Part shown: positions 1-64,000 of the stretch, piece by piece
How positions within the stretch are numbered: the first letter of the stretch is position 1
How the letters are laid out: every line of letters begins with the position of its first letter
DNA from: Ignavibacteriales bacterium
Lineage (GTDB): Bacteria > Bacteroidota > Ignavibacteria > Ignavibacteriales > Ignavibacteriaceae
DNA length: 64,000 nucleotides
Direction: 5' to 3'
Assembly (NCBI GenBank): GCA_020061465.1
Contig: JAGUYG010000020.1
Coordinates: forward strand, 62,001-126,000
Program-made: the position numbers and the translations under genes
Notes under the pieces: generated by a model
The model's database searches: none
Told to the model about the DNA's origin: nothing
What the model saw: only the letters and a program-made list of their open reading frames with translations

Positions 1-2
1 AA

Positions 3-1235
3 GTTAGAGAAATGATTGAATTCAATTTAAGGATTGATGAAAATATTACAAGCTTTCTCTTGAGGAATCAGCTTTATTTTAATTTGGGTGACGAAGCAAA
101 AAATGTTCTTATCGATTCGCTCAAAAACTTAGATGCACAAATTGATTTTCTCACTTTCGAAATTGCAAATGAATTGTCAAACGAGAAATATTTTAACCCG
201 GAAAAAATTAAGAGTTATAAAAAATTGTTGAGAGAGGTAAGAAAAAAATATGATTCAAAATTGATTAACGTACTGTCGGAAGAATTCGGTTTGAAACACA
301 ATATTAGTTTGAGAGACATTCAAAAAAAGTTAGATACTGAATCGGCTTTTTTGGCATTTATATCATTCGAAGATTCGCTGCTTTCCTGCATAGTATCGAA
401 CAATAAGATTGAAACAGTTTCAATACCGTTTAATATTTCCGTGTTGGAAGGACAAATAAGCGCATTAGCACAAAATTTAGAAGAAGTAAATGATTATTCC
501 GCCGCTAACATTTTAAACGGTTTGTATAATAGAATTATAAATCCTATTGAGGACTACATAAATAGCTATAAAAATTTAATTATTTATACAAGCGGTTCAG
601 ATTTTCTTGATATGATTCCTTTTCACTCATTAACTGATAATAACGAAAACACTTTGATTAACAAGCATAATGTTTTTTACTTCAGCGGAATATCTTCCGA
701 TTTTAATTCGACCGGAAGTTCAATAGCAATTGTACATGATTCGTCATTCAAGTTGAAGAACATTGACATGAGAAATCCGAATGTAAATTTTCTTGAAACA
801 TCGAGCACATTAAAAAGTGATTTATTAGGAAAAGATTTTAATTCTATTCTCTTTTTAACCGGCGCATATTATAATACTATTCAAAATAATCTGATTTATT
901 TGGAAACATTTTCGGATTCTGCGTCGATACCGGAGTTTAATATAAAAATCGGTGAAGCTAAAGCTTTAAGAGCAGAAAATATTTTGATCAATAACATTTT
1001 TCCAAGAACAACTTTTCCATCGCGGTATTTAGCAGGATTATTTCCTAACGCGAAAAAAGTAATAATTGGACAGTACAAATTTCCTGCTGAGGTGCAGTCT
1101 GTTTTGGAATTGGAAATGATTAAACAGATGAATGTACAAACCGATTTTGAACGTATATTAAATAAAACTTCGGAAGCCTTACAGACAAAGAATAAAATCT
1201 TTCTCTCGGCTTACTTTCACTATATCCGGTTATAA
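3..1235 (+). CDS. CHAT-domain-like protein, C-terminal part (5' end outside window)
   Basis: The frame stays open from the first bases of the window through an internal ATG at 12, so this is probably the C-terminal half of a longer, perhaps TPR-containing, protein. What can be seen is an N-terminal helical stretch, then a segment reading as Asp-Thr-Glu-Ser-Ala-Phe-Leu-Ala-Phe, the usual entry to a CHAT (caspase-like) domain, then an IPFHSL motif like the family's LPFEAL. The expected catalytic His (normally in an HFATHG-like motif) is replaced around ILFLTGAYY, and no Cys follows in the LSACETG position, so the protease appears inactive. The C-terminal helices match the usual end of the domain. 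Family assignment is by motif only. Its substrate or partner is unknown. Confidence 0.55.
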   Translation, partial: VREMIEFNLRIDENITSFLLRNQLYFNLGDEAKNVLIDSLKNLDAQIDFLTFEIANELSNEKYFNPEKIKSYKKLLREVRKKYDSKLINVLSEEFGLKHNISLRDIQKKLDTESAFLAFISFEDSLLSCIVSNNKIETVSIPFNISVLEGQISALAQNLEEVNDYSAANILNGLYNRIINPIEDYINSYKNLIIYTSGSDFLDMIPFHSLTDNNENTLINKHNVFYFSGISSDFNSTGSSIAIVHDSSFKLKNIDMRNPNVNFLETSSTLKSDLLGKDFNSILFLTGAYYNTIQNNLIYLETFSDSASIPEFNIKIGEAKALRAENILINNIFPRTTFPSRYLAGLFPNAKKVIIGQYKFPAEVQSVLELEMIKQMNVQTDFERILNKTSEALQTKNKIFLSAYFHYIRL

Positions 1236-1446
1236 ATTATTCGATTAGATAAAAATCGTGTCCCCATAAATGGAGTCGCAAATCGAAAAAAGCCTGATAA
1301 ATCAGCTTGTGAAAACATAATGAGTGAATAACGAATGCTTCCGGGATACTTTTTTAGGTAAGCGTTAATGTTTATGATATAATTCTAAGTTAATTCATAG
1401 CAGTACCAGTTTAAATTGATAATGATTTTTCACTCAAATCCTTACC

Positions 1447-1477
1447 TTGTAAGTGAAGATTAGGCTGTTTATATTTT
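1447..1477 (+). promoter_or_regulatory. Candidate Bacteroidota-type promoter
   Basis: TTG at 1447-1449 and TATATTTT at 1470-1477 are 20 nt apart, close to the Bacteroidota consensus TTG-N19-20-TAnnTTTG with one mismatch in the last base. The start codon of the next gene lies only 4 nt downstream, so a transcript from here would be almost leaderless. The region is AT-rich, so a chance match is possible. Confidence 0.25.
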
Positions 1478-1481
1478 TTAC

Positions 1482-1997
1482 ATGAAAAAAATATTCGTCA
1501 TATTAGTGCTGATAAGTATATTAATCTTAAGTAATTGCGGTGGAGGTATAGAACCCGAACCAGAAATACCGAAGGAAGAGAGAGCCGGTTTCAGCGGAAC
1601 TATTTATTTTAAAGGTGAATGGAACCCCGCGGTAAAAAGGACTCATTTAGTCGTCTTCAAAGACCCATTGAATTCTGCAGCGGATTTTAACATCTTCAAT
1701 CTAAAGTTTGTTAGTCTTGAAATTCCTTATGAAACTCAAGAATACAGTTACAATTCAACGGATTCGGCTTACGTTCCCATCTCTGCCGGAGAGTATTCGT
1801 ATGTAGCAGTAGCGCAATCATTAGCAGAGGAGTTGTCTCTTGATAGAAAAGATTGGTTTGTAGCAGGTGTTTATTATGCGGAAGGCGATACAATTAATCC
1901 TGACAGACTAGTAATACCGGAGAAGACACTTATAAAAGGAATCGATATTATTTGCGATTTCGATAACCCGCCGCCCCAGCCCCCGGGAGGTTTTTAA
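1482..1997 (+). CDS. Small outer-membrane lipoprotein, unknown function
   Basis: The 171-aa product starts with a type II signal peptide: a Lys-Lys n-region, a hydrophobic stretch and a lipobox ending LSNC at about residue 19, followed by three Gly. The mature part is short, beta-rich and ends in a Pro-rich tail (PPPQPPGGF). No known family was recognised. The stop codon overlaps the ATG of the following TonB-dependent receptor by one base, so the two are very likely translationally coupled. By analogy with other receptor/lipoprotein pairs it may help the receptor at the cell surface, but this is inference. No Shine-Dalgarno sequence is visible before the start. Confidence 0.7.
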   Translation: MKKIFVILVLISILILSNCGGGIEPEPEIPKEERAGFSGTIYFKGEWNPAVKRTHLVVFKDPLNSAADFNIFNLKFVSLEIPYETQEYSYNSTDSAYVPISAGEYSYVAVAQSLAEELSLDRKDWFVAGVYYAEGDTINPDRLVIPEKTLIKGIDIICDFDNPPPQPPGGF

Positions 1998-4159
1998 TGA
2001 TTAAGATATTTGCAGCAATTGTTTTTCTTGCCGGCATTTCATTTGCCCAAACTTACAGCATAAAGGGAATAGTAACCGATACCTCCGGAATACCATTAAC
2101 AGGTGTCAATGTACTTTTAGTTGGTACCCGGTTTGGAACTGCGACCAACTCAAATGGCTTTTTTGAATTGAAAAATTTAACTCCCGGAAAATATTCATTA
2201 CGCTTTTCCATGATAGGATACGAAAGACATGTTTTAAGAAATGTTACATTGGAAAATCAATCGCTTAACCTCACAATTATTTTAAAAGAAAAAATTCTGC
2301 AGTCCGAACAAGTAGTTGTTACTGCCGGAAAGCATGAGCAAAAAATCGGCGACTTGCCTGTAAGTGCTTCCATCATTGAACCGGATTTCATTGAAAAAAA
2401 AGCATTTACTAACCTCGAAAATGTTTTGAGGTATGCGCCCGGGATAAATATGACGGAAGGGCAAATAAGTATTAGAGGTTCTAGCGGTTACAGCAGGGGT
2501 GCCGGGACGCGAGCATTAGTAGCTATTGACGGAATTCCATATTATACGGGCGATACCGGTGAAACTATATGGGAAGTAATTCCTCTTCATACTTTAGAGA
2601 GAATAGAAATTATTAAGGGGGCTTCAAGCTCACTTTATGGTTCTTCTGCAATCGGAGGCGTAATAAATGTTATAACCAAACCGATACAGAAATCTCCGGT
2701 TACTTTTATTAAAAGTCACTTTGGATTTTACGATAAACCCTCGCATGAAGAATGGGACTGGTCCGATAATCTAAGAACGCTAAATGGGCTGACGGTGGCA
2801 CATTCAAATCGAATAGGAAATTTTGGATTTGGTGCGTCATTTACACGTTATGAAGATTTAAGCTATAAACAAAATAATTACTCAAAGAAATACATTGGTT
2901 TCTTAAAAGGCACAATCGATTTTGAAAATGCATCTTCAATTACTCTTCTTGCTAATTCATTCAACAAGCGGGGAGGAAGTTTTTTATATTGGAAGAATTC
3001 TCGAAATGCACTAGTGCCTCCCGATAATGATCAAGGAGAAACAATAAGCACCAATCGATACATGGCGGGTCTTTTGTACCAACGCTTCATCTTTAACGGA
3101 ACACTGCTTAATGTAAAAGCATCTTACTACCGAAACAATTGGTCTGATCGAAGCGAAGTTCAAAACAATTCTACTTCAAATTTATATCGGGGTGAAATTC
3201 AAACAACCTCGGAAATTTTTACTAACGCGATTCTTGTTTCCGGAATTGAAGCAAGCACCGCTAATGTCAAATCAAGTATATTCGGAAATCCGGGTTACTC
3301 CGGATTCGGCGTTTACTCTCAGATGGATTATTCCTATAACCTTCCGGTTACTCTTACCTTTGGGCTTCGATATGATATGATTAAGCTCGATACGCTCGAA
3401 AGCTCAAACGCATTTTCTCCCAAGCTTGGATTGAATATAAGAATAACCGATGATCTAAGATTTCGTTCTTCCATTGGAACAGGATTCAGAGCACCTTCGC
3501 TTGCTGAAGCTTTTACCTCCACGTCAACAAGCGGGATAACTGTAAAACCCAATCCCAACTTAAAGCCTGAAAAAAATTTTTCGCTTGAAGCGGGACTTTT
3601 CTTTACGCCGGGAGATGCAGTTTCATTTGATATAGCATTTTTCAGAAATGAATATTTTGATTTTATTGAACCTGGAATTGATTTGACCGACGGTTTGGTA
3701 ATTTTCGATAACGTAACGAGAGCAAGGATTCTCGGGCTTGAATTCAATTCGAAGTTTTTTTTGCTGGATGATGCTTTAACTTTATCTGCCAATTATACAT
3801 ACTTATGGGCGCGTGACATTAACGAAAGGAAGTTTTTGAAATATCGACCAAGACATATTGCAGTTACAGGTATTGATTATAAAATAAATTCGTTTGAGAT
3901 AGGAGCCGATTTTCGATACTGGAGCCGTATTGAAGAAATAGATATCGAGTTAATAGAATTAGGTTTAGTTCCAGAAGGTGATAAAAGGGTTGCAGTTTAT
4001 GTGTTGGATCTCAGATGCGGGCTGGGCTTTTCCTTAGCCGGTTTGGCTTTTAAAACTTATCTAAATGTTAACAATGCGCTAAATTATAATTATGTTGAGC
4101 TTATCGGAAACATTGCACCGATAAGACATTTTAATCTTAGCCTTGAAATTTCCATCTAA
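1997..4159 (+). CDS. TonB-dependent outer-membrane receptor
   Basis: The 720-aa protein has a cleavable signal peptide (ends near FAQ, residue 18) and a carboxypeptidase-regulatory-like beta-sandwich domain at about 20-100 (GIVTDTSGIPLTGVNVLL). A plug domain at about 115-230 carries the typical IRGSSGYSRGAG, ERIEIIKG and SSLYGSSAIGGVINVITK motifs. A 22-strand-type beta-barrel fills the rest and contains GFRAPSLAEAF and LKPEKNFSLEAG. It would import a scarce solute such as a metal chelate, cobalamin or oligosaccharide across the outer membrane using TonB energy; the substrate cannot be read from the sequence. It overlaps the upstream lipoprotein gene by 1 nt and ends just before the TatD fusion gene. 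Length is normal for the family. Confidence 0.92.
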   Translation: MIKIFAAIVFLAGISFAQTYSIKGIVTDTSGIPLTGVNVLLVGTRFGTATNSNGFFELKNLTPGKYSLRFSMIGYERHVLRNVTLENQSLNLTIILKEKILQSEQVVVTAGKHEQKIGDLPVSASIIEPDFIEKKAFTNLENVLRYAPGINMTEGQISIRGSSGYSRGAGTRALVAIDGIPYYTGDTGETIWEVIPLHTLERIEIIKGASSSLYGSSAIGGVINVITKPIQKSPVTFIKSHFGFYDKPSHEEWDWSDNLRTLNGLTVAHSNRIGNFGFGASFTRYEDLSYKQNNYSKKYIGFLKGTIDFENASSITLLANSFNKRGGSFLYWKNSRNALVPPDNDQGETISTNRYMAGLLYQRFIFNGTLLNVKASYYRNNWSDRSEVQNNSTSNLYRGEIQTTSEIFTNAILVSGIEASTANVKSSIFGNPGYSGFGVYSQMDYSYNLPVTLTFGLRYDMIKLDTLESSNAFSPKLGLNIRITDDLRFRSSIGTGFRAPSLAEAFTSTSTSGITVKPNPNLKPEKNFSLEAGLFFTPGDAVSFDIAFFRNEYFDFIEPGIDLTDGLVIFDNVTRARILGLEFNSKFFLLDDALTLSANYTYLWARDINERKFLKYRPRHIAVTGIDYKINSFEIGADFRYWSRIEEIDIELIELGLVPEGDKRVAVYVLDLRCGLGFSLAGLAFKTYLNVNNALNYNYVELIGNIAPIRHFNLSLEISI

Positions 4160-4175
4160 TCATTCAGGGGAATTT

Positions 4176-5537
4176 ATGTTCGTTGACACTCACGCTCATT
4201 TGTTTTATCCAAATTTTAGTGAAGACCTTGACGCTGTAATAAACCGCGCAAAAGGTGCCGGAGTTGATTACATCGTTGTACCTTCAACCGATATTAAAAC
4301 TGCAAAAGAAACTTTAAATCTTCTAAATAAATATGATATGCTTTATGGTGCTGTAGGAGTCCACCCTCATGAAACAAAAGAATGGAACCCTTCATTGCTT
4401 GATGAACTTAAGCAGCTTGCCAAACATGAAAAGGTGGTTGCCATCGGTGAAATCGGGCTGGATTATTATTACGACTTTTCACCGAAGGAAAAACAAATCG
4501 AAGCATTCACAGCTCAGATTGATCTTGCTCTTCAGCTTGATTTACCGATTATTGTTCACAATAGAGATTCGGACAAGGATATGATGGATATTATTAAGCA
4601 GTATGCAGGAACAGGCTTGAGAGCGCAATTCCACTGCTTTAACGGTTCGCTGGATGATATGCGCGATTTGATAAGGATGCATCACTTCATTTCTTTTACA
4701 GGCAACATCACGTTTGCTAAGGCTGATGCGCTAAGGGAGATCGCCTCAAAAACACGTCTTGAGCATCTGCTGCTTGAAACAGATTCTCCGTTTATGACAC
4801 CCGTTCCTAATAGAGGCAAGCGAAATGAACCGGCTAATGTTGTAAAAGTGGCGGAGGCAATCGCAGAACTTCATAAATTTTCCCTGGAAGATATATCGAG
4901 GATTACCTCTATGAATGTTTTTCGTTTTTTCGGAATAGGCAGCGAACCGAAGACAAGCTTTACTTATAAAATCGGTAATTCCCTTTATGTCAATATAACC
5001 AACCGTTGCGATTCGGACTGCATTTTTTGTCATCGTAAAAATGATGCTACGGTAAAAGGATACAATTTAAAGATGAGCAAAAGCGAAGAACCGGAAGCCG
5101 ATTTATTTATAAAAGAAATTGGAGACCCCACAAAGTATAAGGAAATAGTTTTTTGCGGTTTTGGAGAACCGACAATTAGGTGGGAAGTTGTGAAACAAAT
5201 TTCAAAATATGTTAAGGATAACGGAGGCAGAACAAGACTTAACACTAACGGACACGGCAATTATATTAACAAGAGAAATATAACTCCCGAATTAAGCGGA
5301 CTTATAGATGAGGTATCGATAAGTATTAACACTGTCGATCCAAGACAATATGCAGAAATCATGCGTGTTGAGACGAGATTATTTAATGAAATGGTAAACT
5401 TTGCCAAAAGCGCAAAAGCATTTGTCGATAAAGTAATAATGACTGTTGTTTCAATTGATAAGGTGGAAATTGAGAAAGCTAGGCAGGTGGTTGAAGAAAA
5501 AATTGGTGCAGAGTTTAAGGTGAGAGAATATTTTTAA
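4176..5537 (+). CDS. TatD family hydrolase fused to a radical SAM domain
   Basis: The start at 4176 is chosen over an in-frame TTG at 4143 because an AGGGGAA ribosome site lies just before it and the TatD fold begins at once (FVDTHAHL). Residues 1-255 are a TatD-type metal-dependent deoxyribonuclease: HxH at residues 6 and 8, GEIGLDYYYD, the conserved IVHNRD and LLLETDSPF motifs. Residues about 260-453 form a small radical SAM domain with Cys278, Cys282 and Cys285 in the CX3CX2C arrangement for a 4Fe-4S cluster, then FCGFGEPT and a TRLNTNGHG motif. Radical SAM proteins associated with TatD are a known family, often encoded separately; here both are in one 453-aa chain. The reaction of the radical SAM half is unknown. 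Confidence 0.9.
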   Translation: MFVDTHAHLFYPNFSEDLDAVINRAKGAGVDYIVVPSTDIKTAKETLNLLNKYDMLYGAVGVHPHETKEWNPSLLDELKQLAKHEKVVAIGEIGLDYYYDFSPKEKQIEAFTAQIDLALQLDLPIIVHNRDSDKDMMDIIKQYAGTGLRAQFHCFNGSLDDMRDLIRMHHFISFTGNITFAKADALREIASKTRLEHLLLETDSPFMTPVPNRGKRNEPANVVKVAEAIAELHKFSLEDISRITSMNVFRFFGIGSEPKTSFTYKIGNSLYVNITNRCDSDCIFCHRKNDATVKGYNLKMSKSEEPEADLFIKEIGDPTKYKEIVFCGFGEPTIRWEVVKQISKYVKDNGGRTRLNTNGHGNYINKRNITPELSGLIDEVSISINTVDPRQYAEIMRVETRLFNEMVNFAKSAKAFVDKVIMTVVSIDKVEIEKARQVVEEKIGAEFKVREYF

Positions 5538-5638
5538 GCAACCAACTATTGAATTGTCTAATTGCAGAATTGTCATGATATGCGAACAAACCTTCATAAT
5601 ATCGTAAAAAGTAGAATGTAGATTTTTGCTAAAAACAA

Positions 5639-6484
5639 ATGAATTACTATAAAGAATTTACTGTAACCGCAGAACCGTTCGTACCCGAAATTATTTCGAG
5701 CCTATTATGGGAGCTCGACATCTCAGGAATAAATGAAGAAGTAAATTGTCTGAAAATTTTTGCTCCTCAATCGGCTGGTTTAACGGTAGAACAGATGAAT
5801 GAAGTCCTGCAGCGGCTCGTAAACGAAAAGCTTCTGCGGAATTATTACGTTGAAGAAAATTTAATAGAAGATAAAAACTGGAATGAGGAATGGAAAAAAA
5901 ATATCCAGGTAATGAAGCTCTCTGAACGAATTGTAATCAAACCGACCTTTCGCGATTATTCTTCGTCTGAAGGTGAAATAGTTATAACACTTGATCCTAA
6001 GATGTCCTTCGGTACAGGAGAGCATCAAACAACCAGGCTGATGGTTAAAGCATTAGAAAAATACATTAAGCCCGGCGATAAAGTGCTTGATATTGGCAGC
6101 GGCACAGGAATTCTTGCAATAGCCGCCGTTAAGTTAGGTGCTTCATCTGCACTTGGAATAGACAACGATGAATGGTGCTTAATGAACGGAATTGAAAACT
6201 GCCGTTTGAATTTGGTGGATGATAAGGTGAAAATCAGATTAGCCGAAATTACGCAGATCGATGAGAAGGAATTTGATCTTATAGCTGCAAACATTCAAAA
6301 AAATGTGCTGCTGAATATTGCCGAAAAAATTTCTGCCAAACTAAAAAAAGAAGGTACCGCCATTTTATCGGGATTGTTAGATTATGATACTGACGAAGTT
6401 ATTTCCCATTATAAAAAATGCGGGATGAATTTTTTAGATAAATATGAAATGGGGGAGTGGGCGGTGCTTATATTCAAGAATTAA
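5639..6484 (+). CDS. prmA: Ribosomal protein L11 methyltransferase
   Basis: The 281-aa cytoplasmic enzyme methylates ribosomal protein L11 with S-adenosylmethionine. The N-terminal 90 residues match the L11-binding domain, including the family NWNEEWKKN motif. The C-terminal Rossmann methyltransferase domain has MSFGTGEHQTTR, then LDIGSGTGILAIAA (SAM binding) and a LIAANIQKNVLL segment corresponding to the catalytic-loop AANI motif. Length is typical. The gene stands alone, about 100 nt after the TatD fusion and convergent with the next gene. No strong Shine-Dalgarno sequence precedes the ATG, which is common in this phylum. Confidence 0.95.
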   Translation: MNYYKEFTVTAEPFVPEIISSLLWELDISGINEEVNCLKIFAPQSAGLTVEQMNEVLQRLVNEKLLRNYYVEENLIEDKNWNEEWKKNIQVMKLSERIVIKPTFRDYSSSEGEIVITLDPKMSFGTGEHQTTRLMVKALEKYIKPGDKVLDIGSGTGILAIAAVKLGASSALGIDNDEWCLMNGIENCRLNLVDDKVKIRLAEITQIDEKEFDLIAANIQKNVLLNIAEKISAKLKKEGTAILSGLLDYDTDEVISHYKKCGMNFLDKYEMGEWAVLIFKN

Positions 6485-6496
6485 ACGGAAACTATG

Positions 6497-7705
6497 TTAT
6501 CGCGTCAAAATCATTTTTTTTGTAATCAGTGAGTTATTGAACTCCATTCTATAAAAATAAACCCCGCTCGGAAGGTCTCCGGCATTGAATGGAATCTCAT
6601 AGCTGCCTGCAGATTTAAATTCTTCAACTAAAGTTTTAATTGTCCTCCCGAAAAGATCAAAAACTTTTAGTGAGATATCACCATCAGCCGGAATCTCGAA
6701 ATTTATTACCGTTGTTGGATTAAATGGATTGGGATAATTTTGTGAAAGCCGGTAATCATTATTTCCCGAATCAAATTGTTCATCCGATGAAGTAGGAGTT
6801 AACGGAAATATTTGTGTGACTGAAAAATCGACCCAAAATAATCCGTAAGTATTCGGGATTAGGCTTTGCAATGCGATACCGATATCGGCAGGGGGATCGT
6901 TTAATAATTCCCACCAAAATTTATCTGCGGGATAGCCAAACTGAAAACCTACTTTATTATTGGAGAAGTAGTTGCCCCAATCCTTAAAATAATTTCTTAG
7001 CTGACCGAATGAGGCAAACCCCTGTCCGTCATTTATAAAAATGATATCGCCGCGGTAAGCCGGCGGCATCCATTCTTTAAAATAATGTTTTAGGAACAGC
7101 CGGTATTCCGGATTATATGATTTTATCTTTTCTTCCCAAACTTTTGCTGCCGAATCGGAAACGGCGATACCGTGTTCGCTTAAATCGTTTCGATACCATT
7201 CAATATCTATTCCGAACCCCGCAACGCATGGATGATGACCGTATCTATTTAGCACCATATCTATAAGAGTTTCAATATTCGCGTTACCAGGTTCAACCTG
7301 GAGAAATATTTTAAATCCTTCGCTGTCAAACCGGGATAAATAATCTTCATTTTGATCTTCATCGGAGTAAAGAATGTAACTCACGTTTTCTGTTTGTCCC
7401 GGAAAGCCCATCCTTGTATAACCATTTCCTTGATACAAGCTGACAATCCATATCGAAGCCGGTTTGGAAGGGGGGAGCTTGAATGCTAATTGATATCCAA
7501 CTCTAACCCAATAATCTTCGGAAGGAAATTCGAAATTAGGATAGGATTCATTCACACGCGAGGCTCTGAATCCTGCGAGATGCATAGAATCGTCCTGTGT
7601 ATTTAAAATGTAAATTGCATCATTCGCCAATGACTCAACAAATAAATTGCTGAACAGCCATAACGAGGCAATTCCGATAATTAGACGGATGGATTTAGCT
7701 CTCAT
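6497..7705 (-). CDS. T9SS-exported protein with GH18-like TIM-barrel motif
   Basis: The start at 7705 is chosen because it places a good Sec signal peptide (MRAKSIRLIIG to SLAND) at the N terminus; in-frame alternatives are ATG at 7726 and TTG at 7750. The central 300 residues read like an alpha/beta barrel: SIWIVSLYQG, GFKIFLQVEPG, then CVAGFGIDIEWY, which resembles the DGIDIDWE strand of chitinase-like GH18 barrels. The chain has many Trp and Tyr residues, as in carbohydrate-binding clefts. The C terminus is a T9SS type A sorting domain (NYPNPFNPTT, then FDLFGRTIKTLV and ending KKMILTR). It should be exported to the cell surface. Enzymatic activity is inferred from one motif only. Confidence 0.75.
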   Translation of the reverse strand: MRAKSIRLIIGIASLWLFSNLFVESLANDAIYILNTQDDSMHLAGFRASRVNESYPNFEFPSEDYWVRVGYQLAFKLPPSKPASIWIVSLYQGNGYTRMGFPGQTENVSYILYSDEDQNEDYLSRFDSEGFKIFLQVEPGNANIETLIDMVLNRYGHHPCVAGFGIDIEWYRNDLSEHGIAVSDSAAKVWEEKIKSYNPEYRLFLKHYFKEWMPPAYRGDIIFINDGQGFASFGQLRNYFKDWGNYFSNNKVGFQFGYPADKFWWELLNDPPADIGIALQSLIPNTYGLFWVDFSVTQIFPLTPTSSDEQFDSGNNDYRLSQNYPNPFNPTTVINFEIPADGDISLKVFDLFGRTIKTLVEEFKSAGSYEIPFNAGDLPSGVYFYRMEFNNSLITKKMILTR

Positions 7706-8144
7706 AATTTTTTCAGTTAGCAGCATGCACGCTTTGAAATACACGGACAAATCCGTGAGAAAAGAAATAGTTATTAAGCAGCCAGCATGCTAATTAAGGT
7801 GAATCTAATATTCGATTCATGCTAGAATTTGCCCGCAAAATTATCCATCTAATTAAGATTTACAATTTGTTTCAGAAGAGAGGTTAATGGAGTCGACGAA
7901 ACGGCATAATTTCTCGATTAAAAAATCAAAATAAAGTATAGATAAATTTTTAGCAGGATAATAATTTAGTTGGATCACTATCGGAGGTGGGTACCCGATG
8001 AGGAAAGAAAAAAATAATATTATCTGTTACTAAGTGAAGTCTTGTCATCATATTACCTCTTATTGGCTTCTTTTCTGTGCCGGGCATGATATACGGTTAT
8101 TATATTATTTTAAGTGTCAACCTGGGAACTCACCTTACGCATAA

Positions 8145-8179
8145 AACCTTCGGGGTCACTGTTTTAGACCCCGAAGGTT
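8145..8179. repeat. Perfect 13-bp stem-loop (AACCTTCGGGGTC)
   Basis: AACCTTCGGGGTC at 8145-8157 is matched exactly by GACCCCGAAGGTT at 8167-8179 with a 9-nt loop. The stem belongs to the AACCTCC-type hairpins seen at 52233, 52325, 55411 and 58638. It could terminate transcription of the amidohydrolase gene (a TTTTAT run follows on the minus strand) or be a dispersed repeat. Confidence 0.6.
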
Positions 8180-8192
8180 GCATAATTAGGCT

Positions 8193-8210
8193 TCCCGAAA
8201 GCTTTCGGGA
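8193..8210. repeat. Perfect 18-bp palindrome
   Basis: TCCCGAAAG is followed directly by its exact reverse complement CTTTCGGGA. It lies 13 nt from the preceding stem-loop and has no loop, so a cruciform or protein-binding dyad is as likely as an RNA hairpin. Confidence 0.5.
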
Positions 8211-8428
8211 CTGAAACCAGTGACCTTTCCAAAGGATCTTTATGACAAGGTATTTGCAATTTACGTAATACCTTCTACTAAATTATCTTTTGTTTCCTAT
8301 AATACACATTGCAGGCAATCCTTTTACAACAAAGATGCAAAGCTGCTAAGACATTTCAGACAATCGTTTCCCTAATGAGTTTACATCGGAGAGTGAAAAG
8401 GGTCGGGTCTGAATCGTTCCGAAAATTA

Positions 8429-10090
8429 TTATCTCATTCTATAAATAATCTCGCCGTCGAAAACAGTCATCTCAACAACCACATCTTTTATCTTAACGGG
8501 ATCAATTTTTAGGATGTCCTCAGATAAAACTACAAAATCTGCCAACTTGTCCGGTTCAATGCTTCCTTTAATGTCTTCTTCAAAGGCGGCATAAGCGCTG
8601 TTAATAGTGTAGCATTTAATCGCTTCTTCAACAAATATTTTTTGTTCGGGGATCCAGCCCTCTGGATTCAACTCATCTAACGTTCTTCTTGTAACTGCGG
8701 CATAAATACCAAGCAGAGGATTAAGAGGGGCTACTGTCCAATCTGTACCGAAGCATAACTTAACTCCGCTGTCGATGAAGGAACGAAAAGGATATGTGTA
8801 CTTTATTCTCTCAGGTCCTATTCTTTTCTCTGCCCAAACGCCATCATCAATGCAATGATATGGTTGAACAGAGGCAATTACATCTAATTCAGCGAAGCGT
8901 TTTATGTCATCAAATTTTACGTGCTGTGCATGTTCTATTCTCAGGCGTCTATCCCATGCAGGATTAGTTTTAATAATTTCCTCAAACACATCGAGCATGT
9001 AAGAATTAGCTCGATCACCGATCGCATGGATTGAAAGCTGCAATTGATTTTTATCGGCATCAAGAGCCCATTTTTTTAAACTACCATCTATAACTATATC
9101 CATCGGAAGTCCGGATGTAGTGGGATCTTGATGATATGGTTCGAAGAACCACGCTGTACTCGAACCTAACGATCCGTCAGCAAATCCTTTTAAGGAACCG
9201 AGTTTAAGTTTTTCTGAGCCGCTGTTGTATTTAATTCCACCCTTAACAAGCGATTGATAATTAGAAATGGGCATCCTTGTATAAATTCTGCAGGTCAGCT
9301 TTCCTTCTTGCTCAAGTTTTTTATAAGTCTCCAAATCTTTTGCATAAGTTATATCTTGAACACTGGTTACACCCAACTTTTTAGCATGGTCTAAAGCATA
9401 CCAGGCTGCCTCATAATATTCTTCGTCGGAGGGAGTAGGAATTATCGAGTAGATGAAGGACATGGCGTTATCTTTCAATATACCTGTTGGTTCACCTGTT
9501 ACTGGATCTTTCACGATTAGACCACCTTCAGGGCTTTCGGTGTTCTTGTCTATTCCGGCAAGTTTCAAAGCGTAAGAATTTGCCAATGCCATGTGTCCGT
9601 CAAACCTATCGACAAAAATTGGTGTAGTGGGTGAAAAGTCATCAATCATTTCTTTTGTGGGAAGGTCTTTTGCTTCCCATGCTTCGTGGTTCCAATTACC
9701 GCCTGTAATCCATTTGCCTTCATGCTGTGTAACGTAATCTTGAAGAATGGCTTTGAATTCGGAAGTTGATTTGGCGGGTCTTAAATCGATTCCGGTTAGG
9801 TAAAATCCTCCGCTTATGAAATGAACATGGTTATCGATAAAACCGGGAAGCATTAATTTTCCTTTAAGATCAATAATTTCGGTTTGGGAATTGGAAAGCG
9901 ACTTTATCTCATCATTGCTTCCGGCTTTAATTATTTTATTGCCTTCAATCAGAACTGCTTCAACAAGGGGCTGTTGTGGATTAACGGTATATATCTTACC
10001 ATTAATAAATGCTTTTTTTTGTTGTGAGTTAGTCACGCAGCATATTCCCGCTATTGTTAACATAAAGATAACAAGTAATAGATTTTTCAT
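8429..10090 (-). CDS. Exported amidohydrolase (YtcJ-like, Amidohydro_3)
   Basis: The 553-aa product starts with a signal peptide (MKNLLLVIFML, cleavage near residue 22). It continues with the amidohydrolase beta-sandwich (AFINGKIYTVNP), the metal-binding HxH in GFIDNHVHF, and a TIM barrel carrying IHAIGDRAN, RIEHAQHV and CFGTDW motifs. A final GSIEPDKLADFVVLSEDILKI closes the composite domain. These are the hallmarks of the YtcJ/NfdA group that hydrolyses amide or imide bonds; the physiological substrate is unknown. An AAGGGAGC ribosome site precedes the ATG at 10090. The signal peptide has two adjacent Cys but no good lipobox, so a soluble periplasmic location is favoured. It is transcribed away from bshB1. 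Confidence 0.88.
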   Translation of the reverse strand: MKNLLLVIFMLTIAGICCVTNSQQKKAFINGKIYTVNPQQPLVEAVLIEGNKIIKAGSNDEIKSLSNSQTEIIDLKGKLMLPGFIDNHVHFISGGFYLTGIDLRPAKSTSEFKAILQDYVTQHEGKWITGGNWNHEAWEAKDLPTKEMIDDFSPTTPIFVDRFDGHMALANSYALKLAGIDKNTESPEGGLIVKDPVTGEPTGILKDNAMSFIYSIIPTPSDEEYYEAAWYALDHAKKLGVTSVQDITYAKDLETYKKLEQEGKLTCRIYTRMPISNYQSLVKGGIKYNSGSEKLKLGSLKGFADGSLGSSTAWFFEPYHQDPTTSGLPMDIVIDGSLKKWALDADKNQLQLSIHAIGDRANSYMLDVFEEIIKTNPAWDRRLRIEHAQHVKFDDIKRFAELDVIASVQPYHCIDDGVWAEKRIGPERIKYTYPFRSFIDSGVKLCFGTDWTVAPLNPLLGIYAAVTRRTLDELNPEGWIPEQKIFVEEAIKCYTINSAYAAFEEDIKGSIEPDKLADFVVLSEDILKIDPVKIKDVVVEMTVFDGEIIYRMR

Positions 10091-10238
10091 TAAAAGCTCC
10101 CTTTGTTATTTTTAGAAAATTCATAAATGAAATTAAAGATAAAATTAGAAACAAATGGAATCCGTAATAAAAAAATAATAACTTGTATTATTAAAAATCA
10201 TAAACCTATTCAGCTTCAGCAAATAAAATATTAATTGT

Positions 10239-10964
10239 ATGAATCTTGACGTCCTTGTCTTTTCTGCGCATCCTGACGATGCAGAGCTTTCAATGGGGGG
10301 TACAATAGCTAAATTAACACACAATGAATTAAAAGTCGGACTAATCGATCTAACACGCGGTGAATTAGGATCGAGAGGCACACCTGAAATCAGACAAAGA
10401 GAAGCTTTTCAAGCCGCATTAACTTTGAAAGCCGCCTTACGAGAAAATTTAAATATTCTGGACGGTAATATTCAAAGGAACAAAGAAAATCTTATGAAAA
10501 TTATTCTTCAAATAAGAAGGTATCGTCCGCAGATAATTTTCGCACCGTACAAAAATGACCGGCATCCCGACCACATGGATACAAGTGTGCTTACTAAAGA
10601 AGCTATGTTCGCTTCGGGGTTAGCGAAATTAAAAACATTCGACCGGGAAGTGCCGCAGAAGGTATTCCGCCCGCAGAAATTGTTTTATTACATGCAAACG
10701 TACACTTTTGAACCGACTTTTATCGTAGATATAACTGATTTCTTTCAGCAAAAGATGAATGCAATTCAGTCTTACTCGACACAATTTTTTAATCCAAAAA
10801 GCACCGAACCGGAAACTTTTATAAGCCGCCCGGAATTTTTAAGTTACCTTGAAGCAAGATCTGTGTTCTACGGTTTTCAGATCGGGAAAAAATACGGCGA
10901 GCCTTTTTACTCAGAAGAAAAAATTGAGTTAGATCTTGCTGCCCTCTTGAAGATTAAAGAATGA
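10239..10964 (+). CDS. bshB1: Bacillithiol biosynthesis deacetylase BshB1
   Basis: The 241-aa protein belongs to the LmbE/PIG-L zinc deacetylases. The AHPDDAE motif at residues 10-16 supplies zinc ligands and the catalytic Asp, and a later HPDHMD gives another His ligand. The GLIDLTRGELGSRGTPEIR segment is characteristic of BshB1, which removes acetyl from N-acetylglucosaminyl-malate in bacillithiol synthesis. Bacillithiol is the low-molecular-weight thiol in many Bacteroidota. The length fits and there is no signal peptide. The partner genes bshA and bshC are not in this window. It contrasts with the exported PIG-L protein at 14770. Confidence 0.9.
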   Translation: MNLDVLVFSAHPDDAELSMGGTIAKLTHNELKVGLIDLTRGELGSRGTPEIRQREAFQAALTLKAALRENLNILDGNIQRNKENLMKIILQIRRYRPQIIFAPYKNDRHPDHMDTSVLTKEAMFASGLAKLKTFDREVPQKVFRPQKLFYYMQTYTFEPTFIVDITDFFQQKMNAIQSYSTQFFNPKSTEPETFISRPEFLSYLEARSVFYGFQIGKKYGEPFYSEEKIELDLAALLKIKE

Positions 10965-11019
10965 TTCTAAGACCGTAAAGTAGTATGATCCCAACAACTG
11001 CCTGTATCTTTGGTACGAT

Positions 11020-11778
11020 TTACTGCTCTATGTCGGGTATATCAAAAAGCAAATCCGGTAGCTCTTTATTTAATTCGATATTAGTGATTAGCTGCGTTAC
11101 AGTTTTACCGCCTTCTTTTCCGATCGAAGATTCCTTTGGAAAGGATCGTTCCGATATTTGGAATTTAAACGGCATCGGAATGCCTTCGACACTCTTGTAA
11201 TCTCCAATTATTGTCTCTTTCTCGTGCACGACATCTTCATCTTTCAGGCGCTGAATAGTTTTTGTTAATAAATATGTTTTAGCATCTAAATAAAGCAGCG
11301 CTTCATCTCCCGTCGGTTTAGTGCACCTGATTTTAAATGTATTTTTCCCTCCAACTTTTTCGGTACCGATCAGTTCCAAATCATGTCCCCTTTCACGGTA
11401 GCAGAAGAAATATCCGTCAAGATCAGCCATGAATTTAATTTCCTCTAAGGCTCTGCCTGTTAGCGTTTGTGGAGCGGTATCACCTATTTCCTTTGAAAAA
11501 GACCAACCGGTTTTGCCGTTGTAAGTCGTAATATTTTTATTCCCGGTTTCTCCCGATTCAATACGGATTTTATTCGGTCGTTTATGGTAAATAATCATCG
11601 GTGTTGAAATGGACCCCTCTTTTATGGTAATCTTCTTAATTATTGTTTGAAGCTTATTGAATTTATCCTGTTTAACGGCATCGAATTGGAGGTCAATTAT
11701 TTCATTTAATGATTGCGAAGCAGCCTGAACCGAGAAAAGAAAAAACACTGCTGCCAAAAAGAAAAATACTCTTTTCAT
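11020..11778 (-). CDS. Periplasmic LolA-like outer-membrane lipoprotein-sorting family protein
   Basis: The 252-aa protein has a clear signal peptide (MKRVFFFLAAVFFLFSVQA) and a beta-rich mature part of the LolA/LolB-like fold. Recognisable segments are KRPNKIRIESGETG, YNGKTGWSF, the central LELIGTEKVGGKNTFKIR and LYLDAKTYLLTKT, which match the family pattern of an outer-membrane lipoprotein-sorting protein. LolA proper carries lipoproteins through the periplasm; this divergent relative may do so or bind another lipid. An AGAGGATAAA ribosome site lies directly before the ATG. The slipin/NfeD pair lies upstream on the same strand, and the 65-nt gap allows cotranscription. Confidence 0.8.
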   Translation of the reverse strand: MKRVFFFLAAVFFLFSVQAASQSLNEIIDLQFDAVKQDKFNKLQTIIKKITIKEGSISTPMIIYHKRPNKIRIESGETGNKNITTYNGKTGWSFSKEIGDTAPQTLTGRALEEIKFMADLDGYFFCYRERGHDLELIGTEKVGGKNTFKIRCTKPTGDEALLYLDAKTYLLTKTIQRLKDEDVVHEKETIIGDYKSVEGIPMPFKFQISERSFPKESSIGKEGGKTVTQLITNIELNKELPDLLFDIPDIEQ

Positions 11779-11843
11779 TTTATCCTCTCCCTCTTTAGAT
11801 ATTCAATAATGAATATCGAATACAGCAGTTAGGTTTAACCGCT

Positions 11844-12605
11844 TTATTCTTTTTTGTTTTTTTCCAAGAACGGAGTTAATAGATCAATCGGAACTGGAAA
11901 GATTATTGTCGAATTTTTTTCAGAAGCGATCTCCGTAAGGGTTTGTAAAAATCTTAACTGTAAAGCCTGCGGCTGTTTACTTATAATTTCAGCAGCATCG
12001 GCAAGCTTCTGGCTAGCCTGAAATTCCCCTTCTGCATGAATTACTTTTGCTCTTCGTTCACGTTCTGCTTCGGCTTGTTTTGCCATTGCGCGCTGCATCT
12101 CAAGGGGTAAATCGACGTGCTTTACTTCGACATTGGAAACCTTAATTCCCCATGGTTCAGTCTGTTGGTCTATAATCTGCTGCAGCTTGTGGTTTATTTT
12201 ATCCCTTTCTGCAAGGAGTTCATCGAGCTGTGATTGACCTACAACACTTCTCAGGGTTGTTTGTGAAAGTTGCGACGTCGCATCGAGATAACTTTCGACT
12301 TCAACAATTGCCTTCGCTGCATGCACAACTCTAAAATAGACCACGGCATTCACTTTGAGCGAAACATTATCTCTGGTAATTATGTCCTGCGTAGGAACAT
12401 CCATCACAATTGTTCTAAGGCCAACCCGAACCATGCGGTCGACGATAGGTATTAGCAATATCAAACCGGGACCTTTGGCACCGATGAGCCTGCCTAATCT
12501 GAAAACCACCCCGCGCTCGTATTCTCTCAAAATTTTGATAGCGCTGGATAAAATAAATATTATGAATAAAATAATAACCGACAGAAATGTTGGAAGAATT
12601 GACAT
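11844..12605 (-). CDS. Slipin (stomatin-like SPFH membrane protein)
   Basis: The 253-aa protein has one N-terminal membrane helix (residues 4-24) followed by a complete SPFH/band 7 domain ([41 protein letters not shown]-type segment and [18 protein letters not shown]). It ends in a coiled-coil rich in Ala, Glu and Arg ([17 protein letters not shown]) and a short hydrophobic tail. Slipins oligomerise in the inner membrane and organise membrane microdomains. The gene lies 30 nt downstream of the NfeD protease gene on the same strand, the classic slipin/NfeD pair in which the protease can cleave the slipin C terminus. Length is typical. Confidence 0.93.
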
Positions 12606-12635
12606 GTTCTACTCCTTCTTGAGTAATGTTTAAGC

Positions 12636-13919
12636 TCAGTTAATTTTTTTTACTAATAATTTTAAACTATTAATTTTTGTTACCATCACTTTCTCCCCTG
12701 TATTAATTAAACCCTCAATCGATTCGGCATTCCAAATTTCACCGTGAACTCTTACTTGTCCGGCAGGATTTAAATCTGTAATAGCTTGTCCTATTTCGTT
12801 AATCAATCCTTCAATACCCGTTGTAGGTTTTTTTCTTTGAGCTTTTATTCCGAACGTGATGGCAAATGAGAAGAAAAGCACTGTAAGTGCTACAATGAGT
12901 ATAATAATCGGAAGCGAAATTTCTATTATATCAAAAACTGATTCGGTATCGATTAACATAATTGAACCCAAGATTAATGCTACTGTACCGCCAATGGTAA
13001 GTATACCATAACTTACTACCTTAATTTCGAGTATAAAAAGAATAATAGCAAAAATTATTAATGCCAATCCGGCATAATTAACCGGAAGCGTATGCAATGA
13101 GTAGAATGCTAAGATTATACAAATCCCCCCAATTACACCGGGTAAAATTGACCCCGGATTATAGAGTTCAAACAGTAAACCATAAATGCCAAGCATGAAA
13201 AGTATATAAGCAATATTTGGATCGCTTAAAATATTCAAGATTTTTTGCGAAAAGGTCATCTCAACTTCAACGACCGCAGCTTCAGCCGTTTTTAAAGTTA
13301 CAATCCCTTTAACAGTTTCAACGGATTTTCCGTCAAGATCTTTTAATAATTCTTGAATGTTCGGTGAAATAAAATTTATTACGTTTTGTTTCTTTGCTTC
13401 GGTTTCGGTAAGCGACAAGCTTTTTCTAACGGCTTCTTCAGCCCACTTAACATTCCTATTCCTTTTTTCGCTTATTGTACGAATGAATGCCGCTGCATCG
13501 TTTGTTGCTTTTTCCATCATTATAGAATCTTGTGCGCCCTGTAAAGAAACAGGATGCGCAGCCCCGATGTTTGTGCCGGGAGCCATTACGGCAAAATGTG
13601 CTGCCATTGTAATAAACACACCTGCCGAAGCTGCCTGAGCACCCGGCGGAGAAACATACACAACGACCGGTATTTGAGCTTCCAATATTTCGGTGACTAT
13701 TACTCTTGTGCTTTTTAACAATCCCCCCGGTGTATTAAGTTTTATGATTAAGCACTGGGCATTTTCTTGTGCGGCAGTTTTAATTGAAGTTTGAACATAA
13801 TCGCTCGCAGCGGGATTAATTGCTCCATCGATAGTTATTACATATACTTTTTCGGATTGAGCAAAAAGATTCAAGGATAAGAATGATATAAATGCAATAT
13901 TTAAAATGATACTGCGCAT
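12636..13919 (-). CDS. NfeD family membrane-bound serine protease (ClpP class)
   Basis: The 427-aa protein has a signal peptide, then a ClpP-like protease domain at about 25-220. It contains KLNTPGGLL and PPGAQAASAGVFITMAAH, where the Ser of ASAG is the expected nucleophile, and a Lys in the EEAVRKSLSLT helix as general base. Four or five membrane helices follow (about 230-360), and a C-terminal NfeD OB-fold domain at about 370-427. This is the long NfeD1b form, known in archaea to cleave the partner stomatin. The gene precedes the slipin gene, giving a two-gene operon for membrane quality control. Confidence 0.93.
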   Translation of the reverse strand: MRSIILNIAFISFLSLNLFAQSEKVYVITIDGAINPAASDYVQTSIKTAAQENAQCLIIKLNTPGGLLKSTRVIVTEILEAQIPVVVYVSPPGAQAASAGVFITMAAHFAVMAPGTNIGAAHPVSLQGAQDSIMMEKATNDAAAFIRTISEKRNRNVKWAEEAVRKSLSLTETEAKKQNVINFISPNIQELLKDLDGKSVETVKGIVTLKTAEAAVVEVEMTFSQKILNILSDPNIAYILFMLGIYGLLFELYNPGSILPGVIGGICIILAFYSLHTLPVNYAGLALIIFAIILFILEIKVVSYGILTIGGTVALILGSIMLIDTESVFDIIEISLPIIILIVALTVLFFSFAITFGIKAQRKKPTTGIEGLINEIGQAITDLNPAGQVRVHGEIWNAESIEGLINTGEKVMVTKINSLKLLVKKIN

Positions 13920-14224
13920 AATTCTTCCCCGTATAAGGGCGGAATCAAAATAGAGAAAAAAAAATGTGAAATCAAGTTATGTTCTGCTGGTAAAAAAGGA
14001 CGCATTGAGTTGGATTGATTGGTTGATATGCTGATGTGCTAATATGCTGATGTTTTGAATGGTTGTCCTTATAATCCGCTTGAAATGGTTGAATGAAATT
14101 TTTTATGGGTTAAGATTTTCAAACCAAAGTATGTTAAAAGAATTGATACACAAAAGTTATTTACACACCTCTCGGCCCTCTCCCGCCTGACGAAATGATT
14201 ATTGAAGGGTCAGTCGGGTAAACA

Positions 14225-14268
14225 AGAGGGGACAATGCTCTTTTCAAAATAGTGGAGGTGTCCCCTCT
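14225..14268. repeat. 10-bp inverted repeat
   Basis: AGAGGGGACA at 14225-14234 is matched exactly by TGTCCCCTCT at 14259-14268, with a 24-nt loop. Flanking sequence carries further C-run/G-run complementarity (CCCTCTCCC upstream, GGGAGGGG downstream). The layout resembles small non-autonomous palindromic repeats, but no target-site duplication was seen. Confidence 0.45.
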
Positions 14269-14546
14269 CGGGAGGGGATGTCAGTTGATCCTTGGAAAGG
14301 GGTGGGTCAATATGTAATACTGACAAAGTATCTTTTTTAGTAGGCTTTAGAATACAAAATTAATCTTAACTAAAAAAACAGAGCCTGTCACATCCCGTTC
14401 CGCGGAACAAAAATATCATTGAGGATAATATTCTCTCCTTTTCAGTTGCCAGCGATGCTGTGCTCAGATTGGATGTTTGACCCGTCATGGTTAAAGCTTA
14501 GGCGGGCAGGTTAATTGTCTAATTACCTACTTGGGTATTGCGTTCA

Positions 14547-14632
14547 ACTGCAAACTGAAGACTGTCGACTGCCGGTTGAAATTGCCTACTGCCTATTGGT
14601 TGTTGAAGACTTCCGACTGAAGACTGCAGACT
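14547..14632 (+). repeat. Degenerate heptamer repeats (ACTGNNN / NNNGACT)
   Basis: At 14547-14581 units run ACTGCAA, ACTGAAG, ACTGTCG, ACTGCCG, GTTGAAA. At 14605-14632 units run GAAGACT, TCCGACT, GAAGACT, GCAGACT. The period is exactly 7 in both. Similar period-7 tracts follow the genes ending at 35083 and 55372. Confidence 0.6.
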
Positions 14633-14681
14633 TACATTACCTACTGCATATTGATTATTAAAACTCACTGAAACTATTTCT

Positions 14682-14711
14682 TTGATATAAATTTTAATCT
14701 GCCTATTTTTT
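14682..14711 (+). promoter_or_regulatory. Candidate promoter for the sugar cluster
   Basis: TTG at 14682-14684 (within TTTG) and TATTTTTT at 14704-14711 are 19 nt apart, one mismatch from the Bacteroidota TTG-N19-20-TAnnTTTG pattern. It lies about 60 nt upstream of the PIG-L start, with an AAGGGAGGAA ribosome site between. Confidence 0.3.
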
Positions 14712-14769
14712 AGTGAATCATTGCCGCTCTTTTTAACATATTCATTTCACATATAAGGGAGGAATCTAA

Positions 14770-15666
14770 ATGAAAGTTCATTACATCCTTGCCGTCTTAT
14801 CTATTTGCATTGTTATTACAAATATAAGTTATACACAAAGTGATCAACAAAAAAAACAACTGCGTGTACTAATTATTGGTGCACACCCCGACGATGCCGA
14901 AAAAGGTGCAGGAACGGCTGCTAAATATGCAGCCTTAGGACATGCTGTAAAATTAGTTTCTGTAACAAACGGCGATGCAGGTCATTTTGAAATCGGCGGA
15001 GGTCCACTTGCAAAGCGGAGAGAACTCGAAGCCAAAAAAGCCGGTGAAGTTATCGGTGTCGAATATGTTACACTCGATAACCATGACGGGGAATTAATGC
15101 CAACTCTCGAAAACAGAAGGCAAATAATTAAACTGATTCGAGAGTTTAACCCGAACATTGTATTTTCACCCCGACCGAACGATTATCATCCCGATCACAG
15201 ATATACAAGCATTCTTGTGCAGGATGCAGCATATATGGTTACTGTTCCAAATATTCTGCCTAAGACCCCGCATCTTGAAAAAAATCCTGTCTTTATGTAT
15301 TTGAGTGATGGATTCACAAAACCATATCCATTTCAAGCAGATGTAGTGGTAGGAATAGACGAAGTAATTGAAAAGAAGATAGATATGTACCATCAGCATA
15401 CATCGCAAATGTATGAGTGGCTGCCTTATAACCGTGGAGCTTTAGATCAAGTTCCGAAGGATCCAAAAGAAAGAAGAGAATGGTTAGCTGAAAGCAGAAA
15501 AAAATCAGATGAAAACGCCGCCAATAAATATAGAGATAAGCTGATAGAACTTTATGGTAAAGAAAAGGGAGCTAAAATAAAATATGCCGAAGCATTTGAA
15601 GCCTCCGAGTACGGCAGCAGACTGACACCTGAAAATTTAAAAATTCTATTTCCGTTTTTTGAGTAA
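14770..15666 (+). CDS. Exported PIG-L/LmbE family deacetylase
   Basis: The 298-aa protein is a second LmbE-like zinc deacetylase, distinct from BshB1. A signal peptide (cleavage near YTQS, residue 23) sends it out of the cytoplasm. AHPDDAEKG at residues 38-46 and HPDHRYTS supply the zinc ligands and catalytic Asp. Secreted PIG-L enzymes remove N-acetyl groups from amino-sugars or glycoconjugates. It has an excellent AAGGGAGGA ribosome site and opens the plus-strand sugar cluster, which suggests it acts on an incoming acetylated sugar. The specific substrate is not readable. Confidence 0.9.
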   Translation: MKVHYILAVLSICIVITNISYTQSDQQKKQLRVLIIGAHPDDAEKGAGTAAKYAALGHAVKLVSVTNGDAGHFEIGGGPLAKRRELEAKKAGEVIGVEYVTLDNHDGELMPTLENRRQIIKLIREFNPNIVFSPRPNDYHPDHRYTSILVQDAAYMVTVPNILPKTPHLEKNPVFMYLSDGFTKPYPFQADVVVGIDEVIEKKIDMYHQHTSQMYEWLPYNRGALDQVPKDPKERREWLAESRKKSDENAANKYRDKLIELYGKEKGAKIKYAEAFEASEYGSRLTPENLKILFPFFE

Positions 15667-15707
15667 TAAGTTTCCTTACACATAGGTCTGTTTTAATGTT
15701 CTTTATG

Positions 15708-15761
15708 CTCGTACTCTTACTCTTGTTCTTGCTCTTAATCATAATCGTAATCTTACTCGAT
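15708..15761 (+). repeat. Nine-unit degenerate hexamer repeat
   Basis: Units of six bases follow without interruption: CTCGTA, CTCTTA, CTCTTG, TTCTTG, CTCTTA, ATCATA, ATCGTA, ATCTTA, CTCGAT. The pattern is NTCNTA/G. It lies in the 190-nt spacer after the PIG-L gene and is a simple-sequence tract with no coding sense. Confidence 0.6.
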
Positions 15762-15855
15762 TTGATGCTGATCAAAAGTATAGTAAATTTTACGATCAAG
15801 ATAGAACGCTCAAAATGAGTTAATAATATTTTTAATTAAGCAGGGGAATATCCTT

Positions 15856-17109
15856 ATGCGGAGAAACTATTTCATCGTCTGTCTGATCTTCTTAACTTTT
15901 TTCGTTATTTCATTCTTAACGAATATCATCGGTCCGCTTATTCCGGATATCATAAATTCCTTTAATTTAAGCTTGACTATGGTGGCGGTGCTTCCATTTG
16001 CATTTTTTATTTCTTATGGTGTTATGTCGATACCTTCCGGAATTTTCTTAGAAAGAATAAAAGAAAAAGCCATTATGTTAATAGCATTTGTTATTGCATT
16101 CATAGGATCAATCACCTTTGCATTAGCTCCCGATTACTCGGTTGCAATCATTTCTCTTTTTCTCATCGGTGCAGGAATGGCAATGCTTCAAGTCGCAATT
16201 AATCCGCTGCTGCGGCAAGCTGGCGGAGAAGAACATTTTGCTTTTAATTCTGTTTTAGCTCAGTTGATTTTTGGATTAGCTTCTTTTTTAAGCCCAAGAG
16301 TATATACGGGTTTAGTTCTTAATTTAAATACCGGGTCATCGGAACAAAATTTATTTTTATCGACTTTGTCAAAATTAGTACCCGATAACCTACCATGGAT
16401 TTCTCTTTATTGGATTTTTGCTTTGATTTCATTAGTAATGTTTGCGATAATTTTATTATCCCGTTTTCCCAAAGTCGAATTGAAAGCAGAAGAAAAGGTT
16501 GGAACTTTTCAAAATCATATTGAGCTGCTAAAAAATCCAATTGTAATACTTTATTTTATCGGAATATTTTGCTACGTTGGTTCCGAGCAAGGCGTTGCAA
16601 ATTGGATTTCACAATTCTTAACGGTTTACCACGGATATGATCCACAAACAACCGGTGCATCTACAGTGTCATGGTTCTGGGGATTGATGACAGCCGGCTG
16701 CCTCCTTGGATTACTGTTGTTAAAATTTATAGATAGCAGAGTTATATTAATTATTTTTACAATTTCAGCAATCATTAGCTTAACAACAGCGCTTTTTAGC
16801 TCCGGATCAATTGCCCTAATTGCTTTTCCTTTAGTCGGTTTCTTTGCCTCAGTGATGTGGTCCGTTATTTTTTCATTAGCCCTTAATTCGGTTGAAAGAC
16901 TCCATGGATCTTTTTCCGGAATATTAGTTACCGGAATTGTTGGGGGTGCTGTTCTTCCTTTGATAATTGGTTCATTAAGTGAAAGTTTTGGCTTGCGTAC
17001 AGGGATGTTAGTGCTGTACCTTACTTTTGGTTATATTCTTTCAATTGGTTTTTGGGCAAAACCTTTGATAACCAATAAAACAATTCAGTGGAAAAAAGTA
17101 AAGGAATAA
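15856..17109 (+). CDS. MFS sugar transporter (FucP-like)
   Basis: The 417-aa integral membrane protein has about twelve hydrophobic helices in two halves, as in the major facilitator superfamily. FNLSLTMVAVLPFAFFISYG, GIFLERIKEKA and GAGMAMLQVAINPLLRQAGG resemble the fucose/glucose/galactose-proton symporter group, where NP in helix 4 is conserved. It should import a monosaccharide across the inner membrane with protons. A GCAGGGGAA ribosome site precedes the ATG. It lies 34 nt upstream of the ROK kinase gene, so import and phosphorylation are probably coupled in one operon. Confidence 0.88.
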   Translation: MRRNYFIVCLIFLTFFVISFLTNIIGPLIPDIINSFNLSLTMVAVLPFAFFISYGVMSIPSGIFLERIKEKAIMLIAFVIAFIGSITFALAPDYSVAIISLFLIGAGMAMLQVAINPLLRQAGGEEHFAFNSVLAQLIFGLASFLSPRVYTGLVLNLNTGSSEQNLFLSTLSKLVPDNLPWISLYWIFALISLVMFAIILLSRFPKVELKAEEKVGTFQNHIELLKNPIVILYFIGIFCYVGSEQGVANWISQFLTVYHGYDPQTTGASTVSWFWGLMTAGCLLGLLLLKFIDSRVILIIFTISAIISLTTALFSSGSIALIAFPLVGFFASVMWSVIFSLALNSVERLHGSFSGILVTGIVGGAVLPLIIGSLSESFGLRTGMLVLYLTFGYILSIGFWAKPLITNKTIQWKKVKE

Positions 17110-17143
17110 AAACTTTCTTAAATTTTAATTAACTGCAGCAAAT

Positions 17144-18028
17144 ATGTTAACCAACAAAAAAATTATAGGTATCGATCTTGGCGGCACTAACGTACGCGCC
17201 GGACTAATAAGCAATAATGAATTAATAAATATTACATCTGCTGCCATAGATGCTCAATCATCGGAGAAAGGAGTTTTAAATACTATTTTCAGTCTTATCG
17301 AAAAATATATAAATGAAGAAATAGACGGTATAGGTATTGGTGTGCCGAGCGTTGTCGATACTGAAAAAGGTATAGTATATGATGTTCAAAATATTCCTTC
17401 ATGGAAAGAAGTTCAATTAAAGTCAATTATGGAAACTAAATATGGTCTACCGGTTTTTATAAATAACGATGCTAATTGTTTTGCTTTAGCCGAAAAATAT
17501 TTCGGTAAAGGAAAAACAGCAGAATCATTTATAGGTTTAATAATTGGAACAGGTTTAGGAGCCGGAATAATTATCAATAATCGTCTATATGAAGGCAGAA
17601 ACTGCGGTGCAGGTGAGATTGGAATGCTTCCTTATTTAGATTCAATTTTTGAGAATTATTGCAGCGGACAATTTTTCAGAAGAAAGTATAACTTGAGCGG
17701 TGAAGAAGTTAATCTTCTTGCTAAGCAGAACAATCTCGATGCAATAAATATATTAGCCGAATTTGGAAGTCACCTGGGTAATGCCATAAAAACGCTGCTT
17801 TATATGTTTGATCCCGAAATGATTATTCTCGGAGGTTCTGTTACAAACTCTTATAATTTTTTCGAGAACTCAATGAGAGAAACGCTGAAAGACTTTGCAT
17901 ATTCTAATACAATAACGAATCTAAAAATTGAAGTATCCGAAACTGAATATGCCGGTGTACTGGGTGCAGCCGCACTTGTTTTTCAGCAAATGTCATTCCC
18001 TTCAACATCGCATGAAGAATTTTATTAA
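17144..18028 (+). CDS. ROK family sugar kinase (glucokinase-like)
   Basis: The 294-aa cytoplasmic protein has the ATP phosphate-binding motif IGIDLGGTNVRAG near the N terminus, GIGVPSVVD, the sugar-binding INNDANCFALAE with the catalytic Asp, GTGLGAGII and GAGEIG. It would phosphorylate a hexose taken up by the adjacent transporter. The usual ROK zinc motif CXCGXXGCXE is absent; at that place it reads YLDSIFENYCSGQFF, a variant without the Cys cluster, and the His of GEIGH is Met. It lacks the DNA-binding domain of ROK repressors, so it is an enzyme. Confidence 0.88.
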   Translation: MLTNKKIIGIDLGGTNVRAGLISNNELINITSAAIDAQSSEKGVLNTIFSLIEKYINEEIDGIGIGVPSVVDTEKGIVYDVQNIPSWKEVQLKSIMETKYGLPVFINNDANCFALAEKYFGKGKTAESFIGLIIGTGLGAGIIINNRLYEGRNCGAGEIGMLPYLDSIFENYCSGQFFRRKYNLSGEEVNLLAKQNNLDAINILAEFGSHLGNAIKTLLYMFDPEMIILGGSVTNSYNFFENSMRETLKDFAYSNTITNLKIEVSETEYAGVLGAAALVFQQMSFPSTSHEEFY

Positions 18029-18301
18029 GAAGCTTTTTCTTACGACAAACACAAATTAGGTTGCTATTTATAATAATTTTTTGAAAATTTAATATGTAGT
18101 AAAAATGATATAAGGGGGAACTGAGAGAGAGAGTTTATTTATATTATGTACAGCCTTACGTTAATTCTCAGCTTTAATTCTTATTCCCCTTTTTACTCTT
18201 CAAGATGCGCTTTATTTAAAATATTTTTTAACGACTGACAAGATTCTTCTTCGCACCATCTTAGAATCGTCAGTCTATTCATTTACAAACCGAGGAGCAA
18301 C
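18029..18301. other. Spacer before tatA
   Basis: This 273-bp AT-rich spacer holds a purine-rich AAGGGGGAACTGAGAGAGAGAG stretch shortly after 18110 followed by a 29-codon open frame with no recognisable character. I see no convincing gene or terminator. Confidence 0.4.
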
Positions 18302-18526
18302 ATGTTTGGCAATATCGGCACTACTGAAATCATCATTATCGTTTTCGTCATACTTCTTCTTTTTGGTGCAAAAAAAATTCCGGAATTGGCGCGTGGTATT
18401 GGGAAAGGCATAAAAGAATTTAAGAGCGCCACTAAAGAAATTAAAAGCGGTGTTGATGATGAGAAAAAAGAATTAAATAAATTGATATCTGATGAAGACA
18501 CTGACACAAAGAAAAAAAATGTTTAG
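18302..18526 (+). CDS. tatA: Twin-arginine translocase subunit TatA/E
   Basis: The 74-aa protein has the exact TatA/E plan: a short N-terminal periplasmic segment, one membrane helix (residues 8-22), the hinge FGAKKIPELARGIGKG, an amphipathic helix and a charged Lys/Glu tail. TatA rings form the pore that exports folded proteins with twin-arginine signals. A CGAGGAG ribosome site lies before the ATG. Its position is informative: the following genes encode four proteins with twin-arginine-type signal sequences (19759, 21352, 22985, 24503). No tatB or tatC gene is in the window, so the core must be elsewhere. Confidence 0.93.
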   Translation: MFGNIGTTEIIIIVFVILLLFGAKKIPELARGIGKGIKEFKSATKEIKSGVDDEKKELNKLISDEDTDTKKKNV

Positions 18527-18658
18527 TTCATCAGCTCCTTTATGGTTTTGATAGAAACGTTTTCCCGTCAGTAAACCGGTTCGAACAGTTATTTGTTTGG
18601 GGAATTATTTAAAGGGGGGAATGCATATTGATATCATATAAAATTAATGGAGTTTATT

Positions 18659-19717
18659 ATGATGACTTCCCTGAAATCTTGCCGTAAAATCAAATCATTC
18701 TGTGAATGGAAGAGTAGAAATCTTCACAACAATTTTTCATTTATCTCATCCGCATTTACGACTTCAGCAAAAATATCTTTGTTGATGCTTTTCTTTTCCA
18801 TTAGTATGCTGCATATTGCCATGTTTAATGGATGTGCCAAGAATGAAACTAATGCTCATACAGAATTTTTAGGAAGATGGGATTTAACAGTTTACGATAC
18901 AGATAGAACTTTCCCGGCGTGGTTGGAATTATTAAAAGAAGGTGATACATACGCAGGTCGTTATGTAAGCGGTAAAGAAGGCAGTGCAAGACCGATTCCG
19001 AACATCAAGTTAGTGAATGACACACTCTATTATTCGCTGCCGCCTCAGTACGAAAGACAAACTGTCGATTTAGAGTTTACAGCTTGGATTAATAACGGGA
19101 AACTTGAAGGTTTTACATTCAATACGCAAGGGACTAAAATAAATTTCACCGGCGTACCGGCTCCGGCTCTCGAATACCGTGATGTTGTTGATTGGGGCGA
19201 ACCGGTTCAACTTCTTCGAGAAGATCTGTCCAATTGGAAATTGAGATACCCTGACAGTGTCTCTGGCTGGACATATAAGGACGGAATTTTAAACAATGCA
19301 CCCCCAAGCGAGGATTTGATTTCCGAAGAAAAATTTATGGATTTCAAAATAACAGCCGACTTCAGAACCTTTGAAAGAAGCAACAGCGGAATTTATCTAA
19401 GAGGAAGATATGAACTTCAAATAATGAATAATCCGGCTGAGCTTACTAAAACAAGTGTCGGTGGTGTATACGGTTTTATTCAGCCGCGGGTTAAAGCAGC
19501 AAAAGAACCAGGCGAATGGAATACAATTGAAGCCACTTTGATAGGAAGATATATTACAATTGTTTTAAACGGCGATACAACTGCAGTTATGAAAGAGATT
19601 CCAGGCATCACAGGGGGAGCATTAAATAGTGATGAAGGCGAACCAGGTCCTATTATGCTTCAAGGTGATCACGAAGCTATTGAATATAAAAATATTGTTG
19701 TTTCGCCTGCTAAATAG
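18659..19717 (+). CDS. DUF1080 (3-keto-disaccharide hydrolase-like) lipoprotein
   Basis: The start at 18659 follows a TGGAG ribosome site; an in-frame ATG at 18647 and a second ATG at 18662 are alternatives. The N terminus is unusually long before a hydrophobic stretch ending in FNGC (about residue 59), so lipid attachment is likely; an internal Met just before that stretch could be the true start. The mature part has an N-terminal beta-barrel-like region (FLGRWDLTVYDTDRTFP) and a C-terminal DUF1080 jelly-roll (SGWTYKDGILNNAP, FKITADFRTFERSNSGIYLRG-type segment, GEWNTIEATLIGRYITIVLNG). Members of this family in Bacteroides cleave 3-keto-glycosides, which fits the adjacent oxidoreductases. Confidence 0.85.
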   Translation: MMTSLKSCRKIKSFCEWKSRNLHNNFSFISSAFTTSAKISLLMLFFSISMLHIAMFNGCAKNETNAHTEFLGRWDLTVYDTDRTFPAWLELLKEGDTYAGRYVSGKEGSARPIPNIKLVNDTLYYSLPPQYERQTVDLEFTAWINNGKLEGFTFNTQGTKINFTGVPAPALEYRDVVDWGEPVQLLREDLSNWKLRYPDSVSGWTYKDGILNNAPPSEDLISEEKFMDFKITADFRTFERSNSGIYLRGRYELQIMNNPAELTKTSVGGVYGFIQPRVKAAKEPGEWNTIEATLIGRYITIVLNGDTTAVMKEIPGITGGALNSDEGEPGPIMLQGDHEAIEYKNIVVSPAK

Positions 19718-19758
19718 ATAACTTTTTAACTCTCAACAAAATTTATGAGGGACCTAAA

Positions 19759-20751
19759 ATGAAAAATCATTCAAGAAGAAATTTTATTAAGAATGCCGCA
19801 GTAAGTGCTGCAGGAATCAGCCTGGCTTCTTCATTTGCAGCCGGTAATAATTTAGAGGCGTTTGCCAAAACGAAAAATAAAGTATTACCATATCCACGAC
19901 CGGAAAAAGATGCAATTTCTTTAGCCCTTTTTTCGCTAAATCGTTCTTTTAGAGTGGGTATTTGGAATCTAATGGATATTGCTCGCATTTGCCGTGAAGA
20001 CTTTAACATAGATGGAATTGAGTACGTAACTCTCTACTTCCCTGATGTAAGAGATTCTTATTTGAGGGAACTAAATAAGCGTGCGAATGATTACGAAGTT
20101 AGAAATGTTTTAATTATGGTTGATCGCGAGGGAGATATGGCACATAAGGATAAAAAAGAAAGAATGCAATCAGCTATCAACCACCGAAAGTGGGTAGAAA
20201 TTGCTGCTTATCTCGGCTGCCATGCAATTAGATGTAATTCAACAGGCGTGGGAAATTCGGTCGAAGAAGATCCCGATGCACTCGAACGTGCAGCAGAGTC
20301 ATTCAATGCCCTTTTGGAATACGCTAAGGAATTTCAAATAAATATTATTATCGAGAACCACGGTGCCGGTCTAGCTTCAAATGCCGAATGGCTTGCCGCT
20401 TTAGCTAAGAAAATAAATAATCCTAATTTCGGCTTGCTGCCGGACTATGGAAACTTTGGTCATCAAGAAGCAGAAAAAACTTATGAGTCGGTAAGATTAA
20501 CAATGCTTTACGCAATGGGCGTTTCTGTTAAGGGAACATGGCTTCCCAATGGAACGCATCCTCGTTTCGATCTTGAAGAGTGTTTGAGAATTTCAAAGGA
20601 AATCGGCTATAAAGGTTTTTGGGGTATTGAATCCAGTATCCGGCATCAACCAAGTATTGATGATCAGCTAAGTCCACTACAAATTATGAATGAAGAATGG
20701 AAAGCAGTAAGATGGACTATGGCTGCCATTAGAAAGGTAATCCTTAGCTAA
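19759..20751 (+). CDS. Tat-exported sugar phosphate isomerase/epimerase-like protein
   Basis: The 330-aa protein begins with a model twin-arginine signal (SRRNFIKNAAVSAAGISL, cleavage near residue 28). The mature domain is a xylose isomerase-like (AP endonuclease 2) TIM barrel: DGIEYVTLYFPD, GCHAIRCNSTG, IIIENHGAG, LLPDYGNFG, a VKGTW segment and a closing FWGIESS; the Glu and His residues of these motifs are the expected metal ligands. Relatives act on 3-keto-sugars together with Gfo/Idh/MocA dehydrogenases. Export as a folded, metal-loaded protein explains the Tat signal. A GAGGGA ribosome site precedes the ATG. Confidence 0.88.
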   Translation: MKNHSRRNFIKNAAVSAAGISLASSFAAGNNLEAFAKTKNKVLPYPRPEKDAISLALFSLNRSFRVGIWNLMDIARICREDFNIDGIEYVTLYFPDVRDSYLRELNKRANDYEVRNVLIMVDREGDMAHKDKKERMQSAINHRKWVEIAAYLGCHAIRCNSTGVGNSVEEDPDALERAAESFNALLEYAKEFQINIIIENHGAGLASNAEWLAALAKKINNPNFGLLPDYGNFGHQEAEKTYESVRLTMLYAMGVSVKGTWLPNGTHPRFDLEECLRISKEIGYKGFWGIESSIRHQPSIDDQLSPLQIMNEEWKAVRWTMAAIRKVILS

Positions 20752-20805
20752 TAAACAAGCTCGTAAGTTGGACTTAATTATCATAACTTTTTAATCGGAA
20801 TAAAA

Positions 20806-21312
20806 ATGAAAATTCTTCCTGATGTAAGGCAAACCGATTCAACTTACAGCACACTGCAGTTAATTCTGCTTGTAACCTTGAGGTTATTCATCGGCTGGCA
20901 TTTTTTGTATGAAGGTCTTGTTAAGGTAATGAATTCCGGCTGGTCTTCTGCAGGCTATCTAAACTCTTCACAAGGATTTCTTTCAGATTTTTATGCATGG
21001 ATAGTTCTCAATCCGTCAGTGCTTCAAATGGTTGATATTATGAATATTTTAGGTTTGATTGGTATAGGTTTAGGATTAATATTAGGTTTATTCACAAACA
21101 TTTCTCTGATTATCGGTGCAGTTATGCTGCTCCTTTATTATTTCGTTACACCTCCATTTATCGGTTTGCAATATAATGTTCCTTTTGAGGGGAGTTATCT
21201 TATAATAAATAAAACATTAATTGAATTCATTGCTATGCTTGTGCTTATTTACTTTCCAACCGGTAAAATTATTGGATTGGATCGATTGATTTTTAACAAA
21301 GTCAAAACATGA
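20806..21312 (+). CDS. DoxX family inner-membrane protein
   Basis: The 168-aa protein has four predicted membrane helices. The first contains LRLFIGWHFLYEGLVKVMN, the signature of the DoxX/DoxD-like family, which is linked to quinone-dependent redox reactions. Its placement between two Tat-exported oxidoreductase-type genes suggests it could pass electrons from periplasmic sugar oxidation to the quinone pool; this is inference. The gene lies 54 nt after the isomerase gene and 39 nt before the oxidoreductase gene, so all are probably cotranscribed. Confidence 0.82.
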   Translation: MKILPDVRQTDSTYSTLQLILLVTLRLFIGWHFLYEGLVKVMNSGWSSAGYLNSSQGFLSDFYAWIVLNPSVLQMVDIMNILGLIGIGLGLILGLFTNISLIIGAVMLLLYYFVTPPFIGLQYNVPFEGSYLIINKTLIEFIAMLVLIYFPTGKIIGLDRLIFNKVKT

Positions 21313-21351
21313 GGTACTATATGAAAGAATCACTTCCGGAGAATATTTAGA

Positions 21352-22920
21352 ATGAATCAAGAAGAAAAATCATCTGCAAATAAAGATGCGGATAGTTCAG
21401 AAAAGAATAATAACGTTTTAGGCAGGAGAAATTTTCTTAAAGCTCTTGCGGCGATTCCATTCTTAGGAGCCTTCCTAATTGCTCTATTCGAGAAGAAGCG
21501 ATACGATGATACATTAAGAGAAACAATACTAGATGAATTTAAGTTATCCGCAGATGAACCGCTGCCTCCGGTAATTACCAATCATAAAGCGCTAAACAAA
21601 CTTCGAATTGGAATTATCGGATTTGGATTTAGGGGTGAGCAGCTTGCAAGGGCTGCTGGATTTGCGCATCCCGATTGGATTGAGGAAAAAAGAATTGCAG
21701 CCGAGCAGAACAAAAGAGATACTAATCTAAAGGAATTTTATGAACAAGACGATTTGAATATTGAGATCACCGGGATATGCGACGTGTTTGATATACGAGC
21801 AGAAAGAGGTCTTACGGTATCAAATAATAAAAATTGCAAGAGATACTACCATTATCACGATTTGCTGGAAAGTAAAGATATTGACGCAGTAATAATCGCA
21901 ACTCCCGATCATTGGCATGCGCAGCAAAGCATAGATGCCGCACAAGCCGGAAAGCATCTATTTGTTGAAAAGTGTATGACAAGAACCATTCCTGAAACCT
22001 ATGAAATGCGGGAAGTCATTTCAAAAAGTAATGTGGTTTTTCAGTTGGGGCACACAGGCAGACAAAGCGTTACTTATCTTAAAGCTAAGGAAGTAATAGA
22101 AAAAAATATCCTTGGTAAAATTACATTGATTGAAATGACGACGAATCGGAATAATCCTTTTGCAGCCTGGATTTGGCCCATTCATGAAAAAGCAAATGAA
22201 AAAACTATTGATTGGATGCAGTTTTTAGGACCGGCACCTTATCATCCATTTAGCCCCGAAAGATTTTTCCAATGGAGAAGGTGGTGGGATTACGGAACCG
22301 GAATGTCGGGTGATCTTTTAACACACGAATTCGATGCGGTAAATATGATAATGAACCTCGGTATTCCTAAATCTGCAACATCTTCCGGTGGTATTTATTA
22401 CTTTAAAGATGGCAGAACAGTACCCGATGTTTTCTGTGTTACGTTCGAATATCCGGACAGAGATTTAACTTTACTGTATAATGGTACGCTTGCAAACGGG
22501 AAACCACGCCGAAAATTATTCATGGGTCATGATGCTTATATGGAAGTAGGCGGCGGTTTAACTGTTTCGGTAGATGCGCAATCTACCCGCTACAAAGAAA
22601 AACTTGAGGCAGGAATAATAGATGCTGATCTTCCGCTGTTAGCTTACAATCCGGGGCAGAGAACACTCGATGCGGTTACATCTGCTACCGAAAAATATTT
22701 TGCCGATAGAGGATTGTCTTATACTTACCGCGCAGGTAAACGTGTAAATACAACTACTCTGCACATCGCCGAATGGCTAAACGCTATAAGAAACGAAGGT
22801 AAAATTAGCTGCGATATTGAACAAGGATTTCAAGAGGCAATAACAGCTCACATGGCTACGCAATCGTATCTTGAAGGTAGAAAAGTAATTTGGGATGAAG
22901 TGAAACAAAGAGTAATATAA
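21352..22920 (+). CDS. Tat-exported Gfo/Idh/MocA oxidoreductase 1
   Basis: The 522-aa protein has a charged 22-residue extension, then a twin-arginine signal (LGRRNFLKALAAIPFLGAF) around residues 25-45. The mature part has a Rossmann fold for NAD(P) (RIGIIGFGFRGEQL), then DAVIIATPDHWHAQQ and the EKCMTR motif that replaces the family's EKP, carrying the conserved Lys. The C-terminal alpha/beta domain has GPAPYHPFSPERFFQWR and GDLLTHEFDAVN, where His is the likely catalytic residue. Tat-exported members keep a tightly bound nucleotide and act on glycosides outside the cytoplasm. An insertion between the Rossmann core and DIRAERG makes it longer than the next two paralogues. Confidence 0.9.
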   Translation: MNQEEKSSANKDADSSEKNNNVLGRRNFLKALAAIPFLGAFLIALFEKKRYDDTLRETILDEFKLSADEPLPPVITNHKALNKLRIGIIGFGFRGEQLARAAGFAHPDWIEEKRIAAEQNKRDTNLKEFYEQDDLNIEITGICDVFDIRAERGLTVSNNKNCKRYYHYHDLLESKDIDAVIIATPDHWHAQQSIDAAQAGKHLFVEKCMTRTIPETYEMREVISKSNVVFQLGHTGRQSVTYLKAKEVIEKNILGKITLIEMTTNRNNPFAAWIWPIHEKANEKTIDWMQFLGPAPYHPFSPERFFQWRRWWDYGTGMSGDLLTHEFDAVNMIMNLGIPKSATSSGGIYYFKDGRTVPDVFCVTFEYPDRDLTLLYNGTLANGKPRRKLFMGHDAYMEVGGGLTVSVDAQSTRYKEKLEAGIIDADLPLLAYNPGQRTLDAVTSATEKYFADRGLSYTYRAGKRVNTTTLHIAEWLNAIRNEGKISCDIEQGFQEAITAHMATQSYLEGRKVIWDEVKQRVI

Positions 22921-22984
22921 TAGTAATAAAATGATGGAGCTAAGTTCTTCATCAAAATAAACAATAATAAGGTGGAGTTAAGAC

Positions 22985-24349
22985 ATGGCATCCAAAAAAC
23001 TAAATCGCAGAAATTTTATTCAGCTAAGTGCATTGAGTGCAGCCGGACTCAGCCTCGGCATAAACGAATTCGGAAAGGCACAGCCGATGTATCGGAACAA
23101 AAAAATTAATCCAAGTGATAAAATTACAGTTGGAATGATTGCAGTCGGAGCCCGTGCTCAGCAATTAATGGAGAATATCAAAAATATTCCGGAAGCGGAA
23201 ATTGTCGCTGTATGCGATGCATATAAGGGGCGTGTGGAAAGAGCCATTACAAGAACTAATGGCAGAGCAAAGGATTTGAAGAATTATCAGTCCCTTGCCG
23301 ATGATCCTGGAATTGACGTTGTAGTAATATCAACCCCCGATCATCTTCACGCTGAAGAAATAATTTATGCAATGAATAAGGGTAAACACGTCTACATAGA
23401 AAAACCATTAACCTATACAATTGAAGAAGGTGTTGAAATTGTAGAAGCGGCAAAGCGAAATAAAGTTGTAGTGCAGGTCGGCAGTTCGGGTGTCAGTTCA
23501 CCGCTTTCAGGCAAAGCAAAAGAGATAATTGCCGCGGGAAGATTAGGACAAATAACAATGATACGTGCTTCGTATAATAGAAACACTGCATCGGGTGCAT
23601 GGATTTATCCAATTCCCCCGGATGCAAATAAAGATACAGTTGATTGGGAAGCTTTCTTGGGACCTGCTCCAAAAAAACCTTTCAATCTCGAAAGATTTTT
23701 CAGATGGAGATGTTTTAAAGATTATTCAGGTGGCATGTCCACAGATCTTTTTGTCCACTTGTGCAATAGTATTCATTACATTATGGGGGTTGACATGTGT
23801 AAAAGTGCTATTGGTATGGGCAACTTATACAGATGGACTAAGACTCATGAAGTTCCAGATACAATTAATGCTTCTCTCGAATATCCCGAAGGTTTTATGG
23901 TAAGTTTAAGCGGTACGTTCAACAATACTACCGGCGGAGGCAGCGGAATTCAAATTATGGGTACCGAAGCAACTTTAGAACTTGCAGGAGGTCAATTGAG
24001 GTTCATTCCCGAAATAGTTAACAACGATAACGGCTGGATTGTAGATAGCTGGTCTAAAGCTCTGCAAGACGCTTATTATCAAGACCCGAAAGTTAGATTT
24101 GAAGAAATGCCTCGCACACGTCCACCTAAAGTATTAGAGTCGACCGAAATCTATACGAGTGAAGGAATCGACAGCACCACGCTGCACTTTCAGGAATTAT
24201 TCGATGCAATAAAAAATGGAGGTAGCACAAAAGAAGATGCGCTGATTGGTCACCGTGCGGCTGCGTGTGCTCACATGGTAAATTTGTCAATTGATTCAGG
24301 TGGAGTTGTCCACTGGGATAAGTCGAAAGAGAATGTAAAAAAATCTTAG
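22985..24349 (+). CDS. Tat-exported Gfo/Idh/MocA oxidoreductase 2
   Basis: The 454-aa protein carries a twin-arginine signal (LNRRNFIQLSALSAAGLSLG) and then the nucleotide-binding motif TVGMIAVGARAQQL. It has STPDHLHAEE and the canonical YIEKPLTY motif with the catalytic-site Lys. The second domain has GPAPKKPFNLERFFRWR and STDLFVHLCNSIHYIMG. It is the most canonical of the three paralogues. An AAGGTGGAG ribosome site precedes the ATG. Similar chain length and the shared GPAP-P-F segment show the three arose by duplication; they probably oxidise and later reduce related sugars. Substrate is unknown. Confidence 0.9.
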   Translation: MASKKLNRRNFIQLSALSAAGLSLGINEFGKAQPMYRNKKINPSDKITVGMIAVGARAQQLMENIKNIPEAEIVAVCDAYKGRVERAITRTNGRAKDLKNYQSLADDPGIDVVVISTPDHLHAEEIIYAMNKGKHVYIEKPLTYTIEEGVEIVEAAKRNKVVVQVGSSGVSSPLSGKAKEIIAAGRLGQITMIRASYNRNTASGAWIYPIPPDANKDTVDWEAFLGPAPKKPFNLERFFRWRCFKDYSGGMSTDLFVHLCNSIHYIMGVDMCKSAIGMGNLYRWTKTHEVPDTINASLEYPEGFMVSLSGTFNNTTGGGSGIQIMGTEATLELAGGQLRFIPEIVNNDNGWIVDSWSKALQDAYYQDPKVRFEEMPRTRPPKVLESTEIYTSEGIDSTTLHFQELFDAIKNGGSTKEDALIGHRAAACAHMVNLSIDSGGVVHWDKSKENVKKS

Positions 24350-24502
24350 AGGCGAATGAACATTATCCCGGTAAATTTAAATTGACGGTAAATTCCTATA
24401 AAGGAATATTAATTCGTTTTAGAATGATTTGTGTTTATGAGGGATACTATTTTCAAAAAGGAAATTTGTTTCAAATCATAAATAAATTAAATGGAGGAAC
24501 TA

Positions 24503-25891
24503 ATGTCATCAAATAAAAATAAGATGACAAGGAAAAGCTTTATTAAAAAAGGTGCAATGGGCGCAGCAGGGTTAGCATTTGCCGGTACATTTGGCGCACC
24601 CGCTTTTTTAAGAAATCCTTCACCGAATGATACCATTGGAGTTGCAGTAATTGGTTTTGGAATTCGTGCACGACAAATGGTTGGAAGAATGGGTTACTTC
24701 CATTCTTTGGCTGCACCCATTCCTACCGGCTTCGATACCATTTCGCGTGAAGAGAGAACACGAGGCTACTACAACAAATCTGATGTGGCTGTTCGTCCGT
24801 TCGACAAAGAACAGATAAGAATTGTATGCGACATCTATGATGATGCCTTAAAGTATGCCGAAGAAATTTTCGGTGCGCAAACTAAATATTATGACAATTA
24901 TAGAAAAGTATTAGAGAATAAAGATATAGATTGCGTAATGATCTTTACGCCCGATCATTGGCATGCAAAAATGGCTGTGGATGCCTGTGAAGCAGGTAAA
25001 GATATTTTTATCGAAAAATGTCCTACTCACAGCATCGAAGAAGGAGTGTTGTTGAAAAAAACGGTAGAAAAAACTAATCGTGTAGTTCAATTAAATGAAA
25101 GTGTAGCATTAAGTCCTTCAACTAAAAAAATGAGAGAAATAGTTCAATCCGGAATGCTTGGTAAAGTTCACACGATAAGAGCTTATAAGTATATACCGTT
25201 GTCAAGAAGAATATGGGATTGGCCAATCCCTTCCGATCTAAATGAAAACACGATTAATTGGAGGGAATTTTTAGGACCGGCGCCATATAGAGATTTTAAT
25301 CCTAAACGTGTAATTCAATGGCGGTGTTATTGGGATTACGGTACCGGGGTATGCGGCGACTTATTCTCTCATACGCTGGCTGCAATAAATCCGATTATGG
25401 ATGTTCATATTCCGCATACTGCTGTAGCTTCTGGCGGAGTTTATGCATTGAAAGACTACTTTGAAGTTCCCGATGTGTACACTTCGGTTTACGAATATCC
25501 CGATAAAGACTTAAGCTTGCTCTTCAATGCTAATTTTGCTTCATCTAATGCGCCAAGAAGCACAGAGTTTATTGGAACAGACGCAACCATGACGAGCAGA
25601 GGAAACGAAATTTATATTTGGGGAGAACCAACATCGCCTAAATATTCTTCGGTTGAAGTAAAGCCTGGAGAAAATAAACCTTCAGAAGTTATCAAAGTAG
25701 AAAGTGAAGATTCAATGACTTCTCTCGAAAAGCTATTTCACGAATTTTTTGATGCAGTAAGAACTCGCAGTAAAACTACATGCGATATTAACTTTGCATT
25801 CGATGAGGATATCTCATGTCATCTTGGAACGGAAGCATTTCTAAAAGGGGGAAAAATGACTTGGGATCCTCTGAATCTCAAATCATATTAA
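24503..25891 (+). CDS. Tat-like-exported Gfo/Idh/MocA oxidoreductase 3 with RK signal
   Basis: The start at 24503 is chosen over the in-frame ATG at 24491 because GGAGG at 24493-24497 then sits 5 nt upstream. The N terminus reads MTRKSFIKKGAMGAAGLAFAG: the second Arg of the twin-arginine pair is Lys, yet the rest (F at +2, K at +4, Ala/Gly-rich core, cleavage near GAPAFL) is Tat-like. The mature domain has VAVIGFGIRARQM, FTPDHWHAK, FIEKCPTH and GPAPYRDFNPKRVIQWRCYWD. It is closest in style to paralogue 1. The gene ends the sugar cluster; no clear terminator follows. Confidence 0.88.
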   Translation: MSSNKNKMTRKSFIKKGAMGAAGLAFAGTFGAPAFLRNPSPNDTIGVAVIGFGIRARQMVGRMGYFHSLAAPIPTGFDTISREERTRGYYNKSDVAVRPFDKEQIRIVCDIYDDALKYAEEIFGAQTKYYDNYRKVLENKDIDCVMIFTPDHWHAKMAVDACEAGKDIFIEKCPTHSIEEGVLLKKTVEKTNRVVQLNESVALSPSTKKMREIVQSGMLGKVHTIRAYKYIPLSRRIWDWPIPSDLNENTINWREFLGPAPYRDFNPKRVIQWRCYWDYGTGVCGDLFSHTLAAINPIMDVHIPHTAVASGGVYALKDYFEVPDVYTSVYEYPDKDLSLLFNANFASSNAPRSTEFIGTDATMTSRGNEIYIWGEPTSPKYSSVEVKPGENKPSEVIKVESEDSMTSLEKLFHEFFDAVRTRSKTTCDINFAFDEDISCHLGTEAFLKGGKMTWDPLNLKSY

Positions 25892-26085
25892 TTTAAGTAA
25901 TTTTATTGTTAGTTAAATGAAAAAAATTTAAAAAAATTTTTATTCAGAGTTCGTTGTAAAATTTTATATTATCCATGAAGAAAAAACAGTGATTTCGAAG
26001 AATTACATAAGAATGAATAATAATGCACAAAATCAGCAGGTAATAATTAAAAAAAATTCATAAATATTGTTTACACCGAATATTA

Positions 26086-26116
26086 TTGACAATGGAAATA
26101 AAAATTGTTACGTTTT
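26086..26116 (+). promoter_or_regulatory. Candidate promoter of the surface locus
   Basis: TTG at 26086-26088 (within TTGACA) and TACGTTTT at 26109-26116 are 20 nt apart, one mismatch from the Bacteroidota TAnnTTTG element. It would give a leader of about 100 nt containing the dyad at 26155-26182. Confidence 0.35.
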
Positions 26117-26154
26117 TCCTTGTAATTAGTTCTATTAAGTATATCCGCTGAATT

Positions 26155-26182
26155 TTACCTGGTTTTTAACTCTTCCAGGTAA
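26155..26182. promoter_or_regulatory. 8-bp dyad in the 5' leader
   Basis: TTACCTGG at 26155-26162 and CCAGGTAA at 26175-26182 are perfect inverted copies with a 12-nt spacer, 42 nt before the receptor start. It may be an operator or a leader hairpin. It has no T-run, so a terminator is unlikely. Confidence 0.35.
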
Positions 26183-26224
26183 TTAATATAGTTTAGTCAT
26201 TTCCTAAAATGAGGAGCAATTAAT

Positions 26225-29200
26225 ATGAGGTTATTGTTACTTCAAATCCTTTTGGTTCTCCTTGTATCTGCAAATCTTACATTAGCACAAAGGGGTAAAA
26301 TATCCGGCACTGTTAAGGACTCTAAAACCGGTGAACCGCTGATAGGGGCAAACGTCATTATAGAGGGAACAACGATGGGTGCCGCGGCTAATGTAGAGGG
26401 ATTTTATTCTATCATTAACGTACCTCCGGGGACCTATTCTTTAAGATTTTCAAGTATCGGCTACTCAACACTTACACTAATTGATGTTCGTGTTAATATC
26501 GATCTTACAACTAATATTGATGTTGAGCTAACCGAAATTACTATACAAACCGAGGAGGTTGTAGTGGTGGCAACGGCGCCAATTGTTAAGCGTGATGTCT
26601 CATCAAGCGTTGCTAACCTTAGCATCGAAGAGATTCAGAATCTTCCTACGGTGCGTGTTGAAAATATTATTGCCCTGCAGGCAGGTATTCAAACAGGAGA
26701 AATTGGACCTTTAATTAGAGGGGGGAGTGCAGATCAAACTGCCTTTGTAATAAACGGTATTACGCTTCGGGATGAAAGAGATAATCGTCCCTTTACCGGT
26801 ATCAGCCTGACATCAGTTGAGGAAATTCAGGTTCAAACCGGAGGATTTAATGCAGAGTACGGAAACATCCGTTCCGGTCTTGTAAATGTAGTTACCAAGG
26901 AAGGTAAGAGAGATAAGTATAGTTTTACTGTCCTCGGCAGATATCGAGCGCAGGCTAATAAGCATTTAGGTCCTTCTGCAAATTCACCCGAGTCGTATTG
27001 GATACGACCATACATCGATCCTGATGTTGCCTGGACAGGAACAAAAAGCGGTGCATGGGATGATTACACTCAAAGACAATATCACGAATTTCGTGGTTGG
27101 AATAAAGTTTCTGAAGAATTAGTGGGAGATAACGATCCGACTAACGATCTTACACCAGAAGCGGCACAAAGATTATTCTTATGGCAGCATAGAAAACAGC
27201 TTGATGTTCAGGATTCAGATTACGATATCGATATGAATTTGAATGGTCCTGTACCTTTCATAAGTAAAGAGCTTGGCAACTTAAGATTTGCCGCTTCATA
27301 TCGAGCTTCTCGCGAAATGTATTTCATTCCTTTATCAGATGATGCGTATCGCGATTACAGTTCACAGCTAAAATTCACTGCCGATATAAGCGGTTCAATG
27401 AAGGTTTCGGTTGACGGAATGATCGGTCGTCAAACAGGTACCGGTAGCAGCAGGAGCGGTGGACCCGGCATCTTCAGAACTTCGGAAAGCATAGCGGATG
27501 AAATGGACATTCGTTCAGGTGCCAGCTATCTTGATGCAAGAATTTATGCAACCGATTATTGGGCACCGAGCAAAGTTGATATGAATATGGCAGGCGGTAA
27601 ATTCACACATGTATTAAGTTCAAATACCTTCTATGAAGTTTCGTTGAACAGAATCGAATTTCAATATGACACCAATCCGAACCGATGGAGAGACACATCA
27701 AGAATCTATCAATTCGGTAATGCCTTTTTTGATGAAAGCCCTTATTATCCTTACAGCGGTACCAGTGCTGGTATAGGTTCTTCGATGAATATGGGTTTAG
27801 GTTTCAGTAACTCGCGGGATACAAGCAGATTAGTTACCTGGCAAACCAGGTTCGATATAGCCAGCCAATTTGATAAATATAATTATATTAAAGCCGGAGT
27901 TGAGTTTGTTTACTCGGAGAATAATGTTAATTCAGCATTGGTTGAGCCTTCGCTTGGCGGTACGAGCAACAGAAATCTATGGAGTACAAATCCAATTCGA
28001 GCGGCTCTTTACTTCCAGGATAAATTAGAGTTTGAAGGAATGATTGCCAACATAGGTATCAGATTCGATTATTCAGACCCGGGAGGTGAATGGTACGATC
28101 TCGAATCTCCATATTCAACGGCACTATCGGCTGCTAAAGCTGCGGGATTGGATACGCTGGTAGAAAAAGTTCAGTCAGAAACGATACTTAATATAAGTCC
28201 GCGTTTAGGCATCGCTTTTCCAATAACAACAGAGAGCAAACTATATTTTAATTATGGTCATTTTTATCAGATGCCCGCACCGGCAAATTTATTCCTTCTT
28301 CAAAAAAGTCAGCAAAACCAGGTTACCTTCTTAGCTAACCCAAACAATCCGCTTCCGAAAACGGTTGCCTATGAACTGGGTTATGAACAAAATCTTTTAG
28401 ACCAGTTTTTAATTAGGTTGGCAGGTTATTATAAAGATGTTTTCGATCAACCAAGAACTGTTACTTATACAAACCGTAATAATGCTGTCAGCTATAATAC
28501 ACCCGAACCGAATAGCTATGCCGATATTAGAGGTTTCGAAATTACAGTTTCAAAAAATAGAGGTGACTGGGTTAGGGGATTTATCAATTATACTTATAGT
28601 ATATCTTCAAGCGGTTATTTCGGGCTGAGGAATTACTCGGAAAATCCTGCATTGCAAAGAGAATATGAACGTAACACAAGAGCTTTCGATCAGGATAAGC
28701 CAAAACCGCGTCCTTATGCACGCGCAAACATCGATTTTGTAACTCCCGTCGGTTTTGGTCCTGAATTGGGAGGCATTAAGATTTTGGAAGACTGGAGATT
28801 GAACATCTTAGCGTCGTGGTCTTCGGGAAGATATTTTTCATGGACGGGTCCGGGTGGTACTATTCCTGGCTATCAGAATAATATCCATTATACAGATTAT
28901 TTGAACGTAGATATGCGTTTATCCAAAGTGATCCGCCTCGGTCCTACAAGCCTCGAATTGTTCATGGACGTAATTAATGTATTCAACGTTAAGTACATGG
29001 ATTGGAGATCAGGTTTTATTACTTTACAGGATTACGACGATTACATGATGTCTTTACATTTACCCGATGAAATCGTAGGGCAATTCAATTATGGTAATAT
29101 TTCGGGGAACGATACACCCGGTGATTATAGAACCGGACCTTACATCCCCTGGGATGAGAATGCAAGTGAAGCTCAGAAAGATGACTGGAGAAAGAATAAA

Positions 29201-29290
29201 TCATACATCGATATGCCAAATCTTTCTTATTTAACATTTCTCAATCCGAGAGATATAAGATGGGGATTGAGGTTCTTTATTGAAATTTAA
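26225..29290 (+). CDS. TonB-dependent receptor with carboxypeptidase-like N-terminal domain
   Basis: The 1021-aa protein has a signal peptide (cleavage near LAQR, residue 22). A carboxypeptidase-regulatory-like domain follows at 24-105 (ISGTVKDSKTGEPLIGANVI), then a plug domain at about 125-235 (IRGGSADQTAFVINGI, EEIQVQTGGFNAEYGNIRSG) and a long beta-barrel ending GLRFFIEI. The size and N-terminal domain match SusC-like and oligosaccharide/peptide receptors more than small siderophore receptors. No SusD homologue follows; instead the next genes encode a large secreted protein and a PorV-like barrel. It follows a clear AGGAG ribosome site. Confidence 0.92.
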   Translation: MRLLLLQILLVLLVSANLTLAQRGKISGTVKDSKTGEPLIGANVIIEGTTMGAAANVEGFYSIINVPPGTYSLRFSSIGYSTLTLIDVRVNIDLTTNIDVELTEITIQTEEVVVVATAPIVKRDVSSSVANLSIEEIQNLPTVRVENIIALQAGIQTGEIGPLIRGGSADQTAFVINGITLRDERDNRPFTGISLTSVEEIQVQTGGFNAEYGNIRSGLVNVVTKEGKRDKYSFTVLGRYRAQANKHLGPSANSPESYWIRPYIDPDVAWTGTKSGAWDDYTQRQYHEFRGWNKVSEELVGDNDPTNDLTPEAAQRLFLWQHRKQLDVQDSDYDIDMNLNGPVPFISKELGNLRFAASYRASREMYFIPLSDDAYRDYSSQLKFTADISGSMKVSVDGMIGRQTGTGSSRSGGPGIFRTSESIADEMDIRSGASYLDARIYATDYWAPSKVDMNMAGGKFTHVLSSNTFYEVSLNRIEFQYDTNPNRWRDTSRIYQFGNAFFDESPYYPYSGTSAGIGSSMNMGLGFSNSRDTSRLVTWQTRFDIASQFDKYNYIKAGVEFVYSENNVNSALVEPSLGGTSNRNLWSTNPIRAALYFQDKLEFEGMIANIGIRFDYSDPGGEWYDLESPYSTALSAAKAAGLDTLVEKVQSETILNISPRLGIAFPITTESKLYFNYGHFYQMPAPANLFLLQKSQQNQVTFLANPNNPLPKTVAYELGYEQNLLDQFLIRLAGYYKDVFDQPRTVTYTNRNNAVSYNTPEPNSYADIRGFEITVSKNRGDWVRGFINYTYSISSSGYFGLRNYSENPALQREYERNTRAFDQDKPKPRPYARANIDFVTPVGFGPELGGIKILEDWRLNILASWSSGRYFSWTGPGGTIPGYQNNIHYTDYLNVDMRLSKVIRLGPTSLELFMDVINVFNVKYMDWRSGFITLQDYDDYMMSLHLPDEIVGQFNYGNISGNDTPGDYRTGPYIPWDENASEAQKDDWRKNKSYIDMPNLSYLTFLNPRDIRWGLRFFIEI

Positions 29291-29317
29291 TGAATAATAA
29301 GCTAAGGAATTTTTAAC

Positions 29318-31390
29318 ATGCTCATAAATAAATCACGTTTATTGATTTTGTGTACGGCGCTGATTTGTCTTGCAGGTTTGCACAGCACTGCCTTTGCGCA
29401 GTGGGAGCTGCGCTGGATGAGTGTCGGTTCGCTTCATGACTTTTACGGTCAAAACGGCTGCGAAACAGAGGCGCAAAACATTGCCGGTACACAGCAAGAC
29501 GGTTTTCAATGGCCTGCAATACTGCGGTATCAGGACATGAAGGCTGCCCGGGGTATGTGGATCGGAGCTAAGAATTTTACAGATGAGAATGGCGAGTTTT
29601 ACTCCTTTAAAGTAGTTACTAACGGTCCACGCGATCCGGCTTTCTGGCCATTGTATCCGCAAAAATTTGAAATGGTAGGTAAGTTCGAGCCGACCATTGT
29701 AAGTGTTGACGGAAATCTTTCTTATCAAAAAGATGTTGTAATTGATCGAATAGATCCGGACTTAAAGGTTGACCGCATGCTCGAAGCCGTTGTAAACACA
29801 CAGCTTGGTATTACCTTTACAAGGAGAATTTACCAATCCAGCCAGCAGTTTCATGATAATTATATGATTTATGAATACGTCTTTAAGAATACCGGTAATG
29901 TAAATGATGACCCTGAAATTGAATTACCTGGTACAACCCTTGAAGGAGTTAACATTTACTTTTCTTACCGTAATGCTGTTAACAAACAAGTTAGATATGT
30001 AATTGGTAATTCTACCGGCTGGGGTAAAAATACTATGAACGACACAAGAGGAGACGGTTTGAAAGTTGACCCGCCTGTAGAAAATTTCAGAGCTCAGTAT
30101 TCCTGGCATGGGTTTACTACCGAGAAGGAAGTAGGTTACGATAATATCGGTGCGCCTATTTGGGCACTGAACACAACCTCTGCAGTTTACAACGATCCGG
30201 CTGATACTGTCGGACGCTTAGGCGGTACTCAGTTTATGGGTACAGTAACTATCCATGCCGATAAATCTGCTTCCGATAAGTTAGATGATCCCTCACAGCC
30301 AACGACGACAACTTACGAAAACAGCGACGATCCTTTATTCTTAAGAGGAAATAATGCTTACAACAAGGATAAAATGGCTCAAGAATATGCATTTATGACC
30401 AAAGGGCACATGTCGCCGCGGCATGCCGATTTGGTTGAGCCGAGCGGTGATTATGCAAAACAAACTGCTAATCCGAATCTTGGAAATAGCGGGGGTTTTT
30501 CATTTAATAATGGTTATGGTTTATATACTTTGGCTCCGGGTGACAGCATAACTATTGTAATGGCTGAAGGCGCAGCAGGTATGAACTATGATGAGCAAGT
30601 AAGGTTAGGGAAACTATTTAAGCAAGGTGCAATTTCTGCTGAAGAAAAAAATAGAGAAGTATTGAAGGGCAGGGATTCAATCTTTCAAACATTCAAACGT
30701 GCAATTGAAAATTACAAATCTGGTTTTGGTATCCCTGAACCTCCAAGACCTCCTCTCACTTTTGATGTTAATTCCGGCGGAGATAGGATTTCACTAAGTT
30801 GGGCTTATGATGGAGCTTCCCCCATTCCTATCTCCGGATTCCATATATATAGAGCTTTAGGGAACTATGATGCTCAATACGAAAAAATCGTGGAACTCGA
30901 TGCTTCTGCCAGCAGCTATGATGATCAAGCTGTTATCAGAGGCTTCAACTATTTTTATTACCTGGTTGCTGTCGGTCAGGATCAACCTGGTGGACCGGGA
31001 ACCCCTGCAGGAAAATTAGAAAGCGGAAGGTATTACACTCAAACTTATGACCCCGCCAGGCTGCAGCGCCAAGCTGGTGAAAAGTTATCCGATATAAGAA
31101 TCGTTCCGAATCCATATAACATCTCAGCTAAAGGAAGCGTACGATTTCCGGGTACGATCGATGAAGATAAAATTGCATTTTACAATATACCCGGTGAATG
31201 CACGATTCAGATTTATACAGAGCTTGGCGAGTTAATTAAAACAATTGAACACACTAACGGCAGCGGTGACGATTACTGGTACTCAGTTACCAGCTCGAAT
31301 CAGATAGTAGTAAGCGGGATTTATATTGCAGTGATCACCGATCATAAGACCGGAGAGAGACACATTGCAAAATTTGCAGTAATTCGTTAA
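29318..31390 (+). CDS. Large secreted surface protein with FN3-like domain
   Basis: The 690-aa protein has a signal peptide (cleavage near AFAQ, residue 28). The first 450 residues are beta-rich and of no recognised family. A fibronectin type III-like domain lies at about 485-580 (ISLSWAYDGASPIPISGFHIYRA). The C-terminal 95 residues (IRIVPNPYNI, FYNIPGECTIQIYTELGELIKT, GIYIAVITD, ending HIAKFAVIR) match the T9SS-type sorting fold with a VPNPY start instead of NYPNPFNP. It lies 27 nt after the TonB receptor, so it may occupy the place of SusD as a surface partner; this is inference. Confidence 0.75.
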   Translation: MLINKSRLLILCTALICLAGLHSTAFAQWELRWMSVGSLHDFYGQNGCETEAQNIAGTQQDGFQWPAILRYQDMKAARGMWIGAKNFTDENGEFYSFKVVTNGPRDPAFWPLYPQKFEMVGKFEPTIVSVDGNLSYQKDVVIDRIDPDLKVDRMLEAVVNTQLGITFTRRIYQSSQQFHDNYMIYEYVFKNTGNVNDDPEIELPGTTLEGVNIYFSYRNAVNKQVRYVIGNSTGWGKNTMNDTRGDGLKVDPPVENFRAQYSWHGFTTEKEVGYDNIGAPIWALNTTSAVYNDPADTVGRLGGTQFMGTVTIHADKSASDKLDDPSQPTTTTYENSDDPLFLRGNNAYNKDKMAQEYAFMTKGHMSPRHADLVEPSGDYAKQTANPNLGNSGGFSFNNGYGLYTLAPGDSITIVMAEGAAGMNYDEQVRLGKLFKQGAISAEEKNREVLKGRDSIFQTFKRAIENYKSGFGIPEPPRPPLTFDVNSGGDRISLSWAYDGASPIPISGFHIYRALGNYDAQYEKIVELDASASSYDDQAVIRGFNYFYYLVAVGQDQPGGPGTPAGKLESGRYYTQTYDPARLQRQAGEKLSDIRIVPNPYNISAKGSVRFPGTIDEDKIAFYNIPGECTIQIYTELGELIKTIEHTNGSGDDYWYSVTSSNQIVVSGIYIAVITDHKTGERHIAKFAVIR

Positions 31391-31417
31391 TCAATAAAAC
31401 TGTAAACAGGTATTTAT

Positions 31418-32470
31418 ATGAAATATTTAATTACAAATTTTCTCTTAATACTCACCTTGATTTATTTTATTCAAGGTGACAGCCCCGGGCAGGAGCGGAA
31501 AAAATTAGCTCAAACGGGATTAAAGTTTTTAAGCGTATCTACCGATGCACGAGTTAGTGCAATGGGTGAATCTGCTACTGCGTTGTACACCGGCTCGACT
31601 TCAATGCTTTATAATCCCGCTAACATGGCGTGGATTGACGATTTATTTGATATTTCAATCGGCACAACTAAGTGGATAGCCGACATTGACTATTTACACG
31701 GAACTGCAGCACTAAATCTTTTCGACGGAGATTATGGAATCATTGGATTATCTATCGTAGCTGTGGATTATGGAACTTTCATTAAAACCGTCGTGGCAGC
31801 TAATGAGCAAGGATATCTTGATCTCGGATTTTTCTCTCCAACTGCAATAGCTTTCGGAGTAGGTTATGCTATAGCTTTATCTGAAAAATTTTCGATAGGA
31901 AGTAATGTAAAAAAAGTTGTGCAAGATTTAGGTTCGAGTGTTGTAGATATTGATGAATCAGGAAATCTGATATACGAGACAAATAGGGTAGAGACATGGG
32001 CATTCGATTTTGGAATACTTTATAAGACAGGATTTAAGAGTCTCGATTTTGGAATGAACATCAGAAATTTTTCGAAAGAACTAAGGTATAAAAAAGAGAA
32101 TTTCGAATTACCCTTGACCTTTAGAATCGGGCTTTCGATGAATACAATGGATTTGTTTAACGTTGATCGAAGCCTGCACGATCTAAACTTATCTGTTGAT
32201 GCCTCTCATCCTAGGGATTTTGCAGAGCAAGTTTTCATTGGAGGAGAATATATTTTTATGAAGATGTTCGCACTTAGGGCAGGAATAAATTTTCCAAGGG
32301 ACGAGGGTGGATTCAGTGCTGGTTTTGGCGTTACGCAATCGGTTGATGGATTTTCTTTAATTTTTGATTATGCATATAACAGTTTTGGTATTTTTAACAA
32401 AACGAATCAATTATTCGTCGGTTTCGATGGAATTCATCGTGTGACAGTAACAGCTAAATTTCATCATTAG
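31418..32470 (+). CDS. PorV/PorQ family outer-membrane protein
   Basis: The 350-aa protein has a signal peptide and the family start GLKFLSVSTDARVSAMGESATAL followed by SMLYNPANMAWID, then alternating hydrophobic strands typical of a FadL-like 14-strand barrel. PorV is the shuttle that receives T9SS cargo at the translocon and delivers it to the sortase; other members are cargo-specific outer-membrane partners. Here it stands between a surface protein and two beta-propeller proteins, 27 and 39 nt from its neighbours, suggesting a dedicated role in their export or anchoring. Confidence 0.85.
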   Translation: MKYLITNFLLILTLIYFIQGDSPGQERKKLAQTGLKFLSVSTDARVSAMGESATALYTGSTSMLYNPANMAWIDDLFDISIGTTKWIADIDYLHGTAALNLFDGDYGIIGLSIVAVDYGTFIKTVVAANEQGYLDLGFFSPTAIAFGVGYAIALSEKFSIGSNVKKVVQDLGSSVVDIDESGNLIYETNRVETWAFDFGILYKTGFKSLDFGMNIRNFSKELRYKKENFELPLTFRIGLSMNTMDLFNVDRSLHDLNLSVDASHPRDFAEQVFIGGEYIFMKMFALRAGINFPRDEGGFSAGFGVTQSVDGFSLIFDYAYNSFGIFNKTNQLFVGFDGIHRVTVTAKFHH

Positions 32471-32509
32471 AAACTTAATTGTAAATTTTGAATCTATAAT
32501 GGTATTGAT

Positions 32510-33739
32510 ATGAAAAACAAAAAATTTACTTTAAAAATAAACAGATGGTTTCTTGTACCACTCTCCGGTCTATTAACTCTTTTTATGTTTAGCTGCGGCG
32601 AAGATCCATCTCCCAGCTTATTCGATTCATTGATAGGACCGGGTGGTCCAACACCGCAGATAACCTCAGTAGCACCAACGGATGAAGCCTTAGCAGGTGT
32701 AAGTCAAATTACAATTAACGGGACAAATTTCTCCTCAATTCCTGAAGAGAATCATGTATATTTCAGCAGTTCAAAAGCTAAGGTTCTTCAGGCAAGTCCC
32801 TCCGTACTTGTAGTAACTGCTCCAAATTTGGTTAGCGATAATGTTCAGATCAAAGTTGCTGTTCATAATTCTGAATTTTTCAGCAATATAGTTACATATA
32901 AACTTAAAGCAGCAGTAACTGAATTTTTTCCATTTCAGGAATTTGAACTGCCTTACGGACTTACAATTGATAAAGAAAATAACCTCTATGTTTCCATGGT
33001 TATAAATAACGTTGGGGTGGGTGTCAAAAAGTTTACTCCTTCAGGACAAATGAACGACTTTGCCCCAAAGGGCGGTGAAACATTTTTCAACTCTTTGAAA
33101 TACGGTCCGGATAATTTTATTTACGGCGCACGAAGAGTAAGAGCAATCTTCCGTATTCAGCAAGGTGTTGCCGCTGCAACTTTTGTTACCTCTTCGCAGG
33201 GTATCGGAAATGTGAATGATTTAGATTTTGATGAGAATAAAATTATTTGGGCAGGCGGCTCTTCAAATGGATTTATTTATAGCGTTACACTTGATAAAGT
33301 GGTTAAATCCTTCCCATTCGACGAAGATGTTAATGCAGTAAGAGTTTTCGATGGTCACCTTTACGTTGTCTCGATATCGGGAGCTAACCAATCAGTGTGG
33401 AAATTTAAAATAAATTCGGCTGAAGATTTGGGTGCAGCGGAAAAATATTTTGATATTACCGCAGTAACAGGTGATATTCCGGCAATTACCGCACTTACTT
33501 TTGCCGCTGACGGCGATATGTATATAGGAACAAGTAAAGGTGATGCCGTTTTAGTTGTTCATCCGAACGGTACGCATGAAACATTATATCCCGGATTGCT
33601 GAAACCTGTTGCCTATACCTTTGGATGGGGGATAGATAACTTTTTATACTATACGCGACAAAGAACCGATACAACGACCCAAACAATACTAAAACTTAAT
33701 ATGCAGAAATTAGGCGCTCCATATTATGGGAGAGAATAG
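32510..33739 (+). CDS. TIG/IPT-domain lipoprotein with beta-propeller
   Basis: The 409-aa product has a basic n-region, a hydrophobic stretch and a lipobox ending MFSC at about residue 29, so it should be lipid-anchored. A TIG/IPT immunoglobulin-like domain lies at about 46-128 (PQITSVAPTDEALAGVSQI, NGTNFSS). The remaining 280 residues form repeated segments such as PYGLTIDKENNLYVSM and ALTFAADGDMYIGTS, typical of NHL/SMP-30-like beta-propellers. In Bacteroidota, TIG-domain lipoproteins commonly serve as surface glycan-binding proteins. Its substrate is unknown. Confidence 0.8.
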   Translation: MKNKKFTLKINRWFLVPLSGLLTLFMFSCGEDPSPSLFDSLIGPGGPTPQITSVAPTDEALAGVSQITINGTNFSSIPEENHVYFSSSKAKVLQASPSVLVVTAPNLVSDNVQIKVAVHNSEFFSNIVTYKLKAAVTEFFPFQEFELPYGLTIDKENNLYVSMVINNVGVGVKKFTPSGQMNDFAPKGGETFFNSLKYGPDNFIYGARRVRAIFRIQQGVAAATFVTSSQGIGNVNDLDFDENKIIWAGGSSNGFIYSVTLDKVVKSFPFDEDVNAVRVFDGHLYVVSISGANQSVWKFKINSAEDLGAAEKYFDITAVTGDIPAITALTFAADGDMYIGTSKGDAVLVVHPNGTHETLYPGLLKPVAYTFGWGIDNFLYYTRQRTDTTTQTILKLNMQKLGAPYYGRE

Positions 33740-33793
33740 ATAATTTAACAACTAATTAACTTAAACATTCATTTATTAGAGAGGATCATTATT

Positions 33794-35083
33794 ATGTTAA
33801 AAAGTGTACTATCAATTTTGTTTTTTGCCGTAATATTCGTTTTAACGGCTCAAGCTCAGTGGGTAAATCAAGGAGGATGGCCCGATCCCGAAAAATTCGG
33901 GCAAAATCACTCTATGGCTGTAGATCCTGACGGAAAAGTATGGACGTCAAATTTTGGCACAGACTCAACCGTTATCATTGGTTCCGATACTTTACTTGTT
34001 CGTTTAATTAGAGTGTTCAACCCCGATGGTTCTCCCGCTTCGTTTTCTCCTATCTGGAAGATAACCGTCGCCGGTGTAACCGATACTTTAAGAGGGGGCA
34101 ATAATCGAGGTATGAGAGCCGATCATAATGGAAATATCATTACAGTGGATGGTGCTCAAAATATGTACAGACTCAATTACAAAACCGGTGAGGGAATGAA
34201 TAAAGTTAAATTAACCTTAGCAACCTCACCAACCGCTCCTGCCGTTTCTGAAGACGGAACAATTTTCGTCGGTCCTGTTGTCAACGCAAACAGCAAAATA
34301 GAAATGTATGACCCGGACTTTACATACATAGGCGATGCTGTAAATTTTGTTGAAACAGGATTTTCCAGATCGATGGAAGTTTCGAAAGATGGTAATACTA
34401 TTTACTTCCCGATTTATACCATGGATGCCATCATAATTTTTAACAGAGCAGATGAGTTCTCCGCTTTTGATTCTATCGGAGTAATATTCGGTCCTGCCTG
34501 CGAATCAATAGCCTGGAATAACGCCACCGGTGATCTGTGGTTCAGCGCCGGTTCATACAACGACCTTCCAGATCCGTTCACGAGTTATATGCCAAATGCT
34601 TGGTACGGCTATAATGTTACTACAAACACTGTTACCGATAGTTTACACTGGATCTTTACTGTTCCAGAGGCTGCAGCAGAAAGACCGAGAGCTATCGATT
34701 TTAGCCCTGATGGAAATGTTGCCTATATTGGCTGTTTTGGCGGAGCTGGATATCCCTTAATTCAAAAGGTCATTAATACCGGAGTTGGTGTAAGACAGGA
34801 ATTTGGAGTTAGAGTTGAGGATTATTCTTTGTCTCAAAATTATCCAAATCCCTTCAACCCATCTACCGAGATTAAATTTACTGTATCCGATGCAAGCATG
34901 GTTACCGTAAAAGTATTTGATCTGTTAGGTAAAGAGGTTGCAACTTTAGTTAACGATTATTTAACCAACGGTTTGTACTCGGTAACATTTGATGCGACAG
35001 GACTTTCATCAGGAACTTATATCTATCAACTGCAGACTTCAACCGGTGTTCTTCTTTCTAAAAAGATGCTGCTGGTTAAGTAA
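33794..35083 (+). CDS. T9SS-exported beta-propeller protein
   Basis: The 429-aa protein has a signal peptide (cleavage near AQAQ, residue 21). Propeller-like repeats with the pattern GMRADHNGNIITVD, APAVSEDGTIFVG and AIDFSPDGNVAYIG follow at about 25-335. A T9SS type A sorting domain ends the chain: NYPNPFNPSTEIKF, VFDLLGKEVATLV and a final SKKMLLVK. The propeller resembles that of the preceding lipoprotein, so the two may be a surface-bound and a released or sortase-attached form of one function. A heptamer tract and a strong terminator follow directly. Confidence 0.88.
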   Translation: MLKSVLSILFFAVIFVLTAQAQWVNQGGWPDPEKFGQNHSMAVDPDGKVWTSNFGTDSTVIIGSDTLLVRLIRVFNPDGSPASFSPIWKITVAGVTDTLRGGNNRGMRADHNGNIITVDGAQNMYRLNYKTGEGMNKVKLTLATSPTAPAVSEDGTIFVGPVVNANSKIEMYDPDFTYIGDAVNFVETGFSRSMEVSKDGNTIYFPIYTMDAIIIFNRADEFSAFDSIGVIFGPACESIAWNNATGDLWFSAGSYNDLPDPFTSYMPNAWYGYNVTTNTVTDSLHWIFTVPEAAAERPRAIDFSPDGNVAYIGCFGGAGYPLIQKVINTGVGVRQEFGVRVEDYSLSQNYPNPFNPSTEIKFTVSDASMVTVKVFDLLGKEVATLVNDYLTNGLYSVTFDATGLSSGTYIYQLQTSTGVLLSKKMLLVK

Positions 35084-35084
35084 G

Positions 35085-35118
35085 AAGTCAGAAGATAGAA
35101 GTAAGAAGCCAGAAGTAG
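35085..35118 (+). repeat. Heptamer tract AAGNNAG
   Basis: Directly after the stop codon, units AAGTCAG, AAGATAG, AAGTAAG, AAGCCAG and a partial AAGTAG run with period 7. The same class of tract follows the stop at 55372. Confidence 0.7.
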
Positions 35119-35126
35119 TTATTTTT

Positions 35127-35156
35127 AAACCGGATCAGCGATGATCCGGTTTTTTT
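35127..35156 (+). terminator. Rho-independent terminator
   Basis: AAACCGGATCA at 35127-35137 pairs with TGATCCGGTTT at 35142-35152 around a 4-nt loop, followed by a T-run. It ends the surface locus that begins at 26225. Confidence 0.88.
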
Positions 35157-35160
35157 GTAA

Positions 35161-35179
35161 ATCGAATCTCCGATTCGAT
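35161..35179. repeat. Palindrome ATCGAATC-tcc-GATTCGAT
   Basis: Perfect 8-bp arms flank a 3-nt centre. A near-identical core occurs at 58705-58723, and a related one with AATTC arms lies near 52373-52391, so it is a dispersed repeat. Confidence 0.6.
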
Positions 35180-35332
35180 AAATTTTTAGTTGCCTCCAGC
35201 CTCTTTTTGAAGATATTAATTTGCATTGAGAATTGTGTATGAGTGCTTGAATAAAAAAAACAAAAGCGTTTTCTTAAAAATTTATGCGAAAGAAATTTAA
35301 ATTAGTTTGTATTCTGTATACGCCTAATTTTA
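35180..35332. other. Remaining spacer before the long operon
   Basis: AT-rich spacer with no recognisable gene. With the terminator on its left and the promoter on its right it forms the boundary between two transcription units. Confidence 0.4.
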
Positions 35333-35363
35333 TTGTTTAATAACAGCAACTATTCTATCTTTG
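35333..35363 (+). promoter_or_regulatory. Bacteroidota-type promoter of the 16.7-kb operon
   Basis: TTG at 35333-35335 and a full-consensus TATCTTTG (TAnnTTTG) at 35356-35363 are 20 nt apart, exactly the Bacteroidota housekeeping sigma pattern. It lies about 100 nt before the first gene of the operon. Confidence 0.5.
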
Positions 35364-35465
35364 CACAACTAATTAATACAACATGCTTAAAAATTCTGAA
35401 AGTTTTTTGCTTTAGCTTCGATAATATAATGAACGCATCTTTTACTCCTAAACCTTTAATAACCT

Positions 35466-37175
35466 ATGACTAAAAAAAATACTTTTTTAAATGCGCTCGG
35501 TGTTTTTACCCTCTCCTTTCAAGTTATCATATTCAGCCAAAATGCAATTGTAGATGCATCTTTCGGGGAGCCGGAATCGATTGATTCAGCAAATTCTTTT
35601 TCGGTTGATTACACTACAAATCCCGGTAAGCTTCAACTTCAGAGCGGAGAGAATGAAAACCTTGCAAGAAACAAATTTGCCTACATTGTCTACACCGGAA
35701 TAGCGCCTAACAGAAACGGAGTAACCGATACAGCGGTTACAAATGCACAGAAGTTGTTGGACGGCAACAAAAGCACTTTCGTTAGTATTCTTGATGAAAC
35801 TACAGGTCAAGGCGGCAGAGGGACTTATATCGTAATTGATCTTCAAGCATTAAGAACTGTTAAAAAGGTAGTAATCTTTACCGGAGGCGGAGCTAACCCA
35901 AATTTAAGACCGCGTGCATATTCAATCTTCGCCGGTTTGGATACTTTAAGTCTTGAAAAAGTGTTTGAGAATCCCAGCAACAGGGATAGTATAACAACTG
36001 CGCTTTTTGATCCTGTTGTCGCTAAATATGTCATGGTGGTTATCGATATTATTCCCGCTGAAACTTTTCTAACAGTTATTTCTGAAATAGAAGTATACGG
36101 TGAAGGCTTTCTTCCGGAAGGGGAATATGTTTCTTCCATCAGAACGGTTACAAAGAATGTAAATTTTGGTGCGTTGGAGTTTGATGCCGATGTTCCGGAC
36201 GGAACTAATATTATTTATAACTTCAGAACGGGTGATTCCCAGGAAATTGATTCAACATGGAGTAATTGGTCGGATAATGTTTCAACCGGCGGCTCACTGT
36301 TTAATGTTTATGAACCAAGAAAATTTATTCAGTACAAAGTTAGACTAACTACATCGAACTTGTTTACTCCTATTATCGATGAGATCAGAATCAATTATGA
36401 CATAATCAATGTTGTATCGGATGCTAATTCTTTCATCTCACCGCAATATTCTCCCATTCTTGCAAAAACAGAATTCAGCTTAACTGTGCAGGCAAACTTT
36501 GACAATACTGATCACGGGATTGATTCATTAATGATTCTAACACCTACACCGGTTGAATTAATGGGAGTTACCGTAAACGGAAGCCCGGTTAGTTATCTGG
36601 CAGATGTTAAGGCAGACAAAATTACAATTGTGTTTACAACTACAATAAAGACTAATTCAACAATTGTAGTTAGGTTTACCGCCACACCGTTTTTAGCGGT
36701 TAATCCATTTATTACCAGGATTAGCAGCAAGAATGTGCTGAACAATTACCAGCAGGTAAACTCTAAGGCAGAAAACGGAGTGCTTGCCTGGAGCGTAGTA
36801 ACAACAGGAGTTCCTGATAAGTTAATTATCGGTGCCGAAGCGAATCCTAATCCGTTTACTCCTAACAATGACGGCAGAAATGACGTAACAAAAATTTCTT
36901 TCTTTATAGGAAATATAGGTGAGCCTTCACAATTTTTAGAAAAACAATTTAGAAGGCTTACAATTAAAATATATGATTTAACCGGCAGGCTCGTGCGCGA
37001 TTTGTTTGAAGCCGATACAAAATCATTCGCTTATATTTCTGAAAATTCTATTGAATGGGACGGACGCGATAACAGCGGAAAGCTGGTAAGACCCGGTGTA
37101 TATATTTATCAGTTGTTCATAAACAGCGATGACGGCGGCGATTATGTTTCTAAAACTATTGTCGTATCATATTAA
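35466..37175 (+). CDS. T9SS-exported protein with discoidin (F5/8 type C)-like domain
   Basis: The 569-aa protein has an N-terminal hydrophobic segment. A discoidin-like beta-sandwich lies at about 60-190: NLARNKFAYIVYTG, KLLDGNKSTFVSI, TYIVIDLQALRTVKKVVIF and ISEIEVYGEG, the usual order for F5/8 type C domains, which bind glycans or other surfaces. A beta-rich middle follows. The C-terminal 110 residues are a gliding-motility-type T9SS signal: EANPNPFTPNNDGRNDV, IYDLTGRLVRDLF, IEWDGRDNSG, GVYIYQL. This differs from the NYPNPFNP type used elsewhere in the window. It is the first gene of the long operon, 6-18 nt before the PorV-like gene depending on that gene's start. Confidence 0.82.
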   Translation: MTKKNTFLNALGVFTLSFQVIIFSQNAIVDASFGEPESIDSANSFSVDYTTNPGKLQLQSGENENLARNKFAYIVYTGIAPNRNGVTDTAVTNAQKLLDGNKSTFVSILDETTGQGGRGTYIVIDLQALRTVKKVVIFTGGGANPNLRPRAYSIFAGLDTLSLEKVFENPSNRDSITTALFDPVVAKYVMVVIDIIPAETFLTVISEIEVYGEGFLPEGEYVSSIRTVTKNVNFGALEFDADVPDGTNIIYNFRTGDSQEIDSTWSNWSDNVSTGGSLFNVYEPRKFIQYKVRLTTSNLFTPIIDEIRINYDIINVVSDANSFISPQYSPILAKTEFSLTVQANFDNTDHGIDSLMILTPTPVELMGVTVNGSPVSYLADVKADKITIVFTTTIKTNSTIVVRFTATPFLAVNPFITRISSKNVLNNYQQVNSKAENGVLAWSVVTTGVPDKLIIGAEANPNPFTPNNDGRNDVTKISFFIGNIGEPSQFLEKQFRRLTIKIYDLTGRLVRDLFEADTKSFAYISENSIEWDGRDNSGKLVRPGVYIYQLFINSDDGGDYVSKTIVVSY

Positions 37176-37193
37176 TTTTAATTGAGGACGGAA

Positions 37194-38117
37194 GTGAAAA
37201 GTTTAAGTAAAGTTTTATTCCTGTTTTTTATTAGTATAAATCTAAATGCCGGAGGATTTGAAGATTTAGGTAACAGCGCCCGGGTCTTTTCGATGGGCGG
37301 TGCATATACTGCGGTAGCCGATGCTCCTTATACTTTATTTTATAATCCCGCCGGAATTTTTAATATTGATAATTTAGCCGTTTCTACAACCTATTCAAAT
37401 TTATATCCCGGTATTCAGGATGATAATCTGAATTACTTTTCATTGAGTGCCGCAATGCCGGTTGGAATTATCGGCAGCTTTGGTTTGGGAGGCACTTTCT
37501 TGAATACAAACTTTTGGAAAGAAAATACTTTCATCGCTTCCTACGCAAGGGAAATTTACGGTTCATTTATTGTTGGAGGCAGCGTAAAAGTATTACGATG
37601 GTCGGCTGAACCTGCACCCGGTGAATCAGGTTTATCTTATTTAGGTTTTACCTTCGACGCCGGAATTCATTATACAATTAAGGACATAATGCAGGATTCT
37701 GAACTAAGGCTTGGGGCAGCAATACACAACATTACGGAACCAAGCATTGCTTCAAACGGAAGTCCGGATGCTAAACTGCCTATGGTTATAAATGCCGGTG
37801 CTGCATATATCTCTAAAGCTTATAATTATATGATTGCAGTAGATGTGCTTAAGGAAAACGATAATTTGATTTTGAGAGCAGGAGCAGAATTTGTAGGAAT
37901 AAGGCAGCAATTAATCGGACTAAGCACAGGCTTTTTGGTGCGGGTTGGATATAACGGAATTGTGAACGAAACAGATTATAAACAAAGCGGTTTGAATGGT
38001 GGCTTCGGGCTTGAAGTTGAGCGGTTAGCTATCGATTATGCTTATGTTTTTCCTTTGGAATTAAAGAATGTAGGCGGCAGCCATAAAATATCACTTAGCT
38101 ATAATTTTAATTTTTAA
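37194..38117 (+). CDS. PorV/PorQ family outer-membrane protein 2
   Basis: The start is the GTG at 37194, since GAGGA at 37184-37188 lies 5 nt upstream; the in-frame TTG at 37182 overlaps that site. The 307-aa protein has a signal peptide, then FEDLGNSARVFSMGGAYTAVADAPYTLFYNPAGIFNID, split here only for its motif SMGGAYTAVADA and YNPAG, the family hallmark. A beta-barrel follows. It directly follows a T9SS cargo gene, repeating the cargo/PorV pairing of the 29-32 kb locus and suggesting a cargo-specific outer-membrane partner. Confidence 0.85.
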   Translation: MKSLSKVLFLFFISINLNAGGFEDLGNSARVFSMGGAYTAVADAPYTLFYNPAGIFNIDNLAVSTTYSNLYPGIQDDNLNYFSLSAAMPVGIIGSFGLGGTFLNTNFWKENTFIASYAREIYGSFIVGGSVKVLRWSAEPAPGESGLSYLGFTFDAGIHYTIKDIMQDSELRLGAAIHNITEPSIASNGSPDAKLPMVINAGAAYISKAYNYMIAVDVLKENDNLILRAGAEFVGIRQQLIGLSTGFLVRVGYNGIVNETDYKQSGLNGGFGLEVERLAIDYAYVFPLELKNVGGSHKISLSYNFNF

Positions 38118-38137
38118 CTCTGCTGCAGGAGGTAATT

Positions 38138-41100
38138 TTGAACGCAAAGCGCTTTACGATTTTATTAATCTTTTTATCATTGTTCTTAATTGATACCGGT
38201 TACAGCCAATTCATTGCCAGAAGAAATGCAGTAGAAATCACTTACTTAAATTATTCGGGCAGGAATTATGAAAATTACAGTTCAGCTTTCATCAGAAAAA
38301 AGTTCTTCGACAACTTTGGGAATTTTTTAATAGAAGGTACTACCGTTTATGAGCTTTCCGAAGTGCAAAAGCAGCAAACCGGTGCCGATATTACGGGCGG
38401 CAACAGCGATCTTATTAAATCCCGTTTCTTTCAAAGCTGGTTTAATAACCTCGTAATCGGAACAGATTCCTATGGCGGCTTTCAAACAAGACTTATGGTT
38501 GGGGATGCAATAAGAACTAAATTCACATCCATGACATTTGACAGAGCACGTTTCAACGGTATTAGATGGGATGCCGGTACCGCCAAATACAGAGGAACTG
38601 TAATTGCATCAAGAGTTTCAGATCCTATTAGATTCCGTTTCGATAGAGCTATCTATACCGATGGTGTAAGAAGAATTAGAGATTGGAGCCAGTACCTTTT
38701 CGGCGGTCATTTCGAAACCGATATAGGGGATATTCTTACGCTCGGTGTTACCTATGTAAACCAGCACCAGCGCCGAAGCAGCCTTGACAGCAAAGAATCT
38801 TCATTGCAAGGCGTTGTTGCAAATGTAATTCCGAGAGTAATCTTCCTTAAGATAACTGATGATTCACCTGGTGACGGCTCGGGACCTATTATCTATGCAC
38901 CTCCAACAATCATCATCAATGGTCAAATTAGACCGACAGAAAATATTTACGGCAGGCTGCCCTCTGAAGCTTCGACACAATTAAATCAGCCGATTCAATA
39001 TTATGAACTGCGCGATAATCAACGGCAAATCGGATTCGATATAAATGACAAAAACTTTTTTGCCGGTGCCGATACAACAAGCTTTTCGAGATTAATTAAT
39101 TATAAAGACCGCTATTCCATTCCGCCCGTATCGTATCCTCATCAAGTACCAAGCTCTTCCAGGGAAAGTAAAACTTATGCATATATAATTCCCGAAGGTG
39201 CCGAATCGGTTCAGTTTAGAATTATTGTGGCAAATGATTTTAAAATTGAAACAGCACAAGACTATGTAAATATTTTGGACGAATACACCGGCGATGCACG
39301 ATTCACTCCGCATTATAACACCAATGTAATAGGGCGTCCCACACCTTATTTTGTAAGAGCACGTGCGAACGGAAATGTGAGGGATGCAAGCAATAAGCAG
39401 GTGGTAACCGTTAATTACGGACTTACATCCGGTATGTCGGTTTACGGTTTGAACTTTAAATTCAATTGGCAGGGTTTTGATATTGAAGGAGAATTTAATG
39501 AGAGTGTTGAGTTCATGAAATATCCTTTGCTTTCCGGTAATCGATTTGAAACCAAAGGGCAAGCATGGTTTTTTAGAGGTAAAAAGAAATTCGGAAGATT
39601 TACGCTCGGCGGGGAACGATATAAAATAGGTCCCGATTATATAACCTGGCTCAACACTTACGTACTCGAAAACAGTTATTATGCTACACCAACATTAACG
39701 AGTTTTATACCTCCGCCAATACTATATCCGGAAGACTATCAATCTGCTTCACGCTACGAACCGAGTTATACGCCGGATAGATGGGTGCCTTTCCCGGGCG
39801 GTGCATTCTATCCACTTGTGGATGATAATGACGATAACGACCGATGGGAAGACGGATTTTATCATTATCATGTGCAGGCAACTGACGGACTTGAAAGAAA
39901 CAGCGACATAATTAATGGCAGAGGCGATTATTTTAAACTCGGATATCGTCAGAACATTAACGAGTTAAGAAGCCTTGCCGATATAATCCGGCAGCCCGAT
40001 GCCGGAATATTCCCCGGAAAAGATAGAGATAACGACGGAATACCGGATGATGATAGAAATGCTGATGGTATACCTGATTTTGCACAGGACTTTCTAACTT
40101 ATTATGCCGATCCGCCCAGCTTCGATTATGGTGACGATTGGAATAATAACGGAGTAATTGACGAGCAGGAAAACGATATTCTTCCCGATTATCCTTATGA
40201 TCCCGATATCGATGGCTACCATGTTTTTGCCGGCTTAGATTTATTGGATGATCTGAATGTCCGTATAGGTAAGTTAAATGAAAAAGCTATTGCAAGAGGC
40301 GGAAGAAACGATGTGAATTATTTAAGAATTAATTACTTCACTTCAACGCCACGCTTCGGCTCGCTGCGTTTATTTTACGTCTTAAAACAAGTTCAGGATA
40401 ACATTTCTAATGACGGCTATCAATTTACTGGAGTAATAACTACCTCTAATCCATTTCCAACTTACACCATAGATCCGCTCAACTACAGAAACTCGCTTGT
40501 AAATTCTCTATATCTTGGAACAACTTACCGGCAGATAAAGAACGTCAATATTGAGAATAACGTGCGAGTTGAATTAAACAAACAGTTTGCGATCGGTTCG
40601 CGCCAAGTTGCGTTATATTCATTACCGGAACAAGTAAGGCTCCTTGGCGATCAGGTGCAGGGAAGAATTGTCTTTTGGGGTATTGTAAATAAGATCGACT
40701 ATACTTACTCACTATTTAACGGTGCTTTGAAGCTCAGCCCTCAGGTTAAAATCAGAACCGAAAAAATTGTTAAAACTTCAGAAGATACATTCGGAAAACA
40801 ATATACACTTGTTGAGAAACACCAGCAGGAATTTATACCTATTTTCCGGGTAGATTATGTGCTAACTGAAAACACCACTCTTCGATTCGGTGTGCAAGGT
40901 TTTAGCTTTTTTAATCTGACAGACTTGTTCAAATATAAAATTAGAAATTATAAAGATAACGTTGACAGCCAGGATAGAAGCACAACAGCATTTTCGATTA
41001 GTAACAGAACCCAATATGGAGGATATAATATTGTGTTAGATTTTGGTATTAAGCATACAACTATCGATTTCATTAGACCGGAAGACAGGAAGAAGGGTAC

Positions 41101-41143
41101 GCAGGAATCAACAATATTTTTCTCAGTCTTTGCCGGTTTTTAA
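38138..41143 (+). CDS. Very large outer-membrane or surface protein, unknown family
   Basis: The start is a TTG at 38138 with a perfect AGGAGGT ribosome site 4 nt upstream, the strongest in the window. The 1001-aa protein has a signal peptide (cleavage near GYSQ, residue 24). Long runs of alternating polar/aromatic beta strands and a terminal aromatic (FFSVFAGF) indicate an outer-membrane beta-barrel. Near residues 625-700 are Asp-rich calcium-type loops (DRDNDGIPDDDRNADGIPDF, DDWNNNGVIDEQEND) like thrombospondin type 3 or dockerin loops. No family was recognised. It lies between PorV-like and TPR genes, so it may be the outer-membrane component of the ExbBD-powered module. Confidence 0.75.
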   Translation: MNAKRFTILLIFLSLFLIDTGYSQFIARRNAVEITYLNYSGRNYENYSSAFIRKKFFDNFGNFLIEGTTVYELSEVQKQQTGADITGGNSDLIKSRFFQSWFNNLVIGTDSYGGFQTRLMVGDAIRTKFTSMTFDRARFNGIRWDAGTAKYRGTVIASRVSDPIRFRFDRAIYTDGVRRIRDWSQYLFGGHFETDIGDILTLGVTYVNQHQRRSSLDSKESSLQGVVANVIPRVIFLKITDDSPGDGSGPIIYAPPTIIINGQIRPTENIYGRLPSEASTQLNQPIQYYELRDNQRQIGFDINDKNFFAGADTTSFSRLINYKDRYSIPPVSYPHQVPSSSRESKTYAYIIPEGAESVQFRIIVANDFKIETAQDYVNILDEYTGDARFTPHYNTNVIGRPTPYFVRARANGNVRDASNKQVVTVNYGLTSGMSVYGLNFKFNWQGFDIEGEFNESVEFMKYPLLSGNRFETKGQAWFFRGKKKFGRFTLGGERYKIGPDYITWLNTYVLENSYYATPTLTSFIPPPILYPEDYQSASRYEPSYTPDRWVPFPGGAFYPLVDDNDDNDRWEDGFYHYHVQATDGLERNSDIINGRGDYFKLGYRQNINELRSLADIIRQPDAGIFPGKDRDNDGIPDDDRNADGIPDFAQDFLTYYADPPSFDYGDDWNNNGVIDEQENDILPDYPYDPDIDGYHVFAGLDLLDDLNVRIGKLNEKAIARGGRNDVNYLRINYFTSTPRFGSLRLFYVLKQVQDNISNDGYQFTGVITTSNPFPTYTIDPLNYRNSLVNSLYLGTTYRQIKNVNIENNVRVELNKQFAIGSRQVALYSLPEQVRLLGDQVQGRIVFWGIVNKIDYTYSLFNGALKLSPQVKIRTEKIVKTSEDTFGKQYTLVEKHQQEFIPIFRVDYVLTENTTLRFGVQGFSFFNLTDLFKYKIRNYKDNVDSQDRSTTAFSISNRTQYGGYNIVLDFGIKHTTIDFIRPEDRKKGTQESTIFFSVFAGF

Positions 41144-41161
41144 ATTTTGTATTAACACAGC

Positions 41162-44100
41162 ATGATTTGGAAAATAATAATAGTTTTAGCGGCTTCCATA
41201 GCCAGCTATTTTATACCCACTCCGCAAGAACTGCAGAATGCTTTTATCGGAGGTCAGAATTTTTATGCCTCAGGTAATTTTCGTAAGGCGATTGAGCAGT
41301 ATGACTATATTATAAATACAAAAAGCGATTTCTTAGATGAAGACAGTGTCAAAGTAGAACTTTTAAGCGGGGAGTTTGTTGTTAGCGTTGTTGTTGCTGC
41401 TTATTATCAAAAAGCGAATGCATTGAAGAATCTTGGAAACCGTTCCGCAGCGGTTGAAATTTTCCGAATCGTGGAAGCACGTTATGATGAACCAAAACTT
41501 GCGGCATTAGCTCAGTTTCAGATCTACGATATCTTTTATAGGAATGAAAATTACGATTCGGCTATTGTTGAAGCCAGAAAACTTGTGGTAAAATATCCTA
41601 ACGATAAAAAAGCCGAAACAGCTTTATATGATATTGGCTGGTCATACAGAGAATTAAACGACCTCGAGAACAGCAACAAGGCTTTTGCCGAATTGATTCA
41701 GCGGTATCCTGAGACTGATTACTTACCGAGAGCAATTTACCAATTAGGTCAAAACAATTTTGATCAAAAGGATTTCGATGAAGCGATAGTGCATTGGACA
41801 GATCTTAATGAAAGATTCAAACCGGAAGCATTTAAACAGCAGGATTGGGAAAACGTTCAGCTTAAAGCTGTTAAGGAACGGCAAATTTTTGAAGCCACCG
41901 CAGGCAGAGAAACCGATGAAACTGTATTAGAGTTGGTTGCCAAGGCACAGGTAAAAATAGGCGATGCTTTAAAAGAAAAAGGTAAATTCTATGAAGCCAT
42001 TAACAGCTACAATAAGGTTGTAATAACTTACAAACTTCTTCCGAAGCTCGTAGAAGTTGCTTATATAAAGATGGCTGATTATACGCTTAGGGAAAGAGGA
42101 ATTGATTCCGCACGAGTAGTATATCAACATGCTGTCGATGAAAATTTTGCAAACAAAGAGCTTCAGGCTAAAATGCAGTATAAAATTGCGGAGATGTACC
42201 AAAACCAGGATTACTTCGACCGGGCTGCCAAAGAATATGAATTTTATATCAGAGCGTATGCCGATGTTGCCAACGCAATAGAATTTGAAGTTGATAAAGC
42301 TCAGTTTAGTATTGTTGCCATGTATTACAACGCAAAAAAATATCAGCTTGCTGTTGATTGGGCTGACTCCCTAATAAAAAAATATCCTTACAGCGATGCT
42401 TTGCCCGGAGCGCTTCTGCTCAAGGGTTTATCTCTTAACAGCCTTGAACGATATGAAGAAGCACGAGAAATGTTCACAAAAATACTGGACGAGCATGAAG
42501 ATAGTCCCGATATAGGAAACGCCAAAGCACAAATAGGATTTACTCATTTTCAAGAGAAGCAGTACGAAAAAGCGCTCGAAAATTATTTAGAAGCGTTGGC
42601 TCGATATCCCGATAAGATTGACTCTTCACAAGTGTATTTCGACTTAATAAATGTATATTTTGAACTCAACAGACTTGATGAAGCGATTGCCGCTTTTGAA
42701 TATGTTAAGTTCGGTTCGCCGTATTATCCTGCTGCATTCGGTAAGCTTACGAAAATTTATGGAGCCCGCAGCGAATACGATAAAGGAGTTCAATTCCTAA
42801 ACGGTATACTTGAACGCTCTAAAGGAGTAGACTCGGTTTATTACCTTCCGGATATTAATTTTGCTTTTGCGGATCTCTACATCTCGCAAAATGATTACCC
42901 GACGGCTGTCGATCATCTTACAAAAGTTATTAACGATACAACTTCCGATGAAACAAAAATGGTGATAAAGCTTCAGGCGCGATACGCAAGAGGGGTGCTC
43001 TATTACCAGCTTGAGAATTATAAAGCTTCTATCTCAGATTTAGAGTTTGTTAAGGACGATGAAGAATTTAAGTCCAGGTTTGCCAATTACGAAACAAATG
43101 TTTCCGAAAAACTTGCACTTGCATATTCAAAAACAGGCAAAGTAAGTGAAGCTCTCGAAATGATAAGCATGATGATTGAAGCGGCTTTGGATGAAACGGA
43201 GAAAGGAAATCTTTACGCAATAATTTCTAACGTTTATTACGAATCGAGGAATTATCAAAAAGCCGTAGAGTCGGCAAAAAATGTAATAGCTCTTGCCGGT
43301 ATTTCCGAAGAAACAAAAGTGGGCAGTTATATTACGCTTTCGCAGAGTTACAAGGCGTTAAAGCAGTTGAATAAATCGGCTGAGGTGCTTTTAGAAGCGA
43401 GTGAAAAATATCCGGCTTCCTCTGAAATTCCTGCTGTTTTGTATTCCCTTGCAGCATTATACTTTGACGAAGGCGATTACGAAAAGGCATCAGATATATT
43501 TAATAAATTCATAGCAAGATATCCCGACAACCCAAACGTAAAAGAAGCACGATACTTTAGAGCTTATGCTTATTTCGAATCGGGCGATTGGCTGCAGGCT
43601 TATAATTCATTTAAGCAGTTTGCTTCTGCTTATCCGCAGGACCCGCTTGCACCCGAAACACAATTTTTTGCAGCCGAAGCGACGTTCAACTCAAAGGATT
43701 TTAATAAAGCAATAAGCGAGTATAGAATAGTTTATCAGCGCTACCCAAACAACGACTTTGCACCGCAAGCCCTTTACAATGAAGCCTGGTGCTATTTTGA
43801 GCTTGAGCAGCCCGAAAAAATGATTGAAACATTTAAAAGATTAGCACAGCGTTATCCGTCTTCTAATTTTGCAGGCGATGGACTTTTTACAATCGGCGAT
43901 TATTATTACAACATAAAAGATTACATGCAGGCTGCAGAAGCCTATACCGAGTTGATAACAAAGTTTCCCGATTACGAAAAAGCGAGAGAAGCCGAAGAGC
44001 TTTTGTACGATCTTTCACAGATAAATTCCTTTTTAGAGTATGAGCAGGCTATGAAATTTTTTGATGCGAGGAATTATCAAAAAACTATTGAAGAGCTTAC

Positions 44101-44314
44101 GAGGCTGCTGGAAAAATATCCCGATGCAAGTATCTCTGTAGGATGTCAGGTAAATATAGCCGCTTCTTATGAGATGCTGGAAAATTATCGGAAGGCTGCC
44201 GAGTGGTACAAAAAAATTCTTGAAAAATATTCCGCCAGCAAAGACGATAATGAACGCAGTGCAGTTATCTTTGCCAAAGAACACCTTGAGTGGATTGAAG
44301 AGAACTATTTCTAA
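41162..44314 (+). CDS. 1050-aa TPR-repeat periplasmic protein
   Basis: After an N-terminal hydrophobic segment, the whole chain consists of tetratricopeptide repeats (for example ALYDIGWSYRELNDLENSNKAFAELI, shown here by its core motif GWSYRELND, and FRAYAYFESGDW, YNEAWCYFELEQPE), probably more than 20. The repeats of 33-37 residues with A-x-Y-x-x-G-x-x-Y patterns resemble YbgF/CpoB and BamD, which work with Tol-Pal and outer-membrane assembly. It lies 32 nt before exbB. A scaffold linking the inner-membrane motor to envelope partners is the natural reading, but that is inference. Confidence 0.88.
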   Translation: MIWKIIIVLAASIASYFIPTPQELQNAFIGGQNFYASGNFRKAIEQYDYIINTKSDFLDEDSVKVELLSGEFVVSVVVAAYYQKANALKNLGNRSAAVEIFRIVEARYDEPKLAALAQFQIYDIFYRNENYDSAIVEARKLVVKYPNDKKAETALYDIGWSYRELNDLENSNKAFAELIQRYPETDYLPRAIYQLGQNNFDQKDFDEAIVHWTDLNERFKPEAFKQQDWENVQLKAVKERQIFEATAGRETDETVLELVAKAQVKIGDALKEKGKFYEAINSYNKVVITYKLLPKLVEVAYIKMADYTLRERGIDSARVVYQHAVDENFANKELQAKMQYKIAEMYQNQDYFDRAAKEYEFYIRAYADVANAIEFEVDKAQFSIVAMYYNAKKYQLAVDWADSLIKKYPYSDALPGALLLKGLSLNSLERYEEAREMFTKILDEHEDSPDIGNAKAQIGFTHFQEKQYEKALENYLEALARYPDKIDSSQVYFDLINVYFELNRLDEAIAAFEYVKFGSPYYPAAFGKLTKIYGARSEYDKGVQFLNGILERSKGVDSVYYLPDINFAFADLYISQNDYPTAVDHLTKVINDTTSDETKMVIKLQARYARGVLYYQLENYKASISDLEFVKDDEEFKSRFANYETNVSEKLALAYSKTGKVSEALEMISMMIEAALDETEKGNLYAIISNVYYESRNYQKAVESAKNVIALAGISEETKVGSYITLSQSYKALKQLNKSAEVLLEASEKYPASSEIPAVLYSLAALYFDEGDYEKASDIFNKFIARYPDNPNVKEARYFRAYAYFESGDWLQAYNSFKQFASAYPQDPLAPETQFFAAEATFNSKDFNKAISEYRIVYQRYPNNDFAPQALYNEAWCYFELEQPEKMIETFKRLAQRYPSSNFAGDGLFTIGDYYYNIKDYMQAAEAYTELITKFPDYEKAREAEELLYDLSQINSFLEYEQAMKFFDARNYQKTIEELTRLLEKYPDASISVGCQVNIAASYEMLENYRKAAEWYKKILEKYSASKDDNERSAVIFAKEHLEWIEENYF

Positions 44315-44346
44315 ACAGAGTTTAATTTAATTTGGAGGATATAATT

Positions 44347-45234
44347 TTGATCAAATTAATTTTCTTAGTTCAGACAGACGGCGGAAGCTGGTTATCTAAC
44401 AACTGGCTTGTTTCAACTATCGAAAAGGGAGGATACGGCATAATGCTGCCTCTCTTTATTTTTTCTGTAATAACCTTCGGTATCCTCATTGAGAGGCTGT
44501 ATAAATATTTCGGTGTTCCCTCAGGAGAAAAGTCAAACTCGCTTCTTAATCAAATAGAAGAAAATATTCGAACGTATGGCGATATTGAAAAAGTAGTCGA
44601 CTTCATCAAAACAACAAAGGGGATACATTCTTTTGTATTTCTTAAGGTAATAATGAGATATAAATTTCTTGTAGAAGAAAAACGCCCGATACTTGATATG
44701 AGAAATGAACTGCTTGAAACCGGAGATGAATCGGCACGCGAATATCTTGAGGAATTTCTTCCGATCGTAAATACTATTGCCAGCGTAGCAACACTTTTAG
44801 GATTATTAGGTACGATTATAGGCATGATTACTTCATTCGATGAAATTGCAAAAGGAGGGAAAGGCGATCCGGCTGTTGTAGCAGGTGGTATATCAACCGC
44901 ACTACTTACTACTGCCGCAGGATTAATAGTTGCGATACCCGCCGTTCTATCTTTCAGTTTTTTAAGAAGGAGAATGGAAAAAATTATTTTAAAGATTGAA
45001 CCAATTACAAACCATTTCATTAATTTTATTTTAAGAGATCTCGCACGCCTTTCCACTTACAAAGCTATGCTGGTTACGGCATTCAGAGACGGTGTGCTTA
45101 ACAAGGACGAAGAAAAATTTCTTAAAGAAAAAAGAGTAGAGCTAAATATTTCCGATGCCGAATTTGAAAAGTTAGCTGCCGAAGTAAAAGCACAAATGAA
45201 TATAGATGTTAAACTGCCTAAGACGGATATTTAG
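44347..45234 (+). CDS. exbB: ExbB/TolQ-type proton channel subunit
   Basis: The start is TTG at 44347 with GGAGG at 44334-44338; an in-frame TTG at 44332 would overlap the ribosome site. The 295-aa protein has three membrane helices: one at about residues 28-48 and two in the conserved MotA/TolQ/ExbB domain, which reads LPIVNTIASVATLLGLLGT, GMITSFDEIAKGG and GISTALLTTAAGLIVAIPAV. It forms the proton channel with ExbD to energise TonB-like proteins. An extra 60-residue C-terminal extension rich in Lys/Glu is notable. The stop is 2 nt before the exbD ATG. Confidence 0.92.
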   Translation: MIKLIFLVQTDGGSWLSNNWLVSTIEKGGYGIMLPLFIFSVITFGILIERLYKYFGVPSGEKSNSLLNQIEENIRTYGDIEKVVDFIKTTKGIHSFVFLKVIMRYKFLVEEKRPILDMRNELLETGDESAREYLEEFLPIVNTIASVATLLGLLGTIIGMITSFDEIAKGGKGDPAVVAGGISTALLTTAAGLIVAIPAVLSFSFLRRRMEKIILKIEPITNHFINFILRDLARLSTYKAMLVTAFRDGVLNKDEEKFLKEKRVELNISDAEFEKLAAEVKAQMNIDVKLPKTDI

Positions 45235-45236
45235 AC

Positions 45237-45653
45237 ATGGCAAAGAAAAAAAGTAAACTGGAAGAATTAGGAATTGATATGACGCCGATGATCGACTGTG
45301 TCTTTCAATTGCTAATTTTCTTTATGGTAACAACGGTATTTGCCGTTCAAAGCGGGCTTAAAGTTGACCTCCCGCAGGCTTCAACTTCCGATGCACCGCC
45401 GGAAAAGGATCTTAGCATCACTATTTCAGAAAAAGGCGAAATGGATTTGAACGGTACTATGGTTACTATGGATGACCTTGAAGACCAATTGCGTATTCAG
45501 AAAGATATATTCGGCAGTAAAGTTTTAATTATTAAAGCAGATGCAAAAGCCATGCACGGAATTGTTGTTGACGTAATGGATGCCGCAAAAATTGTCGGCA
45601 TCGATCAGCTTGCAATTGCAACCGACAAAGAAGAGAAGAAACCGGGTTCTTAA
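45237..45653 (+). CDS. exbD: ExbD/TolR-type proton channel subunit
   Basis: The 138-aa protein has a short basic N terminus, then DMTPMIDCVFQLLIFFMVT, where Asp20 is the conserved proton-carrying residue in the single membrane helix. The periplasmic domain (VDLPQAS, ITISEKGEMDLNG, IKADAKAMHG) matches ExbD/TolR. It should pair with the preceding ExbB to drive the DUF4159/TonB-like protein encoded 6 nt downstream. Length is typical. Confidence 0.93.
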   Translation: MAKKKSKLEELGIDMTPMIDCVFQLLIFFMVTTVFAVQSGLKVDLPQASTSDAPPEKDLSITISEKGEMDLNGTMVTMDDLEDQLRIQKDIFGSKVLIIKADAKAMHGIVVDVMDAAKIVGIDQLAIATDKEEKKPGS

Positions 45654-45659
45654 TAAACC

Positions 45660-46931
45660 ATGACAGAAACCATATTCAAAATACCGGGTTATGAACTTTC
45701 AGAGTATGTAAGCAAAACGTTATACTCTGTTAGAAAACAACTTTTAATGTTTATCGGGATAAGTCTGTTTATTCATCTCATGCCTATTGTTTTAAATATT
45801 GATCTCTCTCATGAAGTCGTGGAAAAAAAGAGACCTCCTACTACAGTGAAATTTATTCAAAGAGCACCGAGGCTGCAAAAACAAATGGAGCTTCAAAAAA
45901 CTCCAAAGATAGTTCAACGGACTATGCAAAGAAGAGTGTCGCAGCAAAGAATGAGCATGATGCCCCGAACTATGACTACTGCCGTTACACACGGCGGAAC
46001 AGCTCTTGGTTCGTTGGGAAGACCGGGTGATTTGGTTGATAGAACCTTCTCGCCCAAACAACAGTTCTATGGTCCCAACATTTCGACAGAAGTTGTTAAT
46101 ACTCGCGGCGGTTCTAAAACTGTCGGCAGTTTAAAGGATGAACTAATAGATTACACAAATTTTCAAGACCGGTTTTATGGCTGGGTTGAGCAAGGAAAGA
46201 ACAAAAAGGATGTAAGCGGCTATTTGGAATTTTATCAGCTTCAGTACCGAGGAAGCAGATTAGACCAAAATAATGAACCCGGATGGAATGTTGTTCCACT
46301 CGCTTTACCTTCATTAGTTGAATACGCAGAAAAACATACCAAGCTAAACATTATACTCCGCGGCAGCATTAGGATGGATTCGAAAGAATTGATGGAAGTA
46401 CCGATGATATATATGATGGGTGCCGAATCAACCCCAATTTACAGCGATAAAGAGGTTGAAGGATTAGAAAAATACTTACGCAACGGAGGGTTTCTTTTTA
46501 TTGATGACGGGTATGCTGCTCGCTGGGGTGCATTTAACCAAAAAACACGGCAGTTAATTCAGGATGCTTTAGGTTATGACGCTGAATGGGAACGTATTCC
46601 GAATAACCATTGGATTTATCATTGCTGGGAGGATTTTGCCGGTCCGCCCCCGGGTGAAGACGAAGTGCGTCTTAATCCCGACCATCCGGTAAAAGAAAGA
46701 TACAGATATTTAGAAGGGATTTTCTTAAATGGAAGATTGGCAGTTTTACTTAGCAGCAAAGGTTATAATAAAGCATGGGGAGAATGGCTCCGTAATCCTC
46801 CAACATTAGGAGGTCCGCTTGATAATTCCCGTCAATTGCAGTTTGGCTTAAACGTAATAGTTTTTGCATGCACACAAAAAGGCGGAATCATAGATCAGAA
46901 TAAACGAAAAGTTGCTTCAGAACAAAAATAA
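45660..46931 (+). CDS. Inner-membrane DUF4159 protein with TonB-like anchor
   Basis: The 423-aa protein has a cytoplasmic N terminus, one membrane helix at about 28-46 (LLMFIGISLFIHLMPIVL) and a very basic Gln/Arg/Met-rich linker to about residue 140. The first part has the layout of TonB/TolA energy transducers, but the usual TonB C-terminal domain is missing. Instead residues about 185-410 are a DUF4159 domain: PMIYMMGAESTPIYSDKEVEG, YLRNGGFLFIDDG, LNPDHPVKERY, YLEGIFLNGRLAVLLSSKGYN and LQFGLNVIVFACTQ. DUF4159 has a glutaminase-like fold by family description and unknown function. The gene follows exbD by 6 nt. Confidence 0.85.
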   Translation: MTETIFKIPGYELSEYVSKTLYSVRKQLLMFIGISLFIHLMPIVLNIDLSHEVVEKKRPPTTVKFIQRAPRLQKQMELQKTPKIVQRTMQRRVSQQRMSMMPRTMTTAVTHGGTALGSLGRPGDLVDRTFSPKQQFYGPNISTEVVNTRGGSKTVGSLKDELIDYTNFQDRFYGWVEQGKNKKDVSGYLEFYQLQYRGSRLDQNNEPGWNVVPLALPSLVEYAEKHTKLNIILRGSIRMDSKELMEVPMIYMMGAESTPIYSDKEVEGLEKYLRNGGFLFIDDGYAARWGAFNQKTRQLIQDALGYDAEWERIPNNHWIYHCWEDFAGPPPGEDEVRLNPDHPVKERYRYLEGIFLNGRLAVLLSSKGYNKAWGEWLRNPPTLGGPLDNSRQLQFGLNVIVFACTQKGGIIDQNKRKVASEQK

Positions 46932-46941
46932 CAGTTGAATA

Positions 46942-48405
46942 ATGAAAAAGATTTTTATCACTTTACTTTTATCACTTTCCGTTATAGGATGCGATGCTGT
47001 TTACCGATATGTTTTCCTTCCACCGGAAAGAATTGAAAAAACTTTAGTGCCAAATAAAGAAACTATCCTTGCGTTAAATGATACCAGCTATTATATAACC
47101 AGAGACGGGCAGGCGGTTGGTTACGATGCAAAGAACTGGAAAGTTGAAGTAAGGTACATGTCGGATTATCAACTAAATACATTTGAATTTCCGTCCGAAT
47201 CCGATGATTATGAATTGTCCGGTAATCCTTATACATACGGTAATTGGGTAGATGCGCAGCTTGGTCACACACCTAAACGATTTACTGTTTTTAAGGTTAC
47301 TATATATAATTACACGGGTTCAAAAATAAATTACGATCCGGAATCAACCTTATTGCAAACAGATCGAGGCGACTATTTTAAGGCGTATGCCCGCGAACAA
47401 AAAAACGCATGTAATCAAAGCATCGAAGAATATTACAAAATTAGAAGAGGCGCTGGCGGAGTTGACGATGAAGTGTATGAAACCAGAATGGGGATTGCTC
47501 GACGTACAATGCTTTATTACGGCAAACCTATTTACAAAGGTGACAGCCGCGAAGGTTTAATTGTTTTCGATCCTATTGTATCTTCAGTAGAAGAATTGAA
47601 AGTAACCATAAAAAACTTTGTGCTCGAATATGATGAAAACAATGAGCCGAGCGAATTAACCGATCTTGTTTTTTACTTTAAACACGCACCTTTAATAAAA
47701 GAAGCTATTACAACTCAAACTCAGGTAGCTGTTAAGTCCGATACTACAAAAGAAGCAGGCTTATCGGGCAACATAAAAATAGCATTGCTTAAATATGTAA
47801 TTGAAAGCACGAGAGGTACGTATACAGAACCATGGAATCCGCTGCCGCGTGCCATTCCTGCACTAATTGAATACGCTGAGCAGAACTCGAAACTTGATGC
47901 AGCTTATGTTCAACTGTCGCCCGATGAAAAGGAATTCAGCGAAGTCAAATTAGCATTCATATTAGGAGGTCCTGCAGCACCGCAGTTTTCTACAAATTTT
48001 ATTCACTCAGTATCAGAGTTTCTTCAAAACGGCGGCTTCCTTTATATTGACAACACATACATTACAGCAGACTGGCCTTATGCGAGGATAATGGATGATT
48101 TCATCAAGAAAATTCAGCAGCAGTTAACAGGGAATTCCGAATTAAAAAGAATAAACTTAGATCATCCGTTATTCAAAGCATGGCAGCAGTTCGATTTACT
48201 ACCCAAAGGATTCGACGATTTAAATGCCAATATCGAACCGACTGATTATTTGACGGGATTATTTATAGAAGGCAAACTTGCTGCGATACTTTCAACTAAG
48301 GGATACCCTGCCGTCTGGGTTCAGGAAAGAAGTTCAAACATTGATAATGAAGCTCAACTGAAATTAGGTGTTAATATTATTGCCTACACACTTAAAAATA
48401 GATAA
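46942..48405 (+). CDS. DUF4159-domain lipoprotein
   Basis: The 487-aa product is a lipoprotein: MKKIFITLLLSLSVIGCDA with Cys at residue 17. Residues 20-265 form a beta-rich domain of unknown type. Residues about 270-487 are a second DUF4159 domain, clearly homologous to that of the preceding gene: RAIPALIEYAEQNSKLDA, FLQNGGFLYIDNTYI, LDHPLFKAW, GLFIEGKLAAILSTKGYP and LKLGVNIIAYTLK. Together the pair place one DUF4159 domain at the inner membrane and one, probably, at the outer membrane. The gene lies 10 nt after its partner. Confidence 0.85.
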   Translation: MKKIFITLLLSLSVIGCDAVYRYVFLPPERIEKTLVPNKETILALNDTSYYITRDGQAVGYDAKNWKVEVRYMSDYQLNTFEFPSESDDYELSGNPYTYGNWVDAQLGHTPKRFTVFKVTIYNYTGSKINYDPESTLLQTDRGDYFKAYAREQKNACNQSIEEYYKIRRGAGGVDDEVYETRMGIARRTMLYYGKPIYKGDSREGLIVFDPIVSSVEELKVTIKNFVLEYDENNEPSELTDLVFYFKHAPLIKEAITTQTQVAVKSDTTKEAGLSGNIKIALLKYVIESTRGTYTEPWNPLPRAIPALIEYAEQNSKLDAAYVQLSPDEKEFSEVKLAFILGGPAAPQFSTNFIHSVSEFLQNGGFLYIDNTYITADWPYARIMDDFIKKIQQQLTGNSELKRINLDHPLFKAWQQFDLLPKGFDDLNANIEPTDYLTGLFIEGKLAAILSTKGYPAVWVQERSSNIDNEAQLKLGVNIIAYTLKNR

Positions 48406-48421
48406 AATTAGAGAGTTTAGA

Positions 48422-49030
48422 ATGAAATTATTTAGTTTATATTTATTGATTTTTTTAATAAGCGGCAGCATGATCACGGCTTCCGCACAACAACAAGCTA
48501 ATGAAAAACTTTCGAAACAGGAAATTGTTTCGGCAGCAAGGAGTGACAAAAGCTTTTGGGATGTTGACCTTACCGGTAGAAAATTGAACGCTGTTATTTA
48601 CTCGGCTTTCGTACCGGGATCCGGGCAAACCTATTTGGGACATGAGCTGAAAGGCGCAGCAATTTCGCTTACCTTTTATGCGGCGGCTATTACTGCAGTA
48701 ATTGCTCATAATAATTTTTTAGCCCGCGAGGATAGAATAAAAGTTTTGACCAAATCGTACAATGAAACACGTGATTTTACCAAAGCCGATCAACTTTGGC
48801 GAGAAATTCTTAACGAAGCGAATAACAGAATACACGATTACGACCGCCGGAAAATTTTCGGGTATGCGGCTGCCGGTTTATGGCTGCTAAATGTATTTGA
48901 TATATTCTTTTTAAGCGATGACTTAGGAGCGCACGTTTTCTCAATGAAGGATGATAACAATCCCGTGCAATTAAATTTAGCACTAGATGAGAATTTTTCA
49001 GGTATTGCTCTTAAATTTTATCTACCATAA
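48422..49030 (+). CDS. DUF5683-like membrane protein
   Basis: The start at ATG 48422 gives an intact signal peptide (MKLFSLYLLIFLISG, cleavage near ASAQ); a longer frame from 48368 overlaps the previous gene. The 202-aa product has the motif NAVIYSAFVPGSGQTYLG and two hydrophobic helices (about 62-80 and 145-165), as in DUF5683 proteins of Bacteroidota. Function is unknown. The motif is probably at the membrane surface. It is cotranscribed with the ExbBD/DUF4159 genes. Confidence 0.7.
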   Translation: MKLFSLYLLIFLISGSMITASAQQQANEKLSKQEIVSAARSDKSFWDVDLTGRKLNAVIYSAFVPGSGQTYLGHELKGAAISLTFYAAAITAVIAHNNFLAREDRIKVLTKSYNETRDFTKADQLWREILNEANNRIHDYDRRKIFGYAAAGLWLLNVFDIFFLSDDLGAHVFSMKDDNNPVQLNLALDENFSGIALKFYLP

Positions 49031-49036
49031 ATTAAG

Positions 49037-49444
49037 ATGAAAATGAAAATAAAATTTTATATAGCAGTCTTGATGGCTATTCTAATCTTATCCAGTTGCA
49101 ATGAACCGGAAACGCTTCCGACCGCCACGCATTATACAAGAGTTCCGCGTCCCGAGAGTTTAACCTCGGTTGTGGATACAACGGTTACGGGCAAGTATAG
49201 GGTCATGGTAAGCTGGCAGGTTCAATCTATGGATAATGTTAAAGATTTTAATTTGTTAAGAACTTTCGATAATCCGGCTGATTTTACAACAGTAGCACTC
49301 AATTATACCAATACCACTTATGTGGATTCATCGATGAAATCATTTATCGATACGCTGTTGGTTTTTTATTATGTTACGGCTAAAGGTAAAGATAATTTTA
49401 TAGGACAAAATTCTGATACGTTAAAAGTTACAATTATTAATTAA
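49037..49444 (+). CDS. Small fibronectin-like lipoprotein
   Basis: The 135-aa product has a signal peptide with lipobox ending LSSC at about residue 21. The mature part of about 110 residues is a single beta-sandwich resembling fibronectin type III (YRVMVSWQVQSMDNVKDF, YYVTAKGKDNFIGQNS). Function is unknown; a small surface accessory of the operon is likely. It starts 6 nt after the previous stop. Confidence 0.7.
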   Translation: MKMKIKFYIAVLMAILILSSCNEPETLPTATHYTRVPRPESLTSVVDTTVTGKYRVMVSWQVQSMDNVKDFNLLRTFDNPADFTTVALNYTNTTYVDSSMKSFIDTLLVFYYVTAKGKDNFIGQNSDTLKVTIIN

Positions 49445-49470
49445 TTCATAATTCAATCTTAGGAGGCAAA

Positions 49471-52197
49471 ATGATGAAAAGGTACTTTTTTTATTTGTGC
49501 CTTGCTGCCGGATTGCTTATCATTTCCGGTAATGCAAATGCCCAGCAAGTACTTGACAGTGCAAATGTGATTTATATAGATAACACTTCGGATAACAGAA
49601 TTACCCCGGGAATCGGTTCCTTTATGGATGACCCGCAATACAAAGAATTTCCTCAAACACAAATTGCACCGGGAACTACCGATATTTACGGCTGGTGGAC
49701 AAACAACGGTTCTTTCTGGTTGGGTGGAAACAGCCGTAGGGCAAGCTACTACGGTTCGGGTAATAATACCGGTGCACATGCGCATTGGTACTGTTCAGTG
49801 CAAGAGAGCGGATATTATATGGTTTATCATAATATGTGGGCAGGCAATGCCACTTCAGATGCTTATGTAACTTTCACTCGTTTTGGTGAAGCTGCTGCTG
49901 CCGATAGTTTTCGTTATAACATGCAGCATAATAATACTCCAGAGGATTTACCAAGCTGGTATCCATTAGGTATGATTTTTATTTTTGCGGGCGATAGCGC
50001 TTTAACCGTTGAAATTGGTTTGGATTCGCTTGGTTCAAATACTCTTCGAGCGGATGCTATTGCTTTAGTAAAAAGCTCAGAGTCCGGACCTGATCTGGAG
50101 TTTGGGGCAAGAAGATTTACACGTACTGTAATTGATCCGAATACCCTCGATACATTAGTAGCTCAAAGTTTTTACAAAGAGCGTGCACCCTTCCCATTTC
50201 AACCGACGGATTTTAACGGAGAAAATTTTACGGAAAGAAAACTGACTCTCTATAATATAGGCGGTTCTACACTTACAGTTTCGGGATTTGAAACTCAAAC
50301 TAACCGATTTTATGTAGCAACGCCCGCTCCGTTCACAATTCCCTCAGGTGGTAAAACGCAAATTGCAGTAAGATTTGACCCGAAGGGTGAAGAAATAACC
50401 TACGATACTCTGTATATACTAAGCGATGATCCTAATGAACCTGCGGCATGGCTTCCATTAAGAGGCGAAGGTATAAATTATAATTTTATTATGAATGCGA
50501 GTATGGATGGCTCCGAACCGCATTGGAATATTGAGGGAGGGGTATTTGAGAAATTAGGTGCTGGATGGGCTCCGTCAACAGCCTCAAAGTTTGTTTATCC
50601 GATTCCTGACGGAAATAAGCATAGTATCGTAATGGTGAACGGTCCACAATTAGAGGCTGCAGCGATTTATCGCTTCCAAATTCCCGATGAACTTTATGGA
50701 AATTATTATTTAGAGCACTCCGGACCGACTACGAGTAATGCCGCAATAAGCGCTACGGTAGAAGTAGTTACTCCATTCATCTCAGATACAATGAGAGTTA
50801 CGGGTTTTGACCAAAATCAGACAGGAGCGGTAACCTGGAGCAGAATAGGTGGAAACAGAATATTCCCGCTTAACGGCGGCGGTGAAACAGTAGTTAAATA
50901 TACTAATCCCGGTGCAGGCTTACTTAGAGCTGATTTATTGAGAGCACGAAAAATTCCGATTGCACCGGATATCAGTACCAACCGCGATCCTCAACGAATA
51001 GTTAACTTCGGATCTGTTTCGATTTACGACTCTATAAGATTAAATGAATTTAACTATCAAAGAAATTTAATTATCGGTTCGACCGGTGAGACTCCCGTAA
51101 TAATCGATTCGATCGTCATATCCCAGGGAGTTCTATTTCAGATAGATAACATGCCTTCGATGCCGCTTACCCTTCCGGCAATCGACGGTACATTCAATAT
51201 GCTTATTTCCTTCTTGCCCGATTTCATAACTATTTATACCGATACTATACGAATATATTCCAATGATCCCAATGAACCGATGATTTCCATACTCTTAAGC
51301 GGGCAGGGAGTAGGAACAGGTATTACCGTTGACGATGAGGACCCTTCAACTTACATCTTTCCCGAAGTTTTAACCTGGACAGGCGGTCCGGATCCTGAAA
51401 ACATGGATAAGTGGTACCGCATTAGCGGACAGGGCGGTATTAATCAAACTAGACTGTTAACTTACATTTACTTCAATCCGCCGGATGGCATGGAGCGTGT
51501 CGAATGGTTCCCGTATATTCCGTTTAGACCTACGAGCACAATTAATGAAGTTGACAGCTTTGATGTATTCGTTCAAATTCCGGTTAGTTCGCCAAATAGT
51601 ACTCCGGCTGCCAAATATTTAATTAAGCACTATGAAGGCGTGGACACAGTTGTTATTTCGCAGCTTAATCGTACGCTGAATCAAGGAAAAATTCCTCTTG
51701 GAAGATATAAATTCTTGAGAGGAGGACAGGATTATCCGGGAAGCGGTACCATTTTCGGTTCGGTTGAGCTGGTGAATGATACAGCATTAGTATCTCTTTT
51801 TTATCAAGATAGTCTTGTAAATACTGCCCGGCAGGATTCATTCCTTTTACGGGCGGATGCATTAATCTTAGAGCAAGCTTCAAACGTAGTTTCTGTTACC
51901 GAACCTACGCTTATCCCGATGGAATTTAATCTCAGCCAGAATTATCCGAATCCGTTTAATCCTACAACACAGATTAAATTCTCAATTCCTGTTACGTCGG
52001 CAGTTGAGTTGAAAATCTTCGACATATTAGGAAGGGAAGTAGCTACACTGCTTAAGGGTGAGCACAATCCGGGAGTGTATACTGTAGAGTGGAACGGAAG
52101 GAACAATTATGGAGCGCCGGTATCTTCCGGAATGTATATATATAGAATTACTGCTGGCAAGTTCGTGCAATCAAAGAAGATGATGATGGTGAAGTAG
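49471..52197 (+). CDS. 908-aa T9SS surface protein with golvesin-like domains (paralogue A)
   Basis: The protein has a signal peptide (cleavage near NAQQ, residue 25). A golvesin-like beta-sandwich follows at about 28-205 (VIYIDNTSDN, RRASYYGSGNN, LRADAIALVKS). A choice-of-anchor-D-type domain (LYNIGGSTLTVSGFETQ, ILSDDPNEPAAWLPLRGEG) lies at about 250-345, a second golvesin-like unit at about 380-500, another anchor-D-like unit at about 510-620 and a third golvesin-like unit to about 810. The T9SS type A sorting domain ends the chain (NYPNPFNPTTQIKF, IFDILGREVATLL, KKMMMVK). It closes the long operon. A near twin follows at 52601. Confidence 0.85.
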   Translation: MMKRYFFYLCLAAGLLIISGNANAQQVLDSANVIYIDNTSDNRITPGIGSFMDDPQYKEFPQTQIAPGTTDIYGWWTNNGSFWLGGNSRRASYYGSGNNTGAHAHWYCSVQESGYYMVYHNMWAGNATSDAYVTFTRFGEAAAADSFRYNMQHNNTPEDLPSWYPLGMIFIFAGDSALTVEIGLDSLGSNTLRADAIALVKSSESGPDLEFGARRFTRTVIDPNTLDTLVAQSFYKERAPFPFQPTDFNGENFTERKLTLYNIGGSTLTVSGFETQTNRFYVATPAPFTIPSGGKTQIAVRFDPKGEEITYDTLYILSDDPNEPAAWLPLRGEGINYNFIMNASMDGSEPHWNIEGGVFEKLGAGWAPSTASKFVYPIPDGNKHSIVMVNGPQLEAAAIYRFQIPDELYGNYYLEHSGPTTSNAAISATVEVVTPFISDTMRVTGFDQNQTGAVTWSRIGGNRIFPLNGGGETVVKYTNPGAGLLRADLLRARKIPIAPDISTNRDPQRIVNFGSVSIYDSIRLNEFNYQRNLIIGSTGETPVIIDSIVISQGVLFQIDNMPSMPLTLPAIDGTFNMLISFLPDFITIYTDTIRIYSNDPNEPMISILLSGQGVGTGITVDDEDPSTYIFPEVLTWTGGPDPENMDKWYRISGQGGINQTRLLTYIYFNPPDGMERVEWFPYIPFRPTSTINEVDSFDVFVQIPVSSPNSTPAAKYLIKHYEGVDTVVISQLNRTLNQGKIPLGRYKFLRGGQDYPGSGTIFGSVELVNDTALVSLFYQDSLVNTARQDSFLLRADALILEQASNVVSVTEPTLIPMEFNLSQNYPNPFNPTTQIKFSIPVTSAVELKIFDILGREVATLLKGEHNPGVYTVEWNGRNNYGAPVSSGMYIYRITAGKFVQSKKMMMVK

Positions 52198-52232
52198 GGA
52201 GGCAGAGGTTTGTTTTCAATATAATTATGCTA

Positions 52233-52279
52233 AACCTCCGATGTTACTCGAGACAAACCGGTATGCAAACATCGGAGGT
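52233..52279. repeat. Stem-loop AACCTCCGATGTT
   Basis: AACCTCCGATGTT at 52233-52245 is matched by AACATCGGAGGT at 52268-52279 with a 22-nt loop. It belongs to the AACCTCC hairpin family and lies 35 nt after a stop codon. Confidence 0.6.
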
Positions 52280-52324
52280 CGCTCTGCTGATTTGAGATTT
52301 ATCGTATTCTATGAATCGGCAAGT

Positions 52325-52362
52325 AACCTCCAACGTCCAAGGCAGCGACGTTGGAGGTTTTT
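52325..52362 (+). terminator. Rho-independent terminator of the long operon
   Basis: AACCTCCAACGTC at 52325-52337 pairs exactly with GACGTTGGAGGTT at 52347-52359 around a 9-nt loop and is followed by a T-run. It is a strong terminator built from an AACCTCC-type repeat. Confidence 0.82.
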
Positions 52363-52600
52363 TATTGTAGGTCGAATTTCAATTCGACCAACCAAAATAT
52401 TGCGAGTATGCTCTGCGTGTAGAAATCATGAATTCCTAAATTGCTCATTGTTCGCAGAAGGCAATGTTTTCGATTACATAAAAAACTTAAATTCAAAGTC
52501 AACAAAAATATTTACAAAAAATAATTCTTGATTTTATGATTCTGCTTAATCTATGTTAGATTAAAATTTTGGTAGGATATTAGCTTAAGAAAGGTTAACA

Positions 52601-55372
52601 ATGAACAATAAAATTTACAGAATGGTTTTATCTCTATTTATTATTTTGTTGTCATCAGTTCCAATAGCTGCACAGCAGATTATTGAGAGCGTAGATGTTA
52701 TATATGTTGACAACACCTCCGATAATAATATTAGTCTTTCGATCGGTACATTTATGAATGACCCGCATTATAGGGAATTTCCGCAAACACAAATTGATCC
52801 GGGCACACCTGATATTTATGGCTGGTGGTCAAGCACATCTGTAACGGTTTGGCATGGCGTTCCTGCAAGACGGGCAAGCCGTTATAGTTCGGGAAATAAT
52901 GCAGGCGCTCATGCACATTTTTATTGCACGGTTCCTGCAACCGATCATTATTTAGTTTATTATCACATGTATCCAACCGGCAATGTAACAACTAATGCTT
53001 ATGTTACTTTTACTCGATTTGGTGAAAACGCCCCCGCCGACAGTTTCAGACACAACATGCAGCTTAACGGTACACCGGAAGGCAGAGGTTCGTGGTATCC
53101 ACTCGGAATAATTGAGTTGTTTCAAGGAGACAGCGCGCTAACCGTTGATGTCGGTATTGATTCTTTAGGTGGCAATACTCTCGTTACTGATGGAGTCGCG
53201 CTAATAAGAAGCCGTCAGCAAGGACCCGACTTAGAATTCGGTGCACGGAGGCTGACACGAATTTACATTGACCCGCTTACTCTCGATACCGTCTTTAACG
53301 ATAATTTCTACAATGAGAGAGCAGGCATCACCTTCATTCCTACAACCTTTAAAGGTGGGGGATTCACAGACCGAAAGTATGCACTTTATAATTTAGGCAG
53401 TGCTCCATTAACTGTATCCGGTTTCTCAACTCAAACAACAAGGTTCACGGTTACTACCGATGTTCCTTTCGTAATTCCGCAGGGCGGTAAGAAGGAAATA
53501 ATTATTAGCTTCAGTCCAAAGGGAGAAGAAGTAACTGTTGATACACTCACCATATTCAGCGATGATCCGAATGAACCGGAAGCATATTTGCATTTAGTAG
53601 GCGAAGGTATAAATTATAACTTTATATTGAATGCGAGTCTTGACGGCTCAGAACCTCATTTCAACATTGAAGGAGCTACATTCGAAACCATCAGCGCAAA
53701 TTGGGCTGCCTCAACTGCCTCACCGTTTGTTTTTCCGATTCCTGAAGGAAATAAGAAGAGCGTTGTAAACCTAAGCGGGGATCAAACACAAGCATTCGCC
53801 ATTTACCGCTTCACTCTGCCCGAAGCCGCGTATGGAAGTTATTATATTGAATACGGCGGACCCTACTCGGCAAATGCCGCGGTGAACGCAACCATAGAAG
53901 TGGTAACACCGTTCATTTCAGATACGCAGCGTGTTTTCGGCTTTAATCAGAATTTAGAATTCGGCGGACCCCAGTGGAGCCGGATAGGAGGGAATCGAGT
54001 CTTCCAGCTAAACGGCGGTGGTGAATCGGTAGTGAAATTTGGTAATCCCGGAGTGCCTCATTTAAGAGCAGACTTATTAAGAGTTCGGTCGGTACCATTA
54101 GCGCCCGATATAAGTACAAGTCTCGGTACACAAAGAATTTTAAATTTCGGTTCGGTATCAATTTACGATTCAATCCGCTTAGCTGAATTTAATTATGAAC
54201 GCAACTTTACAATTGGTTCCAACGGAGAGCAGCCGCTGATAATCGATACTATGTATTTAACTAGCGGAACGTTATTTAAAATAGAAAATATACCAACGTT
54301 TCCATTGAGCCTTCCCTCTATTGACGGCGAGTTCAATGTTATCGTTTCTTTCCATCCAAACAACATTGCAGTGTTTACGGATACATTATATATCAAATCG
54401 AATGACCCGCAGGACCCCCTGATTTTTGTTAGATTAACCGGACAGGGTGTGGGTACCGGAATCACTGTTGATGACGAAGACCTAAGCACATTTATTTATC
54501 CCGAAGTTATTGATTATACCGGTGAGGCACCTGACCCTGCTGATGAACATAAATGGTTCAGAGTTAGAGGAAGTGGAATAAATTCAACAAGGTTATTCAC
54601 TTATATTTATAACACTCCCGAAGAAGGAATTAAGCGGGTAGAGTGGTTTCCTAACTTCCCGTTCAAGCCCGAAAGCCATATCAACGAACCTGACAGCTTC
54701 AATGTTTATATAACCTCGCCCGTTGGTTCATCGAACAGCACTCCAACCGCAAAATATTTGGTAAAGCATTACAGCGGAGTTGATACTCTAATTGTTAATC
54801 AAAACTCAACTGCATTCGGTGGAAATGTGGGCGCAAGCGGCAGGGTGCTTCTGGGCAAATATTTCTTTGTACGAGGCGGGCAGGATTCACCCGGCAGCGG
54901 GACTGTTTTCGGTTCAGTCGAACTGATCAATGACACAGCACTCGTAAGTGCGTTCTACAAAGACAGCATCTCCAACACTGCAAGAGACAGAGGGCATGTT
55001 CTCCGTGCCGATGCTCTGGTAGTTGAACAAATAGGAGGAGTTGTAAGTATAGTTGAACCTACTTTAGTTCCTGCTGGTTTTAATCTCAGTCAGAATTTCC
55101 CGAATCCCTTCAATCCAACGACGCAAATTCGATTTGCACTTCCGGTTACCGCACAGGTGGAATTGAAGATTTATGATATTCTCGGAAGGGAAATTACTGC
55201 CTTATTAAAAGAAGAGTATCATGCCGGGGTACACACCGTCGAATGGAATGGGAAAAATGATTTTGGTTCATCTGTATCTTCCGGAATGTACATTTATAGA
55301 ATCACAGCAACGCCAATTGGCGGGCAGGCAGAAAAGTTTGTGCAGTCGAAGAAAATGTTGCTTCTGAAATAA
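52601..55372 (+). CDS. 923-aa T9SS surface protein with golvesin-like domains (paralogue B)
   Basis: The protein has the same plan as its neighbour at 49471 along its whole length: signal peptide, golvesin-like unit (VIYVDNTSDN, RRASRYSSGNN), anchor-D-type domain (LYNLGSAPLTVSGFSTQ, IFSDDPNEPEAYLHLVGEG), repeated units and sorting domain (NFPNPFNPTTQIRF, IYDILGREITALL, ending KKMLLLK). Differences include short inserts at FGGNVGASG and near the C terminus (TPIGGQAEKF). This is a recent tandem duplication with divergence. An AAGAAAGG ribosome site precedes the ATG and the gene probably has its own promoter. Confidence 0.85.
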   Translation: MNNKIYRMVLSLFIILLSSVPIAAQQIIESVDVIYVDNTSDNNISLSIGTFMNDPHYREFPQTQIDPGTPDIYGWWSSTSVTVWHGVPARRASRYSSGNNAGAHAHFYCTVPATDHYLVYYHMYPTGNVTTNAYVTFTRFGENAPADSFRHNMQLNGTPEGRGSWYPLGIIELFQGDSALTVDVGIDSLGGNTLVTDGVALIRSRQQGPDLEFGARRLTRIYIDPLTLDTVFNDNFYNERAGITFIPTTFKGGGFTDRKYALYNLGSAPLTVSGFSTQTTRFTVTTDVPFVIPQGGKKEIIISFSPKGEEVTVDTLTIFSDDPNEPEAYLHLVGEGINYNFILNASLDGSEPHFNIEGATFETISANWAASTASPFVFPIPEGNKKSVVNLSGDQTQAFAIYRFTLPEAAYGSYYIEYGGPYSANAAVNATIEVVTPFISDTQRVFGFNQNLEFGGPQWSRIGGNRVFQLNGGGESVVKFGNPGVPHLRADLLRVRSVPLAPDISTSLGTQRILNFGSVSIYDSIRLAEFNYERNFTIGSNGEQPLIIDTMYLTSGTLFKIENIPTFPLSLPSIDGEFNVIVSFHPNNIAVFTDTLYIKSNDPQDPLIFVRLTGQGVGTGITVDDEDLSTFIYPEVIDYTGEAPDPADEHKWFRVRGSGINSTRLFTYIYNTPEEGIKRVEWFPNFPFKPESHINEPDSFNVYITSPVGSSNSTPTAKYLVKHYSGVDTLIVNQNSTAFGGNVGASGRVLLGKYFFVRGGQDSPGSGTVFGSVELINDTALVSAFYKDSISNTARDRGHVLRADALVVEQIGGVVSIVEPTLVPAGFNLSQNFPNPFNPTTQIRFALPVTAQVELKIYDILGREITALLKEEYHAGVHTVEWNGKNDFGSSVSSGMYIYRITATPIGGQAEKFVQSKKMLLLK

Positions 55373-55373
55373 G

Positions 55374-55400
55374 AAGTTAGAGGTCAGTAGTCAGCAGTAA
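55374..55400 (+). repeat. Heptamer tract (NAGTNAG)
   Basis: Directly after the stop, units AAGTTAG, AGGTCAG, TAGTCAG and CAGTAA run with period 7. It mirrors the tract at 35085-35118, which also starts right after a T9SS gene. Confidence 0.6.
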
Positions 55401-55410
55401 TGTTGTTATA

Positions 55411-55461
55411 AACCTCCGAGGTTAGTGCTATCGTTTTTACGATGTGAAAACCCCGGAGGTT
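55411..55461 (+). repeat. Stem-loop AACCTCCGAGGTT / AACCCCGGAGGTT
   Basis: AACCTCCGAGGTT at 55411-55423 pairs with AACCCCGGAGGTT at 55449-55461 with one mismatch; an inner ATCG/CGAT pair tops the loop. TTTTAT follows, so it may terminate the preceding gene. Its right arm with ATGTGAAAA recurs inverted at 58638-58657. Confidence 0.6.
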
Positions 55462-55480
55462 TTATACTCAAGCCGACTTG

Positions 55481-55507
55481 TCCGCCGAAGCTTTAAGCGA
55501 AGGCGGA
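55481..55507. repeat. Inverted repeat TCCGCC / GGCGGA
   Basis: TCCGCCGAAGCTT at 55481-55493 and AAGCGAAGGCGGA at 55495-55507 share inverted TCCGCC/GGCGGA arms and an inner GCTT/AAGC. It is a compact dyad between the terminator-like stem-loop and the cassette region. The next 140 bp hold no gene I can support. Confidence 0.45.
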
Positions 55508-55672
55508 TAATTATTAAAAAACTTTTTTATTAGAACTACTTTTGGCGTAGCCATCCCTTCGGGAGAACAAGAAACTATAAACGGAGCTACAAACTAAAAA
55601 ATTGCACAAAAGCCGAATGCGAAAAAAGCAGTTAGCATGAACCGCTGGTTGCACTAAGTCGCTTGCGGCTTA

Positions 55673-55729
55673 GTCCAACACAGGATTATGCCTCAGTGCA
55701 TTTCGGCATGAATCCCTGTAACGTTATAC
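55673..55729 (-). other. 57-bp attC-like recombination site A
   Basis: Read on the minus strand, GTATAAC (R'', 55729 to 55723) starts 5 nt after the stop of the upstream ORF and GTTGGAC (R', 55679 to 55673) ends the site; the latter fits GTTRRRY exactly and the former fits RYYYAAC in 6 of 7. Between them ACAGGATTATGCC (55680-55692) pairs with GGCATGAATCCCTGT (55705-55719) leaving single bulged bases at about 55710 and 55714. Length equals that of classic 57-60-bp integron attC sites. A second hairpin (55648-55679) abuts it. Confidence 0.55.
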
Positions 55730-55734
55730 ATTTT

Positions 55735-56808
55735 TTATTTCCATTTATCCCAGAATCGTTTTGATATTTTATAAATATATTCTTCGATTTCATAAAAAAT
55801 GATTTTTGCATTTTCATCTGCTAATTTCTTTTGCATAAAACCTTGGGCAAAACTCATTTGCAACATTGACAATTCTTGCGTTTCAACGTATTCGATTCTA
55901 TTATTTTCTAATTTGAAAGCCGTTACATCACTTTTTCTATTTATATCAAAAATTTTGGATTTATCTGAATGAATGAAAGCGTTTCTTATATAATCTTTTA
56001 TATGAAATAGATGTTTACGTTCTTCATCATCAATAAATTTTTCATCGTGCAAAGCAACAATAAGATGATAAAGTTGTAGGTCTCCATATTTCTCTTCTGC
56101 TTTTAAACTTGCTTCGCTTAATAATGAAAAATTAGCTCCTTGTTGAGTTTTTCTAATTTCTTGTTCATAATTATTTTTTAAAACAGTTTTTAGACATTCT
56201 TCGAGAGTTACTCCAAGCATAACAATTGCTGTAAGTGAAAGTTCACAAGCTAATGCACGACGTGTTTCCCACAATTTGATATCAATATCGTGAAACTTAG
56301 TTGTGCGATGGCATTTTAGGAATAATTCATTTTCTTTAATACTTTTTGTTGTGTTATTTATAATTTGCTCAATATCAATGTCAATATCATAAAGTTTATC
56401 CTTTGTGTTTTCTAGAATTTTTGAATAGTATTTTTCTAAATTCAACAAAGTATCTTCTATTTTAATTACATCAAAATATTTTACGGAAATTAAGCTCGTA
56501 TAATCTTGTTCTGGTATTTTTATTAACTTATTCTTATAAGAATTTACAATTTTATTAATTACATCATAAATAATTCTATAGTTTAATTCCGTTTGATAAA
56601 TGCCAAAAAATCTTAAGAATATAATAATCCCTACTTCTTCTTTCTTTGGGCTATAATAAGTTATTCTTATCCCTTCATAGACTTTTGATTCAGCAAAAAG
56701 ATTATTAATCTCACTTGTAATGCACTGTTTTATAAAATTGTAAAAATCGAGATTATCTGATTTATTAATTTTATTTAAATGGAAAATTATATTTGAGACA
56801 GCAAACAT
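55735..56808 (-). CDS. Cassette ORF with HEPN-type RX4H motif
   Basis: The 357-aa protein has no signal peptide and is Lys/Ile/Asn-rich, unlike its neighbours. The N-terminal 140 residues are of unknown type. From about residue 190 it is helical: CELSLTAIVMLGVTLEECLKTVL resembles the first helices of HEPN/DUF4145-like proteins (LG..LE..LK), and IRNAFIHSD contains Arg275-X4-His280, the HEPN ribonuclease active-site pattern. HEPN RNases act in toxin-antitoxin and abortive-infection defence. No antitoxin gene is adjacent. No Shine-Dalgarno sequence is seen; the ATG lies 13 nt after the GTTATAC end of site B, as in integron cassettes. Defence function is inferred. Confidence 0.7.
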   Translation of the reverse strand: MFAVSNIIFHLNKINKSDNLDFYNFIKQCITSEINNLFAESKVYEGIRITYYSPKKEEVGIIIFLRFFGIYQTELNYRIIYDVINKIVNSYKNKLIKIPEQDYTSLISVKYFDVIKIEDTLLNLEKYYSKILENTKDKLYDIDIDIEQIINNTTKSIKENELFLKCHRTTKFHDIDIKLWETRRALACELSLTAIVMLGVTLEECLKTVLKNNYEQEIRKTQQGANFSLLSEASLKAEEKYGDLQLYHLIVALHDEKFIDDEERKHLFHIKDYIRNAFIHSDKSKIFDINRKSDVTAFKLENNRIEYVETQELSMLQMSFAQGFMQKKLADENAKIIFYEIEEYIYKISKRFWDKWK

Positions 56809-56821
56809 CTATTTGAAAAAT

Positions 56822-57040
56822 GTATAACGGCGTTGCAAATAACCCGCCGCCCTGAACTGCAATTTTTTTTTATTATTAAAAATATTTAGAACTGTAGCCT
56901 TGCTTATCTTTTCTCGCAAGCAAGGCGGAACAAACTTACATACATAAACAAATTTAAAGAGCAACTTACATAAAACACAAAACTAAAGAACAGCACTCAA
57001 CCCGCTTGACCACGCGGGCGGGTTGATTTGCTGGTTATAT
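56822..57040 (-). other. 219-bp attC-like recombination site B
   Basis: On the minus strand the site runs from ATATAAC (R'', 57040 to 57034) to GTTATAC (R', 56828 to 56822). The inner arms GCAAATAACCCGCC (56835-56848) and GGCGGGTTGATTTGC (57017-57031) form a 14-bp stem with one bulged G at 57025, matching the extrahelical base of attC sites. About 170 nt of variable, partly structured sequence forms the top. The outer boxes pair in 6 of 7 positions. The two spacers between box and stem are unequal (6 and 2 nt), which is atypical. Confidence 0.55.
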
Positions 57041-57055
57041 CTCAAGCAATTCATT

Positions 57056-58231
57056 TTAAAAATCAAATTCATCTTGAGCTTTAATTAAGGTTTTGGGACC
57101 AATTCCTTTAAGTTTGCTTAGATTATCTATAGTAATAATCTTTTCAGATACTCTTAATTTTATAATTTCTTTTGCAATATCACGTTTAACTCCCAATAAA
57201 GATTCAATTTCATCCAAGGAAGCAGAGTTAATATTTATTTTCTGTGAACGAGGTTGGGTTTTACTTATATATTCTATTATATCAGCTAAAACTAAATATA
57301 AATGAAATACTGTTTTTGTTGCTTCAAATTGTTTCAAATTTGCATGAACACCTTTGTTTGAAAGTTTATTTATCTTTTCCAACCAAAATCCTAAATAGTC
57401 TATATGGGATTTAGCAAGCTGCTTATTAGAATCAGAATCAATTGCTTCATCCATGTATGCCCATATTCGGTTTATATAATTATTTTTCCCTAATTCTCTT
57501 CCGTCTTTGTTCTTTTTATCAGTTGGTGGATAAACAATATCTGCTAATCCTTCGATTAACCTTCTACAAGTGGTCAGAGCTTGCGACCACTCTTCATCTT
57601 TCCTACTGTTAACAGATTTGAATGCAAGCATTAATTGTTCTGCTAATTCAGGCGCAATGTCTAATAATTTATCATCAACTTTTTCTCTTAATAAATCAAA
57701 ACTGTTTTTGGGTGTTTCAGAATACTTGAGTTTGTTATAAATTACAGATGCTTTTTGGTGAGCAGCATTGCGCACAAAATTTAGATGGGATAATAAATTT
57801 GATTTATAATATACATTATCATTCCCAACTTTTTTTCTAACTAAATCAGCATACTTTTCTTCAACAAATCCAATATTAATATAGCCCCCACCAGATTCAT
57901 TAACTTTTGCATTTATTTCATCTTGGCTTAAATGATAGTCAAAACTGAGACCTAAATCTTTAAACTGTCTTTTAAGATCTTCTTTCTCTTTTTCATTTTT
58001 CTTGCTTGGATTATTTTGATTTTCAATATGTATTTCTAATAATTTTTTAATTACTGTAGTATAGTTACTATCACCAAGTTGGATGGCACACCATTTTTGT
58101 AAATCATCGTTTTCAATTAGAAAAGCAACACGAGATAATTTTTGTATGGCTGATAGAATACTACCTTTCGGATTTTCTAATACTGAAATAATCTCTTCAA
58201 GTAATTTTAATAAATCCGCCTTTGTCTTCAT
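57056..58231 (-). CDS. AbiTii-like protein with C-terminal helix-hairpin-helix domain
   Basis: The start at 58231 is chosen because AAGGGA lies just upstream and the conserved domain begins at once; an in-frame TTG at 58276 has no such support. Residues about 1-75 (LLKLLEEIISVLENPKGS, IQKLSRVAFLIENDDLQKW) resemble the AbiTii domain of abortive-infection proteins. The middle (WSQALTTCRRLIEGLADIVYPP, YINRIWAYMDEA, SNKGVHANL) follows the pattern found with AbiTii in defence proteins. Residues about 333-391 hold two helix-hairpin-helix units (INSASLDEIESLLGVKRDIA and LSKLKGIGPKTLIKA), which bind DNA backbones non-specifically. It precedes attC-like site B. Phage defence is a likely but unproven role. 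Confidence 0.75.
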   Translation of the reverse strand: MKTKADLLKLLEEIISVLENPKGSILSAIQKLSRVAFLIENDDLQKWCAIQLGDSNYTTVIKKLLEIHIENQNNPSKKNEKEKEDLKRQFKDLGLSFDYHLSQDEINAKVNESGGGYINIGFVEEKYADLVRKKVGNDNVYYKSNLLSHLNFVRNAAHQKASVIYNKLKYSETPKNSFDLLREKVDDKLLDIAPELAEQLMLAFKSVNSRKDEEWSQALTTCRRLIEGLADIVYPPTDKKNKDGRELGKNNYINRIWAYMDEAIDSDSNKQLAKSHIDYLGFWLEKINKLSNKGVHANLKQFEATKTVFHLYLVLADIIEYISKTQPRSQKININSASLDEIESLLGVKRDIAKEIIKLRVSEKIITIDNLSKLKGIGPKTLIKAQDEFDF

Positions 58232-58284
58232 AGTTTCCCTTGAGATATAACTATTAATTGAGCGAATGAAATCCAAACGTATCA

Positions 58285-58322
58285 GGAATGTTAGCCGGAA
58301 ACTTTTTTCCGCCTAATATTCC
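58285..58322. repeat. 17-bp stem-loop upstream of the AbiTii-like gene
   Basis: GGAATGTTAGCCGGAAA (58285-58301) pairs with TTTCCGCCTAATATTCC (58306-58322), with one G-T wobble and one mismatch. The arms contain GTTAGCC and GCCTAAT, near the attC core consensus, so it could be a decayed recombination site as well as a terminator (TTTTTT follows on the plus strand). Confidence 0.5.
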
Positions 58323-58637
58323 TCTGTTTTTTGTGGTTTTTCATCCTAAGTTCTTTTATCTAATTCTTTTATAACAATTTCCTTTAATCCAAGCCGGTAA
58401 ATTTAACAGATATTTCATTCCGCCTAATAATCTAGCACTCCGTCCTGGTAATTCTGGCTTGCTCACATTACACCGCAGTAAAAGATTTTATGTAAATAAT
58501 AAAACTCATCATTCATATCCCTCTTACCAACTTTACAATGTTTTATCCCCAACTGCCAATAGAAGAGCGGTTTCAACTTAATAAATTTTTTTCTCTTTCG
58601 CCACATCTCTTTTTTGTCGGTGTTAAAAAAGTTTAAA

Positions 58638-58657
58638 AACCTCCGGGGTTTTCATCG
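58638..58657 (-). repeat. Inverted copy of the AACCTCC element
   Basis: AACCTCCGGGGTTTTCATCG matches the reverse complement of the right arm and inner loop of the 55411-55461 element with one 2-nt gap (CACATCG there, CATCG here). Confidence 0.6.
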
Positions 58658-58704
58658 TTTAAGTCGACTCCGCTAACCTCAGCGGTTTCAATGCAAGTAT
58701 GTGG

Positions 58705-58723
58705 GTCGAATCTCCGATTCGAC
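58705..58723. repeat. Palindrome GTCGAATC-tcc-GATTCGAC
   Basis: Perfect 8-bp arms around a 3-nt centre, the same core as at 35161-35179. Confidence 0.6.
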
Positions 58724-58884
58724 AAAACAAATTATTAACCGTGAAGGTCTACGGGTGGTCTCACTCTGTTCTCATTTGATTCATTTTACCTTGAAGGCAC
58801 TCTTTGCCTTTCGTAAATTTCGCTTGAGTTAAATCAGTCGCTTACAACAGATTGAAATATTTATAACCGAAAATCGGAAATCGA

Positions 58885-61248
58885 ATGAAAGAAAAGATAG
58901 CTGTCTTATTAGTTCTTATTATTTTTAATTCAGAATTTTATTCTCAAACAATACCGCCCAAAAGAGAATTCAGAGGTGCGTGGGTAGCATCGGTAGTAAA
59001 CCTCGATTGGCCTTCATCTCCTTTCTTAACAACATCTGCACAGAAGGAACAATTAGTTTCTATTTTCGAAGACTTGAAGAACATGGGTATAAATGCGGTG
59101 ATTTTTCAGATAAGACCTGAATGCGATGCACTATATAACTCATCTTATGAACCGTGGTCGTATTGGCTGACGGGAAGTCAAGGTTCGCCGCCAAATCCGT
59201 ATTATGATCCGTTAGAATTCGCTGTGGAAGAGGCACACAAAAGAGGAATGGAATTGCATGCGTGGTTCAATCCATATCGTGCCGTAAGAAGTGTGGGATC
59301 GTTTTCAATCTCATCGCAGCATGTAACTTACCAGCATCCGGATTGGATTTTGGCATTCGGCAATCTTCGAATTTTAAATCCGGGATTACCTCAGGTGCGC
59401 GACTATAATACCGCAGTAATAATGGATGTAGTGCGCAGATATGACATCGACGGTGTTCATTTTGATGACTACTTTTATCCTTATCCTCCGGATCAAATTA
59501 CAAACGAGGATGCCGTTACTTTTGCCGAATATTCTCGCGGCTTCACAAATATTGCTGATTGGCGAAGGGATAATGTTAACCAGCAAATCAAGCAAATAAA
59601 TGACAGCATCATGGCAGTAAAGCCTTATGTGAAATTTGGTATCAGTCCATTCGGAATTTGGAGAAATGGAGTTCCGCCGGGGATTATTGGTATGGATGCT
59701 TACAGCCAAATTTACGCGGACCCGATTACATGGCTTCATGATAGGTCGGTTGATTATTTGACTCCACAATTATATTGGAGAATCGGCGGCAGTCAGGATT
59801 ATTCGAAGCTTATGCCCTGGTGGGCTGATTCAACCTATGCAAATGAACGGCACCTTTATACGGGACATATTCTAAATACAAGTTTTTCTACAAGCGAGCT
59901 GCCCAATCAGTTAAAGTTAAATAGAAATAATTCAAAAGTATCAGGCAGCATTTGGTTTCGAGCAGATTTATTGAGAAGTAACACACTAACATTCAGAGAT
60001 TCTCTCCGACAGAATTATTACAAATACAAAGCATTACCGCCTGTTATGGAGTGGAAAGATGTATTACCACCCAACCCACCACTAAACGTTAGGTATGAGA
60101 GGTTGGAAGGCAGTGGGATTTCAGCTATAACGTGGGATCTTCCTCAAACGGCAAGCGACGGCGACAGCGCATTCAGATATGTTGTATATCGGTTCAATCA
60201 AATTAATATTCTTCAAGAAGATATTGACGATCCCAAAAATTTGATAGAAATTGAAAATAAAAGAAATCATGTTCCATTTTCAGAATCGACTGCAAGCGGA
60301 CCATATTTTTATGTAATTACTTCATTAGATAGAAATAATAATGAAAGCTTAATTAGTAATGTACTTGAGATTACTCTACCTTCGGTTCCGTTATTAAGTT
60401 ACCCGATTAGCGGAGCTAACGATGTAACTGATACTGTGGTGGTCAAATGGAATTATGCAGAAGGTTCTTCCTCGTATCGATTTCAACTCTCTCCCGATTC
60501 AACATTTTCAACATCAATGGAACAAGATGTATCCGGCATTACCGATACATTCAGGATTGTAACTAATCTGCAGGGACAAAAACTTTATTATTGGAGGATA
60601 CAATCGAGTAATATTTCGGGCGTCAGCGAGTTTTCGGATGCATATAATTTTTTTACTGCATTTCCTTCAGCTCCTAATCTAATATCTCCGGCACATGCAA
60701 CATTAGATGTACCGCTGAATCCTACCTTGAGCTGGGAAAAATCATACGCTGCAGAAGGTTATCAAATGCAGCTTTCCATCAGCTTAACTTTCAGTTCCGC
60801 AACCACACTTCTTGATACGGCAGGTATAGTTGATACTTCAATTATGCTTAGTAATCTTACTGCAAATAGAAATCACTTCTGGCGTATAAGAGCAGCAAAT
60901 CAATTTGGAAGCAGTCCATGGTCTAATACTTTTGGATTCAGAACAACCTCGGTTGTATCAGTTGAGAAAGAGAATATAATTCCTGAGAGTTTTGCATTAG
61001 ACCAAAATTATCCGAACCCGTTCAATCCGATTACAACAATCGGATTTCAACTGCCAAACCAAGCATACATTACATTAAAAATATACGATGTTTTGGGAAG
61101 GGAAGTTGCAACAATTGCCGATGGAGTGTATCCGGCGGGTCACTATACAATTAATTTTGATGCTTCTGGTTTATCGACCGGCATATATTACTATCGAATG
61201 ATTGCAGGTGATTTTAATATGGTTAGAAAGATGATTATAACGAAGTGA
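58885..61248 (+). CDS. T9SS-exported family-10-like glycosylhydrolase (GHL10, DUF187)
   Basis: The 787-aa protein has a signal peptide, then a GHL10 (YngK-like) TIM barrel at about 22-390: FRGAWVASVVNLDWPS, LKNMGINAVIFQIRPECDA, GMELHAWFNPYRA, YDIDGVHFDDYFYPYP and PFGIWRNG. The DDYF Asp pair is the conserved acidic site of the family, which acts on cell-surface or peptidoglycan-type glycans. Two or three fibronectin-like modules follow (about 395-490, 500-590, 600-690). The C terminus is a T9SS type A sorting domain (NYPNPFNPITTIGF, IYDVLGREVATIA, RKMIITK). Substrate is not known. Confidence 0.88.
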   Translation: MKEKIAVLLVLIIFNSEFYSQTIPPKREFRGAWVASVVNLDWPSSPFLTTSAQKEQLVSIFEDLKNMGINAVIFQIRPECDALYNSSYEPWSYWLTGSQGSPPNPYYDPLEFAVEEAHKRGMELHAWFNPYRAVRSVGSFSISSQHVTYQHPDWILAFGNLRILNPGLPQVRDYNTAVIMDVVRRYDIDGVHFDDYFYPYPPDQITNEDAVTFAEYSRGFTNIADWRRDNVNQQIKQINDSIMAVKPYVKFGISPFGIWRNGVPPGIIGMDAYSQIYADPITWLHDRSVDYLTPQLYWRIGGSQDYSKLMPWWADSTYANERHLYTGHILNTSFSTSELPNQLKLNRNNSKVSGSIWFRADLLRSNTLTFRDSLRQNYYKYKALPPVMEWKDVLPPNPPLNVRYERLEGSGISAITWDLPQTASDGDSAFRYVVYRFNQINILQEDIDDPKNLIEIENKRNHVPFSESTASGPYFYVITSLDRNNNESLISNVLEITLPSVPLLSYPISGANDVTDTVVVKWNYAEGSSSYRFQLSPDSTFSTSMEQDVSGITDTFRIVTNLQGQKLYYWRIQSSNISGVSEFSDAYNFFTAFPSAPNLISPAHATLDVPLNPTLSWEKSYAAEGYQMQLSISLTFSSATTLLDTAGIVDTSIMLSNLTANRNHFWRIRAANQFGSSPWSNTFGFRTTSVVSVEKENIIPESFALDQNYPNPFNPITTIGFQLPNQAYITLKIYDVLGREVATIADGVYPAGHYTINFDASGLSTGIYYYRMIAGDFNMVRKMIITK

Positions 61249-61253
61249 TTTTG

Positions 61254-61286
61254 ACATGGCATAATTGGCAATACAGAATGCCATGT
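61254..61286 (+). terminator. Putative terminator after the GHL10 gene
   Basis: ACATGGCAT at 61254-61262 is matched exactly by ATGCCATGT at 61278-61286, 15-nt loop, followed by GTTTTAT. It begins 5 nt after the stop codon. Confidence 0.65.
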
Positions 61287-61478
61287 GTTTTATAGCTACG
61301 GAGGAGTAGAACATAGATAAATTTCAAAGGTCACAATAAAACAATACTTTACTAGAAGCAAAATATTTAATTAGTTAAATAATGCGCACATCAACGCGAA
61401 GCAATCTTTATTATTCATTTGCTTTTGCGTAATTTGCAATCTAAATAAAAGGTATTATATAATTCTAATGGAGATTTG

Positions 61479-62042
61479 ATGTCGATACTTCAAATTAATG
61501 TATATGATGATAAAATATTAAGAAAAAAAACAAAGCCATTAGTCGATGTGGATTTCGAAACAGTCGAATTCATTCAGAATATGTTTGAAACGATGAGGAA
61601 AGCCAGTGGAATAGGTTTAGCCGCAACTCAAGTTGGTTCTGAAAAATCGTTTTTTATAGTCGATATTTCTTCTATTGAAGGTTATGAAAAACATAAGCCG
61701 TTGGTAGCAATAAATCCGCAAATAATAAATAAATCAGATGAAACAAAAGTAATAGAGGAAGGATGCCTAAGTTTACCCGGTTTAAGGATGGAAGTAGTAA
61801 GACCAGCAGCAATAACGCTGAAGTTTTTTGATACAGATTTAAAAGAACATCGGTTGGATGCCGATGAACTTTTAGCCAGAGTAATTCAACATGAATATGA
61901 CCATCTTGAAGGAATACTATTCTTTGATCACTTACCGCCGGACGTGCAGAAAAAAATACGACCCGAACTCAATAAGATTAAAAAGCGAAAAGTTGAAGTC
62001 GACTATCCGATTGCCGAATTAGCAGATTATCAGTTAAAGTAA
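61479..62042 (+). CDS. def: Peptide deformylase
   Basis: The start at ATG 61479 follows GGAG at 61470-61473; an in-frame TTG lies one codon upstream. The 187-aa enzyme removes the formyl group from nascent proteins. It has all three motifs: GIGLAATQVG at residues 44-53, EGCLSLP at 94-100 with the metal-binding Cys, and QHEYDH at 137-142 with both metal-binding His and the catalytic Glu. It lies 12 nt before fmt, the usual pairing of the formylation cycle. Confidence 0.97.
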   Translation: MSILQINVYDDKILRKKTKPLVDVDFETVEFIQNMFETMRKASGIGLAATQVGSEKSFFIVDISSIEGYEKHKPLVAINPQIINKSDETKVIEEGCLSLPGLRMEVVRPAAITLKFFDTDLKEHRLDADELLARVIQHEYDHLEGILFFDHLPPDVQKKIRPELNKIKKRKVEVDYPIAELADYQLK

Positions 62043-62054
62043 TTCAAAGTTCCG

Positions 62055-62960
62055 ATGATGAAAATTGTTTTTATGGGGACACCCGAATTTGCACTTCCTT
62101 CATTAAAAAAATTAGTCGATAGTTCTCACGAAGTTTTAGCAGTTGTTACCTCACCGGATAAGGAACGGGGGAGAGGACAAAAAATTTCTTATACACCTGT
62201 TAAAAGCTTAGCTCTTCAGTATAACCTGCAGGTTCTTCAGCCTGAAAAATTAAAAGACGAAAACTTTATTTCTTCTCTAAAGAAATTCGAAGCGGATTTG
62301 TTTGTTGTAGTCGCGTTTCGAATTTTACCGCCGGAGGTTTTCACTATTCCTCCAAAAGGATCGTTTAACTTACATGCATCGCTGCTGTCGAAATTCCGCG
62401 GTGCCGCACCGATACAGTGGGCTTTGATTAATGGAGAGAAAGAAACAGGGCTTACTACATTTGCATTAGAGGAAAAAGTAGATACAGGCAGTATTTATCT
62501 TCAGGAAAAAATTTCGATAGATGAAGATGATGATTATGGTTCTCTTCATGATAAGCTAAGTATGCTTGGAGCCGATTTGGTATTAGAGACGGTAAATCTA
62601 ATAGAATCCGGTACGTATCAATTAAAGATGCAGGATAATACTCTTGCTTCACCTGCTCCCAAAATAACTAAGGAGATGTGTAAGATAGATTTTCAAAAAT
62701 CCGCAGTCGAAATTTATAACTTAGTGCGGGGTTTATCGCCACATCCTGCTGCTTATTTTGAATACGATGGAAAAGTGATAAAAGTATTTAAAACAGAGAT
62801 ATCTTCGAAAAAAAATCTTTTTCCCGGACAAATATACTCAGATAAAAAAAACTTGATTGTCGGCTGTGGAAATCAAGCCATAAAAATACTTGACCTGCAG
62901 CTTGAAGGACGCAAGAGAATGCAGACTGAGGCATTTTTACGCGGGTTTAATTTCTCTTAA
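62055..62960 (+). CDS. fmt: Methionyl-tRNA formyltransferase
   Basis: The 301-aa cytoplasmic enzyme transfers a formyl group from 10-formyl-tetrahydrofolate to initiator Met-tRNA. The N-terminal formyltransferase fold starts MKIVFMGTPEFALPSLKKLV and has the active-site FNLHASLLSKFRGAAPIQWAL, with Asn and His, and a VDTGSIYLQ segment. The C-terminal OB-like domain follows from about residue 205 (GLSPHPAAYFEYDGKVIKVF). The ATG at 62055 or the next codon may be used. Length is slightly short for the family but complete. Confidence 0.96.
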   Translation: MMKIVFMGTPEFALPSLKKLVDSSHEVLAVVTSPDKERGRGQKISYTPVKSLALQYNLQVLQPEKLKDENFISSLKKFEADLFVVVAFRILPPEVFTIPPKGSFNLHASLLSKFRGAAPIQWALINGEKETGLTTFALEEKVDTGSIYLQEKISIDEDDDYGSLHDKLSMLGADLVLETVNLIESGTYQLKMQDNTLASPAPKITKEMCKIDFQKSAVEIYNLVRGLSPHPAAYFEYDGKVIKVFKTEISSKKNLFPGQIYSDKKNLIVGCGNQAIKILDLQLEGRKRMQTEAFLRGFNFS

Positions 62961-63080
62961 AACTCGTTTATATTTCAGCACAAAAATTTTCTGTTCGGGC
63001 AGTTTAAGGCTAATTCACTAAAACATTTCATACCCGGCGAATAATAATTTAAGATACGATTTACATCGGGAGGAATTTAA

Positions 63081-64000
63081 ATGGACTTTAAGAATAATAT
63101 TTTAGAAACTATTGGCAATACTCCATTAATAAAATTGAATAAGATCAATAGAGGCTTGAAACCTCAGATATTTGCAAAACTTGAGTCTTTCAATCCCGGA
63201 GGAAGCGTAAAAGACCGAATCGGTATTTCAATGCTGGAAGATGCAGAACAAAAAGGAATGATTAAGCCCGGCGGGACCGTGGTTGAAGCAACAAGCGGAA
63301 ATACAGGAATCGGACTTGCATTAGCGTGTGCAGTAAAAGGTTATAAATCCATTTTTGTTGTAACAGATAAAGTAAGCTCTGAAAAAATAAACTATCTAAA
63401 AGCATTAGGCGGTGATGTAATAGTGGTGCCGAATGCTGTGGGACATGATCATCCTGATTATTATATCAACGTTGCAAGAAGAATCAAGAAAGAAACTCTC
63501 AATTCAATATTTATGTACCAATATTCAAATCCTGCCAATCCAGAGATTCACTATAAAACTACAGGACCGGAAATCTGGCAGCAAACAGACGGAAAGATCA
63601 CTCATTTCGTTTCAGGAATAGGCACGGGCGGCACTATCAGCGGAATCGGAAGATATCTTAAAGAAATGAATCCGGCAGTTCAAATTATCGGTGCCGATCC
63701 GTATGGATCAATCTTTAAAGCATATAAAGAATTGGGCGAAGTAACTAGCGGACAGCCGTATTTAGTGGAAGGTATCGGACAGGATTGTCTTCCTGAAAAC
63801 GTTCATTTTAAGTATATTGATAGAGTAATTAATGTATCTGATATGGATTCTTTCCATTATGCCCGACTTCTTTCAAAAGAAGAGGGAATATTTTGCGGCG
63901 GCAGCACAGGAACGATTCTTTACTGTGCAATTGAAATCGCAAAAGAGTTAGATGAAAATGCCGTGATTGTTTTTATTGTAAGCGATACCGGCGAAAGGTA
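63081..64000 (+). CDS. PLP-dependent cystathionine beta-synthase-like enzyme (cut by window end)
   Basis: The frame opens at ATG 63081 after a GGGAGGAA ribosome site and runs to the window end with no stop, at least 306 codons. It is a fold-type II PLP enzyme: GGSVKDR with the cofactor Lys44, [10 protein letters not shown] at residues 71-80, and [12 protein letters not shown]. The segments [25 protein letters not shown] and [13 protein letters not shown] followed by CGGSTGT are closer to cystathionine beta-synthase than to CysK, so cystathionine synthesis from homocysteine and serine is favoured over cysteine synthesis. A C-terminal CBS domain, if any, lies outside the window. Confidence 0.9.

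Follow-up and report, generated by a model that had tools for sequence, protein, structure and literature searches.

The window analyzed here, a stretch of 64,000 nucleotides from an Ignavibacteriales genome, contains on its forward strand an open frame at 4176-5537 that translates into 453 residues and a stop codon with no internal stops. ATG 4176 was taken as the likelier start, since a longer open frame from TTG 4143 reaches back into the TonB-receptor gene upstream, which ends at 4159. The gene is flanked on one side by this TonB-dependent receptor gene and on the other by prmA; all three are on the forward strand. Its features are as follows.

4176-5537, forward strand: whole gene, a TatD nuclease-radical SAM fusion of 453 aa (frame, NCBIfam, Pfam, homologue alignment).
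4176-4934, forward strand: TatD nuclease domain (YcfH-type, HxH), residues 1-253 (TIGR00010, PF01026, fold).
4191-4199, forward strand: HxH metal motif, H6 and H8 (alignment of fused rows).
4935-4958, forward strand: interdomain linker, residues 254-261 (gap between the local profile matches).
4959-5531, forward strand: radical SAM domain (TIGR04038), residues 262-452 (profile score, model, fold).
5007-5030, forward strand: CX3CX2C [4Fe-4S] cluster motif, C278, C282 and C285 (alignment).
5151-5171, forward strand: FCGxGEP motif, a presumed SAM-binding Gly/Glu stretch with C327 in front.

Just upstream, at 1482-4159, lie a small lipoprotein-like gene and the TonB receptor gene. A TonB family (neighbour family 16) was found near the radical SAM gene at 12 loci, the window's gene being counted twice, and a similar-looking lipoprotein family (neighbour family 31), to which the window's small gene was assigned by eye, at 8.

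The initial annotation had placed a TatD nuclease and a radical SAM enzyme in one 453-residue chain with both metal sites intact, and this description holds. The single frame is unbroken and both domains exceed their curated NCBIfam cut-offs, with TIGR00010 (TatD) matching residues 2-253 at 274.1 bits (cut-off 206) and TIGR04038 (tatD_link_rSAM) matching residues 262-452 at 219 bits (cut-off 129.7) over 190 of its 192 model positions; HxH (H6, H8) and CX3CX2C (C278, C282, C285) are both present. Pfam concurs with NCBIfam (PF01026 and PF04055, the latter at 54.4 bits against 29.5). The radical SAM domain is a bare core with nothing further C-terminal. In the source genome (4.2 Mb, 122 contigs), the fusion, which scores 221.6 bits in the TIGR04038 profile search of the whole genome, is the sole place over the TIGR04038 cut-off and, in the TIGR00010 search, the sole TatD over its cut-off. 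A second TatD, on contig C79 (locus L005), is a 251-aa frame without a radical SAM domain and scores 143.1 bits against the cut-off of 206.

The rival explanation that a sequencing or assembly error fused two frames has a negligible probability. The window protein was aligned with 40 of the 61 fused loci from a whole-protein search, and all 40 homologues, which come from other assemblies and share 38-70% identity with it, run in one frame across the junction. The same joint in other assemblies rules out a frameshift or assembly artefact and excludes an error at 4930-4990 as far as is possible without reads; no point in favor of such an error was found. The whole-protein search covered 79 loci (61 fused, 16 split, 1 alone and 1 at a contig end), a sample biased to fusions because the query is itself a fusion.

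When local TatD and radical SAM profiles were applied to 203 loci, 118 were fused, 39 split (a separate TatD frame in the same locus) and 42 alone (TatD absent from the retrieved stretch), and 4 had no radical SAM match. The 118 fused loci represent 113 distinct sequences, the window's gene having entered twice (L001, L004). Measured between the local profile matches, the linker ranges from 6 to 13 residues and is 6 or 7 residues long in 104 of the 118 (6 in 57, 7 in 47, 8 in 10, 9 in 3 and 13 in 1). Two very long frames, G749 (851 aa) and G855 (618 aa), were considered as candidates for a third domain, a reading that was rejected: the frames at L179 and L178 begin with upstream read-through, judged non-coding by eye, and continue as an ordinary TatD-radical SAM pair. 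At one locus inside the Ignavibacteria fused group (L058), TatD and radical SAM are two frames 7 bases apart, either a recent split or a sequence error in the metagenome-assembled genome (MAG).

The distribution of fused and separate forms was determined by a TIGR04038 profile search of six phylum samples at E<=1e-25, in which an open frame of at least 400 aa was taken as fused. Both domain profiles were run on 58 such frames and 57 proved truly fused, so that 85 of the 142 fused calls rest on frame length; the exception, G362 (493 aa), carries the radical SAM domain only, so that frame length is no proof of fusion, and was counted as separate. Summed over the six samples, the 304 TIGR04038 places comprise 142 fused genes, 159 separate genes and 3 truncated at a contig end. 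The sample from the phylum of the window has 67 places in 65 of its 296 genomes (42 fused, 24 separate, 1 at a contig end), and the 24 separate genes come from 22 genomes, every one of genus code g65. The gene was found in 49 of 118 genomes of the Nitrospirae MAG phylum (48 fused, 1 contig end), 37 of 198 of the deltaproteobacterial MAG phylum (36 fused, 1 contig end) and 15 of 78 of the Omnitrophota MAG phylum (all 15 fused). Separate genes account for all 71 cases among 299 genomes of the Clostridia MAG phylum (after the G362 check) and for 64 of 65 among 79 genomes of the Elusimicrobiota MAG phylum, the single fusion there (G939) being confirmed by profiles. Fusion thus predominates in the class to which the window belongs and in the Nitrospirota-, deltaproteobacterium- and Omnitrophota-centred samples, and separate genes in the Clostridia- and Elusimicrobiota-centred ones. 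The view that the two are normally separate genes therefore has to be given up: 142 of 304 places are fused, as are 42 of 67 in the own phylum, and three samples are nearly all fused (48/49, 36/37, 15/15). Among 14 control genomes, TIGR04038 was detected in Methanosarcina acetivorans only (E<=1e-25). On this sequence evidence, the gene is almost certainly a genuine two-domain enzyme belonging to a widespread TatD/TIGR04038 pair, of which it represents a common, fused form.

Conservation was examined in an alignment of 114 fused rows (113 distinct sequences, the window's own appearing twice). E92, H128, H153, D203, C278, C282 and C285 do not change in any of the 114, and two rows have a gap at H6 and H8, which are otherwise invariant. 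H6, H8, E92, H128, H153 and D203, which we take to be the metal ligands as in the TatD family, are also invariant columns in 41 aligned proteins. The three cluster cysteines are kept in all 39 split and all 42 alone rows as well as in the 114 fused ones, and the TatD frames paired with the 39 split genes keep H128, H153 and D203 in 39 cases, E92 in 38 (1 gap), and H6 and H8 in 35 (3 gaps, 1 substitution). Because the catalytic positions are kept in 113 distinct fused sequences, both halves are under selection. A fourth cysteine of the radical SAM domain, C327 (5154-5156), directly precedes GxGEP, whose Gly/Glu stretch is presumably SAM-binding as in radical SAM families; it is present in 114/114 fused, 39/39 split and 41/42 alone rows, and we would guess that it is a candidate catalytic residue.

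Where the two genes are split, the radical SAM frame at 36 of 39 loci follows TatD on its strand at a distance of no more than 220 bases, in some cases with an overlap; L103 (opposite strand), L116 and L183 depart from this pattern. TatD was present at 13 of 30 Clostridia-centred loci (17 without) and at 10 of 12 Elusimicrobiota-centred loci (2 without), and over half of all loci with a separate radical SAM gene (42/81) have no TatD in the retrieved stretch. TatD was therefore searched for in 46 radical SAM-bearing genomes (39 of the 42 alone cases and 7 others), and all 46 gave a match at E<=1e-20, 45 of them over the cut-off. In 36 of the 39 alone genomes TatD lies on another contig or more than 1 Mb away, and in the other three (G463, G587, G954) about 13 kb or less from the separate radical SAM gene; physical joining of the two is dispensable in some genomes. 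In 18 of 18 further genomes exactly one TatD match was found (E<=1e-15), and in 17 of them the radical SAM locus includes a TatD. TatD also exceeds the cut-off in 12 of the 14 control genomes and is near-universal, and its co-occurrence with the radical SAM gene therefore says little by itself.

The neighbouring genes, named by eye, offered nothing specific as a functional clue. At several loci outside Ignavibacteria, apparent tmk, holB and PSP1-protein genes lie upstream and ksgA downstream (neighbour families 24, 21, 15 and 11, all assigned by eye). At L181 (2079-3575, reverse strand), the end of a putative methionyl-tRNA synthetase, presumably so on account of a KMSK motif, continues into a TatD domain, apparently one without its N-terminal HxH part, and a separate radical SAM gene follows directly. 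Four separate radical SAM genes (L213, L214, L215, L219) lie about 8 kb or less from queC- and queD-like genes, likewise identified by eye.

A model of the full chain, built from 41 sequences, has a mean pLDDT of 94.5 and a pTM of 0.87, a value that, in our reading of the model, two loosely tethered domains would hardly reach. The TatD half forms a predicted TIM barrel with its metal-ligand columns intact; it is nearest to Staphylococcus aureus TatD (6l25; Z 40.4, 254 residues, rmsd 1.2) and close to Escherichia coli YcfH (1yix; Z 37.8). These results bear on the possibility that the fusion merely secures equal amounts of two independently acting enzymes, as might be expected if the radical SAM gene can sit far from tatD, which it does in the 36 of 39 genomes mentioned above; the near-constant linker over distant phyla and the confident predicted placement of the domains (pTM) suggest a fixed geometry instead, and we regard mere equal dosage as decidedly unlikely. 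The initial annotation had taken the fusion to imply a direct functional link. Such a link between the TatD and radical SAM halves is plausible, and indeed likely, given the linkage, the near-constant linker length and the confidently modelled two-domain chain; these do not extend to a shared substrate.

Because a fold search with the whole chain was filled with TatD-like barrels, the radical half was modelled alone (pLDDT 94.3, pTM 0.90) and searched separately; a one-sequence search of this half against solved structures gave no match. Its motif, model and fold all agree with a CX3CX2C radical SAM enzyme, as expected of TIGR04038, and the best structural relatives are pyruvate formate-lyase (PFL)-activating enzyme (8fo0; Z 16.4, 177 residues, rmsd 2.6), NifB (7jma; Z 15.9, 160 residues, rmsd 2.2) and viperin (5vsm; Z 15.0, 170 residues, rmsd 2.4). 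As these act on a protein, a metal cluster and a nucleotide, respectively, and lie within about 1.5 Z units of one another, the fold cannot single out nucleic acid as the substrate.

Two further alternatives arise from these fold relatives. The radical half might modify or activate a third protein, with TatD serving as a docking or delivery partner and not as a co-catalyst. The best fold is indeed that of PFL-activating enzyme (also 3cb8; Z 16.4, 179 of 194 residues, rmsd 2.7), which a sequence profile detects as well (E 7e-4), but NifB and viperin follow within about 1.5 Z units, no substrate candidate recurs across phyla among the 45 most frequent neighbour families (judged by eye), and the TatD catalytic residues are kept in every fused row that spans them, which docking alone would not require; we consider this alternative unlikely. 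Alternatively, the radical half could make or modify a small nucleotide, in the manner of viperin or QueE, and the TatD half hydrolyse or recycle the product. Despite the likeness to viperin-type structures (Z 15.0 and 14.7) and QueE (Z 12.6) and a match to the viperin family model at 6.5e-11, below that model's cut-off, this appears quite unlikely, given that no biosynthetic cluster accompanies the window's fused gene, with its TonB receptor, lipoprotein-like gene and prmA, and that the neighbours elsewhere are, by eye, mainly housekeeping genes.

Nothing tested distinguishes the window protein from TIGR04038, "TatD family nuclease-associated radical SAM protein" (NCBIfam, model kind "subfamily_domain"), whose name implies fusion to, or a position beside, TatD; here, as in 142 of 304 places, the partner is in the same chain. 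With YcfH and S. aureus TatD the TatD half shares the HxH motif, the TIGR00010 family and the fold, but those proteins end where the window chain continues into the radical SAM domain. PFL-activating enzyme, NifB and viperin share CX3CX2C and the radical SAM core with the other half at 15-22% identity in the aligned rows. The window protein falls far below the cut-offs for viperin (NF038283; 41.9 bits against 180), for PFL-activating enzyme (TIGR02493; 28.2 against 231.75), to which the likeness is one of fold alone, and for QatD of the Qat anti-phage system (NF041926; 78.8 against 230). A search of one paper library found no paper on the TatD-radical SAM pair by title or abstract start; the excerpted part of PMC3478167 carries TatD and radical SAM as separate table entries, and that of PMC13329287 concerns QatD, a different system. 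The family already bears the TatD link in its NCBI name, and the window gene is an ordinary member of it.

The history of the two halves was traced in domain trees. In an unrooted tree of 96 radical SAM domains, from a quick, short search that left 36 of 92 inner branches weak, the label "fused" took 5 changes against a shuffled mean of 31.5, and 53 of 54 fused rows fell in one region (support 83) that also holds the Elusimicrobiota genes and the separate g65 genes; a Zixibacteria fusion (L097) was placed among Clostridia genes. In a tree of 75 TatD domains the same label took 3 changes. Between the two halves, tree distances show a correlation of 0.79 for all 75 pairs, 0.77 for 50 fused and 0.91 for 25 split ones, so that fusion does not tighten the correlation, for which a common species history would account just as well as joint function. 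The separate g65 genes (L006-L027, 5 of 22 loci in the tree) nest within a mostly fused clade, next to L164, that comes from another phylum sample, a position suggestive of transfer with later loss of the TatD half. Two genomes of the g65 group carry two TIGR04038 copies.

A link between the radical SAM gene and anaerobic life was also considered and finds no support in the marker counts of the own phylum: the anaerobe marker NrdD is not enriched, occurring in 1 of 65 genomes with the gene and 17 of 231 without it, and heme-copper oxidase is present in 64 of 65 and 219 of 231, respectively, the source genome included. Within g65, NrdD (6 genomes) and TIGR04038 (22 genomes) never occur together, which could be chance or shared ancestry.

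For E. coli TatD and YcfH, the latter classed in the HxH group, the relevant part of PMC10085689 gives 3'-exonuclease activity on single strands and AP-endonuclease activity on duplex DNA. By analogy, the TatD half would be a YcfH-type metal-dependent nuclease, acting as a 3'-5' exonuclease on single strands and as an AP endonuclease on duplex DNA. On motif and fold, the C-terminal half would carry a [4Fe-4S] cluster on CX3CX2C and cleave SAM to a 5'-deoxyadenosyl radical. Taken as a whole, the best explanation, which we put at somewhat under an even chance, is a two-domain enzyme whose halves act in turn on one nucleic-acid substrate, a sequence of action that we infer from the activities of the YcfH group, the linkage and the bare radical SAM core. 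At a strand end or lesion, the radical half would alter a nucleotide or sugar that is damaged or modified, after which the TatD half would trim or incise at the altered site; the bare core probably has space to admit a large substrate, the TatD half being held next to it. The joint-substrate step itself, with both halves on the same nucleic acid, we propose tentatively. A more specific version, in which this is an unrecognised radical-based nucleic-acid repair enzyme whose radical SAM half attacks a damaged base or sugar and whose TatD half incises or trims, is very unlikely in our estimate; there, an abasic-like or blocked end would be passed to the TatD half and C327 might serve as hydrogen donor.

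The window gene adds one ordinary example to the family, and the function of the radical half is a question for TIGR04038 as a whole. Several bacterial phyla share this conserved pairing of a housekeeping nuclease with a radical SAM enzyme, and its fused form offers a handy single-gene handle on the TIGR04038 substrate and could explain the role of TatD in the bacteria that carry it.

Follow-up and report, generated by a model that had tools for sequence, protein, structure and literature searches.

The stretch of Ignavibacteriales DNA that we analyzed, 64,000 nucleotides in length and here called the window, contains a genuine array of two integron gene cassettes that lacks an integrase gene of its own. 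We consider it highly probable that the region from 58625 to 55481 on the minus strand is what remains of a reverse-type chromosomal integron whose integrase gene, intI, has been lost and whose two remaining cassettes carry defense-like genes (Table 1). The array is one of several paralogous platforms, about a dozen, in the host genome (G000; 4.2 Mb in 122 contigs). Cassette clusters without an integrase are common, and their formation is rarely visible; in this genome, intermediates occur together, from an intact intI through C-terminal IntI stumps and a 24-residue N-terminal stump to a stump of a few codons.

TABLE 1 Features of the minus-strand array, in positions counted from the first nucleotide of the window
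Feature	Coordinates	Strand	Description
Leader	58450..58625	-	Conserved DNA that on contig C114 precedes the intact intI and extends over its start
intI start remnant	58450..58466	-	GTGAGCAAGCCAGAATT, matching GTGGACAAGCCAAAATT of the intact intI (L026 13411-13427)
attI-like site	58252..58274	-	CTCAATTAATA before GTT; insertion point of cassette A; 91% over 23 bp to contig C23
Cassette A	56829..58251	-	From the GTTATATCTCAAG start to the base preceding the next GTT
ORF A	57056..58231	-	391 aa
attC1	56821..57041	-	R'' at 57040-57034, R' (GTTATAC) at 56828-56822; full site with L''/L' stem and extrahelical C
Cassette B	55680..56828	-	Starts with GTTATACATTTTT; 3' limit according to the short-attC reading, with R' GTTGGAC at 55679
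ORF B	55735..56808	-	357 aa
attC2	55481..55729	-	R'' at 55729-55723, about 73 bp, then a family-type attC remnant (55656-55481) without the L'-R' end

A preliminary description of this DNA had singled out two minus-strand ORFs interrupting a plus-strand region and had read the sequences around them as cassette geometry. Both ORFs exist, with plus-strand genes on either side, and the geometry is borne out by paired ends, by matches to attC models, and by precise ends elsewhere. The start of cassette A (GTTATATCTCAAG, at 58251) is complementary at 13 of 13 bp to the R'' box behind the ORF A stop (CTTGAGATATAAC, ending at 57034), and that of cassette B (GTTATACATTTTT, at 56828) pairs over 13 bp with the R'' box that follows the ORF B stop (AAAAATGTATAAC, ending at 55723). 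When a cassette is excised as a circle, its start and its R'' box form the two outer arms of one attC, so that cassettes, unlike ordinary genes, should show this complementarity. Inverted repeats of the GTT...AAC type, at least 13 bp long and at cassette spacing, occur only at these two places in the window, compared to about 0.2 per strand in shuffled sequence, and the two are adjacent and have a common junction. ORF B begins 13 nt after an R' box, as had been described. The accompanying claim that each stop is followed by a box within 15 nt stands at its very edge for ORF A, where the box starts about 15 nt past the stop, and the span initially given, 55673 to 58231, covers only part of the locus: the cassette region starts at 58251, and integron-derived DNA reaches to about 58625.

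Further support came from attC models. A covariance model based on an alignment of 15 attC sites, taken from the host genome and from the integrons of eight relatives, identified exactly two sites in the window, attC1 at 57041-56821 (E = 1.6e-25) and a partial attC2 at 55655-55529 (E = 1.7e-5). Because attC1 was part of the training set, the search was repeated without window sequence. These held-out models (nhmmer) recovered the same two sites (attC1, E = 5e-20; attC2, 2e-11), as did models made from the relatives' sites only (attC1, E = 5e-16; attC2, 7e-12), with the next match in the window at E = 0.27 or worse. In the alignment, the pairing of R'' with R' and of L'' with L', with an extrahelical C, was marked by 41 two-sided covariation cells, compared to 17.8 after shuffling and at most 6 in slid controls. 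An Rfam search of the window gave no match. Thus the covariance-model check that had been suggested in the preliminary description returned attC matches, and the cassette ends that it had proposed to compare between genomes are precise, not ragged, in a genome of another family.

That genome (G052, of the same order) holds the only homologue of ORF B among 395 genomes of the phylum, with 70% amino acid identity. The DNA likeness of its cassette to cassette B starts at the GTTATACA core and ends at ...TGTATAAC; outside these cores it falls away, save for an attC-type arm just upstream, where an attC was detected (E = 2e-18). Between the two copies of the gene dN is 0.18 and dS is 2.0, implying purifying selection on ORF B. 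No homologue of ORF B was present in the viral contigs or plasmids searched. The copy in G052 (L114, contig C169) itself has transposase DNA at its borders: a transposase-like frame is present upstream, and an insertion-like repeat directly follows R''.

Homologues of ORF A, at 53 to 57% identity, were found in an Alteromonas plasmid, Geobacter, Geobacteraceae, Methylobacter, Paraglaciecola, Kushneria, Chromobacterium, and a Moraxellaceae metagenome-assembled genome. As a cassette signature we used a GTT start complementary over 8 to 9 positions to an R'' box past the stop; 4 of 50 control ORFs reached 8 complementary positions. By this measure the homologues are cassettes in seven of the eight other genomes with readable flanks, the exception being Chromobacterium, and attC-like DNA visibly follows several of them, for example in Paraglaciecola and Kushneria. 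Homologues also occur in viral or prophage contigs (L125-L131); like the Chromobacterium copy, these are not cassettes where the signature test was applicable. In one such contig (L125 3001-4182) the gene sits among phage tail/baseplate-like genes, a typical cargo position, without an attC.

These comparisons bear on the alternative that the boxes resembling attC are palindromes that arose by chance next to two ordinary genes. At a length of 11 bp, inverted repeats with cassette spacing do arise by chance, at about two per strand, but chance does not account for held-out attC models that match the window, for cassette ends that are precise in another family, or for ORF A homologues that are cassettes in other phyla. 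The model matches and the common cassette ends already refute this reading, to which we assign next to no probability.

The two attachment sites differ in their state of preservation. Judged by its sequence, attC1 looks functional; its bottom strand, folded as a single strand, is more stable than shuffled sequences (z = -4.1), and the minimum-energy fold consists of local hairpins, not long-range arms. attC2 reads as a real but truncated site. Over 145 bp, its remnant (55656-55481) shares 94% identity with a full-length attC of contig C115, and its last approximately 70 nt, including L' and R', are missing; given that a full attC so similar exists elsewhere in the genome, we take the site to continue past R'' and to be truncated. 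The roughly 73 bp that follow the R'' of cassette B are either an insertion or a short attC that has GTTGGAC as its end, together with a mini-cassette that has no ORF. When the 57-nt short attC was folded, 51 of 500 shuffles (about 10%) folded at least as well. The GTTGGAC at 55679-55673, at first presented as the downstream R', may terminate a short attC or belong to a 73-bp insert, and the family-type attC runs on to about 55481. Unless the short-attC reading holds, attC2 looks nonfunctional, and, with this site truncated, cassette B may no longer excise as a single cassette.

Upstream of cassette A, the window retains DNA of the integron platform itself. The leader is 79% identical over 105 bp to a copy on contig C23 and 81% identical over 86 bp to C114:13343-13427, and it runs into the first codons of intI, where the likeness fades after about six to nine codons. 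A profile search detected no IntI match in the 64-kb window, and tblastn found no IntI remnant there, because the stump is too short for a protein search and is visible only at the DNA level. The array had been described as a cluster of attC sites without an integrase; this holds for the window, but an intI stump and an attI-like site are present, and an intact IntI is encoded on C114. The attI of C23 and C24 (87% identical over 68 bp) has counterparts immediately 3' of intI in relatives; in L057, for example, the match to the C24 attI is 84% over 86 bp. In four relatives (L057, L047, L061, and L067), attI and attC both follow the 3' end of intI, on the intI strand. The order of leader, stump, attI-like site, and cassettes suggests that the window array had this reverse orientation too, a layout reported for Treponema, in which attI and the cassettes lie 3' of intI on the same strand (PMC3607928).

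Clusters of attC sites lacking an integron integrase, termed CALINs, have been proposed to be degraded integrons (PMC9024848). The window array could instead be a CALIN of another origin, in which an IntI acting in trans inserted the cassettes at a secondary (attG-like) site beside a preexisting repeat and no platform ever stood here. Xanthomonas CALINs are known at several loci away from the integron (PMC12444791), and the window's attI-like match extends over only 23 bp. We nevertheless regard off-target insertion as improbable, since directly upstream is a correctly oriented leader that includes the intI start codon, and elsewhere in the genome copies of this leader run into intI or its stumps. 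For decay of a resident integron, which we prefer, deletion in place would be deduced from the paralogues, because the attI match in the window is 23 bp long and the intI stump has only a few codons.

Several minor features of the leader region were also apparent. Across the window leader (58450-58625, minus strand) and 10 aligned copies, a highly conserved core ends in a Shine-Dalgarno-like AAGAGGG before the ATG. A short frame in the window leader (MNDEFYYLHKIFYCGVM) stops overlapping the intI start, which suggests a leader peptide. A simple promoter scan gave no more matches than shuffled sequences. Palindromic repeats of the AACCTCCGGGGTT type flank the window array as an inverted repeat of 55 bp (78%; 55410-55463 and 58636-58688) and adjoin several other leader copies (L027 4585-4637; L077 near 4950), offering a possible route of platform copying. 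In another genome of the family (L147/G028), the gene at 58,885 and def are in the same order, with no integron on the upstream side.

The paralogous loci place the window in a genome-wide context. The host genome encodes one intact integron integrase, at C114:13411-14373 (TIGR02249, 439 bits; cutoff, 265); in the family, 26 of 80 genomes match this profile at E<=1e-60, 24 of them above the cutoff. Contig C114 ends 66 bp past the intI stop, so the attI and array belonging to this gene are unassembled. We ruled out that C114 is a long cassette array, as ordinary genes lie upstream of intI and the contig ends after it. Transposase-like ORFs directly upstream of this only intact intI (L026 11954-13418) replace the 5' half of its leader and may affect its expression. 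The covariance model, which was run on 26 genomes of the family, found 30 attC matches in the host at E<=0.1, of which 23 reached E<=1e-6, on about 14 contigs; we count these 23, as a minimum, as confident sites. The leader is present in 13 copies, and a related query found none in the other 79 family genomes searched. These copies differ in how much of intI they retain. A full gene follows the leader on C114, and a C-terminal IntI stump remains on C23 (a 71-aa frame) and, by alignment, on C62, C68, and C82. IntI residues 2 to 24 are kept on C43, and a few intI codons are left in the window and on C113; at the copies on C24, C85, and C116 no intI remnant was recognized. The contiguous order leader-attI-cassette without an intact intI is found in the window, C23, and C24; C85 and C113 have a leader and cassettes with other junction sequence, and several further leader copies run off contig ends.

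With C114 ending 66 bp past the intI stop and several leader copies at contig ends, the window array might be a split or misjoined part of the C114 integron. Such an assembly effect is very unlikely: the array lies in the interior of a contig of 164,733 bp, flanked by coding genes on either side, and the leaders of the window and of C114 differ by about 20%.

On our preferred explanation, a full platform of leader, intI, attI, and cassettes once stood at the window locus, and the array would have come to lie beside what had been the leader of intI when that gene was deleted. attC1 could still be a substrate in trans for the one intact IntI, encoded on C114, and ORF A and ORF B would be expressed from the leader as one minus-strand unit. 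More tentatively, the dozen or so paralogous leader-attI platforms may constitute a single distributed integron, with intI deleted independently at each and one intact integrase serving them in trans; we rate this extension as possible but doubtful. Because intI and the cassettes point the same way, each deletion would then fuse cassettes to the leader and promoter of intI, so that a store of silent cassettes would become several defense loci, each expressed on its own. One integrase serving many platforms in trans would likewise allow cassette arrays to be expressed from several loci.

The predicted domains of ORF A are an AbiTii-like N terminus, a HEPN-like middle of the c2405/DUF4145 type, and a ComEA-type helix-hairpin-helix (HhH) C terminus. 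The AbiTii match scored 22.6 bits (PF18864), below the Pfam gathering cutoff of 27.6, with a PADLOC AbiTii match at E = 3.5e-5; the HhH match scored 41.9 bits against a cutoff of 27 (PF12836). In the HEPN-like part, the motif is NKGVHA, with H296 invariant in 11 sequences and no R at the expected spacing, and one homologue matches DUF4145 at E = 0.005. A structure model (pLDDT 82) had no significant fold match in the PDB. Proteins joining AbiTii to a c2405 HEPN domain with a conserved H and no R, a few of them with a C-terminal HhH, were tabulated in 2013 (PMC3710099). ORF A has the same domain order and the same H without R, and we found no real difference from them; what we add is their membership in cassettes across phyla. 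The protein may join an AbiTii sensor to HEPN-like and DNA-binding HhH modules.

ORF B is a probable HEPN RNase. HEPN RNases have the motif Rx4-6H with a polar residue after the R, plus an upstream Ex3[KR], and ORF B contains both, as R275-x4-H280 (RNAFIH) and E203-x3-K207 (EECLK); its 70% identical homologue, the only one found, keeps the two motifs. The protein had no match in Pfam, PADLOC, NCBIfam, or the PDB, and AlphaFold modeled it poorly (pLDDT 44). PMC3710099 lists a HEPN family from integron cassettes (PDB 3JRT), which resembles ORF B as a HEPN motif in an integron cassette, but no PDB chain gave a detectable match to the ORF B sequence, and ORF B carries an extra N-terminal region of about 150 aa. 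Since both the AbiTii-HEPN(c2405)-HhH proteins and the integron HEPNs were tabulated in 2013 (PMC3710099), the suggestion that this pairing had not been described is a weak one.

Defense would be the likeliest role of the cargo, in line with its initial description as defense-like. The two genes may act as single-gene antiphage functions, similar to abortive infection, with ORF B acting by RNA cleavage. It is also conceivable, at somewhat lower probability, that the cassettes are genuine and their genes serve other roles, for example as toxins or as stress-dormancy RNases that stabilize the array, a view that concerns the cargo only and is compatible with our explanation of the array. PMC3710099 proposes a stress-dormancy role for integron HEPNs; against this view are the AbiTii domain, the homologues carried by viruses or prophages, and known defense genes in neighboring cassettes of the same genome. 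On C113 (L070 7958-11453), a complete GajA and GajB (Gabija-like) pair is carried as a single two-gene cassette of 3.4 kb with an attC site on each side (GajA, E = 9e-102; GajB, 2e-78). A C68 cassette (L102), 5' of the attC at C68:20097-20262 on the minus strand, encodes a DUF1883-TIR protein with a ThsB-like TIR, whose best PADLOC match is the candidate system PDC-S66 (E = 1e-73). Work from 2025, cited as references 91-93 of PMC12444791, reported antiphage libraries in the integrons of Vibrio and in mobile integrons. The occurrence of an AbiTii-HEPN-HhH gene as a cassette in several phyla supports the view that integrons carry defense genes outside Vibrio as well.

Cassettes, CALINs, reverse integrons, defense cassettes, and both cargo types are thus already known, and complete integrons have been reported in Chlorobi and Ignavibacteriae with IntegronFinder 2, whose default definition of a CALIN is at least two attC sites (PMC9024848). 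The window array has one full and one truncated attC, with the nearest IntI on another contig. It resembles CALINs in its attC-bounded cassettes with no intI nearby, but differs from them in having kept a leader, the start stump of intI, and an attI-like site, which makes the route of decay visible. Among the reverse integrons of Treponema, remnants without intI occur in T. phagedenis (PMC3607928), as at the window, whereas the host integrons belong to another lineage and have longer attC sites (approximately 190 to 220 nt) and about a dozen paralogous platforms in one genome. As in Xanthomonas, cassette clusters occur at several loci away from intI; the additional Xanthomonas loci are attC clusters only (PMC12444791), whereas the host loci have a common leader and in some cases a common attI, implying copied platforms. 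The apparent novelty lies in how many integrase-deleted platforms a single genome contains; in the open-license papers searched we found no description of a genome with about a dozen paralogous copies of a leader platform at graded stages of integrase loss.

Two further observations concern the attC sites of this genome. On two contigs (L104 and L098; C96 and C30), attC sites are directly preceded by genes for a ParE-like toxin and an MqsA/HTH antitoxin-like protein. A palindromic MITE-like element (GAGACTGTCGAAAAAGT...ACTTTTTCGACAGNCTC, about 165 bp) lies directly after the R'' AAC of several attC sites, on C24, C85, C113, C115, and C68 (L077, L073, L070, L097, and L102, respectively); it is accompanied by an apparent AAC duplication and may target attC.
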